Assembly (NCBI GenBank): GCA_963931925.1
Contig: OZ007573.1
Span: forward strand, 34,805,749-34,869,748
Length of the DNA stretch: 64,000 nt
Direction: 5' to 3'
From: Onchidella celtica
Taxonomy: Eukaryota; Mollusca; Gastropoda; Systellommatophora; Onchidiidae
In this document: positions 1 to 64,000 of the stretch, piece after piece
How positions within the stretch are numbered: the first letter of the stretch is position 1
Layout: each line of letters begins with the position of its first letter
Position numbers and translations under genes: made by a program
Notes under the pieces: generated by a model
What the model was told of the DNA's origin: nothing
The model's database searches: none
Seen by the model: only the letters and a program-made list of their open reading frames with translations

Positions 1-3000
1 TATCCTTATGCCCAAAATATCTAACGTTTGTTTTTGAGTCCAAGTTGACTTAGGAATAATATAGATGAAACCCTTATTATTGCCAATAACGGAGGAATCG
101 AGAAATCTAAGGTCTCTCTTGGATAAAATTCTGAGCGACCCAACCACTTTGAACTCTTACAATTCTTTACAGATTGTGTCAGCAATTTCCTATGTTTTCT
201 GGCTGAAAGAGTAAAAGGGTGGGGTTAGGGCTAAGATTAATTTTAGGGTCGAGGATAAGGACGGGATTAGGAATGGGTTTAAGATAAGGGATTGACTGGG
301 TGATCGAGGCTTATGGAACACCTCGCATTCTCTTTTATTGATGTAGATTTAGTAGCTTACCTTAACTCTAGGTGTTCATCAGGTGCATTTCCTAACGCTG
401 GCACGAACACAAAGTTCTTGCAATATGTCACACATAAAACACTTGTATGCCAAGATAAATCCCGTAAACGTACACGTAAAGTCCACATCCAACTGAACCC
501 TTTGACACACACACAATGTTTGTTAACAGAGGCTCGCTCGGTCAATGCCTTCACTGTATATAAAACGTGCCATTTATGCTAAAACTGTACACAGCTGTTG
601 TCGAAGGACACGTAACAAAATGCTACACTTTAATAAACACGGACTGAAATTACCATGTATTATGTTGTATAATATTCTGTGCGGATTCTCTAAGTCACCT
701 GATGAGACAGCGTGCGAGCGAGTGATGACTACTAAAGGTGAGATAACGCACGTACATAATTAATCGGACTGATGTAAAAAAACACAAAATAAATAAATGT
801 TCGTCATGCCCGACAAAGTGCAATATTAACTTGTCATCCCACGGGCGTTTCTGTCGTCCCATCTGTCGTGTGTCAAAAATGACGTTTGTGGTATTGGACA
901 ATATGGTTATGATGGTAGTGAGGTCATGGGTACAAATTGTTCAAATGAATAAATAAATAAATAAATGACTAAATTGTGGGACCCGCGCCCATTAATACGG
1001 GAACTATTTAAAATGGCTTGTCAGTAACATAAAAGAAAAACAGAAGAAAAAAAAAAGAAATGGTAAAAGTAAAAATCAAAATTCTCACACAAGTAAAGTG
1101 CTGTCTTAAAAGTTTGTTTCATTTGTTTATTATGTAGTCATTCTTGATATTTATTTATTTAGTTGTTTATTTATTGATTTACTTATTTTCACGTTCATTT
1201 CCAGAGCACCCATTTTCTAAGAATCACTGCATTATTACCATGAGGGAAATTCATTTTCACAGAGCTTTTATGAGCACACACATGGTACGCACGACTTACT
1301 TATTATTACGAGAACACGCCATAACTCAGTAACGAACATTAGGTAGCAACATGGCATGGAACCTTAAAAACATATATGGCACAGACATAGCTAGACGCGT
1401 TGCTGAGGGGAATGATATGCTGACTGCAGTAACGACACAAATTCCACACAGACCCCAGCAAGATTGACACTTCACCATCCCTCCCTCTCCAGTCTCCGCC
1501 TGCAAACTCACAGAAAAGTCTGACTAATTGCACAACTTGCCAATTAGAGCAGCCAAATCAAACATGCCTGACATGTACTTATTTTCCTTGGGCTCCATGA
1601 ACTGTGGTATACTAACAAGTAATTATTGTTGTATATAAAAATTCATGATAGGTCACACGCTTCTGCCGTTGACACAGAAATAACTAAGTCAATAATTCCG
1701 GTGTAGCAGTTTGAACAAACCCCGTGTGCAGCTCATTCCTGACCCAGTGGTTACCAAAGGGGTGAGTTTCGCGGCACACTGGGCTTCCATGAGCTGTGTG
1801 CAAAAGCACTCAGGTTTTGCAACCAGCGTACAAGAGAAATTAATATGTGCACAACATGTTAATTATATACTTAATAAGTTTGTAATTAATAACTATACTT
1901 TTTAAAGATAATCTCTTGGCTAACTGCTTTTGTTAATACCACAGAACTATACAATAGATATGTGCACGTTAAAAGCCCTAGCTGTCTCATCTTATTCTAT
2001 CTGGTGTCTTTGCAAGAAGTAGGGTCGCAAAACAGATTGGGAGCCGTTGTCCTAACCGTTTCCAACAATTCAAGTTTACGTGACTGAGGAAATCTTGATT
2101 ATGGATCAGAGTAAATATCTTCATGACATATTGTATCTTTTTGTTTGCAAAGCATTCAATGATGTGCGAGAAATTTACGAACTTTGATTACACAGTTTGC
2201 ATTCCATGTTTATCATGGTCTTCAGTGTTAAAAAGTAAGATAAGCTGCACAAATGGAATGACACGAAATCGGGGAGAAGATCAACAATCTTCACCTCGTG
2301 ACATTCAGGAGTGTTACTTTTCCATGTAAGCACTAGAATGGGCAAACTTGTGTTATACAAGCAACGGCTTATTCGTTACTGTACATATTTTTTACTACTG
2401 GCCCATCTGTGGCTGGAGCGCTTGAACAGGGTGTGTGTGTGTGATTCTAAGTTCGAATCCCAGTTTGTGTGTGTGTGTGTGGGCGACTGGGGGGGGGGGG
2501 GGTTATAACTTCACTAATTTCTCGCAATGTTTTTAAGTCACTCAGCTTTAGTTATCGACAGCCTGTCGAGGGCACAAGCTTCTATCTGATATACTTTCAG
2601 TTTTCTTTTGTTGTTTCTACGATTACCTCGCGGTTTCACTATAGTTTACACACAATTTGACGATCGCTGCAGGGAAGAATCAATCAGTACCTATGCGTCT
2701 AGAGCGCTGCCTATTCCCAGGAAACAATTGTTGGACAGGATAATGGCCTTCAATGACCTGCAGGTAGGTAATTTGTTAAATGAGAATGCCCAAGGGGTCT
2801 GGCCTGTTATAGATCTAATAACGCAAAAAATCACTCTTTTATTCAATTCCACAGTAATCTCTGGCACAAAGAGCGGAACTCCCAGACTGCGCAGTTTCAT
2901 TTCCTTCCTTAGAAACAAAGGATGACCTCATTCTATATCATGTGTTCATAATATCTTACCACAGAATACAACAGAATGCAAAAAGGTGTGTAGTGGTAAC

Positions 3001-3010
3001 AAACTTAATG
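1..3010. other. Non-coding sequence, nothing recognised as a gene
   Basis: Only short random ORFs are present. A degenerate G-rich stretch at 217-296 (GGGTTAGGGCTAAGATT and similar) is the reverse complement of a diverged string at 16768-16830 and so is probably a dispersed repeat rather than telomeric DNA. At about 2412-2462 a piece with GTGGCTGGAGCG and AGTTCGAATCC looks like tRNA-type A and B boxes, a possible SINE-head relic split by a (GT)n run. A poly(G) run lies at about 2489-2501. Confidence 0.5.
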
Positions 3011-3012
3011 TA

Positions 3013-3254
3013 TGGGGTGTCTCCAAATATGTATACAGAAATTAATTGCTGTATGTTGTGTGTACCTCTTTTGGACTGCGTTAGTGTCGTTGTCTGGCCC
3101 AGAATGGTCATCAGTTTGAACACATGGGATAACTCAAATAATAATATAATTAATATATGTCCTCTGTAATTTGAATTATAAGATCATGCCTGTATCTTAA
3201 TTGACGTTGTATTAAGAAATATTCACACTGTGTCTGCATGTTTGGGACACCCTG
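3013..3254. mobile_element. mariner-type MITE, about 242 bp, TA target duplication
   Basis: The left end reads TGGGGTGTCTCCAAATATG and the right end, reverse-complemented, CAGGGTGTCCCAAACATG. These imperfect inverted ends match the GGGTGTCCCAAA type common in mariner-related MITEs. TA lies directly outside both ends (3011-3012 and 3255-3256). There is no coding capacity inside. Confidence 0.65.
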
Positions 3255-3663
3255 TATGTCATATAATTATCTCCATTCGCTCCTTGCATTTTGTTTTTCT
3301 CCTTCTATGAAGTTGACACTTCTAGACTTAGGCGTAAGACCACCATGAATACCATGAGCTAGGAAAGTGTCATGATGGTGTTATGAGCATAGAGTTAATG
3401 TATTACTGTGGCCAAGTGTATCCATAATAATGTACTGTAATTACAAGATCCATTGATTGAACCGTACAAAAAAGTAATGCAGAATAATCGAACATCAGGG
3501 AACCAGCTCCAGATCGCACATTTATTGATCACTTCAGATAATTGTCTTCTCTGCTTTTATTGTTGCCCAGTATATACTTTTCTTTATTTACCTTAGATCA
3601 ATTATCTTTTTCAGTTAACACCTCTTTGGCACTGACATTTATACAAATGTCATACTTAGCCTG

Positions 3664-3812
3664 AGAAACAGACAGACAGACAGACAGACAGATAGGCAGA
3701 CAGACAGACCGACAGATAGATAGACAGAGAGACAAAGAGACAGTCAGGCTGACTGACAGACAGATAGATACATAGACAGAGAGACAGGCAGATAGTCAGA
3801 CTGAAACACAGA
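3664..3812 (+). repeat. (GACA)n / (GATA)n microsatellite
   Basis: Imperfect tetranucleotide array of CAGA, GATA and GACA units, about 150 bp. The ORF crossing it on the minus strand is simply the translation of the array. Confidence 0.85.
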
Positions 3813-5627
3813 CACTTTACAGAAAATGTCTGAACGGAAGGCTGAATCGGAAGGTAAAATGGCTAATAAGTGAGCACTTTCATGTGACAAAATCTTATCA
3901 TTAGCACCCATCGTGAGTAACACACACTGTGCCTGCATGCCTAATACTATATGTTAGATACACACAGAACGCGGAAGATTTGGGAAAGCTATCTATACCC
4001 ACAATTGCCGTCCGTTTTTGCCATGGACAGCCCATTATCTTGTTCTTGAATATTCCTCCCATGGCCCATACAGATGGACATCCCAGCCCAGTTAATCCTT
4101 GACTACTAAGCTTAATGTCGATAAAGATTGTAGTGGAGCCAATACGTCCTAATGTCAAGTAATGCCAAAGCCAGTCGGAGACTTGCCACAATGCCAGGTA
4201 AGCCTGCAGTTGGTATTTGAAAGACATTTCCAAGACGTTGAATCCTAGACGCGAGCTTGGAATTATTTCTTAGAGATAAGACAGGTTGGAAAATGAACTG
4301 AAGCTAATGGTCCATTGAATGAAGACGGTTTGACTTCAGTTTTGTGGACAATCGAGTTAAACGGACCTGGCGCATAAGCGAGACGATAAAAGTCTGTTTC
4401 AGTTATAATTATGAAATCGCGTGTCCAATCTCAATTTTCGACGATTTATTACGTGGACAAATCCATTTTAGACAAAATACAGTCTTTGATATTAGGTTTA
4501 TGTATTAACAGTTTTTTTTTTAGCCGCAAAACAAAAAAACCAAAAAAAATAGGAGAGAGAGATTCTTTCTCGTCGAATATAATCGAGAAGTGCGACCGGA
4601 ATTTTGTTCTTGAAAATGAACTTTATCACATCTGCCTATTCTGTAATGAATTGTGGCGTCACATTAACAATAATTTCTATTAGTCTTTGCATTAAACCAA
4701 GTGCCATTATTAATGTCAATTACATCTAGAATACGGTTGGGTTTGGTACAGAGAATTGGCAAGATCGGATGGTATGGATAATGATAATTCTTATGTGTAA
4801 ATATTATGGTTAGACGGTATGAATAAGAAATGACGAGACCAGTGGAGAAAATATTCACTTCAGTTCCCTGAACGCCTAGCCGGAGTGAAAAAAAGAATAT
4901 GTGAGAGAAACAGAGAATGGGAGTGAAAGAAAATCATACCTTTAAAGAGAGAATTTCACAGACATGTTTTTGTCCAAACCATGTGTCATTCCAGTAAAGA
5001 TAAATGTTACAGATGCATTGGTATTTATCAGAATTGACATGGACGAGGAATGAGGCTGAAAACACGATCATAATCTTTACTGTTGGTTTCTGTCCACGTA
5101 ATTCCCATTTTGAAATGTTTACCATAGGCACAAAAAAATTGATTAACGGGTGGTTCTCAAAGGCCTAAATTCCAGGAAATGGATTAGGTCTTAAGTGACT
5201 GAAAATGCCAAACTCCAAATGTCTAATACTGTATAAAATAAAAGCAGGGCTGTGGTGATGTACTATCTATTTTACGGTACTAAATGAGATTACAGAATTC
5301 AATCCAGCACCAGCCTGGAGCAAAGATTCAGTTGACTGATCATGTGACAACCTTTCATATCCAGGCCTGATGGACGATCCAAGGTCAGTGAGTCCAGCCA
5401 ATCAAGAATCAATCTCTTCATGACCAGCCCGCAAAACCGAACGAAAATGTTCATCGCTAATGGAAAACAGAATTATAGCACTGCTGTCTCGTTTGCCGGG
5501 AATAAAAACTATCATTTGGCTTAAAGAGACGGAACATTTTATGTGCTGGTCTAAAGCTGCGTTTTCATGACTGGCTCCGTGGAAAATAGGCATCCGTAAC
5601 CTCAAATTATCTCCCCTGATTTGCCCG
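3813..5627. other. Non-coding sequence between microsatellite and transposon
   Basis: A 110-codon open frame at 3901-4233 (minus) shows no recognisable motif or splice context and is treated as chance. No repeats with clear ends were seen. The stretch forms the left flank of the ISL2EU-type element. Confidence 0.45.
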
Positions 5628-5628
5628 A

Positions 5629-5643
5629 GCAAAAGAGGGGTTC
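5629..5643 (+). repeat. Left terminal inverted repeat of the ISL2EU-type element
   Basis: The sequence GCAAAAGAGGGGTTC is the exact reverse complement of 13025-13039. It lies 27 bp upstream of the THAP start codon, so the promoter or 5' UTR of the transposase must overlap the element end. Outside this block the two flanks show no further similarity apart from one base. Confidence 0.85.
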
Positions 5644-5869
5644 GGTAGCCATTTGTTCTGCTGGGGTAAAATGGTGAACTACTGCGTTATACCTCTCTGT
5701 CATACAGAGGGTGGATATCGCTTCCCCAAAGACGACAAAGTCAAGAAAAAATGGATTGCTTTTGTCAACAGGAAAAGAAAGGCATGGAGCTGGACCCACA
5801 GTTCTGTTTTATGTGCAAAACACTTTAGTGAAGATGACTTTGTGGATTCATCGACATCAACATGGAGAA

Positions 5870-6629
5870 GTAAGTACATGGACATGTAGATCTAGTCTAG
5901 ACTAGTCAAGTTCTAGATATCTAGATCTAGTTGCATTGCGTCTATACCATTACCAAAACAGGAAGAGTTCTGTATGGCCTGCCTATCATGTCAGTTCCCA
6001 ACCTTAAACCTATGACCCTGTCCTTTTCCCCAACCCCAAACCTAGTCATTTCTCGAGCCTAGATCTACAGATCTAGAGTCTAGATCCTATACTATCTCTT
6101 ATCCTTTTAACCTGAAAATGAAACATAAATAATTTGTATGTGTATGAATTCTATGTGGTAAGGACATTAATTTGTGTGTGTGTGTGTGTTTGACACGTGA
6201 TTTTCACTTAAGGTTAGGGTGCTGACCTTAGTCATTCGGTAGGCTGTCACTAAAAAACATTGTAATGTGTATTCAAACGACAACCAAAACATGGTTTTAG
6301 AATTTTGAAAGTAGTGAAGATTGCTCTACTGGCGATTTGCTCAGATTTACACTAGCCTGTTACTGAAAATGATTCTCAAGATTGACAGAAAAATAATTTG
6401 CTCACTCAGCTGCTAATTTGTATGCTAAATTGCTATGTTTGAGTAGGCGGAAAAGAGGAAGGGCTACATAATACATAATTGCATACAAACTAGGGATATC
6501 AAGACTTTTTTTTTTCTTTGCATAGAAGAAATCAGATCTGAACAAATATCATGTTGTGTAGTAATATTACTAAATAATGTCTTTCTAATACTACATGTAT
6601 TAAATATGAAAATACTTATACTTTCACAG
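5870..6629 (+). other. Intron of the transposase gene
   Basis: The GTAAGT donor at 5870 and TTTCACAG acceptor ending at 6629 join the THAP exon to the basic linker exon in phase 1. The interval is AT-rich, contains several short CTAGATCTAG-type palindromic strings near 5890-6090 and a (TG)n run near 6174, and has no coding signal of its own. Confidence 0.7.
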
Positions 6630-6876
6630 AAACACCGAGAAAAAACAGACTTTTAAAGAAGGGTTCTTTCCCACAAATATTTCAGCCTCATGCCCTTACT
6701 GAAGAGCCTAGGGACCACAGACGACGCCTGAGAGAGATAAGACGGGATGAGGAAGAGCAGATTGCCAAACAAGAAAGGGAAATTGAAAGACAGGAGGCAG
6801 AAAAGGTGTATCTTGAGGAAGACATTCCTGTGTCGGAGTTTGTGGAAATGTCTTATTGTAATGCTGTAATGTCTGA

Positions 6877-6913
6877 GCCTTCACCACCAGATATATCATC
6901 TGGTGGTGAAGGC
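6877..6913. repeat. Perfect 15-bp hairpin inside the transposase coding exon
   Basis: GCCTTCACCACCAGA at 6877-6891 and its exact reverse complement at 6899-6913 are separated by 7 bases. The stretch encodes part of the acidic linker (PSPPDISSGGEG). Nothing else suggests a function. Confidence 0.8.
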
Positions 6914-8149
6914 ATATGTGATACACCTACAATTTCTTTTGTTAATTCACGGGAGATCATTTCTCTTGATCTTGACGAAGGTGATAATGAGGAGGAGAAT
7001 GATGTCGATTTGACCAAAGAAAAATTTACTGTAAAGAGAGTTCCCTATGATGAAGATGATAAAGATGAAAATGAATTAAATTCAATTATTTACCAGTAGC
7101 ATTTTTTTACGCATCCTTATGTGTCGATTGATAGGATCAGATATTCACCGAAAGATTGCCTGCATTACACTGGCTTACCCAATTTTGATAGGTTCATGAC
7201 AGTTTTTCGTTCTTTAGGTCCAAATGTGAATAATATTAAGTCTATCTTTACAAAGAAAAGTATTGATTCTGTGGTTCCCCAGGCTGCTTTTCTTGTTAGG
7301 CTAGTGTATCTGAGACATCATTATTGCAATGCAGAATTATCAAACATGTTTTGTCTTTCAGAATTTACTCTGCGCAACATTTGTTACACGTGGGTTAAAT
7401 TTTGTTCCAAGCAGTGGGGAGAAATAAACACATGGGCTCACAAATACATTGTTGATCATTACTGCCCACTTGATTTCAAGATGAAATATCCTGACACAAG
7501 AGTAATAATTGATGGGACAGAAATACCAGTGCAGAGACCATCAAACCCAACTGCCCAGAGAGCAACATTTTCTACATATAAGCATAGGAATACTGTTAAA
7601 GTCTTAGTGGGTGTAACGCCAGGGGGGCAAATATCATTATGTTCAGAAGCTTATGGGGGGGGGGGGGCAGCTAGTGACAGGCAGATTGTAGAAAGATGCA
7701 GTCTATTGGACAAAGTAGAGGCAGGGGATTCCATCATGGCTGACAAGGGTTTTAATATCCAAGACATGTTTCGAACTAAAGATGTTAAGATTAACATGCC
7801 GAATTTTTTCAAAAAGAAAAACAGAATGACACCAGAAGCAGTTGCGGAAGATAGATGTATTTCAAGCAAACGCGTTCATGTTGAAAGGATAACAGGTAAT
7901 GTAAAGGTATACAAAATCCTTAAGTCATCACTAAATGCAACTGAAACAAATATTGCCACTGATATTATTTTTGTATGTTTGATGTTGACAAATTTCAGAA
8001 ACAATGTTGTTTCACAGTATGTTTAAAGATGGTGAAAGATGCCAGTTTCTCATTAAATTAACCTGATGTTATGTAGAGACATCTATATTATTATGCTTTA
8101 TTGCCATAGTAATGCAGACCTATTGGACCATGACATATTTCAAAAGATC

Positions 8150-8530
8150 AGAATCATACCGCATAACTGGTGTTACTCTTTCCATCAGATAGTCCGATCC
8201 CAAAGAAGTGGACGAAGACTGTATTTAAAAACAAACAGAGAGCGCTATAGACGATCTTTTCTGCCATCCGCAATTCGAAATAGCAGTGTTTCCTGATGTA
8301 GTATGCTGTTGTTAGTTTTTTTCCTAATGGATTGTTCTTACAGTGTGTATGTTTGTGTGTGTGTGAGCAATGTTCTTACTTGTTGGTAAGGCTGTTTAAG
8401 CAATGTGCGTGTGTGCCTTAAAGACCTGTAGGTTTTAGATATATTGTATTTGCTGTTGTGCTGTTACTGAATGCTGTGACAACAAATTTCCTGGAAACAG
8501 GATAATAAAGTCATATCTTATCTTATCTTT
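8150..8530 (+). mobile_element. LINE 3'-end fragment nested in the ISL2EU-type element
   Basis: The reading frame at about 8170-8296 ends with residues TNRERYRRSFLPSAIRNSS, resembling the very C-terminus of many LINE reverse-transcriptase proteins (R-T-N-R-Y-x-x-S-F-x-P-x-A-I-R). It is followed by a short 3' UTR with AATTTCCTGGAAACAGGATAATAAAGT and a (TATCT)n-like tail ending near 8530, which is the usual 3' end of these elements. The 5' part is missing. The insertion lies in the intergenic part between the two convergent transposon genes and does not break either gene. The left boundary is approximate and the clade is not assigned. Confidence 0.6.
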
Positions 8531-9597
8531 AGTGATTGCAAACTGAAAATAACTAATGTTTCATCTTCAGTGTCCTCTATTATTCAGAATCTTGTCAGCC
8601 AGTACTGCAGATTGTCAAACAACAATTTTGTTCTTATTTATTATTATTATGACAATGATTTATAATTACACGTACACTGTATTATATATATGGAAATACA
8701 TGTCATCCACTTTGGAAGATCACTGTTCTTTGAGATCAAAAATGGAAAAATGCATTCATGATGTGGGAGACCAAATGATTTTAAATTAATTGAACATATT
8801 TAAATATATAGAATACAAAACATAACGGCAACTTATTTTCATCATGGCCAAAAAAAAAATAAAAAATGACATGACCATCTATTTATTACAATATTACTAT
8901 AGCAGCTCTTCCATGAGAATACATAAATTTATGATAAATATACTTGGAGAGTTGTAAAAGCAAACACTTAAGAAATACCAAATCCACCTTTGTGCTTTTT
9001 AATTCAAAAAGGAGCATTAGAAAGTCTACAACAAGATATGCAGCCCTTTAAAAAATTGATACAGTAAAATTTTTAAAAAAACGATACTGAGTTATTTCTG
9101 TAATAAAAAATGATTTGTCATTGTAAGTCACAAAACGCATCTTGTGTGTTCTGTAGATTGAGAGATCTCTCAGGAGAGAGAAAAAAACTTTCTTGAGCTT
9201 GGTGCACAAAAAAGTAATACATGTACTGTTGTTTCATTTTTACTCATTATCTCACATAAATTTCTGGGCACATTTCTGCCTTAGATAGACTGAAAGATTG
9301 TAAAATTTGTATAGTTATTATGTCCATATGAAATTATAATAAATGTATTACTGTCAAACAAAACGCGTGCACTGAAATAAATTTCATTTTACTGTATTAA
9401 ATGCTAATTCTGTTTTTCAAATACCACCATGGCATGACTTTCAATTTTTATCATTTACAGTATGTTGTGTTACTTGTTACAGTTTACAGTAAAGTTTATC
9501 AGAAATGTTTAATAAAACAGTACAGAATCACTGCAATTTTTAAACTTCTGCAAAGCAAACATCATAATTTTCATGTGAAAGAAAATTTAGATTACTT
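8531..9597. other. AT-rich intergenic centre of the ISL2EU-type element
   Basis: No ORF with recognisable content is present. The sequence is very AT-rich and separates the 3' ends of the two convergent genes. It presumably contains 3' UTR and polyadenylation sequence for both, but no clear pair of signals can be fixed. Confidence 0.5.
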
Positions 9598-12306
9598 CTA
9601 ACAGTCTTTGTATAAAAATTTATCCAAGAGGGAAGTTTTGAAGTAGTCATTGAAGAAGGATACCAATTCATCCAACATTTTCTTTATAAATTCATCATTT
9701 CTTTTCACTTCAATGACTTTAAAGTCATTCAAGGTGTAAATGACAAAATAACATTTATTTGCTTCACAGCATGCCATCTGTCCTTGAATCTGGAAAAAAT
9801 GATTATGATTAGAACATAATTCCAGACCCTGTTCCGTCTGTTTCAGATAGGGCACTGTCTCAGCACAAATACTCCTATCCCTACTTGCATAGGGACACTT
9901 AACCTCTACAACGCTTATATGGTCACTATCAATTATTAAACCATCTGGTGATGCACCGATGAATGGAAAAACTTTGTGCACTTGTAGACCTGACTTTTCA
10001 ACCGTGCATCTGGTCAGTTCGTATTTCTTCCCATGTGCTATTGCAGGCAGATGACTCAAGTCCAGAGGATTCAGAAGTCCCTGTGAAATCTGTCAAAATG
10101 AAAACAAAAATGCATAAACTCATTAGCAGACTTCTGTGTTACCAAGCCAATTGTGTGAATTGAATGGTTCGAACAGTTGAAGCCTCTATTTCAGATAGAT
10201 TATCTACAAAAGATCAGAGGACATGAGCCCCAGGAAAAAAAAACAACAACATATATAATCGTTTGCATCCTAACTGGTGTTGGTTGTTTGGGTGCTAAAA
10301 GTAAAAGAAATTTAAAGATGAAGCCTTCCATTTATTTTACTGTAAGTGCACAGAGACATTCCATTGCAGTTACAGGCATTATTAAATCCAACTGCTGCAA
10401 AAACAATAAAAATGCAGTCATTAGAATAGTAAAAAAAAAAAAAACCTGCATGTATTATTGTTAGTCGAGTTAGTGTTATATTGCCAAAAGCGCTGTGAAC
10501 ATGAAGCTTATTATATAGTACTGAATTATACTCCCAAAATCTCCAAATAAAAAAGACAATAATTTAACATGTCAATGTCAGCTATCAGTTATTTTTAAAA
10601 GACTGACACAGTTATTTATAGAGGCCTATTAATACTAAATATTGGAAACCTTACCTATTTTTTTTCCTACGAACTGGCAGCAAGATGGATTAGATCTCAT
10701 AAATTTGGATAACATAATTTTATAAAGTTTTCATTGAGGTGGTAATTTAACAACAGTCTGTTGCACAAAAATAAACTGCAGTTCATTAATAATAAGCCTA
10801 CCTTGTTCTTGTCTCTGGCCTTGCAGATCTGTCCAAACTGTGATGCAGTTAGCCTTATCCTCCTTTCTGCAAGCCATTTTGATGAGCCTGCCTGGTGCAG
10901 AGTCGCCATATTTAATGTCTGTGTGGAAAATAAAATTACTGAACAATAAATATTTATATCATCAACTGCTTACCATTACCATCAATTTATGATCAAGTTC
11001 TGAATACATAGGTCTGATCTAATCACATTATTTTCAGTAGAAATCATATGAAACACTGGCTTTTCATCAAAACCATGCATATAATTACCTTGTGAACAGT
11101 GATTATTTTTTAATTAATCTTAATCTGTCAAATGCCTAATAATATTAATAGAAAATTCTGATACTACATTTAGTCCATTTTCACAAATTATATCTGACGG
11201 GGGAAATCCGGAGTTACAGAAGGAGATAATTCAACTGCCCAGCAATAATGTTTAGCAAAACTGAACAGTGAACTTCAAGGCTCAGCACTTACCTTGCGTT
11301 GGGATTCACTCATGGTTATGAGTCCCAGCTGCCTCAGAAAGTGTTCTTCTATGCCAAGAGCTGAATACGTGTGATCCATGGCCACTGCTCTGGTGTTGGC
11401 AGGAGCATACAATTGAAAAATTGGCATGCTGCTGGCACTTTTGTCAGCCATGACGACATTTCTGAAGTGTGAAGCATACGATGTGACGTTCTGACATTCT
11501 TGTGGCCTTGGATCATCGATATGCATTTTCACCCTAACGTCGAGACTTTTTGCTTTTATTGGTGAACCCGTGTGTGGCTTGGGTTGATGAAACGTTTGTA
11601 GCCTCTGTGTACATGTCTCATACGTAATGATCGGTAACTTGTTGTGATGGTCAACCAGGCCAAGGAGGACCATAACAACATGCTTGCATGCAGCATTTGG
11701 TCCCATGCCAATGGTGCACTCGCACTGGCACTGTTCTATGGTTCCTACTTTTCCCAGTAAAATAAATATCAACAAAGTATCTCACTTTCACTTTCTTGCT
11801 GGCTCTCACTTGTGCATAAATGTATGTGAAGGGGGGCAGCAGTTCTGATGAACGTAAAAATAAAATATGTCTCTCCTCATACAGCTCCCGACCACTTTGT
11901 TTTACTGTTAAATGCATGGCTGACAGGTATGCCTTCACTGATTCTGCAGTAACAGGAGGCAGAATGACATCAGTGTGAATATCTTTGTATGAACTTCTGC
12001 TTGGGACAGCCATAACATAGTCCACTTTTTGGTCACTGCTTTTCCCTATATGACATGTGTCAAAGAACTCCAGCCCGAAAATAAATCAGGAAATGCTTAA
12101 CTTTTTTTTTTTAGTTTAATGTCAAGTGGATAGATGTGAGATAAAACAGTTCAACATGGTGTTCACTTCAAGAGTAATATTTTTAACAGGTCTAATCAAT
12201 ATATATGTCTTGTTACACTGTCTACTAGATATGCATTTTCTGACACTCAGACTAGAAAACTACAATATCTTCGATAAAATTTAAGTACCTTTATAATTAT
12301 TAACAC

Positions 12307-12525
12307 GGAAGGACTTCCGAATGCGTTCCAAAGCCCGAGTGAAAATAATACATAGTTATAAGTTACCCCGGCGGCTTTCCCTGATATGTACATCTGACTA
12401 CTGCACAGACGAACATCGGCCTACGGCCTCGATGTACAAACTGACTAGACCCTCACGTCGTTACATATCAATCTGACAATGCCTACGCACTTGTCGAGCT
12501 ATGGAATGCATTCGGAAGTCCTCCC
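12307..12525. mobile_element. 219-bp MITE with 8-bp target duplication, nested in an intron
   Basis: The ends are inverted repeats of about 22 bp (AGGACTTCCGAATGC at the left, GCATTCGGAAGTCCT at the right, with one mismatch further in). The direct repeat ATTAACAC flanks it exactly at 12299-12306 and 12526-12533. An 8-bp duplication is typical of hAT or P superfamily elements; the ends do not show the canonical hAT CAGGG start, so the superfamily stays open. The element has no coding capacity. It sits between exons 1 and 2 of the SAP-SWIM-YqaJ gene and therefore inserted after the host transposon. Confidence 0.88.
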
Positions 12526-12878
12526 ATTAACACAGAGGTCTTTTTCTAAATTTATGACTCATTGAATTCATTCACCATTGAATCTCATGCAGCTAGAACT
12601 AGACTAGATTCTAGTCTACCATTATATTCATGATAACTGCGGGAAGTTAATAATAATTAGACCTAGATATATATAAAATCTATATATATATGTGATTTTA
12701 ATCGTAAACTGTAAACAAAAACTACTATTACTAGATCTAGAGTCTAGATCTATCTATGTAGATGTAGGTCATGATGCTACTACTGGCGACTGCTAGCTAG
12801 ATGTATCTATAGCGGCATATTGCAAAATATGCCCGATTCATTATAGATTCGTTAGTTTAAAATATTAAAGTTACTTAC

Positions 12879-12982
12879 CTCGATACCAATTCTGCCTTTT
12901 TCCCACTTATTTTGATGCATCTTTGCCTGCATTCTTTTTTTAGCTGGGTGAGCGTCTTAGAACCGTAGTCGGACATAGCCAT
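12879..12982 (-). CDS. SAP-domain first exon of the YqaJ-type gene
   Basis: Reading leftwards from the ATG at 12980-12982 the exon gives MAMSDYGSKTL followed by TQLKKECRQRCIKISGKK and AELVSR, then AG|GTAAGT. The L-x-x-L-K-x-x-C ... S-G-K-K-x-E-L-V-x-R pattern is that of a SAP DNA-binding motif (two short helices). The exon is 104 nt long and ends in phase 2. It begins about 43 bp inside the right terminal repeat, which supports it as the 5' end of the gene. It is too short to stand out as an ORF. Confidence 0.75.
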
Positions 12983-13024
12983 TTTCAACGAAATCTATCA
13001 ACCGGGAGCGAAGTCTACAACACG

Positions 13025-13039
13025 GAACCCCTCTTTTGC
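13025..13039 (-). repeat. Right terminal inverted repeat of the ISL2EU-type element
   Basis: GAACCCCTCTTTTGC is the exact reverse complement of 5629-5643. It lies about 43 bp upstream of the SAP-exon start codon on the minus strand, mirroring the left end. Confidence 0.85.
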
Positions 13040-13040
13040 T

Positions 13041-15781
13041 ACAAACACCGATATTATATTAGTACGACGCACTGACGGTAACGAACGCCTATTGTGTTCG
13101 GTGAAGGCCGCGAATGTCATCCTTCACCGCAACGCAGTCGCAATCTTTACGATTTCCTGCAAATTTTTTCGCATTTTATTTTTTGCTTGTTCATCAAGTT
13201 CAAAGACCGAAATTGAGCTAAACATTATTTCTAATACAGCTACAGCACATTACAGTGTTCCCCCTGCTTGACAATACATTTAGACTCGCCGAACATGTGC
13301 ACTAGAGTGAAAGTGCTGTCTTGGGTGGGGTAAATGCAGACTCTACAAAGGAACTATCGAGGTCAGTGGTAAATCTCCATTTTAAAAAATCATCCTTATT
13401 TTTTCAATTGGTGTAATTCAAATTTGATAAAAATGTCATTTGCACGACTCAAATAATATGAAGAGTTGAGTATTTACATTTTCAGGACTATACATATGCC
13501 TTCCTATGCCAGATTAATAAAGATCAGTGAACAACTTTGAAAGCTTCAAATTAAAGTTAAACTCACACTTATTCCAGGAAAATTTTGATATATAGTTTGA
13601 GTTCAGCCTTGCCTTTGTAGAAATAGAAAGATATAATGTGTGTGAATGAGACGGAGATGAACGCAATGCTTTTAAGCATGTTCTGTGAGTGTACCTAACT
13701 ACTGTATGGCATTAGTAACATCTTTAAAAGGGAATGACTGCTGTGTGTGTAAAGTGTAAGTTTATGTACAAGTTTGTTTTGTAAAGCACGTAGGGCCCAC
13801 GGAGTAGGGAGTTGGCGCTATATAAATAATAAAATATGTATTTTTATTAATTCATGAACGCAATTTTTTGTGCAATTTTTCTTGTTTTTTTGCATGCAAT
13901 TTTTGCCATTCAGAATACAATTTTTGTATTTTCAAAATGCAATTTTCCGCGGGGTCAGTCGTGTGTACGGAAACGGCAAAAAGGGAACGTCCAAAACCCA
14001 CCAAGTAGTGGTAAAGAAAGAATGTCTTCATTCATGTGTACGGAAAACGCCGTTGCCCTACACATAGAACACTCTTTTTTTTTTTTTTTTACTATCAGAT
14101 GGATTTTTGACGTTTCAGTTGTCGTTGCTGTACACATGAAAACGCAGCTTTAGAGAATGACATGAACTCTCTATGACAATATGGTCCTATATTAACTGAT
14201 ATATTAATATAAAGGATTTTGCGTACCGGTAAAATTTGCGGCAGTGAGTGCAGAGTTTGTTTGATGAGTACTAAACACAACTTGCTTGAAAACGTGTGGT
14301 GTGCCAAAACGATGTTTCAAATAAATTGAAGGAGATTTGATATAATTATTTTAGGAGCTGAAGACGTGGGTCGAGCGGTTTAACGACATCTTGCAAAGCT
14401 TGAAGGTGTCATAAACCACACAAAGAGGTTTCTATTCAAAAGAAAAAGTCCGGCTTTAAGATAGAAAACGGGGGAGGGGTGGGGGAGTAGGTCACTGCTC
14501 ATTTACTTTCACACTACGTTTTTGTTTGCATTGACTTTTAAATGAATGTGTATTATGTAACATACTTTACATTCAATATTATTTTGTTTGACACATCTTT
14601 CCATTGTGGCTTTATTGTGCCGCCCCCCCCCCCCCACACACACACCACAAACTTTTCTAGCCCCACCCACCAACAATTTATTCAAGTCCGATTCCACAAA
14701 TTTGACACCGCTGAAGACACACAATCCCAGGTCCATGAAATTGAGGGCTGGAAATAGAGTTGAACGCCAATGAAAACTACAAGTTGCGCAAAACCTGGGA
14801 CAAGCAAAATGCACTCGATTTCGTAGATCATTCACAATACACAATAATTGCATTATCATTCACAATACACAGTATGCATTTTTTTTTTCATGCCCAAGGT
14901 AATACCCCCACCACCTCCCCCCCCCCCCCCCCAACCTCCCACACCGATCGGGCCTTTTTTTTTTAATCAGGGGAGATACTCTCCTGCCCTTTAGGATCAC
15001 GGGTATATATATGTTATATAAGCCAAGTCTGCAATGCAGATGTTATGAAATCAATACTGACTTCAAGAGAACAGTCAGATTTCATTCCCCAGATAACCCG
15101 GACGTTTTCCCTATAAAAAGCAGTTGACATACAACGCATGAACATAATATGTTTATTTATGATAGATACCGATCAAGTAAATGTGATCCCCCATTCGTAC
15201 AAATAGGCATATTTCACAGGGACTTTGAAGTATTCTTACCTTTCTCATGTTGAACAGCAGTCGGTGGCATTCCTAAAGATTAATCAAAAAACTCTTCATC
15301 TCTTTGAATTGAGAGAGACAGAGAGAGAGAGAGATAGACAGACAGACAGACAGACAGAGAGAGAGAGAGCGGCTGGATCCCGATGAGACTTGGAACTGCA
15401 AAGCCGAAAGATAGCAAAGAAAAATAAACGTGGTTTTTACCAACTTACAAAAATGTTACAAGCATGTAAATATTCCTGTTTAACTTAAATTTTGATATAT
15501 ATGAGACATAGAAAGTGAACATAGTGTCTTTTATGAGTATTGGTAACTGTTTAATTCAATGCCGTATAACAAATACCACTGTGATGGCGTGTGGTCTTAA
15601 AAAAAAAAAAAAGACTCTTTGAGCCTCGTCTCCAAATTAATCACAATGGAAAGGTTTTGTGATCCAACTGTGAACAACTCTCCAAAATATCTATGCAGCC
15701 ATTTCGTCAAGAAAAAAGTTATTGTGGCCGGGAAATGAAGCAGAAACTTAACTTTTTTGCCCTTTCACTTTACTTTTCGTA
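13041..15781. other. Non-coding flank with a LINE tail relic and simple repeats
   Basis: At 13773-13838 the string TAAAGCACGTAGGGCCC followed by GGCGCTATATAAATAAT resembles the L2/CR1-like 3' tail also seen near 31.75 and 33.3 kb. C-rich homopolymer/(CA)n runs lie at about 14622-14645 and 14907-14945. A (GA)n/(GACA)n array lies at 15308-15370. ORFs over 90 codons at 13854-14153 and 14509-14859 cover low-complexity sequence and have no motif. Confidence 0.5.
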
Positions 15782-15786
15782 AAGTT
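15782..15786 (+). repeat. Target-site duplication AAGTT, left of the solo LTR
   Basis: It is identical to 16660-16664 on the other side of the LTR. Confidence 0.7.
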
Positions 15787-16659
15787 TGTCACAAATCCCA
15801 GACTGGGAGATGTAATAAGTATGACAGGACAACAATCACGAACAAACAAGTTTAACACTTAACAGAACAACCCATCAGACTCACACATTTATTAAACATA
15901 ATTATACATATAATAGCGCAATTACATACATTGTATTATTGAAATGAACTGCCGTACAACGGCCTCACGCTCACACACACTCTCCCTCGGATCCACAATC
16001 CGGTAGTTACTCCTAAAGGCACTTCGGCCTCAGCCTCTCCCCTCAGGGTCTTAATAGCCCATTAATAAGTTACTGGCACCGCAGTCTCTCAATATCCCCT
16101 TCCTATTGTCATACACCTTAGCACTCCCCTAGCACCTCAGCAGGGCAATAACACATTATTATTTCCATAGCCATCAACATGGCAACAACATAATATCAGT
16201 TCACTAGCCTATCAACATGGCAACAATATAGTATCTCATTCACTCTCATATCTACGTCCCTGTCCGTGGCCTGACTGCCACGACTTTATGTGCCTCTACT
16301 GTCCGGCACTGACAGCCTCACTTCTGGCCTATGTGTGGCCTCCGGCCCTATGCTGGCCTATCTCCTGTGCTCATCGAGGTGGCTCTGCGGCCCGTCCCCG
16401 ACACCAGTCGTAACTGGAAAGACTCTCACTAGTCTTCTCGACTGCTTCCCCTTTATGTCCGCCCGATGGGCTTTTATTCACAGGTCCGATCCCTAGGACC
16501 TTCTAACTTGCAGTGATAGTTATACAGCGCTTTCGCCTCCTTCAGACCCCGCCCCCCCACTCACAACAGCACGCTTAACTTGCTGTCTACTGTGAGCCTT
16601 TCTTACTCTACACCCGCTCTGTAGCAGTCCCCTTAATTGCACTCACTCCACTTGTGACA
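15787..16659 (-). mobile_element. Solo LTR (873 bp) of an LTR retrotransposon, fossil
   Basis: The ends are TGTCACAA (15787-15794) and TTGTGACA (16652-16659), a perfect 8-bp inverted terminal match of the TG...CA type. The direct repeat AAGTT flanks it on both sides (15782-15786 and 16660-16664). Orientation is inferred as minus because AATAAA on that strand lies roughly 100 bp before the 15787 end. No internal region, primer-binding site or second LTR is adjacent, so it is a solo LTR left by recombination. The 5-bp duplication fits Ty3/Gypsy or BEL types; the family cannot be fixed. Confidence 0.75.
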
Positions 16660-16664
16660 AAGTT
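16660..16664 (+). repeat. Target-site duplication AAGTT, right of the solo LTR
   Basis: It is identical to 15782-15786. Confidence 0.7.
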
Positions 16665-17655
16665 CACCTTGCGAACAAAGCCAATTTGCGTATAGCCTAA
16701 GGCTATTGTTACTAGTACGTACGCCCCACTAGTATATTGCGTTAGGAGCGCGTATGTATACGTACTTGTCCCTAACCCCGTCCTTATCCTCAACGCTAAA
16801 TGGTATCGATTCCCCAACCCTGTCCCCTTATCCTTTAAACCAAAAAAACAGGAGGAAAACAAAAAGAAAATCTGAAAGAATAATTAATTAAGGCTGTTGT
16901 TAGGATCATTTCGGGAGGTCGAGCTCTCTAGCTCTGGAGCACAAATGGCTTTAAAATACGTTCCCCTAGCGCAAAAAAAAATAAAAAATGGATGACGTAC
17001 GTACTTAAACAATATTCATGGCCTAAAATAATTTTTAAAAAAACAAAACACCTGCACTACATACTAAGAATTATTTGCTGATATTTATTCTCCTTCCCCG
17101 CAGACAACCTTCTCAGTGACAGGACATACGCGCATTGTTACTAGTTTTCTTGATAAACAACTAATCATTCTGTTTTGTGTGTACATGTGGTACACCGCAG
17201 ATCGTTGTCCACATAAACAGTGTTATATCGCATGTCAAACAAATGCTTGTACGTAGAGCATGTTTACACGATCTATCACCAATCAGTTGATACGGGCTTG
17301 AAAGGTAAAAATGGTGCTTCATATCAGCTGAGGGAGCCGAAAGATAGCCGGCTCTATGTTATTTATACCTAAAAAAAATACGAAATAATAGCAGCTCTAA
17401 ATATTCCGATGGCAAAAGGGCACATCACTGTCTTTGGGAGACACGAAAGAAAGTACTTTAGAAAACAGCCGTATAGGTAGAATGCACATATCCACCATCT
17501 TGTCTGTGCGGACCCACGCTTCATTATGGCGATGGTGGCATTGATTTGGTTCGTTAGCTGATTTGCACCGTGAGCACTTCAGGCATCTCGACCCGATCGG
17601 CGGCGAGTTTTAAAAAAGTTCACTACTGTAAACAATGACACGTGTGTATACGCAC
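16665..17655. other. Non-coding; likely intron or downstream part of the THAP gene
   Basis: If the THAP exon at 17656-17785 is spliced, this stretch lies in its first intron, together with the solo LTR further left. No second THAP exon with the expected C-x-x-H pair on the minus strand was found. A second CCATCTTG (YY1-like) string occurs at about 17493-17500. Confidence 0.4.
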
Positions 17656-17785
17656 ATGGGAGACGTTCGGTCAGTTCTTTCACTTCCTTTCCCTTGTTTG
17701 CACGGATGGTGGGGAATCTGACCAGCTTGGGCCCATCCTTTCCACCCCTGTCATAACAGTCAACTGCAATGCAACCAGCAGGCAT
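17656..17785 (-). CDS. First coding exon of a host THAP-domain protein (partial)
   Basis: From the ATG at 17785 (minus strand) the translation is MPAGCIAVDCYDRGGKDG, then PKLVRFPTIRANKGKEV and KELTERLP. This is the N-terminal half of a THAP zinc finger: C5 and C10 (the first two ligands of C2CH), the R-F-P turn, and a basic stretch after it. The second half with C-x-x-H is not in this frame, so a splice site must follow; GTGCGT at 17655-17650 is a possible donor, and the exact exon end is uncertain. The promoter upstream carries several clean transcription-factor sites, unlike a transposon copy. THAP proteins are sequence-specific DNA-binding regulators or domesticated transposases; which one this is cannot be seen. 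A solo THAP exon of a DNA transposon is the alternative. Confidence 0.65.
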
Positions 17786-17786
17786 T

Positions 17787-17840
17787 TTAACCGCTTAGAC
17801 ACATCTCGAAGTTACACTCATCAGTTGGTCCACCGGCCAT
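17787..17840 (-). CDS. Upstream ORF, 17 codons, in the THAP-gene leader
   Basis: The ATG at 17838-17840 sits in CAAGATGGCCGG and opens MAGGPTDECNFEMCLSG followed by TAA at 17787-17789. The uORF ends one base before the THAP start codon, so re-initiation or leaky scanning would be needed to translate the THAP frame. The start context resembles the TISU/YY1 element known from short-leader housekeeping genes. This is an observation from sequence; expression is not shown. Confidence 0.45.
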   Translation of the reverse strand: MAGGPTDECNFEMCLSG

Positions 17841-17895
17841 CTTGTTTGGCGGAAGTACAAAACAAAAACACTCTGTGACGTCATGCGCATTCTAT
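17830..17895 (-). promoter_or_regulatory. Compact TATA-less promoter of the THAP gene
   Basis: Within 60 bp upstream of the THAP start there are a perfect CRE palindrome TGACGTCA (17876-17883), an overlapping NRF1-like ATGCGCATTC (17883-17892), an ETS-type GCGGAAGT (17849-17856) and a YY1-type GGCCATCTTG (17835-17844). On the minus strand the YY1 site reads CAAGATGGCC, the usual position over a transcription or translation start. The cluster is typical of broadly expressed genes. The site identities come from known consensus sequences; use is inferred. Confidence 0.6.
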
Positions 17896-18950
17896 AGACG
17901 AATGTTTACAAGAAAACCACACATTAAAAAAAAAATGGCTAAACTCCCTGCTTCATTTAGTGGAATTGGTAAACAAATTTTAATTTCATTTACTGAAATT
18001 TGAAACGTTAATCGAATTTAGGTAGATTAACTTCTCCAAGATTTTCATTATATATATCATTATTAATATTATTTTTAATTGTTATTCCTAGTGTGCAGTT
18101 TATTTTCGCTTCCATGTACCGGTACTGTTTCTGTTCTTTTCTATTTTAATTAATATTCAGCGACATCCTCCTTGGCCCAATACTGATCGAGTAAATTCCG
18201 GTGAATTCGCGGGCATTAGTCTGCTTTTGTCTTCTGTATTGTCACAATAGAGTGGTCCTCTCGATCTCTAATTCTTGATGTTAATGAAATAAACAGTTTA
18301 GTTTCAAAACAAGTGAAGATCTTTGGGCCACGTGTGTTTGATTTACTGTGCTGTAATAGTGTGATGTTTCCACTTTCTCTCACTAACTTTCTTCTGACAC
18401 CAGCCGTGATGGGCACGGCACAAACACACTAAATAATCGACTATCTCTCTTCTATAAGTTATACAAACGATATCTGTATTGCTTATATATATACAATAAT
18501 TATTAATTCATTCAATAATAATAGGAACATAGGTCATACAATTTCATGTGAATTTCGATGGAATGAAGTTGATGCAAATCAGTACATGATAATTAAAAGG
18601 CTTCGTATTATTCAATTTCTAGCACATTTTATAAAACACACGGGTACATTCAGCTTAAGGAAACCTCTCCTTTAGGGGTGTATGGCGCTATCTGGGCACT
18701 GGTTCTTCCTCTCTACTCTGGCTTGACTGCGTAGTTAGATCAACAGGTATCGGCAGGTACCAATAGGTCGGGAAACCAAGAAGCCACGATGTCGTTAATC
18801 AAAGTACAAGAAGTTGAGAAGCCAAGAAGGTGTTGTTCTTCCTCCTCTGTAGAAAAACAATCGCAACTTCCTAATCTACGGTTGGAAGGCATGACTTCCA
18901 TACTTACTCCATGACGGATATTCACCATTAATACTTTTAACCGCTGACAC
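17896..18950. other. Non-coding AT-rich sequence upstream of the THAP promoter
   Basis: It contains only short frames (up to 66 codons) without motifs. AT-rich repeats such as ATATATATACAATAAT occur near 18486. No gene is seen. Confidence 0.45.
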
Positions 18951-19716
18951 TGTTATAAGTCAGGCTGCAGCTCCCATACTCCATAGGCTCCCATATAGGC
19001 AATAGAATAAACGATCAATACAGTTTTAATGATATTTACACGTTCCCCACGAAGAATAACGCTCTCTCTAACAGACCCCATCCTATAAGGTTTCGTAACA
19101 TAATTATATGTAACGGCGTTTCCGTGACTCTCTCAGAGGCAGTAGTTATACCAAAGTAAACCCACTAGATTTAGGTTCTACAATTATGAACATTAAGTAA
19201 AATACACATGCATCGTACAATTAACTTACCACTCAGCAACAGCTCCAATGCCGACAAGATACCAAAGATACCACGCTGTGACAAAGGATGTTTGCGGGTT
19301 CCCTGACCCTCCCCACTCACAAGACTAGTACAAAGTTACAGTTGCAGTTGTGGTCTCCTCTTCGGCACGAAGCTGGTGAGTGCTCTCAGCGGTCTGAAGT
19401 TGGAAGGAGCGTTCGGGGATTTATACCCAGTCGGGTAGCGTCCCAAGACGCTCACCGAGTGTACATTAGTTATCCTAATAGCCACCCCCGTCGACTCCAC
19501 GTCAAATACTATTGAAGCATCTCTACCCCCCAAGCAATTCCCAGGTGATCTGATCGTCAAGTACGGCGGTCAAGTAAACACTACCCTTTCCGGGTGTCAA
19601 AACGCTTTCCGTTGCATCGGCTACTTTCCCCCTCTGGCCTACAATAACTCTGTCTCCCCCGCCGTTAACTATCTTCCCACGCTAATTATACCTTGCCGGT
19701 CTGTCACCCTGTTACA
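18951..19716 (-). mobile_element. Possible LTR-like fragment (about 766 bp), fossil
   Basis: On the minus strand it starts TGTAACAGGGTGACAGACC and ends CTTATAACA, the TG...CA form of an LTR, and contains GGGTATAAATCCC near 19425 as a TATA-like promoter. No matching 5-bp duplication is seen, and there is no adjacent internal region, so the call is weak. Its sequence differs from the solo LTR at 15787-16659. Confidence 0.35.
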
Positions 19717-19774
19717 AATAGTACTGTACTATAAAAGCAGTACTCTAATAGGATCTGCTTATTCAACGTCGGTA

Positions 19775-19900
19775 GGATCAGCCACGAGAGAAGCTGCGGG
19801 AGAAAGGATGCCAGAACTGGATGAGGAACCAACGGAGGAAGAACTGATTCGGGCAATCGACGATCTCCAGGGAGGAAAGTCTCCCCCGGAAAAGACCAAA
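19775..19900 (+). mobile_element. LINE reverse-transcriptase fragment
   Basis: The plus-strand frame through 19781-19895 reads ...ELDEEPTEEELIRAIDDL followed by QGGKSPPEK. The pattern P-T-x-E-E-x-x-x-A-I-x-x-L-x-G-G-K-S-P is the conserved block just ahead of the reverse-transcriptase core in many LINE proteins, here with SPPEK where SPGxDG is usual. Coding similarity ends soon after, so only about 40 residues survive. Confidence 0.6.
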
Positions 19901-22224
19901 TACCAGATAAATTTTATTGCTGACATTAACCTATCTTCAACTCTAAGCACGGATTATTTTACTGTTCATTTTTTCCAGAAGAGATGAGATAACAAGGCAT
20001 GTTGCTCGATATGCAAATATATTTCACTCCCTTTTTACCTGAACCTCGCTCAACACATAAAACATTCATTAAATTGGATTGCACTTTTCCACGGTTCTTT
20101 CTGGTTGAACTCTGATGGAAATATAATGTATGCTAAGCATGCACTAATGTGAACAAAAAAAATTCTGAAGTATTTCTGTCATGGTTATGGCTCTCCCCGG
20201 CAGCTCATGCGGGCCACCGTGACATGGAGGGACACAAAAAAATGATTTGATAACTTTTATGTAAGAGCCTTGTACGCCATGCAACAGCAATTGTGTGGAA
20301 TTACAACCGAAAAAGAAAAAATTTGTAGCCGCAATTGCGTTAGATCAAACTCTCAGAGTCTGCCCTCCACTCACAGGCAAAACTCATTCGCTACTTTCAG
20401 CAAGAAATTTGCCACTCGTGAGTATTTTGGACACATGACCCAAATAACCACTCTACCTAATAAAACAGGCGACCTTCGTGACTCTCTGCCGACAGCTTCT
20501 GACGTACTTTAAGAAACGCAGGTTCACGCAACCCACTGCAAAACTACATGTTTTTGTGCCCTCAGTTTTCCTGGCCCTCAAATGCCCCGTGTGCACTCAC
20601 AGCAATCTCTTCTTTCAGAGGACCATCAGTTCGTGGTTCAGAGCTTCTCCAACAGTCTGCAACATGCAGAAATGTTTATGTATCTAACAACCTCCTGCAA
20701 AGTTTACCAACATTAAAGACATGCTAAGCTTTGATTACACGATGTGAATTTACCTTTCTGATGTTGATACAGTCCTTGAGCGCTTACCTGAGCATCTGTC
20801 GCTGAGATGACATTTTATTTTTATTTTCAGATTATTATGTTTTCCCTGCTTCTCAGCATTGAAAGAGTGGAATGAGTTACATAATGTCAATCAATCACTT
20901 TTCCAAATGTAATGAGAAAACATACGGTTGGGCCGCTGAATGGCAATTTTTCTGCCTTGTATTGGGAAAAGACACGGTAGATACCGAACACATTTTGCAT
21001 TGCACCCGGCTTTATTTTTGTTTGTTTGTGTGTGAAATGACTAGTTTAGATGACCAGGAAAACTATTTTTCATACAAAAGTATAACCCAGATGGAAGAAT
21101 AGAGCATATTATTATTTCACATAATAAACTGATATTAAACATTAAACTTTGATTCAGGTTAGGGTGGACGCTATTCCTTGAAACGATAATTTTCAAGTCG
21201 ATTCATGAGAGGACATGCCAACAAAGCCTTCGGCTCTCGTGATGTAACCAGATTCTTAAATTTCGGCAAGAATATGTAGTTTCAGAAACATCGCGAACAA
21301 GATCAAAGTTAAATGCTTCATGATATGCATCACTGCTCCGTCAAAGCAGAGCCGCCATCTCCTGGTCTCGAACGTAGACCTACTGAAATAACTGTACTAC
21401 ATCTGTGGTCTGGAAGTAACAAGAGAAGAGATGGCGTACACGTTGGTGTCCTCAAAAAGACTCACCAAGCCCAATAAATATAATGCTACCAATCTATTCT
21501 AAAATAAAAAAAAAGAAATTAAAATTAAAATCTGATGACTATTTCCTCCATACGGCCAAAATGTTTGGGTCTTTTCTTAGGGGGGGGGGGGGGGGGTAGG
21601 ATGATAACTAAGTTTGGTTAAAGGGCCACAACAACCTTTCGTTAGCGGCTTGGCCACAGTGAAATTTTGAGAAATTGGTCATAAGTTGATGACAAAATTC
21701 CCATTGCTTGTATTTTACCATGCAATATTTCCATTGATATCATTCTTTTGAATGCAGAAGAAAAGTATAAACAATGCCGAGTGTGAACACCCCAAGACAC
21801 GATCTTCTTGATAGTGATACAGTGCCTGAATCGTATGAAACTGGCGGCTGCACCCCACAACCTCTGACTTAACAGCAGAAACTGCACCAATTTTGACCAT
21901 TAAATGTCAAAGGAACCTGGGGTCCTTTGATGTTAAAAGGCGTGCAGCACAGTGCGTGAACCAGTGAACTAGCAAACTACACATGTATGTTAATAAGATT
22001 GCCAGGAGGTTACTAGTAGGCCTACTTGTTTTATCAATGGGCGCCATGCGGGCACCAAAACAATGGGCAAGCCAAAAGTGAGCACTTGAGGTACCAACCT
22101 GGTGCGCGTTAACCTTTGACATTATTTTCCACAAGTGAGCTTCAGAATCTTTGAGCGCATACTTTTGAATGAAGAACGTTCAGAGGATTCAGATCAAAGT
22201 GGCATCTTCGTCTGTGACTAGAGA
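19901..22224. other. Non-coding sequence
   Basis: Short frames only. A poly(G) run of about 17 bases lies at 21580-21597. Nothing with defined ends was identified. Confidence 0.45.
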
Positions 22225-22340
22225 AGTGTTTCTCAAGGTGGGGTGCACGCCCCCGGGGTGGCAATATTTTTTGGGGTCTTTGAACTTGATGAACAAGCAA
22301 ATAATAAATTTTTTGGGGGGCGTGGGACTTCAGAATTCGG
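22225..22340 (+). mobile_element. hAT-like terminus, fragment
   Basis: AGTGTTTCTCAAGGTGGGG at 22225-22243 resembles the CAGTGTTTCTCAA termini of Charlie-type hAT elements, followed by a G/C-rich subterminal region. No partner inverted end was found in the next 500 bp, so this is at best a fragment. Confidence 0.3.
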
Positions 22341-22749
22341 GATATGGATATACAATGTATGTTTCTTTGGTCCAGTCATAGTGGGACGTATTTCTTTTAT
22401 AAATTGAAATAGTGACCCGAGAATGACAACGTTCTTTCAACCTTAAATATAAGTGTCACTTGGAACCATATGTTCGGCTCACGAAACATTCAGATCTGTT
22501 ACAATGTGAAACTTCGTCTCAACCGTGGAGGTGTCATCACCAGTGAATCAGTTTAGCCTGATGAAGTGCCCTACTGATCTAAAGCTAACGTAGTTTGTTT
22601 AAGTGTCATTCCTATTAAATTTGATTTCTTATTAATATTGATTGTAAAGTTTTCCTGTTGCTTGTTTGTGCCGTGGGACTCTGTGAAGTACGGCGCTTTG
22701 TTAGGGGAGCCTTTAACTTTGTGCTAGGCCCTGCTCCACCCCTACTGTT

Positions 22750-22880
22750 TCTGTGTGCGTGTGTGTGCGCCTGTCTGTCTGTCTATCTATCCTTCTCTCT
22801 CTCTCTCCGTCTCCTCTCTCCCTCTGTTTTCTCTCTGTGTGTCTCTATCTCTCCCTGTATGTGTGTGAGAGAGAGATTCT
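22750..22880 (+). repeat. (TG)n / (TCTG)n / (CT)n microsatellite
   Basis: Mixed simple repeat; two overlapping Cys/Ser/Leu-rich frames here are translations of the array. Confidence 0.8.
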
Positions 22881-23365
22881 GTTCTCTAATTTGTTCATTG
22901 CCTTTTTTCTTTCATTTCTAGACTATACAACGAACAAATACGTAATCGGTCTGGTATAGCACAACGCAAAAAGGTATTCGATCTCACCATCCCAACAGGT
23001 GTCAATATTTCCCATGCTGAACTTAACCTTACTTGTAAGAAAAAGGACTTTTATTATTATATAATTGTATGGGGAACAAAAGATCGATATGACGAAGCCC
23101 AGAAATATGTGCTCGCCTGACCTGGTGTAACCTATTCATCACTGACGGTATGCTTAATCTGTCCAAGGTGAAGTGAATCTACTGCCGCAAGACAATAGCA
23201 ATTAAGGAGAAAAAAAACGAATGTCGAAACAGAGGAGTCTCCCAGGTATACCAGAGGCAAAGGCGACCAGGGGCGTAGGCGAGGTTCACAGTGTTCGGGG
23301 ATTATGTACGTCTGAGTGTCACGCAGCGAGGATTTTAAGTTGATTGGTACAAACTTTGAGCAGAA

Positions 23366-25915
23366 GGAGAAAAAGAAGGAGATGATGAAGGAAAAAAAGA
23401 AAATGATGAAGAAAAAGAAGATGATGATGAAGAAAAAGAAGATGATGAAGGAAAAGAAGAAAATGATGAAGAAAAAGAAGAAAATGATGAAGAAAAAGAA
23501 GAAAATGATGAAGAAAAAGAAGAAAATGATGAAGAAAAAGAAGAAAATGATGAAGCAAAAGAAGAAAATGATGAAGGAAAACAAGAAGAAAATGATGAAG
23601 GAAAACAAGAAGATGATGATGAAGGAAAACAAGAAGATGATGAAGGAAAACAAGAAGATGATGATGAAGGAAAACAAGAAGATGATGATGAAGGAAAACA
23701 AGAAGATGATGAAGGAAAAGAAGAAAATGATGAAGGAAAACAAGAAGATGATGAAGGAAAAGAAGAAAATGATGAAGGAAAACAAGAAGATGATGAATGA
23801 AAACAAGAAGATGATGAAGGAAAACAAGAAGAAGATGAAGGAAAACAAGAAGAAGATGAAGGAAAACAAGAAGATGATGAAGGAAAACAAGAAGAAGATG
23901 AAGGAAAACAAGAAGAAGATGAAGGAAAACAAGAAGATGATGAAGGAAAAGAAGAAAATGATGAAGGAAAACAAGAAGAAAATGATGAAGGAAAACAAGA
24001 AGATGATGAAGGAAAACAAGAAGATGATGAAGGAAAACAAGAAGATGATGATGAAGGAAAACAAGAAGATGATGAAGGAAAACAAGAAGATGATGATGAA
24101 GGAAAACAAGAAGATGATGATGAAGGAAAACAAGAAGATGATGAAGGAAAAGAAGAAAATGATGAAGGAAAAGAAGAAAATGATGAAGGAAAACAAGAAA
24201 ATGATGAAGAAAAAGAAGAAAATGATGAAGGAAAACAAGAAGATGATGAAGAAAAAGAAGAAAATGATGAAGAAAAACAAGAAGAAAATGATGAAGGAAA
24301 AGAAGAAAATGATGAAGGAAAACAAGAAGATGATGAAGGAAAACAAGAAGAAAATGATGAAGGAAAAGAAGAAAATGATGAAGGAAAACAAGAAGAAGAT
24401 GATGAAGGAAAAGAAGAAAATGATGAAGAAAAACAAGAAGAAGATGATGAAGGAAAAGAAGAAAATGATGAAGAAAAACAAGAAGAAGATGATGAAGGAA
24501 AAGAAGAAAATGATGAAGAAAAACAAGAAGAAAATGATGAAGGAAAAGAAGAAAATGATGAAGAAAAACAAGAAGATGATGAAGGAAAACAAGAAGAAAA
24601 TGATGAAGGAAAAGAAGAAAATGATGAAGGAAAACAAGAAGAAGATGATGAAGGAAAACAAGAAGAAAATGATGAAGGAAAACAAGAAGAAAATGATGAA
24701 GGAAAAGAAGAAAATGATGAAGGAAAACAAGAAGAAAATGATGAAGGAAAAGAAGAAAATGATGAAGGAAAACAAGAAGAAAATGATGAAGGAAAACAAG
24801 AAGAAGATGATGAAGGAAAACAAGAAGAAGATGATGAAGGAAAACAAGAAGATGATGAAGGAAAACAAGAAGAAAATGATGAAGGAAAAGAAGAAAATGA
24901 TGAAGGAAAACAAGAAGAAAATGATGAAGGAAAAGAAGAAAATGATGAAGGAAAACAAGAAGAAAATGATGAAGGAAAACAAGAAGAAAATGATGAAGGA
25001 AAACAAGAAGAAGATGATGAAGGAAAAGAAGAAGAAAATGATGAAGGAAAACAAGAAGAAGATGATGAAGGAAAAGAAGAAGAAAATGATGAAGGAAAAC
25101 AAGAAGAAGATGATGAAGGAAAACAAGAAGAAAATGATGAAGGAAAAGAAGAAGATGATGAAGGAAAACAAGAAGAAGATGATGAAGGAAAACAAGAAGA
25201 TGATGAAGGAAAAGAAGAAAATGATGAAGGAAAACAAGAAGAAAATGATGAAGGAAAAGAAGAAGAAAATGATGAAGGAAAACAAGAAGAAGATGATGAA
25301 GGAAAAGAAGAAGAAAATGATGAAGGAAAACAAGAAGAAGATGATGAAGGAAAAGAAGAAGAAAATGATGAAGGAAAACAAGAAGAAAATGATGAAGGAA
25401 AAGAAGAAGAAAATGATGAAGGAAAACAAGAAGAAGATGATGAAGGAAAAGAAGAAGAAAATGATGAAGGAAAACAAGAAGAAGATGATGAAGGAAAAGA
25501 AGAAGAAAATGATGAAGGAAAACAAGAAGAAGATGATGAAGGAAAACAAGAAGAAAATGATGAAGGAAAAGAAGAAGATGATGAAGGAAAACAAGAAGAA
25601 GATGATGAAGGAAAACAAGAAGATGATGAAGGAAAAGAAGAAAATGATGAAGGAAAACAAGAAGAAAATGATGAAGGAAAAGAAGAAAATGATGAAGGAA
25701 AAGAAGAAAATGATGAAGGAAAACAAGAAGATGATGAAGGAAAAGAAGAAAATGATGAAGGAAAAGAAGATGATGAAGGAAAAGAAGAAAATGATGAAGG
25801 AAAAGAAGAAAATGATGAAGGAAAAGAAGAAAATGATGAAGGAAAACAAGAAGATGATGAAGGAAAAGAAGAAAATGATGAAGGAAAAGAAGATGATGAT
25901 GAAGGAAAAGAATTA
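23366..25915 (+). repeat. 2.5-kb minisatellite of 21- and 24-bp units (GATGAAGGAAAACAAGAA family)
   Basis: Units such as GATGAAGGAAAAGAAGAAAAT (one base over 20 if written fully; split as GATGAAGGAAAA + GAAGAAAAT) and GATGAAGGAAAA + CAAGAAGAAAAT repeat more than 100 times. Differences between units are nearly always whole triplets (15, 18, 21 or 24 bp), so several reading frames stay open for over 850 codons on both strands. The frame that would read as a plausible acidic protein (DEGKQEENDEGKEEN) has no ATG and is closed by TGA near 23798, while the open ATG frame reads only Met, Lys, Glu and Asn. I therefore treat it as a non-coding purine-strand satellite, not a gene. Confidence 0.85.
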
Positions 25916-28029
25916 TATAAGAAAGTATTCAAAGTTAAAAGAAGAAGAAAAAGGTTTCTTTCCCCTATCCTGCCCCAAATCTACCCCCACGCCCAATCCC
26001 GGCCCCTTCCTATTGATTCGCCTCTGATAACACGTTACCATGGATAATACAGAAATGCACAATACCCTCTTGACATTTGAACACCTGAATTGTGTCAGGT
26101 CTTGGAACAGGAGTCTCAGTCAAAGAAGGTTAAGTGACAGCTGAAACTCTCTATATACATGTATATGTCATACCGAAGTGGATTATGCCTTTCATTTCTG
26201 CAATTTCTCCCCTCCACGTGTTGGACTCATGTCTTTGGCTGTCAGTCATTTTGACAGTCGGGTTATTCTATCTTTAACAGATTAAACTGTTTGCGGCTCA
26301 GCCCATCTGTCGCGGCTTAAATCGGATCAAAATGACTTCGCTGGTGATTAATTATGTGTCTTTCATCAAGTTATCAAGTTCAAGTAAATCAAATTTATCT
26401 CTGAGGATAAGAGTAATTGTTTTGATACGATCAGGGCCTGTCATTTCTGTTGCAATGTGGATTTTTTAATGATGAAAAAAGACGAGAAAGAAGAAAGGGG
26501 ATATGTTGTGTGCACGAATTATGTGAATTTTCTCTTTTTCATCTGTACAAAAGACTAATTTCTTTAACAAAACGTGATATGGTTTGTTTTGTCTTCCAGT
26601 TATTGTGTACACTGGACGCCCGGCATGTTGGATGTACATGTAGTATCTAGAAAGTGAATATACTGAATGTCGCAGATATGGCAATGGCATGCTAGCCCCC
26701 CCCCCCCCCCGCCTCCCCCCTCTGTCTATCTATCTCTCATTGCAGAGAGAGAGTCTCAGATGTGGCGGTAAATCCAAAGAGAGCTTAATTAATTAATGTT
26801 AATGCAAGATAGTAAGTATAGATCTCTGGACTGTGTAGGGATATGAAAGTGGCAGTAAAGAGGTGAGCACAGCCATCAAAATGGTATCTTTTCTCCGGAA
26901 CTTTTCAAATGGCCAACACGCCCAGAGCTTTAAGAACATAGACATTTCAGGACCCCAAAGTTAATCTTATCTTGGTGCAGGACTCCAATGAGTCACGTTA
27001 AAATTTTATCTTTCGCCCGACAGGGACAACGGAAAATCATGTTCTTTGCTCAGAATGGGGTGGGAGGTATTGTTGGAAAGGACGACTTCGCTCTCTTTGG
27101 TGTATGTGTGTGTGTGTGCTTTAGTTACGTTTTGTTGTTGTTGTTGTTGTTGTTTTTTGGGGGGATTCATTTTAATTTTAAGAGTTGGAGGCGGAAATGG
27201 AATTAAAAGAAGAGAAAAGTTAATCTCTATTTCATGAATGAATATTTCCGCTCGTTTGTTTCCGCCAGCTCTTCTTGTCTCTTTCTCCCCATTCTCCACC
27301 CCGACCAACCCCGATCCCCATACTCTTCTCTCCCCCCAACCCCACGCCCCAATTTTAGAGCCCTCTTCTACCGTCTTTCCCCTAACAGCTGCAGCTTCTC
27401 CATCCCTCCCAGGAGACACGATAGTGCTATCTCCATCGGGAAGAAAGTCAATTGACTGCATTATCCACATCTGACGCCCTCTACTCAGGGTCTAGACCAA
27501 AGTCCGTGTAGCAGGCACTTTCCAATTGATTTTGGCGCCTGGCAGAACCATCCGCGGGGAGCTCGAGCACTGCAGAACGCGTGAAAATGACAATTAGCTC
27601 TTGGCATACAATTCCTCAGAACAGTTTACAAAAACACTCCAACAAAGAACGGGAAACAACACAAAAGGATCGAAGAACAAAGAGAGGTGAGTAAAATTTA
27701 AATAAATGGGTGGGTCGCTGAATGAATAAATTAAGCCGCAAAGGGTGTGCAAGAAAGTAGAAAAACATCATAGAAACTTAGAGAGAAAGAGTGACGTAAA
27801 CGCAGTTTGTTTTTTTTTTCTTCTAAAGGGTGGAGGTTATCTGGGCAATGCAGCCAAAATACTCACAAAAACGTTTTTGTTACAATTTGTGACCAAAGAA
27901 ACAACAAAAAACTATTGTGGCCATGTTGCCAACAAATAGTCTGCTGTGGCAAATTAGTCAAACCTACTTCCTAACCCTAGCCCCAGTTGTAACCCTAAAA
28001 CGTTTTCAAAATTCACTTTGAAAAAACAA
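25916..28029. other. Non-coding sequence between two minisatellites
   Basis: It contains poly(C) at about 26697-26711, a (TTG)n run near 27134 and a pyrimidine-rich stretch at 27270-27420. The 154-codon minus frame at 27006-27470 is a low-complexity translation with poly-Gln and has no motif. The stretch 27890-28020 belongs to a dispersed repeat also seen near 35.5 and 38.2 kb. Confidence 0.5.
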
Positions 28030-28620
28030 ACACCACGACTCTATCCAAATACAACAAGAACAATGGACGTTCAAATATAACGGAACAACCGACGTCCAAA
28101 TACACCAAGAGCAATGGATGTCTAAATACAAGTCCAAATACCACAGGAGCAATGAGCGCCCAAATACAACAGGAGCAATGGAAGTCCAAATACAACAGGA
28201 GCAATGGACGTCCAAATACAACAGGAGCAATGGACGTCCAAATACAACAGGAGCAATGGAAGTCCAAATACAACAGGAGCAATGGACGTCCAAATACAAC
28301 AGGAGCAATGGAAGTCCAAATACAACAGGAGCAATGAGCGCCCAAATACAACAGGAGCAATGGACGTCCAAATACAACAGGAGCAATGAGCGCCCAAATA
28401 CAACAGGAGCAATGGACGTCCAAATACAACAGGAGCAATGGACGTCCAAATACAACAGGAGCAATGGGCGCCCAAATACAACAGGAGCAATGGACGCCCA
28501 AATACAACAGGAGCAATGGACGTCCAAATACAACAGGAGCAATGAAATTCCAAATAACAGGAGCAAACGAAGTCCAAATACAATAGAACCATTGGACGTC
28601 CAAATACGCCAGAGCCAAAA
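28030..28620 (+). repeat. 26-bp VNTR, about 20 copies
   Basis: The unit is GCAATGGACGTCCAAATAC plus AACAGGA. Central copies (28140-28550) are almost identical, alternating GACGTCC, GAAGTCC and GCGCCC at one site; edge copies are diverged. Because 26 is not a multiple of three, all frames cycle through the same peptides (IQQEQW, KYNRSN, PNTTGAM), which explains the several 180-218-codon open frames. No evidence supports coding. Confidence 0.9.
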
Positions 28621-30835
28621 CGAAGAAACAGAAAGGTATAATCACTGGCCCCATTGTAGAACACCACAAATGAGGAGGACCAAATTTTTACAGATAAGGG
28701 AAAAGATTCAAAGGTATTCCTTATCTTAAATACATGAACGTTACATAATTATAAACAAACACTTGAAATAATGTATTGTCCCCATATTCCACAGGGGAAA
28801 AAATAGTCCCTTCAAGGAGTCTATAGGATATTTGGCTACAAAAAGTTGTTATATGCATTTGTACAAATACCTTTTTTTAATGCCGTTTTATGACAGGTTC
28901 ACCTAAACACAAAAGAGACCATTCAAGAGGGGGAGGGGGAGGGAGAGATAGAGAGAGACTAAAACAAAAGTATTATGCACAAGGTGTAAAGGATGTCCAA
29001 AATGTAATAAACTCAAACTGGAGATGAGGAATGATGTTTATTATACAAAATGAGATGGGTTGGAGGGGGAGAGAAACAGAGGGGGGGGGGGGCAAATAAA
29101 TGGGAATGTATTGGCCACGATATCAATATTATGTGATAGAATCAGGACATAAAAATTGAAAAATGAAAGAGAGACAGGGAAAAATGAAACCGTGATGAGA
29201 AAAAGTAATATTCAGAATATCTCACCAAAGATAACATCCCTCTATAGCCCGGCTGTGGCTCTTGGCAAAGAAATAATAATAATAATAATTTGTAATTTTT
29301 AATAATTATCGTGTGGATATTCCTATTTCGTAATTATCACCGAATCCCTAGACCATTCGCATGAAGATTGTTTCAAGCAATGACAGACTCTGATGGGATT
29401 GGATATCTTGGGTTATTTTTTTTGGAAATTTGGAAACTTACCCAAATTCTTTATTTTAAAAATCACCGAATAGCTCAGTATTCACAAACGGGTCTCTGAC
29501 CTCCTCAAAACCGTGAAATTCTGGGCTGGCTGATAAACAACTGTCAGTACAAGACTGATAACTTGGGGCCCTGAATCTCCCTACCCCTCTTTTACAAGCA
29601 CAAGATAGCCTTTTTCAGGGCTCCAACAACAGTCTGTTCCATGGCAAAATAGTCCTTTTGAGGGCTCACCGAAAACAGAAAAAAAGGAGGCCAAGACGTA
29701 GACAAGAATCGAGAAAACCAGAACAGAAACAAGTCAAAAGAAAGTTACAACAAGAAGACGAGGCCAAAATGGTCACAACATAGCATTTCACTTAAGAACG
29801 ATCTCGACATACAGCATGATAAACTCCATAAGAATTTTGCTTCTACTTCTATGAAAACTCTTCTTTTTTTTTTTTTTGTATCGTCGTTTTGTAGAAGTCA
29901 TTTCCATTTTGAACACAATGAGGTTATTTCAGCGGTGAGGCTTGTGCACACGGGTAATTGCCTTAAAACACCAAGCTAACAAAGGTAGATTGTACTCCAC
30001 CTCCAGAGGTATTCGAACGAAGGGCAAATCGCAAATCGTTCAAGGTTTCTTATCACTGGACTACCGTGCCAGCTTCTCAATAACAAGGCTTAGTGTCACA
30101 AGAGAATTGTCACGAGGACCCTGTTCGCACACTGCTTATCTCACCAAACTCGCTGTTCTCCCATGGCCTAGAGAGCAGAAAACTACTCCAATTACAGTGT
30201 GTTATTACTCCTTGAACGAAATTGTTTGTTTCCTGTTTCAAATAATATTAATTGCGAGAATCTCTAGGATGGCAGCAAAACAAACAAAGCAACTTTATCA
30301 TGCAAAAGGAGATAATTTTTTCTATTTAATTTTCATGATGGCGAGCATGATAAAGTTACTCCACCCTGAGCAATTGTTTCTTTACAATAACAATACAAAC
30401 AACAACAATAAACAAAAACAGCCACAACAACAAAAATAAAAACATGCCTGATATCCGGACAATGCTGGCTCTATTGTTGAAATTTTAACATTCTCCATAA
30501 GAAGACACATTTCCTGAGGAGCTGAGCGTAGCAGATAATGATTCTTCGATCCCTTGTGAACAGAAAGAATACAACGGGCTATGGGCTAATCACAAGAAAC
30601 GCAAAGCGTAAAAATTTAATACAATAAAAGGAATTATTATGAATATCCAGTAATAATTATGTCCACAGCTGTTCCAATTTCGTGTCGCAAGGAATGAAAG
30701 CCTGGCACTTGAATAATTCATAGATGGAAGTGTCTGTTTCTGATGAAACTACAGCTAGCGCTATTTCTCAGCAAAGTGTTCGTCCCATTCCGGTCTGTCT
30801 GGCGATCTTCTTTACATGGGCACGTTTAAGTGTTA
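28621..30835. other. Non-coding sequence
   Basis: Purine-rich simple sequence at 28925-28960 and 29060-29095 includes a poly(G) run. A 165-codon frame at 29942-30439 shows no motif and ends in a low-complexity Asn/Gln tail; I do not support it as a gene. Confidence 0.45.
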
Positions 30836-30839
30836 GCGC

Positions 30840-30899
30840 AAGGCGAGGGAGGTAGAGGGGGGTAGACAGAGTGAGTGAAAGAGAACGCGGAAAGGAGAT

Positions 30900-30944
<45 letters not shown>

Positions 30945-31129
30945 CATGGGAGAGAGAAAAGGGGAAGGAAGAGAGAGAGAGAGAGACAGAGAAAAAGGGA
31001 GATAGAGGAAAGAAACCTACATCCAAACAAACAGACAGAGAGAGGGAGAAGACAGAGGGTGAGTGGGAGAGAGAGGGTGGGGAGAGGGAAGAGAACAGAG
31101 AAAGGAAGACAGGGCAAAAATGATAATAG

Positions 31130-31162
<33 letters not shown>

Positions 31163-31180
31163 GAGAATGGGAGAATAAGA
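30840..31180 (+). repeat. (GA)n microsatellite-rich tract
   Basis: Long GA, GGGA and GACA arrays. The Ser/Leu/Pro-rich minus-strand frames over it are translations of the repeat. Confidence 0.85.
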
Positions 31181-31199
31181 GACAGAAGGAATGGGAAAA

Positions 31200-31295
31200 A
31201 ACAGCATCCCTTCAGCCGTAAGTGCGTGTAACAGCATCCCTTCAGCCGTTCAGTGCGTGTAACAGCATCCCTTCAGCCGTACAGTGCGTGTAACA
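31200..31295 (+). repeat. Three tandem copies of a 33-bp unit
   Basis: The unit begins ACAGCATCCCTTCAGCCGT and ends AGTGCGTGTA; the three copies differ by one or two bases. It lies directly upstream of the L2/CR1-like LINE fragment. Confidence 0.8.
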
Positions 31296-31394
31296 TTTCT
31301 TTAGTTAAGAAGGTTATGAAAGCAGAGACCATCTCGTCTTCCCAACTTCCCGCCACTGTCATGGAGTGAAGAAAATTTTGAAGAAATTACAAGC

Positions 31395-31816
31395 CATTGT
31401 CTTCTTTTGTTATCGAGTACACCAGGGAGAAGTTTAAGATCCTCCACTGATTCCACCATGCTAGTGACACCTGTGAAATCATACAGATGTTATGGTGAAC
31501 GATCATTCACATATATTGGCCCCTTAATGTGGAACAAGTTACCTATGGAACTGAGACAAACAAAATCATTAGTAAGTTTCAAAAGGCAGCTAAAGCATTT
31601 TTTGTTCCAGCAGGCTTATTTTTCTTGACTTACCTGAGGGGAGAGAGCATGTGATAGAAGGAGTGAGAATGTGATGGGAAGAGAGAGAGAGGGGGGTGGG
31701 GAGAGGGAGTGTGGGAGAGAGAGGAATGAGTTTTTATTACTTGTAAAGCGCATTGAGCATTTATTGGAAATGCGCTATATAAATGTAATTTATTATTATT
31801 ATTATTATTATTATTA
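31395..31816 (+). mobile_element. L2/CR1-like LINE 3' end with (ATT)n tail
   Basis: The frame at 31407-31628 encodes the C-terminal end of a LINE reverse transcriptase: YGERSFTYIGPLMWNKLP then MELRQTKSLVSFKRQLK and HFLFQQAYF. The G-x-R-S-F ... W-N-x-L-P ... S-x-x-x-F-K-x-x-L-K-x-x-L-F pattern is the familiar end of CR1/L2/Rex1-type proteins. A 3' UTR with a (GA)n insert follows, then the terminal GTAAAGCGCATTGAGC, GCGCTATATAAATG and an (ATT)n tail to 31816. The RT core and endonuclease are missing, as expected of a 5'-truncated copy. Confidence 0.75.
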
Positions 31817-33289
31817 CATCTGTCAAGTTATGTCACTTTTACAGGACAACCATGTAATCAAAACTAAAAATATCCGTCATTAAAAGCACAGTTGCCAGTC
31901 ATCAAAATGATAACTGTCACCATCCTCGATATGTAAATTTTAAAAAATCATAAAGGAAACAATACCGTCCATATCTCACAATACAAATTCCCAACAAAAA
32001 GGGGAGGGGGGAGGGGGGAGAGGTAGGATAAATTGTACTGTTACGTCACGCTTTCAATACTTTGCGTCAAGTCTATAGCACAGCACAGACATTATGTTGA
32101 AAATGGTTTTGACCGATGAGAAGCCCAACTGTACTTTCACAGACAGACAAACAGACAAAGGGACGGACGGACAGACAGACACACAGACAGGCAGTGGGGG
32201 GGGGGGGGGGGCTGACGGATCGTTGGATGGATGGATGGTAGATGTGTGGATGGATGGGCGGACGGGTGGATAGATGGATGGTAGATGTGTGGATGGATGG
32301 GCGGACGGTTGGATAGATGGACGGTAGATGTGTGGATGGATGAACGGACGGGTGGGTAGGTGGATGGCTGAATGGACGGATGGGAGGATGGATGGCTAGA
32401 TTATCAATGATTCTAAATCACGCTCTGTAATTAGTACTACAGCAAAATCATGTTCAAAATGATTTGTGTGGAACTGACAAAGACAGCTCGTTTAACTTAA
32501 GCCCAGGCAACATAGGCTTTTTCCTCACCGTGAAAAGTTATGTCTTTTCCCCGCATACAAGGAAGCCTTGATGCTTGATCGAACAGCTGGTGAATAATGT
32601 AGAGTGATGGCATTTAAAATGGCATTTTCCAAGCCAGCGGTGACAAAAATCAGTTAGAATGTTATCTCCAATGAACTGATCGAGAGACAATAAATTTCTG
32701 ATTTTGCCCAAGCAGACGGACCAGAATAAAAATGCCGTCTTACGGATGGTTTCAGTACAACGATGTGGCCCGTTGGATTGGTAGACGAGGACGAAACCAG
32801 TCCCGTAAAAATTTTTAATGGGAAATACGTGTCGCCTGCAGTTACATCAGAGATAAAGATATATATTGTACGTGTATTGCCAAGTGAAATAGCCGGGAAA
32901 AAGAACCGGCCAATCAGAATGAGAGTCACTTTCAATAAATCGGCATCTCCATGCCAACCAGCCCAATCATAAAACGCATCGCAGTTGTTACTGCTGCAAC
33001 ATGGCCAAACTTTGTTGAATCACTCCTACAATAAATTCTGCTTAAGTGTAACCAATAAACCTCATGACAATAGGACATGACATGATTAATAACTAAAGAA
33101 TGTGAGAATCTAATAAAATTATAATATTCTTCACCCCTCAATCATTACTGTTTTCCTCTCTTTCGTAATTTGAATTAAAAGACAGAATTTGTCCCATTAC
33201 ATATTTTTTTTAATTCATCATTAAAAAAAAATATCAATTACAGAGAGAGAGGGAGAGAGAAAGAAAGAGAGAGAGAGATGCAAATCGAT
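31817..33289. other. Non-coding sequence with simple repeats
   Basis: A (GACA)n/poly(G) tract at 32140-32212 is followed by a (GGAT)n-derived array at 32215-32400 in which a roughly 46-bp higher-order unit containing GGTAGATGTGTGGATGGATG occurs about three times. No gene is recognised. Confidence 0.5.
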
Positions 33290-33390
33290 GGAACAAGTCT
33301 TTCTGTAAAGCGCCTAGAGTGAACTTGTTTGGGTCAGGCGCTATATATAAATGATCTCCATTATTATTATTATTATTATTATTATTACAA
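33290..33390 (+). mobile_element. L2/CR1-like 3' tail with (ATT)n
   Basis: TCTGTAAAGCGCCTAGAG, then GGCGCTATATATAAATG and (ATT)n. It matches the terminal part of the LINE at 31.75-31.82 kb; no coding part is attached, so it is either a very short LINE copy or a SINE sharing the tail. Confidence 0.55.
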
Positions 33391-34593
33391 AATCTCAAAC
33401 CCGGCAGCCTCTTGAGCAATAAACCGGAACTTTTTCGGCAGATTTATGCGCAGGGAGATTTCATTGTATTTAATACAATATTGAAAAACGATCCCGGTTT
33501 TTATCTGTGCTTTGAGTGGAATGGGAAAATGTTCAAGAAATTACTGCGCGCACGAATGGCTGTGATGAATTCAGAATTGTTTATTGGTTTATAAATTCAT
33601 TTTGACTTGAAACTGGTGACGAGTTATGCGTTCAGCAGAAAATGCAATAAGTGAAATGGCGTTCGTGTTTTAGTGGAAACGGTTAAATAAATGGATGGCT
33701 TTTTATTCATTTTTTCCAGCTGCTGAACGTGGAAAGCTACATTAAAATTTGATAACTGGCTGGCAGGAAAGACATTTCTTTCGGCTCTTTATTGTGAGGC
33801 TGAAACATTTATGGCACTGGGTGTTGTTCTGTTCAGGTATGAACCCCTCCAGGAGCGGGGCAGCAACTGACCACCAAACACAGGAAAGCTCCAACACATC
33901 CCAGGGATTTTCGGTGACGTTCAGAGTCATATCAGGCATAGTCCAGAGATGGCAGCACCCATGGCAGTGTTCGATAGGACGAGAAATCCCTTAGTCGGTG
34001 ACCTATGTTTTGGGGGTGTGTTGCTGCCACGTTCCTGAGTTTGCTCAAGTTCGTAAAAAAAAAAAAAAACCAGGCTGCCCGGTTTGAAACGTAGTTTTCA
34101 CTGTGCGGAGAGAAAAAAAACAAGCTGTAAACAAACGCAGGGCAAAGATAGTAAAATCATTAAAATAAAATGCAAAATTTCTCTGACAAACTCACAAAAC
34201 CAAGATAGTTTCTTATCTTCCCTCAAGAAATGGAATTGGCCAAAATTCTGGACCAGGACCAATAATAAAAAACATTAGCATGCAGCAGAGAAAGTGCAAC
34301 GTTTCTCACAGACTTCAATCACAGAGATGCATACTGACCCAGACTAGAGTATTTACACAGCGAATCCCCCCGGCTGTGATACCACTTACAGGCAGCCATC
34401 AAATGTAGCCAATAAACCAAATTAAATCAAATTCAATAGCAATACAACGCTTGAACTCTGAGACTGCTAGATTTCCCGTTATCTGAAAGGCTACAAATTG
34501 CCACTTATCTTACCAGGCCTGGTTGCATAAGGTTAGAACAGTGCAGTTTCAAAGACAAAAAACTGGGAGGGTCTCGGATATTACGAACATTAT

Positions 34594-34636
<43 letters not shown>

Positions 34637-37600
34637 GTCTGTCTGTCTCTCTCTCCCTCTCCCTCTCTCTCTCTGTCTGTTTTAATTTCATTCACTCAAT
34701 TTAAACTGATGAAGCTCTGAATACGAAACATAAACAATGTACCCAGATATAGCGTGGCAGGCTCAAAGTGGCCGCTGGCATGCCGACGTGCCATAAAAGC
34801 CAAACTCTCTCGCTCTCTAAGCCTTTATGTTTAATTTATTATTAGGACCCTAAGTAAGGAAGAGCTTTGGTTGGGCAGTTATTTCCAATTGAAACCCAAT
34901 ATATAAAATATAGCTAAACATTGTGTATTAATCTGCCTTCTCCTGATAAGTGGCCTCATCGATAAATTTCCCTCTCTGTGATCTCACTGTGAAAAATACG
35001 TGCATGTTTTCGCAAAATCGTGTCCGGTTGTGAACTGCTTTCATGAATTATAATGTCTTTCACCTAAATCTATCACTAATTTAGAATCCAAGTCTACCTA
35101 AACACGGACAAATTATGCTGTCGATTGATCGCCAAATTTGATGACTTTTGATTCAGCCGCTCGGGAATTACCCTAACTGGACCCTTACGACATCACCACT
35201 AAAATTATTATTATGATAGATAATCTGGGGGTTTTGTAAGAATTTGAGCTGTTTTGAGGTGTAAAACAAAGAAAAAGGTAAAGGTGTTGTTGTTTGGGGT
35301 GGGGGTCTTTTGGTCGCTAGAACATCCGAATAGCGAGCGATTTTACTTCTATTGTTCAACGAATAGCAAGCGGTGGGGGGGGGGGGGGTGGTTAACGAAC
35401 GTATTACACAGGCTCGCCATTCCGATGCGTAGCCTTTTGGTCATGTAGCCAAAATAATCACTACAGGCTTTTTGTAACCAGCTTGGAGCCAATTTGTTGA
35501 AAAGTTATTGTGCCCATATTCCCGACAAAATGTTGCTGGTAGCCAGTTAGCTAAACCTGTCTCTAATCGTAACCCTGGTCCTAAACCTTTCTCCAAAATT
35601 CTTAGCAAATCAAGACCCAATTTGGCCATGCGGTGCATATATAGTGAGTCCGAGAAAAATATTTATAGGTCAGAAATGAACAAATGAATACTAAAACACC
35701 AAACGTTGGGGTAGAACGAAGACCAGAACATATTCCCGGAAAGTGATGGCATCTCCTTGAAGGAATTTACAAGTTCAATTTTCAGTTTATTGTAGGTCTA
35801 ATCGCCAATTTAAAACATCCACAAGAAAGATGCATATGTACAAGGTTTGAAAACAGCCCCAAAAAAAAAAACAACTATGCATTCTCATAAAGTCTCGTAT
35901 AGCTTATGTCGTGGGAGGTTGAATCTATTTGTGCTGATTGTAGACACAAATATGGCTATTCAGCGATTCGAAGTAAGCGCATAAAATCCAAAATTCAGAG
36001 AATGGATGATGATTTTTGTGAAGTGCTAACTTTACTTTTCTTGGAGAGATCATTTGCTTATTCTACTTATCGGTTTCAAAAGTAATGTGAATTGAGCAAA
36101 TGGAAGACTGCATAAAATCTATAGTACCGGTCGAAGAGTTTATGAATCAAAAACAAACCAAAATGTCGAGTGTACAATTTAGAAATGCCAGTGCAGTCAT
36201 TTATGTATTCACAAGTGCTGGCCAGTGTCTGAGTATGAGCTGCAGATTCATTTTTTTTTTTTTAATTATGTTATCCACAGGCTGCAGTCCAATTTGTCTT
36301 TGAGTTTGACATGAAGCAAAAATTGCTACCAGAAATGAAATTTAATGTTTATCGTTGATTTTCATTCATTTAATTTTGAAACATTTTTAATGTCAATTCC
36401 ATACATGGCATTTTGCAAAGAATGGAGAGTTCTCGAATGTCATCGAAAAGAAGGTGTTAAATCAGAGAGACCTGAATATATTACTCAAAAGCTCAGGTTT
36501 TAATAACTAGAACAAAAATGGAATTACCACCTCATATTTCCCCATTTATTTTATTATTAACACTAGGTTTGCCAGGCTATAAAGTATTAAACAGGAACAT
36601 AATCACGAAACGAAAAACATGTTCTGCTACACCAAAAAAAACACAAAAAAAACTGAAGATTTGTATCTTTCCATTTTGATTTGTTTGTTTGTTTAATTCG
36701 TTGTTTGTGAGTGCATTTAATGACTTTCGGCTCTTCCCCAGTAATCCATTATCAAACAGCACCCCTGACCGACATTTCCCCTGTGTACCAGAAGGCCAAA
36801 ATATAACTATATTGCTTCAGTGAAGAGAATTGCGGGGAGGGTTATTTGGAGGAGGGCGGAGGTGGGGGGGGGGGGTAGTCAGGATAACGGAACAGACACA
36901 CAGAACACCATACAGATGAAAGCATACTTAAGTAATGAACTAGCAAGATCGATAAAAAGGACAAATAATTAAAGAAGGAAGAAAGAGAACACACACACAG
37001 CAAAGATTAAGACGTGTTTGTTTTTGTCCCTGGAAATACTGTTTCTCTGACAACAGTCAGGATAATCATGATGATTTGAATCACGATAAATGAGCAGAAA
37101 AAACATCGGTACTTACCTGTCACGAAAACCAATATCTCAGAGAAGAGAAACAAACTTTGTTCACACGGCAGCCGCCAGTTCACATCCACGTGCGAAAAGT
37201 GTCTCCGCCAAGTCCTAGAAAACTCTGCAGTTTGTTAACCTACTTCTGTTTATTCCGGAACGGCATTACTTAAGCATCTCATCGAATATGTATTACCAAG
37301 AAGGCAACCTTTGCTACAAAGCCAAATCCCGAATATATAACCCATTCATACAGTCGTTGATCTAAGCTTGTTCTGCCCTGCTGTCGAGATGGTAGCAAAG
37401 GCGTGGACTAGAAGTTATACCAAGCCACAGCATCTCCCAAGCAACCCGTCTCTAGATCAATGAGGTCCCAAAGCTAGCGGAGCCAGCGCTTATCGCGAAA
37501 GATCCCCAGTCGATTTTCATTCAGTTTCTCTTCGCCAATACACAATAGCACAACAGGCGTTATGAAGCTCCGGAATTAATACTTCCTGTGGGGACCTCTT

Positions 37601-37660
37601 GTTTTTTGTCTATTGAGCGTGTAGCTGGTTCAGAGAGGAGGATATGGAGGGAGGTACGGG
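33391..37660. other. Non-coding sequence
   Basis: Apart from the microsatellite at 34598-34682, poly(G) at about 35374-35386 and 36864-36875 and a dispersed-repeat copy at 35443-35635, nothing is recognised. All open frames are under 85 codons and lack motifs. Confidence 0.45.
34598..34682 (+). repeat. (CT)n / (CTGT)n microsatellite
   Basis: Perfect CT array with TGTC interruptions. Confidence 0.85.
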
Positions 37661-37785
37661 AGGAGGGTGAAGATAGAGAGAGTCAGTACGTGAGTCAGTA
37701 CGTGAGTCAGTACGTGAATGTGTGTGGGTGCATGTGTGAGAGTGAGAGAGAGAAAGAGCGAGTAAGTGAGAGAAAGAGAGAGAGG

Positions 37786-37854
<69 letters not shown>

Positions 37855-37920
37855 GGAGAGAGAGAGAAAGAGATTATAAGTCAGAGAGAGAGAGAGAGGA
37901 GAAAAGGGAGAGAAGAGAAG
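37661..37920 (+). repeat. (GA)n tract with a 12-bp tandem repeat
   Basis: GTCAGTACGTGA occurs three times in tandem at about 37681-37718, followed by about 200 bp of GA, GGGA and GACA repeats with a short poly(G). Confidence 0.8.
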
Positions 37921-38767
37921 GAAGACATACACATGTGTTTTCAGGAGAAAACAAAAGAGCAGGCCATGTCACATAAATTGGTTACAATGCAGTAAAAAGT
38001 GTACCAAAATTGGTGTTTCATTTTACGTGCTTGGTGACTAAAGAAACTGACTCAAATTATAGATCGTTATATTATCTTAACTCTTGACCGTAATACATCA
38101 TGGTAGTATTCCTTTGCGATCTTTGTAACCAATATCTGGCCAGTTTCTGAAAATGTCATTGTGACCATTTCGCCAAAGACAAGATTGACATTTGGTAACA
38201 ATTAACTAAATCTATACTCCTAGACCTAACGACAAACTTTCCAAAGTATACCCAGTGCAAATGAAACACAATTTGGTCGCATGACACAGAAATAGTCATT
38301 CTGAATTTTTATTCTCAGTCCAAATGCATGTTCTCAAAAAAGGTCGTCTTGAAAGCTCCATAGCAGCTAAAGGATATAGAATGAAAAGGTTACATAGATA
38401 TATAGCAAACTAAACACGGGAAAAAAGCAACCCATACCCCCTCTCCAAGCCAACCCCAGTTGGTGCACGCACTCTATAAAGGCGCCAGACCTAACAGCCT
38501 TTCTGAGGGCTAAGAAAAGAAAAGAAAAAAATAAAGCAAAAGAAGAAAAGCAAGAACAAGAAAAGAATTGAAGAAAAGAAAGAAAAAGATGCTGGAAAGG
38601 AAGAGGAAGCGGAAGATTTGGACAGAAGACGGATGAAACAAGAAATAAATAACCAGCTTAAACAAGGAAAATTTGAAACAAGAAAACGTGAGGTGTAAAT
38701 GCCAAAAGCCGAGCGAACTTCCCTAAACAAAGACCTCAAACCTCTATAGCATTATGGGCAACATAAA

Positions 38768-39062
38768 GGGGACACGTTGGTCTACAGGCAAACTGCTCGC
38801 CTCTCATGCCGAAGGTACCGGGTTCGATTCCCGGTAGATGCAGGCATGTTGGAATTTGGGGATTTTTCTCATATTTTCCTGTCCCCGATCCTATGGTAGG
38901 TTGGATCGAGCACCTAATCTTCTCGGATAAGGAGGAAAAACTCGGAGGGCCCTTGTGTACGTTTGCACACATTAAAGATACCTTGGCCGTTGAAAGTCTA
39001 GAACAGATGGCCGAACAAGGGCGCTGCCCGGGCAAAATTCTAAAAAAATTTATTCCTACCAC
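38768..39062 (+). mobile_element. tRNA-derived SINE
   Basis: The head contains an A-box-like TGGTCTACAGGC and a B box GGTTCGATTCC 40 bp later, the spacing of a tRNA-type pol III promoter, and ends in CCGGTAGATGCAGG. The body contains GCACCTAATCTTCTCGG, GGGCCCTTGTG, ACATTAAAGATACCTTGG and a GGGCAAAATT end, shared with the copy at 60.06-60.53 kb. This copy ends in an A-rich stretch and lacks the CGCCGACCGGCG/(ATACAA)n tail segment of the other copies, so it is either 3'-truncated or a shorter subfamily. Confidence 0.85.
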
Positions 39063-42000
39063 AAAAAAACAACAACACAGAAACAGGAACAATAAAAATA
39101 AAAACAAGAAAAATGAGGCGTAATTGCCAAAAGCAGCGAAACTTCTTAATTGAAGATCCAAACATATCACTAAGCAATAAAGAAATTAAATATAACGCAC
39201 AATCACATATGCCCCACTCCGTTTGGAATTAAACAAAAAAAATTCTTTAATTTCCATTTTCCAACACCCAGATAAAAAGTCATATAAAGCTAAAATATGA
39301 GGTGAAAATATCTGTCCTTCTATATCTGAAATATTTCAGATCTGATCTTTATTGGGTACTAGACGACAAGTTGCTCATGCCTGCGGTAAAACATTATATT
39401 GACTATAGCATTAATGTCTCTAACGGTGAGCTGCCAGACATGTACAAAATCATGTTAAATATTCCTGTGAGAATGGGCACAATTTGTTATGGTGTGTAGT
39501 GTCTCCACAAGATTCCCGTGGGATGTAACTGAACTGCGCCGGAAAGTGCTGTAGGGTTTTCATAATGATATCAAGCACGCAGTTCCGCCGTAGTTCGAGT
39601 GGCAGTAGTGGCACACAGAGAGAGAATGACTTGTGTTTGTGCAAATAGATTAGTTTTCACTTCGCATGCAATGCGACAAAATCACGTAGTCTGGGAAATT
39701 GAAGAATTTACAAAGTAGTACTGCAATGTTCACACCCAGCATGACAGAGTTGGATAATTTCTACCAACATGGAAGAGAGGCCACTGGACTCTGAAACGAC
39801 ATTATGTTTCCGCTATCCATTAACCTATCCATCTCTCCTTCCATCCATCCACCCATCCATCTGCCCGTCCATCAAACCATCTATCCATTCATCCATCCCC
39901 ATCAACTCCATCCATCCATTTAACCATCCACCCAGTCATTCACCCATCCATCTATCCATTCATCCGCCCACACAATTCCCGCGAGATATCAGTGAACTGC
40001 GCGGACAAGTGCTGTAGGGTCTTCATAATGATAATTATCAAGTACGCAGTTCCTCGAAGTTCGAGATCCATCCATCCGCCGTCTGTCCATCTCTTTGCCT
40101 GTCCCGCCAGTCCGTCCGCTTGTCTGTCTATGTTGACTGTCTGCCTATGCCCTTATCTGTCTGTCTACTCATAAAGAACGAACAAAAAAAAACAAAAAAA
40201 AACATACCAGAAAGAAACCGTGATCAACCAAGCCCAGAACATCCCTCGTAAACATAGACACTACAGCAGTCTGAAGTACAAAATCTCTTAATTAAAAAGA
40301 CTAAATAAAGTGAAATCCCATGTGCTATGAAACAGTAAACCCATAATTATGCCGGCTAGATAAAAATGTGATTCCTGTCAAATCAAACAATTGTAAATGT
40401 AATATCAAAGAAAAGAAAATTACAGAGAAAAATTCTAAAGCGATTGTGTAAAAAAAAAATGCAAGAGAGATCATAACGATATTAACTTCGTTTTTGTTTT
40501 TCTGTTTCCGGAGTCATAAAACCTCGCTCACCTAAAAATGCGAGGTTAATTCCACTAGCACGAATGTTTTCTGACTTCAGAATAATTTGTTCATTCAGAT
40601 CATTTTGCTCGCTTGATGATATCATCACACGCAATTATTCCAACGGATAACATCCTCCAAGATAATGGAATGGACAGAAATAACAAATGACTGGAAGTCC
40701 GTTCGCATCATCAATGTTTCATGGATGTCCGTTCGCACCAATGTGTACTTGTGGTATGTGTGTCCTAGACAAGGAAGTAAAACCATAAACAATCCCTTAG
40801 AACTATGAAATGCTCAATTCGTCTTAACACATGATTGTATTTGAGGTCAGGATTGGACATAAATATAACATGATATTTTGTGTAATTTTAAGAGACATTA
40901 TTTCGTTTGACTGGTTCAAAACATTTTTTCCCAAGTTTGAAAAAGTAGCTCCATTAAGTAACTCTGCTAATCTCTTTAAAGAATTAGATTTACTAATTTT
41001 TTTTTCAACGCTTTGCCGCCATACGTAATTAAATTTGGGTTTTCCAAACTCAGGTGTTTTCTAGGTCACTGGTTGCTCCAAATACATAATTTATAAGGCA
41101 ACCATTTGCAGTTGATAAGCCATTGACACTGACAAAACACGGATAGTTCCGTCTAGCAACAATAGAATCAACATTATTAATTTGACGTTGATTCGCTCAC
41201 ATATATATATATATTTTAATATCAAAGCAACAGGTACAGCGTTTGAAAGAATAAGCTTTTTGGTGGAAGGGCTTAAATATATATATCGTGCCAGAATCAC
41301 AGGGTTCAAACTCGAATATTGAGCGAAAGGCATTTTTCGTGCACACTTCGAATCCGAAAACGCCAGGTCTGGAGGATTTTTTGTTTCTCTGGCGCCTCAG
41401 CCGAAGGCTGTTGGTTCCTATTCTTGATTTCTTTATTACTTGTTGTTCTTTCTTGTTCTTTTTCTTTCTGTTCATTCTTTCTTGTCTGGTTCTTGATTCT
41501 TGGTCTTGTTTTTTTAGTGGGCGCCAAATGCTTTTAGAAAAGGACGATGAAGAAGAAGCAGGAGGAAGGAAAGCCCACCATCGAACTCCCGCCCCCCCCC
41601 CCTCGGGGGCTTTGCCTCTTAACTAACATTTGATGCATAACATTTTAAAAAGAAATTTTCTCCATGCCACACTCAGCACATGCCGACTGTTTCGTGACTT
41701 TTCCCTCCGCAGAATGAAATTACTAGGGACCTGTTCTAAAGATTCTGAGGAGCGTAGGCTGTGACTCTGCCGTAAAGTCGGCCCACCAGATAGTATGTCT
41801 GACGGCCTGGCAGTTTAAACGAACTATACAATAAAAATCAGGGGTATATATCTAGATATATTTCAGTACCGAAAACTTTAGTACTTAGACATTTTAAAAC
41901 TACATGTTCCTATTTGCCTTCAGTTCCTATATTGTTCTCATGTCGCCACATGATCCATGCCCCCCTCCCCCCCCCCCCATCTCCGGAGCCCTGCACCAAG

Positions 42001-42278
42001 ACTAGCAGTGTACTTTCGTATTTGTATTTAACGTCAGGTCTTTCAAGGTATCTGCACCTCTTTCTTACATAAACAGTCCTAGGTTACTGTGATTTGCACT
42101 GTATAGTCCCTGATCTTTATTCTCAACGTTACTGATCGTTTTGGAGTCAGGGAATGGGCTTATGCATGAGACAGAACCAACTCCTACAATTACAATGCTT
42201 TATGAATTACCACAATAGGAAACGCCAGCAGTGTTCTGTCAATTTACATAATACTGTTTGGATGCATATTTTACTTCT
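39063..42278. other. Non-coding sequence with repeated modules
   Basis: A module of about 100 bp appears at 39509-39608 and again at 39972-40067, with an (ATCC)n array at 39838-39970 between them and a (CTGT)n-like array at 40075-40165. Poly(C) runs lie at about 41591-41601 and 41961-41980. No gene is recognised; a 112-codon frame at 41288-41626 has no motif. Confidence 0.45.
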
Positions 42279-42280
42279 TA

Positions 42281-42477
42281 AGGGTAGCCACACAAAGGCC
42301 GCCGAATTCGGTCACCGAGCCACTAGGTGCTTTAGGTGAGAAGAATTGCACTACATAAACGGACCGAATCTAGATGGGCTTTATGTGCAGTTGTTGAAAT
42401 TATATAGTGCAATTCTTCTCACCTAAAGCGCCTAATGGCTCGGTGGCCGAATTCGGCGGCCTTTGTGTGGCTACCCT
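42281..42477. mobile_element. 197-bp foldback MITE, TA target duplication
   Basis: Inverted arms of about 75 bp begin AGGGTAGCCACACAAAGG and end CCTTTGTGTGGCTACCCT, differing at only a few sites, with a loop of about 45 bp. TA lies on both sides (42279-42280 and 42478-42479); a TTA duplication cannot be ruled out. It has no coding capacity. TA duplications suggest Tc1/mariner or PIF-related mobilisation. Confidence 0.88.
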
Positions 42478-42501
42478 TAGGTTATGTACCGAAAAAAAAT
42501 G

Positions 42502-42767
42502 CTTCAGGCTTTCAGAATAGAAACTGAATTGTCACCATTTCCGCACATTTCCGTTAAAAAAAAAAAAAATTAAGCAGGTACGTGAAAGTTTGTTAGGGCT
42601 GATGAAGTTCTCTGACCAAGTCAGCAAGTTGAATAGAAAAGTGACATGAAGTAACAATGGGCCGTTTATTGTAAAGGTTTTTAAAATAATATTCCAAAAA
42701 GATCACGGGCAGAGACATCCACCGCTTTCAAAAATTCGTTTTCAGTTTCTATTCTGAAAGCCTGAAG
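42502..42767. mobile_element. 266-bp MITE with perfect 27-bp terminal inverted repeats
   Basis: 42502-42528 (starting CTTCAGGCTTTCAGAATAG) is the exact reverse complement of 42741-42767. The interior is AT-rich and non-coding. No clear target duplication is seen. It lies only 24 bp from the foldback element at 42281-42477. Confidence 0.8.
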
Positions 42768-45700
42768 AAGTAAAATACTGAATAAGATGAGTTGTCAAAG
42801 GACAAAAAATATTTTATTAATTTCATGGAGACTAACAGTCTACATACCAACGTTCATACCAACGTTCAGCACATTCAGTCAAAAGGCTGCAAAGTTGTAG
42901 CCTCCAGAAAATGGGCATAAATTTCTAAAAGGACCATAACATATAAATACCCATTAAATCCTAATGGTTTCTTGCTCTTCGTTGCTAATACATATACTTC
43001 CACGGACATCTGTGTGAAATGTGATCGGCGAGATGTATCATGCTGGCATGAACCTTTCCTGAGTGTCCTCGAACTAAAGTGATCAGTTGTGTAGAGTCCA
43101 CAGAGAAATCAAATTCGCTCTTGAGTTGCCTAAAACCACTTCGGTAAAGCTCTTTTACGACGCGGCCTGGAATACATATGAACCAGTTTCTAGGCTGTAG
43201 CAATTTCTGAAGCCCATTTTGTTTCGAAATGATTTTTTATCAAGACATTCTTTGTGAAAACAACGCATATTCCAGTTTCAGAAATAGGCATTCGAAGTTC
43301 GTTCAATACTGTTTGGTTTGCTCTACATCAACAGACAATACCCGAGCCTGAAGTTCTTTACGCAGTTTTATCGGAGCTCTTCATGAGAGAGAAACTTTAC
43401 ACCATAGTCGTAAGCCATTCTGTACTCATTAATTACAAGAATACAATCATTTAGCTACATATACAGTAAGCCCTATTTATGCTTACTTAACGGCTTGCAT
43501 TGTTTCCTTCCCACTGAACTCTTTGAACTGATTCGTTTCGCTTAGGTTACACAAATAACAAGTATGAGGCATCCCCGCCCACCATCACCCCCGATCACGT
43601 GCACGAAGGCGGATCATGCCTACTTGCAGACTTGATTTTCTTGGGGGGGGGGGGGGCGGCGGCACAGAGGGTAAGAATGCGCACCGCTAAATTTTTTTCT
43701 TTTCTTTTTGCACAGAAGCTGAGCATGCCCCTCCCCCCCCCCCCCCGCAAAGATTTGGATAGTTTCATTTTGTTTGTTTGTTTGTTTGTGGGGGGGGGGG
43801 GGTGAGGAACGAAGTATTTGTTCGCCCGTAGTGGACATTACCCCGGAACTAGTACTTCATAGTAAAAGGTCACCCTGTACAAATACTTCATAGTAAAAGT
43901 TCCCCCTTACATTTCGCCAATTATGAAGCTTTTTGATTATTTTCACATGAAGCCTTGAAAACTGTACCTCGTCTGGAGGAAGGATTACTATGAAGTAAAA
44001 GATCCCGGGGAACAAATACTTCATAGCACTTTAGCCCCCCCCCCCCACCACATACTATCAAGTAAACGTTCCCGGGTGTTTGTTTTTTGTTGTTGTTGTT
44101 TGTTTTTCCAAGTTGTAAATATGTAAAATGAAATGGTTCTCTTTCAGTGCTTTTTTAGGTAAGCTCACCGCACGGGATGATTATTTCACAAGCGTCCGGT
44201 TAGCGCGCAGTGCTGTGCTGCGCATGAGAGTATTATGGGAATTTTTTCAGATCAGAAAGAGGCAAAGAAATCAGTTGGAACACCGGTCTATCCAGGGTAA
44301 TGCCGGGCGCCTCATCCAGTTTAGTAAAAAAAAAAAAAAAGAACAAAGCTATGTCACTAGGATCTGGCGCATTTCCAGATGTTTTCCCACTGTCCAATTT
44401 CTTTCCAGGCAGTAATCGAACTGCCACAGACCCCTGGGGCCCAGCTTAGGGCCCTGAATGTTTGGATAAGCAACATTTGAGGGCAACAGAATGTCAGACA
44501 GTTCCAAATAGAAAAAGAATGATGGTGATTGCCATTCAGGCTGTCTTCTTTACTGAATTATTTAGTTACTCTGCACTGTTGTGGACCTAGACGCCGAAGA
44601 CAATGCTTTACCAGAGTTCCTAGTGAGGATATTAGTAATCATTTTTAACAAAATCCCTCGTATTATTTCAGGATTACCCAGGATATGAGATGGTCACTGG
44701 GTTTTTTCCCGTTAGGGGGATTAGCAAGGAAAGCACTAATCCCCAAAGCCCGTACAGGGAATAGCAGTTTTTTGTTTTGTTTTGTTTTGTTTTTTTGTTC
44801 GTGAACCCGATTGGCCGCTAATCCCTTGTCTTGTCCACAGTTATACAAAATGTGATGACGTCAAGCGTTTACTAATAATCGCGAAAGTAACTTTCGGGAC
44901 CGGGAACCTGGACGTGATCGTCAGATTCCTATTTGTTTCTCTTACGAAGGGTGTCTCAAAATTTGGCTGGGCCACACAACACCATCTAAGATACTTTCAA
45001 GAAAAATTTATTGAGGGCACCTCTAAATTATTCAATCTTGCCTCGTCTCGGTATACACTTTTTGTTTCATTTTTGTATTTTAAACACACAAGTTCGTAAA
45101 AGTCTCCCGTCAAGGCAATCCAGCGGGATGTGATTTGGATAAGAGTAAATGTTAGCGCTGGAATAGGAGATATATCTTTCCTTAATGTTGTAGTTGTTAG
45201 GGGTTCACTACCTTTGGCATTGGTACCTCCTATTCTTCTTGTTTTTCTGTGTTGTTTTTTTTTGATTTTTCTTGTCCATCTTTTCTCTTTCCATGTCTCT
45301 TTCCTCCTAGCCTTGTAAAAAGGGCTATCAGGTAAACAGCCTTGAAAAATACAGCAGTTCACATTGCACAACTGTTTATATAATACACAACGGTTTATAT
45401 ACAACTGATTACATAACATAATGAACCTTACCCGGCACGAAAGTCACGTTACACTGGCACTTCCTTATCTCGAATGAGGAAACATTACCAATCATTACAG
45501 TAGTGAAAACAGTGAAACAAAGGTTATACACCGTGGCAAACAATCGTATAACAACCACCTTGATAAAAGGATCAAAGGATCAAAGCAACCGATGCCAAGC
45601 CGTGCTACGGTACATTCCGTATTGTTGACATAACGGTACCTGAAAAAAAAAAATCGAATGAATCGATACGTCAAACATGAAAAAAATCGTAGTTGGTTCA

Positions 45701-46198
45701 TGAGCCTCTGATTATCACCCACGCGCGAAATTTTTCAAATCCATTTTCTCCAAACATCGAGAACAAAACCTGCATAATATGATTTAAAATTGGTAAAACT
45801 CGATCCTTTGGTCGGGCTAAGTTCAGTTGGTTGTATGCTACAAAACTTCAGAAATTGGTGTTTTACATTTGCTAAGTAAGAGTGTAGCCTTGTGTCAAGA
45901 ACCGCCATTTTGTTAGCAGCGATCTGAAAACGGTCAGGAATACTCACAAACTGAGAAAGACATCTATTTTACTTGTCGATAGATGGATAGATAGATAGAT
46001 AAACAGACAGACAGCTAAGCAGGCAGACAAAAAGACAAACAGGCAGACCGGCGGACGGAGTGACGGGAGGTTGGACAGCCAGATAGATAGGCTACGCAAC
46101 ATATTGTCCAGTGTCTACAAATACTCTACCAGTGATGAGATGCTGGAAGCTAGTAGCAGCCGGAGATATATGAAGTAACGGGGTGGAAATGAACCGTA
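42768..46198. other. Non-coding sequence
   Basis: Includes three poly(G)/poly(C) tracts at 43640-43803, a cluster of repeated ACTTCATAGTAAAAG strings at 43815-44075, a GGGTGTCTCAAAATTTGG mariner-like end near 44949 without a visible partner, and a (GATA)/(GACA) array at 45978-46092. The 140-codon frame at 44997-45419 (minus) has no known motif. Confidence 0.45.
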
Positions 46199-46491
46199 GG
46201 TGTTATTCAAGACTGCCGTAACTCGAGTTACGGCGAAATCGACTTTTTTCCAGGCAAAATCGACTTTTTTCCAAATTTAGCATCTTCAAGCCGAGGTGAA
46301 CATTGTGTCAAAATATCAAAACAAGCCACTGATAAGTTTTTAAGATATTCCATGTTCAATAAATGTCGTAAGTCGAAAGCAGATATAACTGGTTTTCAAT
46401 AGTCGTAAATCGAGTTAGGAGTATTATCTGGCAAAAATCGGTTTTAGTTAATTGGTAGCGGAGTTACTACAGTATTGAAGTATTCTACACT
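46199..46491. mobile_element. Probable MITE, copy 1 of a pair
   Basis: The left end GGTGTTATTCAAGACTG with CGTAACTC and the right end (reverse complement GTGTAGAATACTTCAATACTG with GTAACTC) are imperfect inverted repeats. The same left end occurs in reverse orientation at 52071-52088. The interior has repeated short strings CGTAACTCGAG, GTCGTAAATCGAG and a 20-bp tandem duplication around 46236-46276. No target duplication was confirmed. Confidence 0.5.
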
Positions 46492-47704
46492 CGTAACTAT
46501 AGTACAAAATATAATTAACGGAATGCGCCGATCAAAGAACTTTTTTTGACTACCTACACAACGCCAGAAAATGAGTTTTCCGTTTCCCTTTCCATCTCCA
46601 AGCTCAAATTGTTTCAAAACTTTCGCCCTACACTTTTTGTCTCGCCACACATTTTTAATGACCTTTGACCTCGATCTGGTGGGAGTACGGCGCAAGTTTC
46701 TGGCGCCGAATTGTGCAGACAACTTCAGGCTTTAGGCCAAGGAAGAAGGAACCGCTTCATTGGGTAAATTTGACATAATTTTGGAACATTTTAGCTTCTA
46801 TTTGAATTTGTAAAGCCATAAAGAATAATATAATAGTGTGTATTCATGTCCTCAATTGAACATTTAATCACTAATTCAATCGCGAGAAACACATGAATGG
46901 TTGCAGCATCAAATAATTTTCAGTTTGAATTTGAGCCTGGACGGTGAAAGGCTATGCGAATCATGTAAAATTTGGGGGGGGGGGGGGGATATTGGGTGAG
47001 AGTGTATTATATGCTAGCAAGAGCATGTGTGCATGTGTGTGTTTGTTGTGTGTGTGTTGTATTTGCGTGTATCTGTCTGTCTGTCTGTGTGAGCGCAAGC
47101 GTGTGTGTATGTATAGAGTGTATTTTAATATCAGCGACAGACCCAAAGGCTAGGCACTATATTGTGTGTGTGTGTGTGTGTGTTGTTGTTGTTGTTTTTT
47201 AGCTATAGGCCTACCATCCCCTCCAATTTTGTGAGAAGGGATGTCATGGAAATTAATGTTATAATAACGATTAGAATACGATGCTTGTTATTAGATCTCA
47301 TGCCATGAAAGAATGTTTTCAATAAATGATCATACATCTTTTACATTTAATTTGATCAATGTACCATACAATTGCTCTAATGGGTGGACATTGTTCTTTT
47401 TTCCCAGCACTTTGCAATATCGAATCTCATGAAGCCAGCGAGGCCCCTTCTGTTGTAAAACACTGGTGTCGACAAGGATGACGGAGTACGATTTATGTCA
47501 AAACTGAAAGATACTGTTCTACTTCTAGATCCCACCCTTAGTGTGATTAATGATTAGTCTTGTATACTGCTTTACACAGCTGGTTACTACATGTACGATG
47601 TAACCCGTTTGACTATTAACGTGCAGCAATTAGCTCCGGGCAAATTATCACTTTGCTTTTTTCTGTGTTGTGATACGATTAAATGTTTACATTAATTATA
47701 TCTA
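46492..47704. other. Non-coding sequence with (TG)n tracts
   Basis: Poly(G) at 46975-46988 and (TG)n/(TCTG)n arrays at 47024-47105 and 47163-47198. No gene is recognised before the transposon remnant at 47705. Confidence 0.45.
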
Positions 47705-49496
47705 GTGTTGTGTAGAATCATAACTTCTCAACCTGTTCATCAAACTACAACAGCAAACAATGACAATGGATCAGCCACAGCTGTAAGTCCTGCCTCAGTG
47801 TACGAAGAGAGGAGCAGGAAGCGCAAAAGAAACCCAGAACTATGGAAGAAAAATATTCTGAAACGAAGGAGAAGTGCCGGGCTAGAGTATTCAAGCAGTT
47901 CAGGAAAACAAGTCAGGGCTCGTGCAATTGGGAACGGACGTGCGGCAACCTGTAGAAGAAAATGCCATGACCATATTGATGAAGATAGAAGACCAGCTAT
48001 TTTTACTTCTTTCTGGAACATCTCAAGTCTGGAAGGCCAAAGGAATTTCATAGTCAATCAGGTACGTGAAAACAGGAAAAAAGTGGAAATCGTCGCGTCA
48101 CAGCCCAGGCGTAAACGGTCTTTGTCGTGGCTTTTTCCCGCTACAGAGCGAAAGGCAAGAAGTTTGCAAAACATTCTTTTTGGACACACTCAACACCAGC
48201 GAATCCGTCGTCTACATTGCTTTGAGAAAGAAAAACAGCATTGGACAGATCAGATGAGTCCTGAAAAAAGAGGGAAGTCTGAGAATAAACATAACATCGA
48301 GCCCGAAAAAGTGGCGATAAGACAACACATTGACTCGTTCCCCAGAATGCCCTCTCACTACTGTAGGAAACAGACCAACAAAGACTATCTCAGTCCTGAA
48401 CTGAACTTAGCAAAAATGTAGAGACTCTATTCAGAAAAAAAACAGATCTGCTGAAGTTGCCAAACCAGCCCGTAAAAGCTCATACAAGACTGTTTTCTAC
48501 AACGAATACAACATTGCATTTAACACACTGTCAAAAGATAAATGCTACTTTTGTGCAGGCTATGAAAATGCACCAGAGGAAGAGAAGGAAGCACGACATG
48601 GTGTCTATGAAAAGCACCAACACGACAAGGATGCAGCACGTGAGAAGAAAAATGGTGACAATGCCAGGGCAAGGTACGATGAGACATTTGCTTCATGCTG
48701 TTTCTACTTGGAAGAAGTTCTTCAAACGCAACACAGAACAGAGAAGTCTCTGTACTAGTAGAAACGACGACTCTTTACCTACAACCTGACAAGTTATGAC
48801 TTCGGTTCGAAGGTGGGATATTGCTACCTGGGGCACGAAGGCACAGCTGGAAGAGGTAAGTATTTGCAAGCCGTTGCTCAAGATGGAAAAAGAACTATCA
48901 CTGCATTTTGATAGTGGCGGGGGGCAAAATAGAAATAGACATATCATGGCATTGATGTGGTATGCCGTACACAAATTGGACTTTGATTGTGTGGAACACA
49001 CATTTTTTATACCTGGTCACAGTCAAAATGATTGTGATCTCATGCACAGGAACATAAAGGGGGCCAAAAAAGGTGTTCAGGTATACACCCCTGCCTAGTG
49101 GGATACGCTTGTCAGAACAGCTAGAAGACGCCCCAAACTGTTTTCTGGCCATGAAAATTAATGGACGCTGGCGATTTTGTGGATTTAAAAGAACTGTCGG
49201 CACGTATTCCTAACTTGGAGACAGATACAGGAAAAGATAAAAGCCATTGGCTTAAAATGAGACGTTAACAAATCAAAAAAAGACCCAAGCACAATCAAAA
49301 TCTTTTATGATTAAACTGACACCTTTGTGTCACTGAAAATTATACAAAAGAGCAGAAAGGTCTATGATCTTCCTCTTGTTTCCAACTTAAAGACAGTAAG
49401 AGCATCCCCAATTCCAATTGACAGAAACAAGTACAGCGACCTGATGTCACAGTGCCATTCCAACATCATTGCCCACATCCACCATCACTTTTTTTA
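47705..49496 (+). pseudogene. Decayed DDE-type DNA-transposon protein (possibly Sola-like)
   Basis: Successive blocks in changing frames match one protein family in order: RKRKRNPELWKKNILKRRR with a following G-x-E-Y-S-S-S-G-K; two-Cys region C-R-R-K-C; FTSFWNISSLEGQRNFI (48000-48055); VCKTFFLDTLNTSESVVY (about 48153-48206); IRQHIDSFPRMPSHYCR with NKDYLSPELNLAKM (about 48320-48418); FDSGGGQNRNRHIMAL (48906-48953) with HTFFIPGHSQNDCD soon after; and at the end KYSDLMSQCHSNIIAHIHH to a stop near 49496. The family, as I recall it, is a widespread animal transposon protein whose S-D-N-C-G-G-Q-N-K-N box carries a catalytic Asp; the Sola assignment is tentative. Several frame changes (near 48140 and 48250) and stops (TAG at 48419-48421, then between 48421 and 48800) show the copy is dead. 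No terminal inverted repeats were found. Confidence 0.7.
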
Positions 49497-49829
49497 ATCA
49501 CTCTCTGTTGCTGAATGACATAATGTTTGTGTGATACATTAAATGTGTTGGGACAAATACGTGCTTGGCCACAACTTGAGCTTAACCATGCATTGATGCA
49601 TTTGAGTGCCTTTTTATGCGATATAAATCACTATGTTACATATCTTCTATTGTGTTTGTATTGAGTGCTTTTGCACACAGGACAAAAAATCACATACATT
49701 TTATATGAAAGTATCTTGTTTTGGAGCCTCGCTATCAATGTCTTTGGCAAAATGTATCCACACACGAGATAAAACACTTCTTGATGTAATGTCTCATTCC
49801 ATTACCTAATCTTGCAATATGGATAAATT
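49497..49829. other. Non-coding flank of the transposon remnant
   Basis: AT-rich sequence without ORFs or repeats of note; probably 3' untranslated or terminal sequence of the decayed transposon. Confidence 0.35.
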
Positions 49830-49889
49830 TCAGTATGTGAACGTGTGAGTGTTCGTTCGTGTAGCTATATTTCTGCAAGTATGTGTGTG

Positions 49890-49896
49890 TTGTGAA

Positions 49897-49930
<34 letters not shown>

Positions 49931-50020
49931 ATGTGTGTGTGAGAATGTGTGTATATATATCCGTGTATGCGTGTGCGTTGTGTGTCCCTGTGCATATATG
50001 TGTGTTTGTGTGTGTTACTC
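49890..50020 (+). repeat. (GT)n microsatellite
   Basis: GT, GCGC and TATA runs; its right part lies inside the 107-bp duplicated block. Confidence 0.8.
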
Positions 50021-50072
50021 ATTCAAAGTTTACATACTTTGATGGCTACTTTTAAATTTGAATGTGAACTTG
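49966..50072 (+). repeat. 107-bp direct repeat, left copy (target-site duplication of the LINE)
   Basis: It is identical base for base to 51106-51212 at a fixed offset of 1140. It starts TATGCGTGTGCGTTG and ends GAATGTGAACTTG. Confidence 0.85.
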
Positions 50073-50969
50073 CAAAACTGTGTTGATAAGTTCTCTAGTG
50101 CCTGTGACAACTTTGGCCTCACAATAAGCACAAAGAAGACGGAAGTGCTCCATCAGCCTACTCCAGACGACAAGTATCCTGTGACCCCAAATATCAAAGT
50201 CCATGACAGTCTTCTGAAGGTGTCGGAGAACTTCACCTATCTTGGCAGTACACTGTCTTCCGCGGCTCGTGTTGATACTGAAATTCTCTCAAGAATCAGC
50301 AAAGCCAGCTCTGCATTTGGCAGGCTTCGAAAGAGAGTATGGGATGTCGCCGGCATTCGCACAGACACTAAGCTGAAAGTGTACAATGCTGTGGTCCTTC
50401 CCACCCTACTCTATGGGGCTGAAACCTGGACAGTGTACCAATCGCATGCCAGAAAGCTAAATCACTTTCATCTGGCCTGCCTTAGAAAGATCCTAAGGAT
50501 CAAATGGCAGGATAAAATTCCAGACACTGGGGTCCTCAATCGTGCCAAGGAATTGAGCATCTTCTGCCACCTGAAAAAAATTCAGCTACGTTGGGCAGGA
50601 CGTGTCAGAATGCCCGACTCCAGACTCCCTAAGCAAATCTTCTTCTCTGAGCTCTCCAATGGAACGAGGAATGTTGGGGCCCCAAAGAGACGTTACAAAG
50701 ACACTCTCAAGCAATCACTGAAGGCCTTTGCCATTGATGTGAGTGAGTGGGAAAAGCTCTCGCTTGATCGTGCAAATTGGAGGGCGGCCCTTACCAGAGG
50801 CAGCAAAGCATGGGAAGCTGACAGAGTCCAGCAGGCTATCAAAAAAAGAGAACGGCGCAAGAAAAGGCCCAGTGGTACTGAACCAACGGAGCACTCTTGT
50901 CATTTATGCGGAAGGGTCTGCAGGGCAAAAATAGGACTTATCAGTCACATGAGAAGCCATAAGTCATGA
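50073..50969 (+). pseudogene. LINE ORF C-terminal fragment (RT thumb region plus C2H2 finger)
   Basis: About 298 residues are open. The first residues FSSACDNFGLTISTKKTEVL are the block that normally follows the YADD catalytic box, so truncation fell just after it. Next come YLGSTLSSAARVDTEILSRI, the LLYGAETWTVY block, LRKILRIKWQDKIPD and LSIFCHLKKIQLRWAGRVRM, all standard in endonuclease-reverse transcriptase LINE proteins. The C-terminus is a C2H2 finger, CHLCGRVCRAKIGLISHMRSH in outline (C-x2-C-x12-H-x3-H), a likely nucleic-acid-binding part. The frame begins inside the element without its own start codon, so it is not a working gene. Clade not assigned. Confidence 0.85.
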
Positions 50970-51105
50970 AAGAAGTCTTTCCATTCTGTCCTCTGTGTCC
51001 TTTAGTTCTCTTTATTGTCCATGTGTTGAAATTCTCAACAATTTCTGTTCTTTATTCCTCTGGTGTTGTTAAGGTCATCATCATACCTGATGGACGAACT
51101 ATTAT
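50073..51105 (+). mobile_element. 5'-truncated LINE insertion, 1,033 bp
   Basis: The insert lies between identical 107-bp direct repeats. It contains an uninterrupted LINE ORF C-terminus (to 50969) and a 136-bp 3' UTR ending ACGAACTATTAT. The 5' part, including endonuclease and the RT catalytic box, is absent. Perfect identity of the flanking repeats and an open ORF suggest a recent event. The duplication is much longer than the 5-20 bp usual for L1-type insertions, but variable and long duplications are known for some LINE clades such as RTE. Confidence 0.82.
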
Positions 51106-51212
51106 TATGCGTGTGCGTTGTGTGTCCCTGTGCATATATGTGTGTTTGTGTGTGTTACTCATTCAAAGTTTACATACTTTGATGGCTACTTTTAAATTTG
51201 AATGTGAACTTG
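51106..51212 (+). repeat. 107-bp direct repeat, right copy
   Basis: Identical to 49966-50072; it directly follows the LINE 3' end. Confidence 0.85.
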
Positions 51213-51737
51213 GTAGTTCTGATTAAAACAAAATGTCCAGTTTATGGAACGGTCTGTTAAGTCTCTTTTGTACCTGTTTTGTACCTGTTAGTATACATTG
51301 AGAATATGCAAGTTGTTTTGCACTAAACGTGTAAATTTAGAACGTGTGCCCGCCTACACACTGAATGGGGGTTGACAACATCAATCAAACTACTACAATG
51401 TACAGGTAATTAACAGATTGGACAACTTCATTGGCGCCGGTACGCCTGGGACCAGGTTACACACACACACAAACAAACACACTGTTTCTAAGTGTTTTTT
51501 CACCAGCTAATCGTTTGGAATATTTTAGTGCATCACATTGAGCCCATTGTAAACTACATGTTTGTCACCGAAGAGAGAATCTGGACGGCAGTGACTAGTG
51601 ACCATTGGAATTTGAAATAATCAACTGAAAAGTTCTACCAACCGCGGTTCGCTGTGTGCTTTAATCACATGCTTGATACCACATCACCGAAAAGTATACT
51701 TATTGCATTTAAACGGCCAAATTAGCTATTTTCGTTA
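51213..51737. other. Non-coding sequence
   Basis: Nothing recognised apart from a short (CA)n run near 51461. Confidence 0.4.
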
Positions 51738-52088
51738 ATTACGACTACTACATCAATAAGACTGGGTTTATAAAAAATCGTTTTTCAAAACAGTCGTATC
51801 TCGAAATATGTTTGGTTGAACAACGATTATGACAAGACTCACATCGTAACTCTACTTGCGACAGTAGTGAAAAACGATTGTAAAAAAAAAATTTAAAATC
51901 GTAAGTCGTGTAACTTAAGATCAAAGTCATTTTCGATATTTCGAACAATTGAAATGGATGTATGGTTGGATTATGCAACAAGTTCCCGAATTTGAAGATT
52001 CCAGGTAACACGGCAAGGTAGGAAATCATTTTTTGGCTTCTCCTGAAAAGTAGGTGAAATCGAATTACAACAGTCTTGAATAACACCC
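51738..52088. mobile_element. Probable MITE, copy 2 (inverted relative to copy 1)
   Basis: Its right end, read on the minus strand, is GGGTGTTATTCAAGACTG followed by GTAATTCGA, matching the start of 46199-46491. The interior again carries TCGTAAGTCG- and GTCGTATCTCG-type strings. The left end is approximate. Confidence 0.45.
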
Positions 52089-55000
52089 GCGGGACCCCGT
52101 TTGGTGTCCGGTGTCCGAATGCGTTCAGTCACATGCAGACATTTAATCTCACTAAGCTAATCAGTCAATTTTGTTGACTCATTTTTTTTTCTGAGCTATC
52201 ATGCAACCATTATTGCCTAAGTTTCCCATAATTTTATTTTATTCTCCCAGGGCTGAGTGTCAAGTTTCACAAGTTATTTATTTTGAATATATCGAGAATT
52301 TTATTCTCTTATTTTGTAGAACTGACATTTTTACCGTTACCAAGTTAAGTCATAGCTAATATAATGATGGTCAACTTCGTTAAATGTTCATTTTAATTTA
52401 GATGGCTTTAGTAAAACTGATCCATAGTCTGCTATTGAAAAACAAAAGTGTTATCGTGTTCAATGTTATGAATTTTATTGTAAAAGTTTTTTTGTTGTTT
52501 TGTTTGTATGTTTGTTTTGACAGCTTGGTATTTGTATAATTTAACCTATATTTTTGTTCGTTCTCCAGAAATCCGAGATGTTTGGTGAAAATGAAGCTCA
52601 ATTAATTACTTTATTTTATTTTATTCAGGAAAACAAAAATACCAGGTACTTGCTTTGGAGGATTGAATGACATTTTTGTCTTGACTTCAGAAGGGAATTC
52701 AAAACATCCATCGCAATTTTACATTATATTCAAAAAAGGTCTGGCTCACATGTAGTCATCAGGAATAATATTACCATCAGCAGACCGAAAAATTCCCCGC
52801 GGTGTTAAAATAATTGGGAGTTTAATGCTGCACGCTGAAGCTCCCTGTGCTATAATTGCTAGAACTTTTTATTTCAATGCCTGGCAGCGGAATTTCATTG
52901 ATGTGATACCCGATTAGTTACAAGATAACCAGGACACGAAAGCTCCAATTTGATACCCGAATAGTGAAACGTCAATTTGATACTAGATCGGTGACTAGAA
53001 AAGGAGATGCAGAAGCTCAACTTAATACCCGATTAGTGACAAGATAATGGAATGCAGAACTTCAATGATCTGCTTGCAGAATGGGCAGTTTCTGGTCTCG
53101 CTGGTGTTTCAGAGACTACGCCTTCGGGAAAAATCTGTTTCTCGTACATTTATTAGAACGGAATATTGTCACTGTGCTATATTATGATCTAGATCTATCT
53201 CATTTTTTCTTAGTTATAAGAAAAGCCAATTAAATTGTTCTTCGAGATGTAATATTACTTATGTTATGGTGTCGGTTATTTATGCTATTACTCGGGGTAC
53301 GGATGGACGTATCTGCTTTGTTGTTGTTGCTGTCTCTGTTGTTGTTTACATAAGTTTTTTGGGCTTGACCTCAAGAACAGCATGAAATGCCGTCACTTCT
53401 AGCCTAATTATGTCTAAGAGCCATCATGTTTGTAAAGTGACGATATGATTTAAATTTCAAATACCAATGCTCAACGTAATAAAAATATGGCAAAATGAAA
53501 AAGTTGTGTATGTTGCAAAGGCCTCGCGGAAGAAATAACACTGAAACGATACAAATGTTTCTTTTTGCCATATTTTGACTTGGCTTCAAGCTTTTGGTGC
53601 GCCGACCCCATAGATTTTCTGACTTTTTTCTTTTTAACAATTTGTTCACTAAATCAAGCTTTCTCAGTGTTTCAATTGTTGCTGATAGCGTGGCAAATTT
53701 AAATATCATGATAGTGTAAACATATGGTCCTAGATGCCAAACACTTGTATATTTTATGAAGAGGCTAAAATATGTGTTGCAGATTCATAAAGAGATGAAA
53801 TATTAGTTGCATATTTATAAAGTGTTCTATAGTATTCTCCAGTTAAATTATTCAGTTACACTCATTTCACAGTATAATATACTGGTGGAAAACGCTTATC
53901 GCTGGAAAGCACGTGGGGGGGGGGGGGAGGGGTGTGGCGGTATGATCGATGAGTAATAGTGCTAAGTCGACCGTATGAGGGGAAAATTCTTTGTATGTTA
54001 CTGACAACGAAAAAATGGATGTCTCTCTGTCTGTCTGTTTTTCTTGGGGAGTTCAACCGCTGGTCCGAAGAAGCTAAAAACAATCCTTAAGGTGTACTTT
54101 TACACCACGAGATACTCTCTCACAAGGTTCGCTCAACGTGTCTATTTGTTCGTTTCTCTGTTTGTCTAACAGTTTTTTAAAATTGTTGTGGTTGATGATG
54201 CTTTTACACTTGACTTAGATCTACAGCTACTATTACAGTGATGCTAAAAAGAAAGCTCCATTATCCCCCGGCGAGGCTACAGTTAACACATTAGATCTGG
54301 ACACGCTCGGGGTATCATTTTTAAACATTCATAATAAATCTATAATCATGAAAAGACAAAGTTAAAAAAATACTATTATTAATTAGATTTGAATGAAGAA
54401 TTCAACAGATGTAGGATCACTAAGAGGCTCAATGTTAGTCAGCCCTGGGGGGGGGGGTGTCCCAATGAAGGGCGCGGAGACGGGGGTATCTGCATCTCCA
54501 AACCACCCAGTTTCAATGTATTGACCTAGAGATCTAGATCTTTATCACCTTGGACTTTCATTCTCTGAAACACGTCATTTGTAAACCCCTTGCTACACAC
54601 TTCACAGTCGCCCAACTTCTCATCGTGAGGCCTTTGATCAGTAAAAAAAATATTTCAAACAAGGCAAACACGAAAACTGAAACAACACGCTCGATATTTT
54701 GCCACTGTTTCGATTGTAAACACTTTAGAATCTAATTACCATCTCATTTCATCAATGTAGTGTACATCAAGTGGCCAGCGGTCTAAAAATAAGTAAGCAG
54801 AGGTTACTTGCTGCCTAATAATTTTATCAGCACCTGTCGAAAACGATATTATTGATGCTGCGAACGTCACTCAAGAGAGGGTTGTTACAGCGTGACATTA
54901 TGGTGGACCTGTAACTACTACAAGGAAGAAAGTGCTTACTTAGCTGACTATATATTATGTGACATCTGACACAGTAATAATGTGCGTTGTACCGAATAAT

Positions 55001-58000
55001 CGACCTAGTGTTATACAAGCCTATTGGAGTTTTCACATTGTAACCAGAAGGCGCATACAATCTCATGCTAAGAAATATACGATGAACTGAAACCTTGTCG
55101 AGAAAGGGACTACTAGAGATCTCCAGAGAAACAGAACTCCCGTCAAACAAGTGTTTCGTTCCCCTGACTTCTATACACTACACGAATGGTATGTGTGTGT
55201 TTTTTTTTGGGGGGGGGGGGGGGAGGGGGGGGGAGGTTGACTCAAATTGATTATGTTATGCTCGCCAGAAAGGGATTACGCGTGCCAAAAAAAAAGTGAC
55301 CCGACACGAGGGCTGTTCTAAATAAAGCCAATGTTTTCAAAACGTTTTTCTATTTTATCCTCTTGATCAGTTTAAAATAGCAGCTTTAGAATAACAATTA
55401 CGTTTCAACTGAAATGCCATTATTATAATTATAATTATTATACACTAGAGAACTTACGGGGCAACTATAATAATGGCTAGTTGCAAGAGGTGCATTGCTA
55501 AACATCTGAAAATTGAATTTCCCTTTTAATCTCTCTTAAATGGCATCGCAAATCAAAAATTTCAGAGGTAATTATTCCAAATCATCTCTGAAGAGCTCGT
55601 TGGTGGAATTTTTTTTTGGCAGTATTGCTATTATGTGCACATTCGCAACCACAATGTTTATTCTGACATTTTACTTTAACCCTGCAAGTACATAAAAGTG
55701 TAAAAAACACTAAGTAATTATGATCTAGGAGTGGAAATTCAGAGATATGATACCTCACGGTTGTTTTACCCTTTTACTGCTAGGAAAGAGTGACTCTGTC
55801 CTACTAAGGGTGTTCGAACTGCAAGTATTTGTCATAAAATTTAGTATTTGAGTCTATCTTTGATTTAGAAACCCCAATAAAGTATGCATTTCTGGAACGC
55901 TGATTTAATTGGCGCTAGCAATCAAAGGATGAACAAAACGGGGAATTAAATTGTCTTATGACAGGAATAAGGTTAATGCCTTACTTTTTAATACAAACCA
56001 CAGCCCTTTCTGATGATTTTCAAAATTGTCAAATCCATTTACCTTATGGCTGTCTGGGGAAGGCTGCTTTGCCGTGCCAAAGGTTTTTGAGTATATGGTA
56101 ATCTTAACCTTTTTTTCTGCTGTGAACTTATATTGGCGTGGAAACCAGAAACAAATTATGCATTTATGGGAAAAATGATTTGATTGAGTCTGACCGCACA
56201 GCGTTACTTGATGATTTAATTGGCAACAGAGATTGTTGAGGTTAAAAAGTCTGCTGTGTAAATGATAGATAATTATGTAAAATCAGTGATGGAAAGAGAA
56301 AATACATTGAGTAGACAAAGCTGGGAAGCAGCTGAAGCAAAAAGTCCCAAGTGTATGTTGCTGCCAAAGCTTGTTTAAGCTGTTCTTTAGGAAATTTACA
56401 AGCTGGTCAAATTCCGGATGCAAGTCTTGGAAAACTAATCGATCTGGAGTCTGGTTAGCGTCTTCGCCTGTCTGTGTACGTGTCCGTTCACAATTATGAC
56501 AAATTCTCGTGAGATTCGGAAATGAGTCTTCCTGTGGCACAGTTGATGTCAGAATGATACCGGGTAGGATTTTTTTTTTTAAAAAAGGAGGCTCCCGCGG
56601 TTGCAGCTTTATTGAATACTGAATCAAACGGTCAGCCCCCTTCTTCGCAGCCAGATTGAATAATTACGATAATATAATCTGAATGTGGCGATAGCTGACC
56701 CGCGCTGGGTCTCGGTAGCCCACCTGTTCACACCAGGAGTCTGTGTTCGTCCATCTGCCCCACGAACGTATGTTGGTGGACACATTGACGTTCATATCTA
56801 ATATCCGATTACTCATTCATGTGGTAGTCAAACTTCCAACACAAGTACCAAGACAAACATTTTAAATTGTATTGTGACCGAAAATGCAGACAAAAATAAA
56901 AACGCATTTCATTATGTTCTCAAAGATAACTGTTTTGAAGAGTTTCACCATTTGGTGTGACAAAGTCTGGCAAATGGAGAAAAGTGCGTTACCAACATTT
57001 CCATGAGGTCAGAAACACTTAACAACTTACTTCAAATGATAGTAGGTTTGTTGAGGTGACGTCAACTTTCACACTAACCAAATAAATTTATCTCAGCATA
57101 AATAAGACACGGATGCTGACGGAGTGCAGCAATTAAACCGAAATGACAGATGGACAGCGAAGCTGCGGGAAGAAATGACAGATGGACGGCGAAGCTGCGG
57201 TAAGAAAGAACAGTGACATTCGGTCTAAGAACACTTTCAGGCAATAAGAAAGTCTTCGAATTTTGACAGACTGGTGAAACATCCGTTCTCCAAGTGGACG
57301 GACATGGAGCTGTGGTGTGTGATCAGTCACTATCGGTGCGTTATTGCCTGCCAACAACGTACTCACGTGATCACAAGAGGAAATTGATCTTTGCACGGGC
57401 GGCTCTTGGAAAGGTCGGTCAAGAGAAGGGCGGAAATTATGTTAAGGGGAACATTCTGGCGACAGGAAATAGAAACTCATGCAAAAGGTCAGCATGGACT
57501 TGCCCAGGTGGGCCCCTGGTAGGAAGACGTCAGTAGAAACGGAAAGCTGTCAAAGCTCTCATTCACAATGCAGGAAATCTACATTCGCCTCAACGGGATG
57601 TTATAGTAATACAGTCCTCCAGCACAGACAATCATACTTCTAATCAGTTTTTTAAAGCTTTCTTTTTCTTTTAGTCTAATGGAAATCTACCTCGTGACCG
57701 AAAGCCAGGACATTCTGAGTTATTTACCAGTTTCATTCTCTCGTATATATATTATTTATAAAGTTTGTTGACTGATTTCTAACATGGAGCTTTGCCTAAT
57801 ACAACCATAGATATACGTTACTAAACGAATACAACTTAATCCAACTTTTTATTCCGTGCCCCACCCACTAACTTGGGTGTAGCACCTGTCAAAGTTCATG
57901 ACGGACCATCACTACAAAAATAACTGTTTACTATTAAACTACTCAGTTGCCCTATTAAACTGCTCAGTTGCCCATTAAATTATTAGTATGCACGTTTCCA

Positions 58001-58489
58001 TGAACCTGCGTGGCCATGAAAGTGAGCAGGAGAAAAACACAAAGCATATTTCAAAAAGGTATGCTATCTGTTTATCAACCATTTCAGAAACACTCATTTC
58101 AAAGCGACCACATGCTAACAGAACTAAACAAAGAAAAAAGTGAAAGAAAACCCATTTGGAAAATGAAACTGTCACCCACAGAAGGTCACGACTGGGATCC
58201 CTTTGAATCAATAATGTACATCGAACGCCCATCCTACAAGTGTCTTGGCCAGACATACTTTGACTTCGCAGCTCATGAAATCCTAGGTGTTTTTCTGTTG
58301 TTGTCTATGCCACGGCAGCCACCGTGAGGGCTGTTTGTGCCGTTATTCTGACGCAAGACAATTTTATTTTACTGGAGGATAAAAAAAATCTGTGTATGGA
58401 AAGCTTTGTTCCATCTAAAGGTTCGTAGAATTTTTATGAAAAGGGGAAGCAGTTATTGAAAACTTAGTCGTTTTCTCAAACAGAGAGAC
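52089..58489. other. Long non-coding stretch
   Basis: Open frames are at most about 115 codons and show no motifs. It contains a degenerate repeat region at 52896-53065, poly(G) tracts at about 53916-53927, 54447-54456 and 55210-55237, and a tandem duplication of about 34 bp at 57141-57205. A 105-codon plus frame at 58010-58327 is not recognised. No gene is supported. Confidence 0.45.
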
Positions 58490-58645
58490 GAGTCAGACAG
58501 ACAAACAGAGAAGGAGAGACAGACGTATAGAAAGGAATTGATATCGAAGACAGAAAGAAACGAAAAACACGGAAAGACAGGCACACGGAAAGACAGGCAC
58601 ACGGACAAACAGGCCGTATAGCCCATCGACAGACGGACAGGCCAT
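58490..58645 (+). repeat. (GACA)n-type microsatellite
   Basis: Degenerate GACAGACA/AGACAGGCAC array. Confidence 0.7.
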
Positions 58646-58860
58646 ACAAGACAGCTGTACAGGCAGTCACATAGAGATTATATTTGAACACTCCGAATAT
58701 ACAAGTTCTAACGAGAACCCAATCACAATTAATGCGCATTTTGACAGATGTCAGGAAAAATAGAACCAACAAACATACACTATGGGTGACTGGTCAATAC
58801 TGAGAGATCTGACCACCCAAATCCTCTGGTCATCTCGCAATTCCCGAACATGTATGATTA

Positions 58861-59040
58861 CCACCCACTCCCCCTCATCCCCCCACCACCAAAAAAAAAA
58901 AAAAAACGCCGACCGGCGCTGCACTGTGGCGACGACGTGCCTGCTCCAGTTGTAACTGGGGTGCAGTGGCACAAAGGCAAAATTTCCCAAATGGGATTAA
59001 AGAGTTATACAAATACAAATACAAATACAAATACAAATTA
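58861..59040 (+). mobile_element. 5'-truncated SINE copy with (ATACAA)n tail
   Basis: From the CCCCTCATCCCCCCACC stretch through CGCCGACCGGCGCTGCACTG, GTGGCACAAAGGCAAAATTT and GGGATTAAAGAGTTATAC to a four-unit TACAAA tail, this matches the 3' half of the SINE at 60056-60528 in opposite orientation. The tRNA head is missing. Confidence 0.8.
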
Positions 59041-60055
59041 AGTGTGTTTTTCTTATTATCTTGCACGTTCTCACAATCAATACCAGTTAGTATAGGCAGC
59101 TGGTCGCTGATTCTCCCGCACGTCCTGCGAGACCGTCGGATTAACAACTGGTTTGCTGTAGGGAATAGGCCGGGGCCGCTCTACACATGTCCATAATGAA
59201 AGCAGGCAACATGGAAAAGAACAAAAGTTTCTCTGCCGCTTACTTTCCTAATTATTTACCTTACATCTTTTTTCCCTCATCCACTTATGCACAGACCAGT
59301 TTGTCCCCTGCGTGTGCTCAGTTTTGCTGGTGATGTTAATTAGAAATGAAAAGGGACTTTAAGAAACATTGAGGTACTGTTCAGATGTATTATCAGATGT
59401 CCATCAGCCTATTTTTTGACATTGTAGCCTGCCTGACAGGCAGACAGATAGATATACAAACATACATACAGATTACATCAGATTAAATAGACAGACGTAC
59501 GGACGGACAGGGTGCTGATGAATGGGTGAGCAGATGGATGGATGGACGGGACGGGGGGGGGGTGGGGGGGAGGAGACAGGCAGGATATTTACTGATCCAG
59601 CCCATATTTTGCCTTTAAGAGAAAATTTACCAAGCAAATGGCTCTTCTTGTGATCAGAAAAGTGAACTGGAGATCTGTCCTCTGCATTCAGACACTAATC
59701 ATACAGCCACATTTTATATAATAAGATAGAGAAGCCACTACTACAAACCCACAAGAAGTGAACATCTGGGACAAAAAATATATAGATATATTTTTAAAAA
59801 CGAAGCTCTAAATTTTATTTTATCAACCTTGTTGTTTTCATTCAAGGGGATAATTGAGACTGCATTATTTTTTATTTTGTTCCCATAATTAAAGCACTCT
59901 GGTAATTGGGTGGAACACACAGAACGACTTCAGAACCTTGTCTCTCTGATTACATATTGATTATTTCATCTAAAGTGATTTCTACACAGAAGATCAACAG
60001 CGTTGCACTCTCTCGCCCTGCACGGAAACGGTCATTATCTTGTGTGACCTCATTA
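59041..60055. other. Non-coding spacer between two inverted SINE copies
   Basis: It includes a (GACA)/(GGAT) array at about 59435-59545 with poly(G) at 59552-59571. No gene is recognised. Confidence 0.4.
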
Positions 60056-60528
60056 ACTTGTATTTGTATTTGTATTTGTATAACTCTTTAATCCCATTTG
60101 GGAAATTTTGCCTTTGTGCCATTGCAGCCCAGTTATAACTGGAGCAGGCACGTCGTCGCCACAGTGCAGCGCCGGTCGGCGTGTTTTTTTTGTTTTTTTT
60201 TGGGGGGGGGGAGATGAGGGGGGAGGGGGAGGGATTGGTAGAGATGAATTTAATTTAATTTTGCCCGGGCAGCGGCCTGTTCGGCCTGCTCTTTACGATT
60301 TCCAACTGCCAAGGTATCTTTAACGTGCGCAACGTGCACACGGGCCCTCCGAATTTTTTCGTCCTTATCCGAGAAGACTAGGTACTCGATCCTACCCCTC
60401 AATAGAATCAGGGACACGAAAATATGAGAAAAATCCCAAACTTCCAACATGCCTGCACGGCCCGGGTTTCGAACCCGGGACCCTTGGCACGAGAGGCGAG
60501 CACCTTGCCTCTAGACCACCTTGTCGTT
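60056..60528 (-). mobile_element. Full-length tRNA-derived SINE, about 470 bp
   Basis: On the minus strand the tRNA head carries a B box GGGTTCGAAACCC-like string (60459-60477 region) and an A-box-like TGGTCTAGAGGC, followed by the same body as the SINE at 38.8 kb (CATTAAAGATACC-type block here as ACGTTAAAGATACCTTGG), a C-rich segment, the CGCCGACCGGCG module, GGCACAAAGGCAAAATTT and a (ATACAA)n tail at 60056-60078. The head, body and tail are all present, so this is the reference copy for the family in the window. Confidence 0.85.
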
Positions 60529-61215
60529 TCGAATAACAAGATTATAATAATTCGCGTTTTTTTTTGGTGTTTTTTTTTTTACATGCAAGAAATGAAGCAA
60601 CCATTCATTAGCTTGATTATCTTAATTAACCAAAATTGCTGTTTGCCAAAAAAGGCAATAAATAAACATAATGCCTGGGAACAGCGACAGCACAAGAGAT
60701 TTTCAGAGGATAAGAACTCTGTCAACCTAATGTTTTGGTTCTTGAATTCCTTACACACACTGGGGTGCGGACCATAATTTATGTCCAGGTCGTCAGTCTG
60801 AGTATTTTCCTGTTGTTCCCCTGGGTGGGTGGTTGCAGTTAAACCTCTGTATTAAAATCTTGCTCATCCACATGTCACACTGCTAGATTTTTTGCCGAAT
60901 TTCAGGTACAAAACTGATGAGTTTGTCCGAAGAGTTAATTGACCTAATGACAAAGCATTGATCATTATGCAGTCATGGCGTGTATTGTAAAATACGGCTG
61001 CGAAGCTAATATGAGTGCATGTAAATCAGCCGGAACTCTTGAACTCTTAAACAGAAGACGAAAACAACCTACTAGTTATACTACATTTTTTTTCACCCCA
61101 CGGCCATCTCGCAACTAGTCTGACTACAACCTATCAAAGTCCCTTTTTCACTTCTTGCGAGTAGAATGTATTTTTAACAAACAAAAAAAAAGCGCTCTTC
61201 CCCTGTGCGTTCTGA
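60529..61215. other. Non-coding sequence
   Basis: Nothing recognised; a 117-codon frame at 60424-60777 runs through the SINE head and is chance. Confidence 0.4.
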
Positions 61216-61848
61216 TGAAACAAATTGTTTTAATGAGAAAGAAAAAGTAATGTCCTCCTCAAAATAATTAAAAAAATTTTCTATCTCATACATTCTATGT
61301 GTTTTATACTTTGCATATTAAAATCAAACGTTAAAATGTAAAGATTAAATGTTAAAATGCTACATCAAATGTAGATGTAAAAAAGCAAAGGCTCAACCAG
61401 CACTTCTTTAAACTGTGCACATCTATTCTGTTTTTAATTTACACATAGAATTTACACAGAGATGGTGTGTTGATTCAATATTCTCCTGAAAAAAAAAAAA
61501 AATGTGTAAGATTTTGTGTCACATTTTTATCAAGGTGTCCCATTTAAGTGTGCCCTGTAATGGCCAAATAATGTTGGTCGATCATATTTCATAGCGATCC
61601 GCTTCTAATAAGCAGGTAAAAAAAATTGTATATTATACACAATATCTACTTTAAAGTTAAATTTCGATCTTTGAAATAAAAAACAAACCAATTTTTATTT
61701 AAGAACTCGCATTTTTCCTACTTTTTTTCGAGAAATTGTGAGATTATTTAGGGTGGATCTGGCTCAAAATCTGTACATAGTTTTCTGGGTTTCATTGGCG
61801 GACCTACATTTTTGGGACCATGAAGCTTGAACTGTTATGGGGCCCTTC
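61216..61848 (+). repeat. Diverged direct repeat, copy A
   Basis: It matches 62928-63555 in the same orientation through shared strings such as AAAAAGTAATGTCCTCCT, ATCAAACGTTAAAATGTA, CTCAACCAGCACTTCTTT, GGTGTGTTGATTCAATATTC and TTATTTAGGGTGGATCT, with many substitutions and small indels. Edges are approximate. No coding content. Confidence 0.8.
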
Positions 61849-62927
61849 ACAACCAGCAACAATAGTGCATTAAAAAAAAAATCTTCACGACCCCTCCGGG
61901 ATTAAGAGCGCTGAAGCTCAAGTTTCATTAGTTCCAGGGTAGATCCGCTACTGTTCGGTTTCCTAACTATTTCACAGGATTGACGATCCCACATTCAATG
62001 GCGGGGTAAATGGAACGATCCTGGTTATTTCTTTTGGAATTTAATTACGAAATTATTAGACTATTTAGGTGGGTGAGCTAAAAAATGTGTGAGTGGATCT
62101 GATGAAATCTCGCTTAGGGTAAAAGACCAAATTCCTGAGAAAACCCCTCCAAAGGAGAAAATATTCTGTAGATATTGAAACATGTAAGATTAGCCATTTT
62201 CTGCATTCAGTTGAAATATTTTGCTCCCAATCGTCTTAGAAATACGCTTATTTTGACTTCTTAAAGAGGTATAAAAATTTCAAATTTAGCGAAGTTTTGT
62301 CAGATTCATCAACATATTCATTTAGTTTGCTTGGTCTCTTGAAAATGAAGTACTGACTTTTAGTTACGGAGCATTCCATGTTTACTGACCTGAAAAACTG
62401 ATGGAATTTTTGCACTATTTTGAAGTTTCACCCGCATTCATTACTGATGCTATGATAACTATCCCAGCCAGTATCCCAATGTTATTGCATAGCAGATTTG
62501 TATAGGATTTCTGTAAGGTTGATAGGATTACAGTAGGGGCGGGTTCCCTACATCAAACCGACATTGGTATGATGCCATAACCAGTGGATCTCCGTAGGAA
62601 ATAATGCCAGTCCTATGTCTGAACTTAACATCAGATCCGCGTGTCGGATTTCCGTCTGGTCGCTGTCTGGACTTTGTTTAATGTTTAAAAACTAACTATT
62701 CCACTACACAGCTCGTATAGAAGATACAAAAGTTCATAAACCATCAAAGTAGTGGAGTATCATTTGTAAAGAGAAAAACTCAATTTCCCTTGTCTTTGTA
62801 ATTTTTTTTTTTTTTTACTGCGTTTGAACTAAACATTACGTTGATATCTCGGACTAGGGGAAGTCAAATCTCTTTCTCATACTGTTTGTGAAGGCATTTA
62901 CACGTCGGCGACGGCATGAAAGATCTG
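61849..62927. other. Single-copy spacer between the direct repeats
   Basis: Non-coding AT-rich sequence, not duplicated within the window; only short similarity (ATTATTAGACTATTTAGGTGGG at about 62048) to the repeat ends. Confidence 0.4.
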
Positions 62928-63555
62928 TGAAACAGCTTCATTTTACCGAAAACAAAAAGTAATGTCCTCCTTAAAATAAACAACAAAAAAAACATTTCTA
63001 TCTCACACATAATATATGTTTATACGTTGAATGTTGCAATCAAACGTTAAAATGTACAGATTTAAATGTTAAAATGCTACATCAAATGTTAAATATGTAG
63101 ATGTAGAAAAGCAAAGACTCAACCAGCACTTCTTTGAACTATGCGCCTCCATTCTGTTTTTAAGTTACACATAGAATTTACACAGAGGTGGTGTGTTGAT
63201 TCAATATTCTCTTGAAAAAAAACAACAACCCACAAATGTGTAAGATTAGTCTAATTTAAGTGTGCTCTGTTATGGCCGAATAATGTCGGTGGATTACAAT
63301 GATCCCTTTCTAATAAGTGGGTAAAAATGCATATTATACACATATCTACTTTAAAGTTAAATTTCATTTTTTTCTTTAAAATAAAAAAAAAAACACTTTG
63401 TATCTAAGAACTTGCATTTTTCCTACCTATTTTCTTAATTTGGAAATTATTTGATTATTTAGGGTGGATCTCGCTCCAAATCTCTATGTAGTCTTCTCGG
63501 TTTCATTGGCCAATCTGCATTTTGGGGACCCTAAAGTTGGAATCGTCATGGAGTC
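62928..63555 (+). repeat. Diverged direct repeat, copy B
   Basis: See copy A at 61216-61848; offset about 1.7 kb. Confidence 0.8.
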
Positions 63556-64000
63556 ACTTCGCAACTAACAACTTATCAGTTGTTTGAAAATTGAACTGAA
63601 TTAATAAATAACTTGAATGGAATATGTGGCCAGCAAATGAATTTACATTCTTACCAGCAGTTCCATTAGTTCGGCAAACACTTTGTGCAAGTTAAAATTG
63701 AATGGAAAACAAATGGATGGGTTCGTGATCTGAACTCAGCAGTTATTAATGCAGGCCAACAATAACCGATTATCAGTTTTGCATCCTGGGATTTGGCTGT
63801 TCCTGCAGTTTTTTTCATTTCATTTACAAAGAGATCCAAGTTGATATGTTTGACAGGCAATCTTATTAATCTAAGATGGCAACTGCAAAACAAACATGTT
63901 CAGCAAGATCAGCTGACGTGAGCAATAAATCAAGAAATCTTTTCTTAATGCTTTGGGAAGAAAGTTTTTTTTTTTTGGTAACAAAATGGGAGCTTCCCTG
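63556..64000. other. Non-coding sequence to the window end
   Basis: A 75-codon minus frame at 63666-63893 has no recognisable motif. Nothing else seen. Confidence 0.4.

Follow-up and report, generated by a model that had tools for sequence, protein, structure and literature searches.

The window, a stretch of 64,000 nucleotides of the Onchidella celtica genome, carries what we judge, with a probability of about 0.85, to be a degenerate copy of a DNA transposon of the ISL2EU group, PHIS superfamily. The whole element (5588..13090, no strand assigned; 7503 bp, AGGC...GCCT) stops where copy-to-copy similarity ends, and lies between a left AT target duplication (5586..5587), preceded by A at 5585, and a right one (13091..13092), followed by T at 13093. 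A 2-bp duplication of AT within AATT is what the literature gives as the mark of ISL2EU; it seemed to be missing at the ends proposed in an earlier note on this DNA. Together with a THAP-DDE transposase and a convergent SAP-YqaJ nuclease, it bears out the ISL2EU-type call made there. The copy itself, described as near-complete, is decayed and has lesions in both genes.

The left terminal inverted repeat AGGCATCCGTAACC (5588..5601, + strand) is 14 bp long and matches the right end (13077..13090, − strand; AGGCGTTCGTTACC read inward) at 11 of 14 positions. Further inside lies a second inverted repeat, AGCAAAAGAGGGGTTC (5628..5643, + strand; right copy at 13025..13040, − strand), perfect over 16 bp, a length reached in 0 of 5,000 letter shuffles of the two start regions. 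This repeat had been taken for perfect 15-bp inverted ends; its perfection stands, but the true termini are 5588 and 13090. Searching the window's own genome (1.14 Gb) for ends of the family yielded 21 left ends, the window's counted, and 17 right ends. Common sequence runs outward past the 16-bp repeat for 40 bp in the left and 50 bp in the right ends, which makes the repeat subterminal; its exact 15-mer is present in 21/21 left ends, which were located via their outer 24 bp. Contrary to expectation, other copies thus continue outward and do not share 5628 and 13040 as ends. Beyond 5588 and 13090 the flanks vary among copies and begin with AT. AT adjoins 20 of the 21 left ends (AAT in 19) and ATT all 17 right ends. 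Both ends were read in 16 copies; 15 of these have AT on either side, locus L060 being the exception, and two have their ends in different stretches (17 and 22 kb apart) that were paired by position. A nested relative inside one copy also provides a filled and empty pair, GCGTT-AT-[AGGCC...GGCCT]-ATACC versus GCGTTATACC, which indicates a 2-bp AT duplication.

One could still suppose that 5628 and 13040 are the true ends and that the common flanks belong to a host repeat hit by every insertion, since the 16-bp repeat is perfect and the outer one is not. We consider this extremely improbable: the copies read share the stretch out to 5588 on one side and to 13090 on the other, a second family is built alike, its 14-bp subterminal repeat lying 81 and 71 bp inside the tips, and none of the 21 left and 17 right ends belongs to a copy starting at 5628 with other flanks. 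The GC duplication apparent at 5628/13040 was rejected as a by-product of the wrong end. With termini at 5588 and 13090, the subterminal repeat is possibly a THAP binding site; more generally, inverted repeats that match perfectly in one copy of an element may be subterminal sites and not its ends. Another site of the 15-mer, with other flanks but without an element match, occurs at locus L069. A nested 219-bp inverted-repeat element (12307..12525, no strand assigned; 8-bp duplication ATTAACAC) sits in intron 1 of the nuclease gene and is an old component of the window family.

The two genes are convergent and spliced, as described before, both carrying introns and lying on opposite strands. 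On the + strand, transposase exon 1 (5671..5869) encodes most of a THAP zinc finger (Pfam 2e-12 on the spliced piece), and exon 2 (6630..8026) contains the DDE_Tnp_4 catalytic domain (7508..7993; Pfam 2e-40). All three acidic residues are there, spaced D-76-D-46-E, in agreement with the earlier reading. A TAG stop (7097..7099, + strand) interrupts exon 2 and is absent from 19/19 other copies, 17 of which have CAG and 2 CGG at this codon. Inside the catalytic domain a run of 13 G (7655..7667, + strand) varies from 7 to 18 G across the 18 copies measured. HTH_Tnp_4 scores below the Pfam cut-off in the window transposase (0.014) and reaches 6.4e-11 in a related family. Viral and prokaryote contigs, searched with short exact peptide patterns, yielded no close relatives of this DDE domain; a structure prediction of the domain made without relatives (pLDDT 38) was unusable.

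The nuclease gene lies on the − strand. Its exon 1 (12879..12982) encodes a SAP motif (4.2e-9), exon 2 (11293..12074) a SWIM-like CxCx9CxH motif (11680..11724, − strand), exon 3 (10802..10918) the start of the YqaJ domain and exon 4 (9598..10089) its core; exons 3 and 4 together match YqaJ (PF09588) with E 1.3e-10, above the Pfam cut-off. Of the proposed SAP, SWIM and YqaJ combination, SAP and YqaJ are therefore secure, and SWIM is weak: the residue pattern is present, and the Pfam model gives E 0.68 in the window (10 bits) and 0.032 in another copy (14.2 bits), under the cut-off of 19.6 bits. No close relatives of the SWIM region were found in viral contigs with short exact peptide patterns. 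The best PDB matches of the predicted YqaJ core are LHK-Exo (E 1.9e-6) and lambda exonuclease (2.2e-5). Eight YqaJ residues (G, E, D, E, K, C, P, Q) are invariant across the 17 rows of an alignment of 16 viral-contig proteins and the window, from which 15 of 31 viral YqaJ loci were excluded because their proteins were identical or overlapped or their starts were doubtful. Read by eye, an unbroken copy of the window family and the nested relative retain all eight, and a related family with 34% transposase identity retains all except P. We take the residues kept here to be the active-site residues of lambda exonuclease and LHK-Exo. In modelled fold and active-site residues the nuclease thus corresponds to a lambda-type exonuclease, and 5′-3′ activity is predicted.

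The claim that this copy has few lesions does not hold. Besides the TAG and the frameshift close to the SWIM motif, caused by a net gain of 4 bp near 11750, it has lost the acceptor of nuclease intron 1 (12075-12076, GG in the window versus AG in 18/18 other copies) and at least 27 bp of exon 4 at about 10018-10021. The missing 27 bp encode nine residues next to the first catalytic Glu, a segment retained by 17/17 other copies with exon 4. Exon 2 measures 803 bp in the window, 799 bp in 10/17 other whole-exon copies and 793-804 bp in the rest. A TGA lying in frame where exon 2 begins was rejected as a lesion, because 16 other joined copies stop there too and the splice acceptor lies after the TGA. 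The intact relatives anticipated elsewhere in the genome are seen for one gene: the nuclease is open in 8/17 copies, the full transposase in 0/18. In the six youngest copies lesions split THAP from DDE, yet these copies occupy six different sites, so that they did not need an intact full transposase in cis. Within the window family the nuclease has a pN/pS of 0.45 and part of the transposase one of 0.60, the latter computed with a reference copy that has a frame problem; singleton versus shared changes gave no significant selection signal (Fisher p 0.22 for the nuclease, 0.10 and 1.0 for parts of the transposase), and neither ratio is taken here as evidence of selection.

This genome is home to several ISL2EU-like families. 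In the related family with 34% transposase identity to the window, two copies are 99.87% identical, and the family has open frames; in one related group the two genes are divergent. Of 118 transposase loci among the matches listed, 99 show a convergent YqaJ no more than 10 kb away, compared with at most 2 in 1000 random placements, and 19 have no convergent YqaJ match. Conversely, of 177 YqaJ loci, 127 have a DDE_Tnp_4 match no farther than 10 kb away, in convergent orientation at 115 and divergent at 12, and 50 have no transposase nearby, again among the matches listed. These counts cover 128 of 391 and 150 of 1393 DDE candidates, with repeat rows left out and same-strand rows within 3 kb merged. 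The two genes therefore occur together, as suggested, at most loci of either kind, the 50 nuclease loci without a transposase match being among the exceptions.

This linkage bears on whether the nuclease belongs to the element. It might be a viral passenger, open only since the copies are young, and the damaged nuclease of the window copy and the lack of a significant selection signal within the family would fit that. We think this rather unlikely, as YqaJ stands beside a transposase across families whose YqaJ domains are 26-53% identical to the window's, with active-site residues retained in the three families compared; open frames over such divergence are not expected of a passenger. The locus could also be a fragment of an endogenous virus, as clam genome YqaJ expansions are described in an excerpt of PMC7826175. 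By name YqaJ is a viral recombinase domain, and two related families also match Viral_alk_exo. Constant ends, an AT duplication and a DDE transposase within one unit make this reading highly improbable.

For the transposon, the following mechanism can be proposed. The THAP finger would grip the subterminal 16-bp repeats, and the DDE domain would cut at AGGC/GCCT and paste into AATT with a 2-bp stagger. The nuclease may then, as we tentatively suggest by analogy, act as a lambda-type 5′-3′ exonuclease on the excision breaks and steer repair to recombination with a sister copy or an element circle, by which the element would regain or gain copies. We are less sure of this role, which is drawn from fold and analogy with a predicted activity. 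No annealing gene such as RecT or Red-beta was recognised with Pfam in the pieces searched; by contrast, a RecT-like gene adjoins YqaJ in one of two viral contigs examined (L002). A different possibility, which we find unlikely, is that the nuclease works outside transposition, in defence or counter-defence, for example by degrading host silencing intermediates or the DNA of rival elements. The YqaJ core has a weaker fold match to the Cas4-like R354 of a mimivirus defence locus, and several ISL2EU-like families live side by side in this genome. The nuclease nevertheless adjoins a transposase in most loci found, and KolobokE, of another transposon lineage, also has a lambda-exonuclease-like nuclease according to an excerpt of PMC9587614, which suggests a DNA-moving role.

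The lead on recombination comes from head-to-tail arrays, seen in a relative and not in the window family. They are formed by the 34% family with near-identical copies. At each of the three internal junctions a complete right end meets a left end that lacks 3 of its outer nucleotides, with an A/T-only spacer, AAT or AATAT, in between; the 37 other left ends located by the same pattern are full length. Two of the three junctions sit in one array and are probably one event. A more speculative and rather doubtful analogy with phages would make these arrays the product of a second multiplication route of ISL2EU, in which the exonuclease processes excised ends into circles and then head-to-tail concatemers. 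Since this genome has several ISL2EU-like families, among them one that combines arrays, open frames and near-identical copies, the role of the nuclease is open to experiment. Additionally, YqaJ expansions like those reported as endogenous viral elements for a clam (PMC7826175, in part) may include ISL2EU genes.

The window family is new; ISL2EU with THAP-DDE and YqaJ genes is already published (Han et al. 2015), and the arrays are the fresh lead. In excerpts of that group-defining paper (PMC4482050), ISL2EU has THAP, HTH and DDE in one ORF and a YqaJ nuclease in the other, an AT duplication in A|AT|T, terminal repeats of 6-259 bp that usually start with GG, and an average length of ~4.8 kb. 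What the second gene does is given there as unknown, a question the earlier note also raised. The window element shares the AT duplication in A|AT|T and the THAP-DDE and YqaJ genes; its terminal repeat, 14 bp with 11 matching, is short as well. It differs from the published description (PMC4482050, in part) in ends that begin AGG (AGGC in the 14-bp repeat) and not the usual GG, in its 7.5 kb and in its several introns; the divergent gene pair of one related group in this genome is a further difference.

Other placements were rejected. PIF/Harbinger elements have a TWA duplication and a Myb/SANT second gene, and Spy elements have no duplication, an AAATTT target and a transposase gene only; here there are an AT duplication and a SAP-YqaJ second gene. 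The Drosophila P element, as proposed here for the window element, has its THAP finger sites internally, not at the tip, and differs in its transposase superfamily, its 8-bp duplication and its lack of a YqaJ gene. Lambda exonuclease and LHK-Exo (PDB 3slp, 3sz4) are the PDB entries that best match the predicted YqaJ core in structure. Phage exonucleases of the lambda type are usually partnered by an annealing protein, and here they differ from the window nuclease, for which no such partner was recognised in the pieces of this genome searched. KolobokE, rejected because of its TTAA duplication, resembles the window element in encoding its own lambda-exonuclease-like nuclease (Kojima and Bao 2022, excerpts of PMC9587614). 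KolobokE and KolobokP have TTAA duplications and another transposase. KolobokP, which has long direct repeats and whose nuclease is of the His-Me type, forms multimers, and its nuclease is proposed in the same excerpts (PMC9587614) to serve recombination-based copy gain.

Comparison of copies within the same genome places the ends of this ISL2EU-type transposon at 5588 and 13090, beyond the limits of 5628 and 13040 proposed in the earlier note. The inverted repeat that had been read there as perfect 15-bp ends is indeed perfect, over 16 bp (5628-5643 and 13025-13040), a length reached in none of 5000 shuffles of the two stretches adjoining the start codons (longest, 12 bp). It is subterminal rather than terminal, lying 40 and 50 bp inside, and no AT duplication is present at 5628 and 13040 in the window copy. 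The genome search with the 15-bp end suggested by that note did recover further copies, with 39 exact places against none for the reversed control: 21 left ends (one being the window's), 17 right ends and one place (L069) without any match to the element. An independent search using 24 bp of the left end, with up to two mismatches, returned the identical 21 left ends and added none. In the copies compared, common sequence continues past the 15-mer and halts at the equivalents of 5588 and 13090, outside of which the flanks are unlike from copy to copy.

At these termini the copies read A-AT-AGGC...GCCT-AT-T, with a terminal inverted repeat of 14 bp, 11 of them matching. The left flank is AT in 20/21 left ends and AAT in 19/21, the exceptions being L052 (CAT) and L060 (ATT ahead of the left end), and the right flank is ATT in all 17 right ends. 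The constant 2-bp duplication that had been expected among other copies is therefore found, at the revised ends, as an AT next to each terminus in 15 of the 16 copies with both ends read, two of these 16 being paired ends 17 and 22 kb apart. A filled and empty site pair is also available: a copy on contig C11 (L065) holds a nested relative, carrying a DDE frame and an opposite-strand YqaJ frame (1.1e-16), at a site that is GCGTTATACC when empty, as in the window copy, and GCGTTAT-[AGGCC...GGCCT]-ATACC when filled, which is a 2-bp AT duplication. According to PMC12730594, Harbinger relatives have 0-, 2- and 3-bp duplications, and Repbase files Spy under ISL2EU.

The two convergent spliced genes were found as predicted exons with their domains, the exon borders being predictions from splice signals and frames in DNA alone. 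In the transposase gene (+ strand), a THAP-bearing first exon (5671-5869) is followed by a long one with DDE_Tnp_4 (6630-8026); the nuclease gene (- strand) has four exons (12982-12879, 12074-11293, 10918-10802 and 10089-9598) that encode SAP and YqaJ as well as a SWIM-like CxCx9CxH motif. SAP and YqaJ held as originally described, and the SWIM pattern is present but scores below the Pfam cut-off in both the window copy and one further copy. The YqaJ domain matches Pfam at 1.3e-10, a PHROG RecE-like family at 3e-18 and, below that family's cut-off, an NCBIfam lambda-exonuclease family at 1.5e-10. The structure predicted for exon 4 from 17 sequences (pLDDT 77.7) most resembles LHK-Exo and lambda exonuclease. 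An alignment of the window with 16 of 31 viral loci has eight invariant residues; judged by eye, all are retained in an unbroken window-family copy and the nested relative, and all but P in a related family, F5 (transposase 34% identical to the window's). In two of the viral contigs (L001 4852-6397, L002 917-2795), the YqaJ exonuclease gene lies directly behind another gene, RecT-like in L002 and a member of an uncharacterised family in L001.

The window copy is more damaged than the few lesions first attributed to it. A TAG at 7097-7099 is private to it, 19/19 other copies read there having CAG (17) or CGG (2). The acceptor of nuclease intron 1 is GG in the window versus AG in 18/18 other copies, and the nuclease frame closes inside exon 2, which is 803 bp long here, 799 in 10/17 other whole-exon copies and 793-804 in the remainder. 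Shortening of exon 4 was first hinted at by the distance between the first Glu and the Asp, 25 in the window versus 31-37 in 16/16 viral-contig proteins; the exon measures 494 bp here versus 521-530 in all 17 other copies having it. The DDE catalytic domain contains a run of 13 G (7655-7667) whose length sets the frame and varies from 7 to 18 across 18 measured copies, making slippage one possible route to transposase death.

Sixteen copies are 95.5-99.9% identical pairwise, with gaps counted, and the window copy is 95.5-96.3% identical to the others. The expectation of intact relatives elsewhere holds for the nuclease, whose frame, with a corrected acceptor, is open to its end in 8/17 copies, closed in 7 (window included) and unjudged in two (L064 and L072) whose start the script missed. 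It is not borne out so far for the full transposase, open in 0/18 copies when cut at the window's exon borders, a simple procedure that may misplace some starts. Six copies at separate sites (L054-L058 and L063), 98.8-99.9% identical, have in common a 45-bp deletion spanning the acceptor of exon 2 together with a 7-bp insertion ahead of the DDE domain, and one of them (L056) still has an uninterrupted 317-aa frame that covers DDE only. These six probably moved in trans or by means of a THAP-less product, though alternative splicing may account for them instead.

Other features were noted in the window. A 219-bp inverted-repeat element with an 8-bp duplication, ATTAACAC, lies at 12299-12533 within nuclease intron 1 and occurs in 20/24 stretches (window included); the other four also lack nuclease exon 2, so the insertion is now part of the window family. 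Between the genes, 8100-8535 might be the tail of a 5'-truncated retrotransposon, with (ATCTT)n; it is matched in whole or part by 21/24 stretches, and its open frame has no Pfam match. A 34-bp inverted match (97%) joins 13175-13208, in the right flank outside the element, to about 22275-22308. Further away lie a purine-rich tandem array of 2.5 kb (23362-25912) that is open over long stretches in several reading frames, repeats at 61211-61860 and 62924-63572 (77% identity) and at 49966-50072 and 51106-51212 (100%), inverted repeats at 38771-39061 and 60236-60525 (82%), and an open frame (50043-50969) with weak matches below cut-off to RVT_1 (0.0059) and a C2H2 finger (0.0089).

Among the matches listed, the transposase search gave 129 rows forming 118 loci, of which 99 have a convergent YqaJ match within 10 kb and 19 do not; 1000 random placements averaged 0.11 and never exceeded 2. 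Adding Pfam DDE_Tnp_4 matches (150 of 1393 candidates scored) supplied partners for 28 of 78 leftover YqaJ loci, 16 convergent, 12 divergent and none same-strand, such that at least 127/177 YqaJ loci adjoin a DDE match. The claim that the two genes stay together is upheld for these loci and not for the 50 YqaJ loci without a DDE partner among the matches listed (for example G000:C3:19589924, C11:24987904 and C14:5975165), one group of which has 266/272-residue frames. Perhaps these 50 belong with another transposase, possibly KolobokE-like, or have DDE partners among the unscored candidates. Divergent order occurs in the nested member (L065 364-5699) and 11 further loci, and the best-scoring groups beyond the window family are about 70, 57, 53, 34 and 32-33% identical to the window DDE domain. 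The ISL2EU gene pair appears in Han et al. 2015 (PMC4482050) and in a teleost paper (PMC9179366); a scallop paper (PMC10225492) describes contraction of THAP, YqaJ and HTH_Tnp_4 gene families in one species.

F5 elements are 6.31 kb long, carry DDE_Tnp_4 (4.3e-39) and YqaJ (5.6e-17) with THAP (0.00015) and SAP (0.0035) below cut-off, and have a 14-bp subterminal repeat 81 and 71 bp in from the ends; two copies are 99.87% identical across 6323 bp. F5 also forms head-to-tail arrays, of three units with a 6302-bp period, identical across the 3599 bp compared, on C16 (G000:C16:42122406-42141316), and of two units 6316 bp apart on C1 (G000:C1:24406471-24419105, partly in L076). A dedicated search recovered three junctions: both on C16 read GCCT-AAT-AGAACAC and the one on C1 GCCT-AATAT-AGAACAC, and each lacks 3 nt of the normal left end, AGGAGAACAC. 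The left-end pattern occurs at 40 sites, namely these three junctions plus 37 full-length ends (one with G to T), among which are the left ends that open the two arrays; both patterns demanded A/T flank letters and hence carry no measure of AT frequency. Both outer right ends read GCCT-AT. The two matching C16 junctions may represent one event, and either array may be an assembly error. In the open-access papers searched, no report of ISL2EU head-to-tail arrays was found, and the papers retrieved for tandem head-to-tail Harbinger DNA transposons seemed unrelated, judged by title.

The AT duplication and the DDE domain suggest that the transposase would cut and paste the element into an AATT target. 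The THAP finger would grip the subterminal repeat, a putative binding site given its position and the analogy with the Drosophila P element, in which THAP binding occurs at subterminal sites. For the nuclease, no annealing partner was recognised in the pieces searched and no selection signal was found within the window family, which weigh against a role in end processing. Such a role nonetheless draws on the fold, the gene linkage and the arrays, and we tentatively propose, at a probability of roughly one in three, that the nuclease might process ends after excision and steer repair to recombination, with KolobokE (PMC9587614) as another transposon case.
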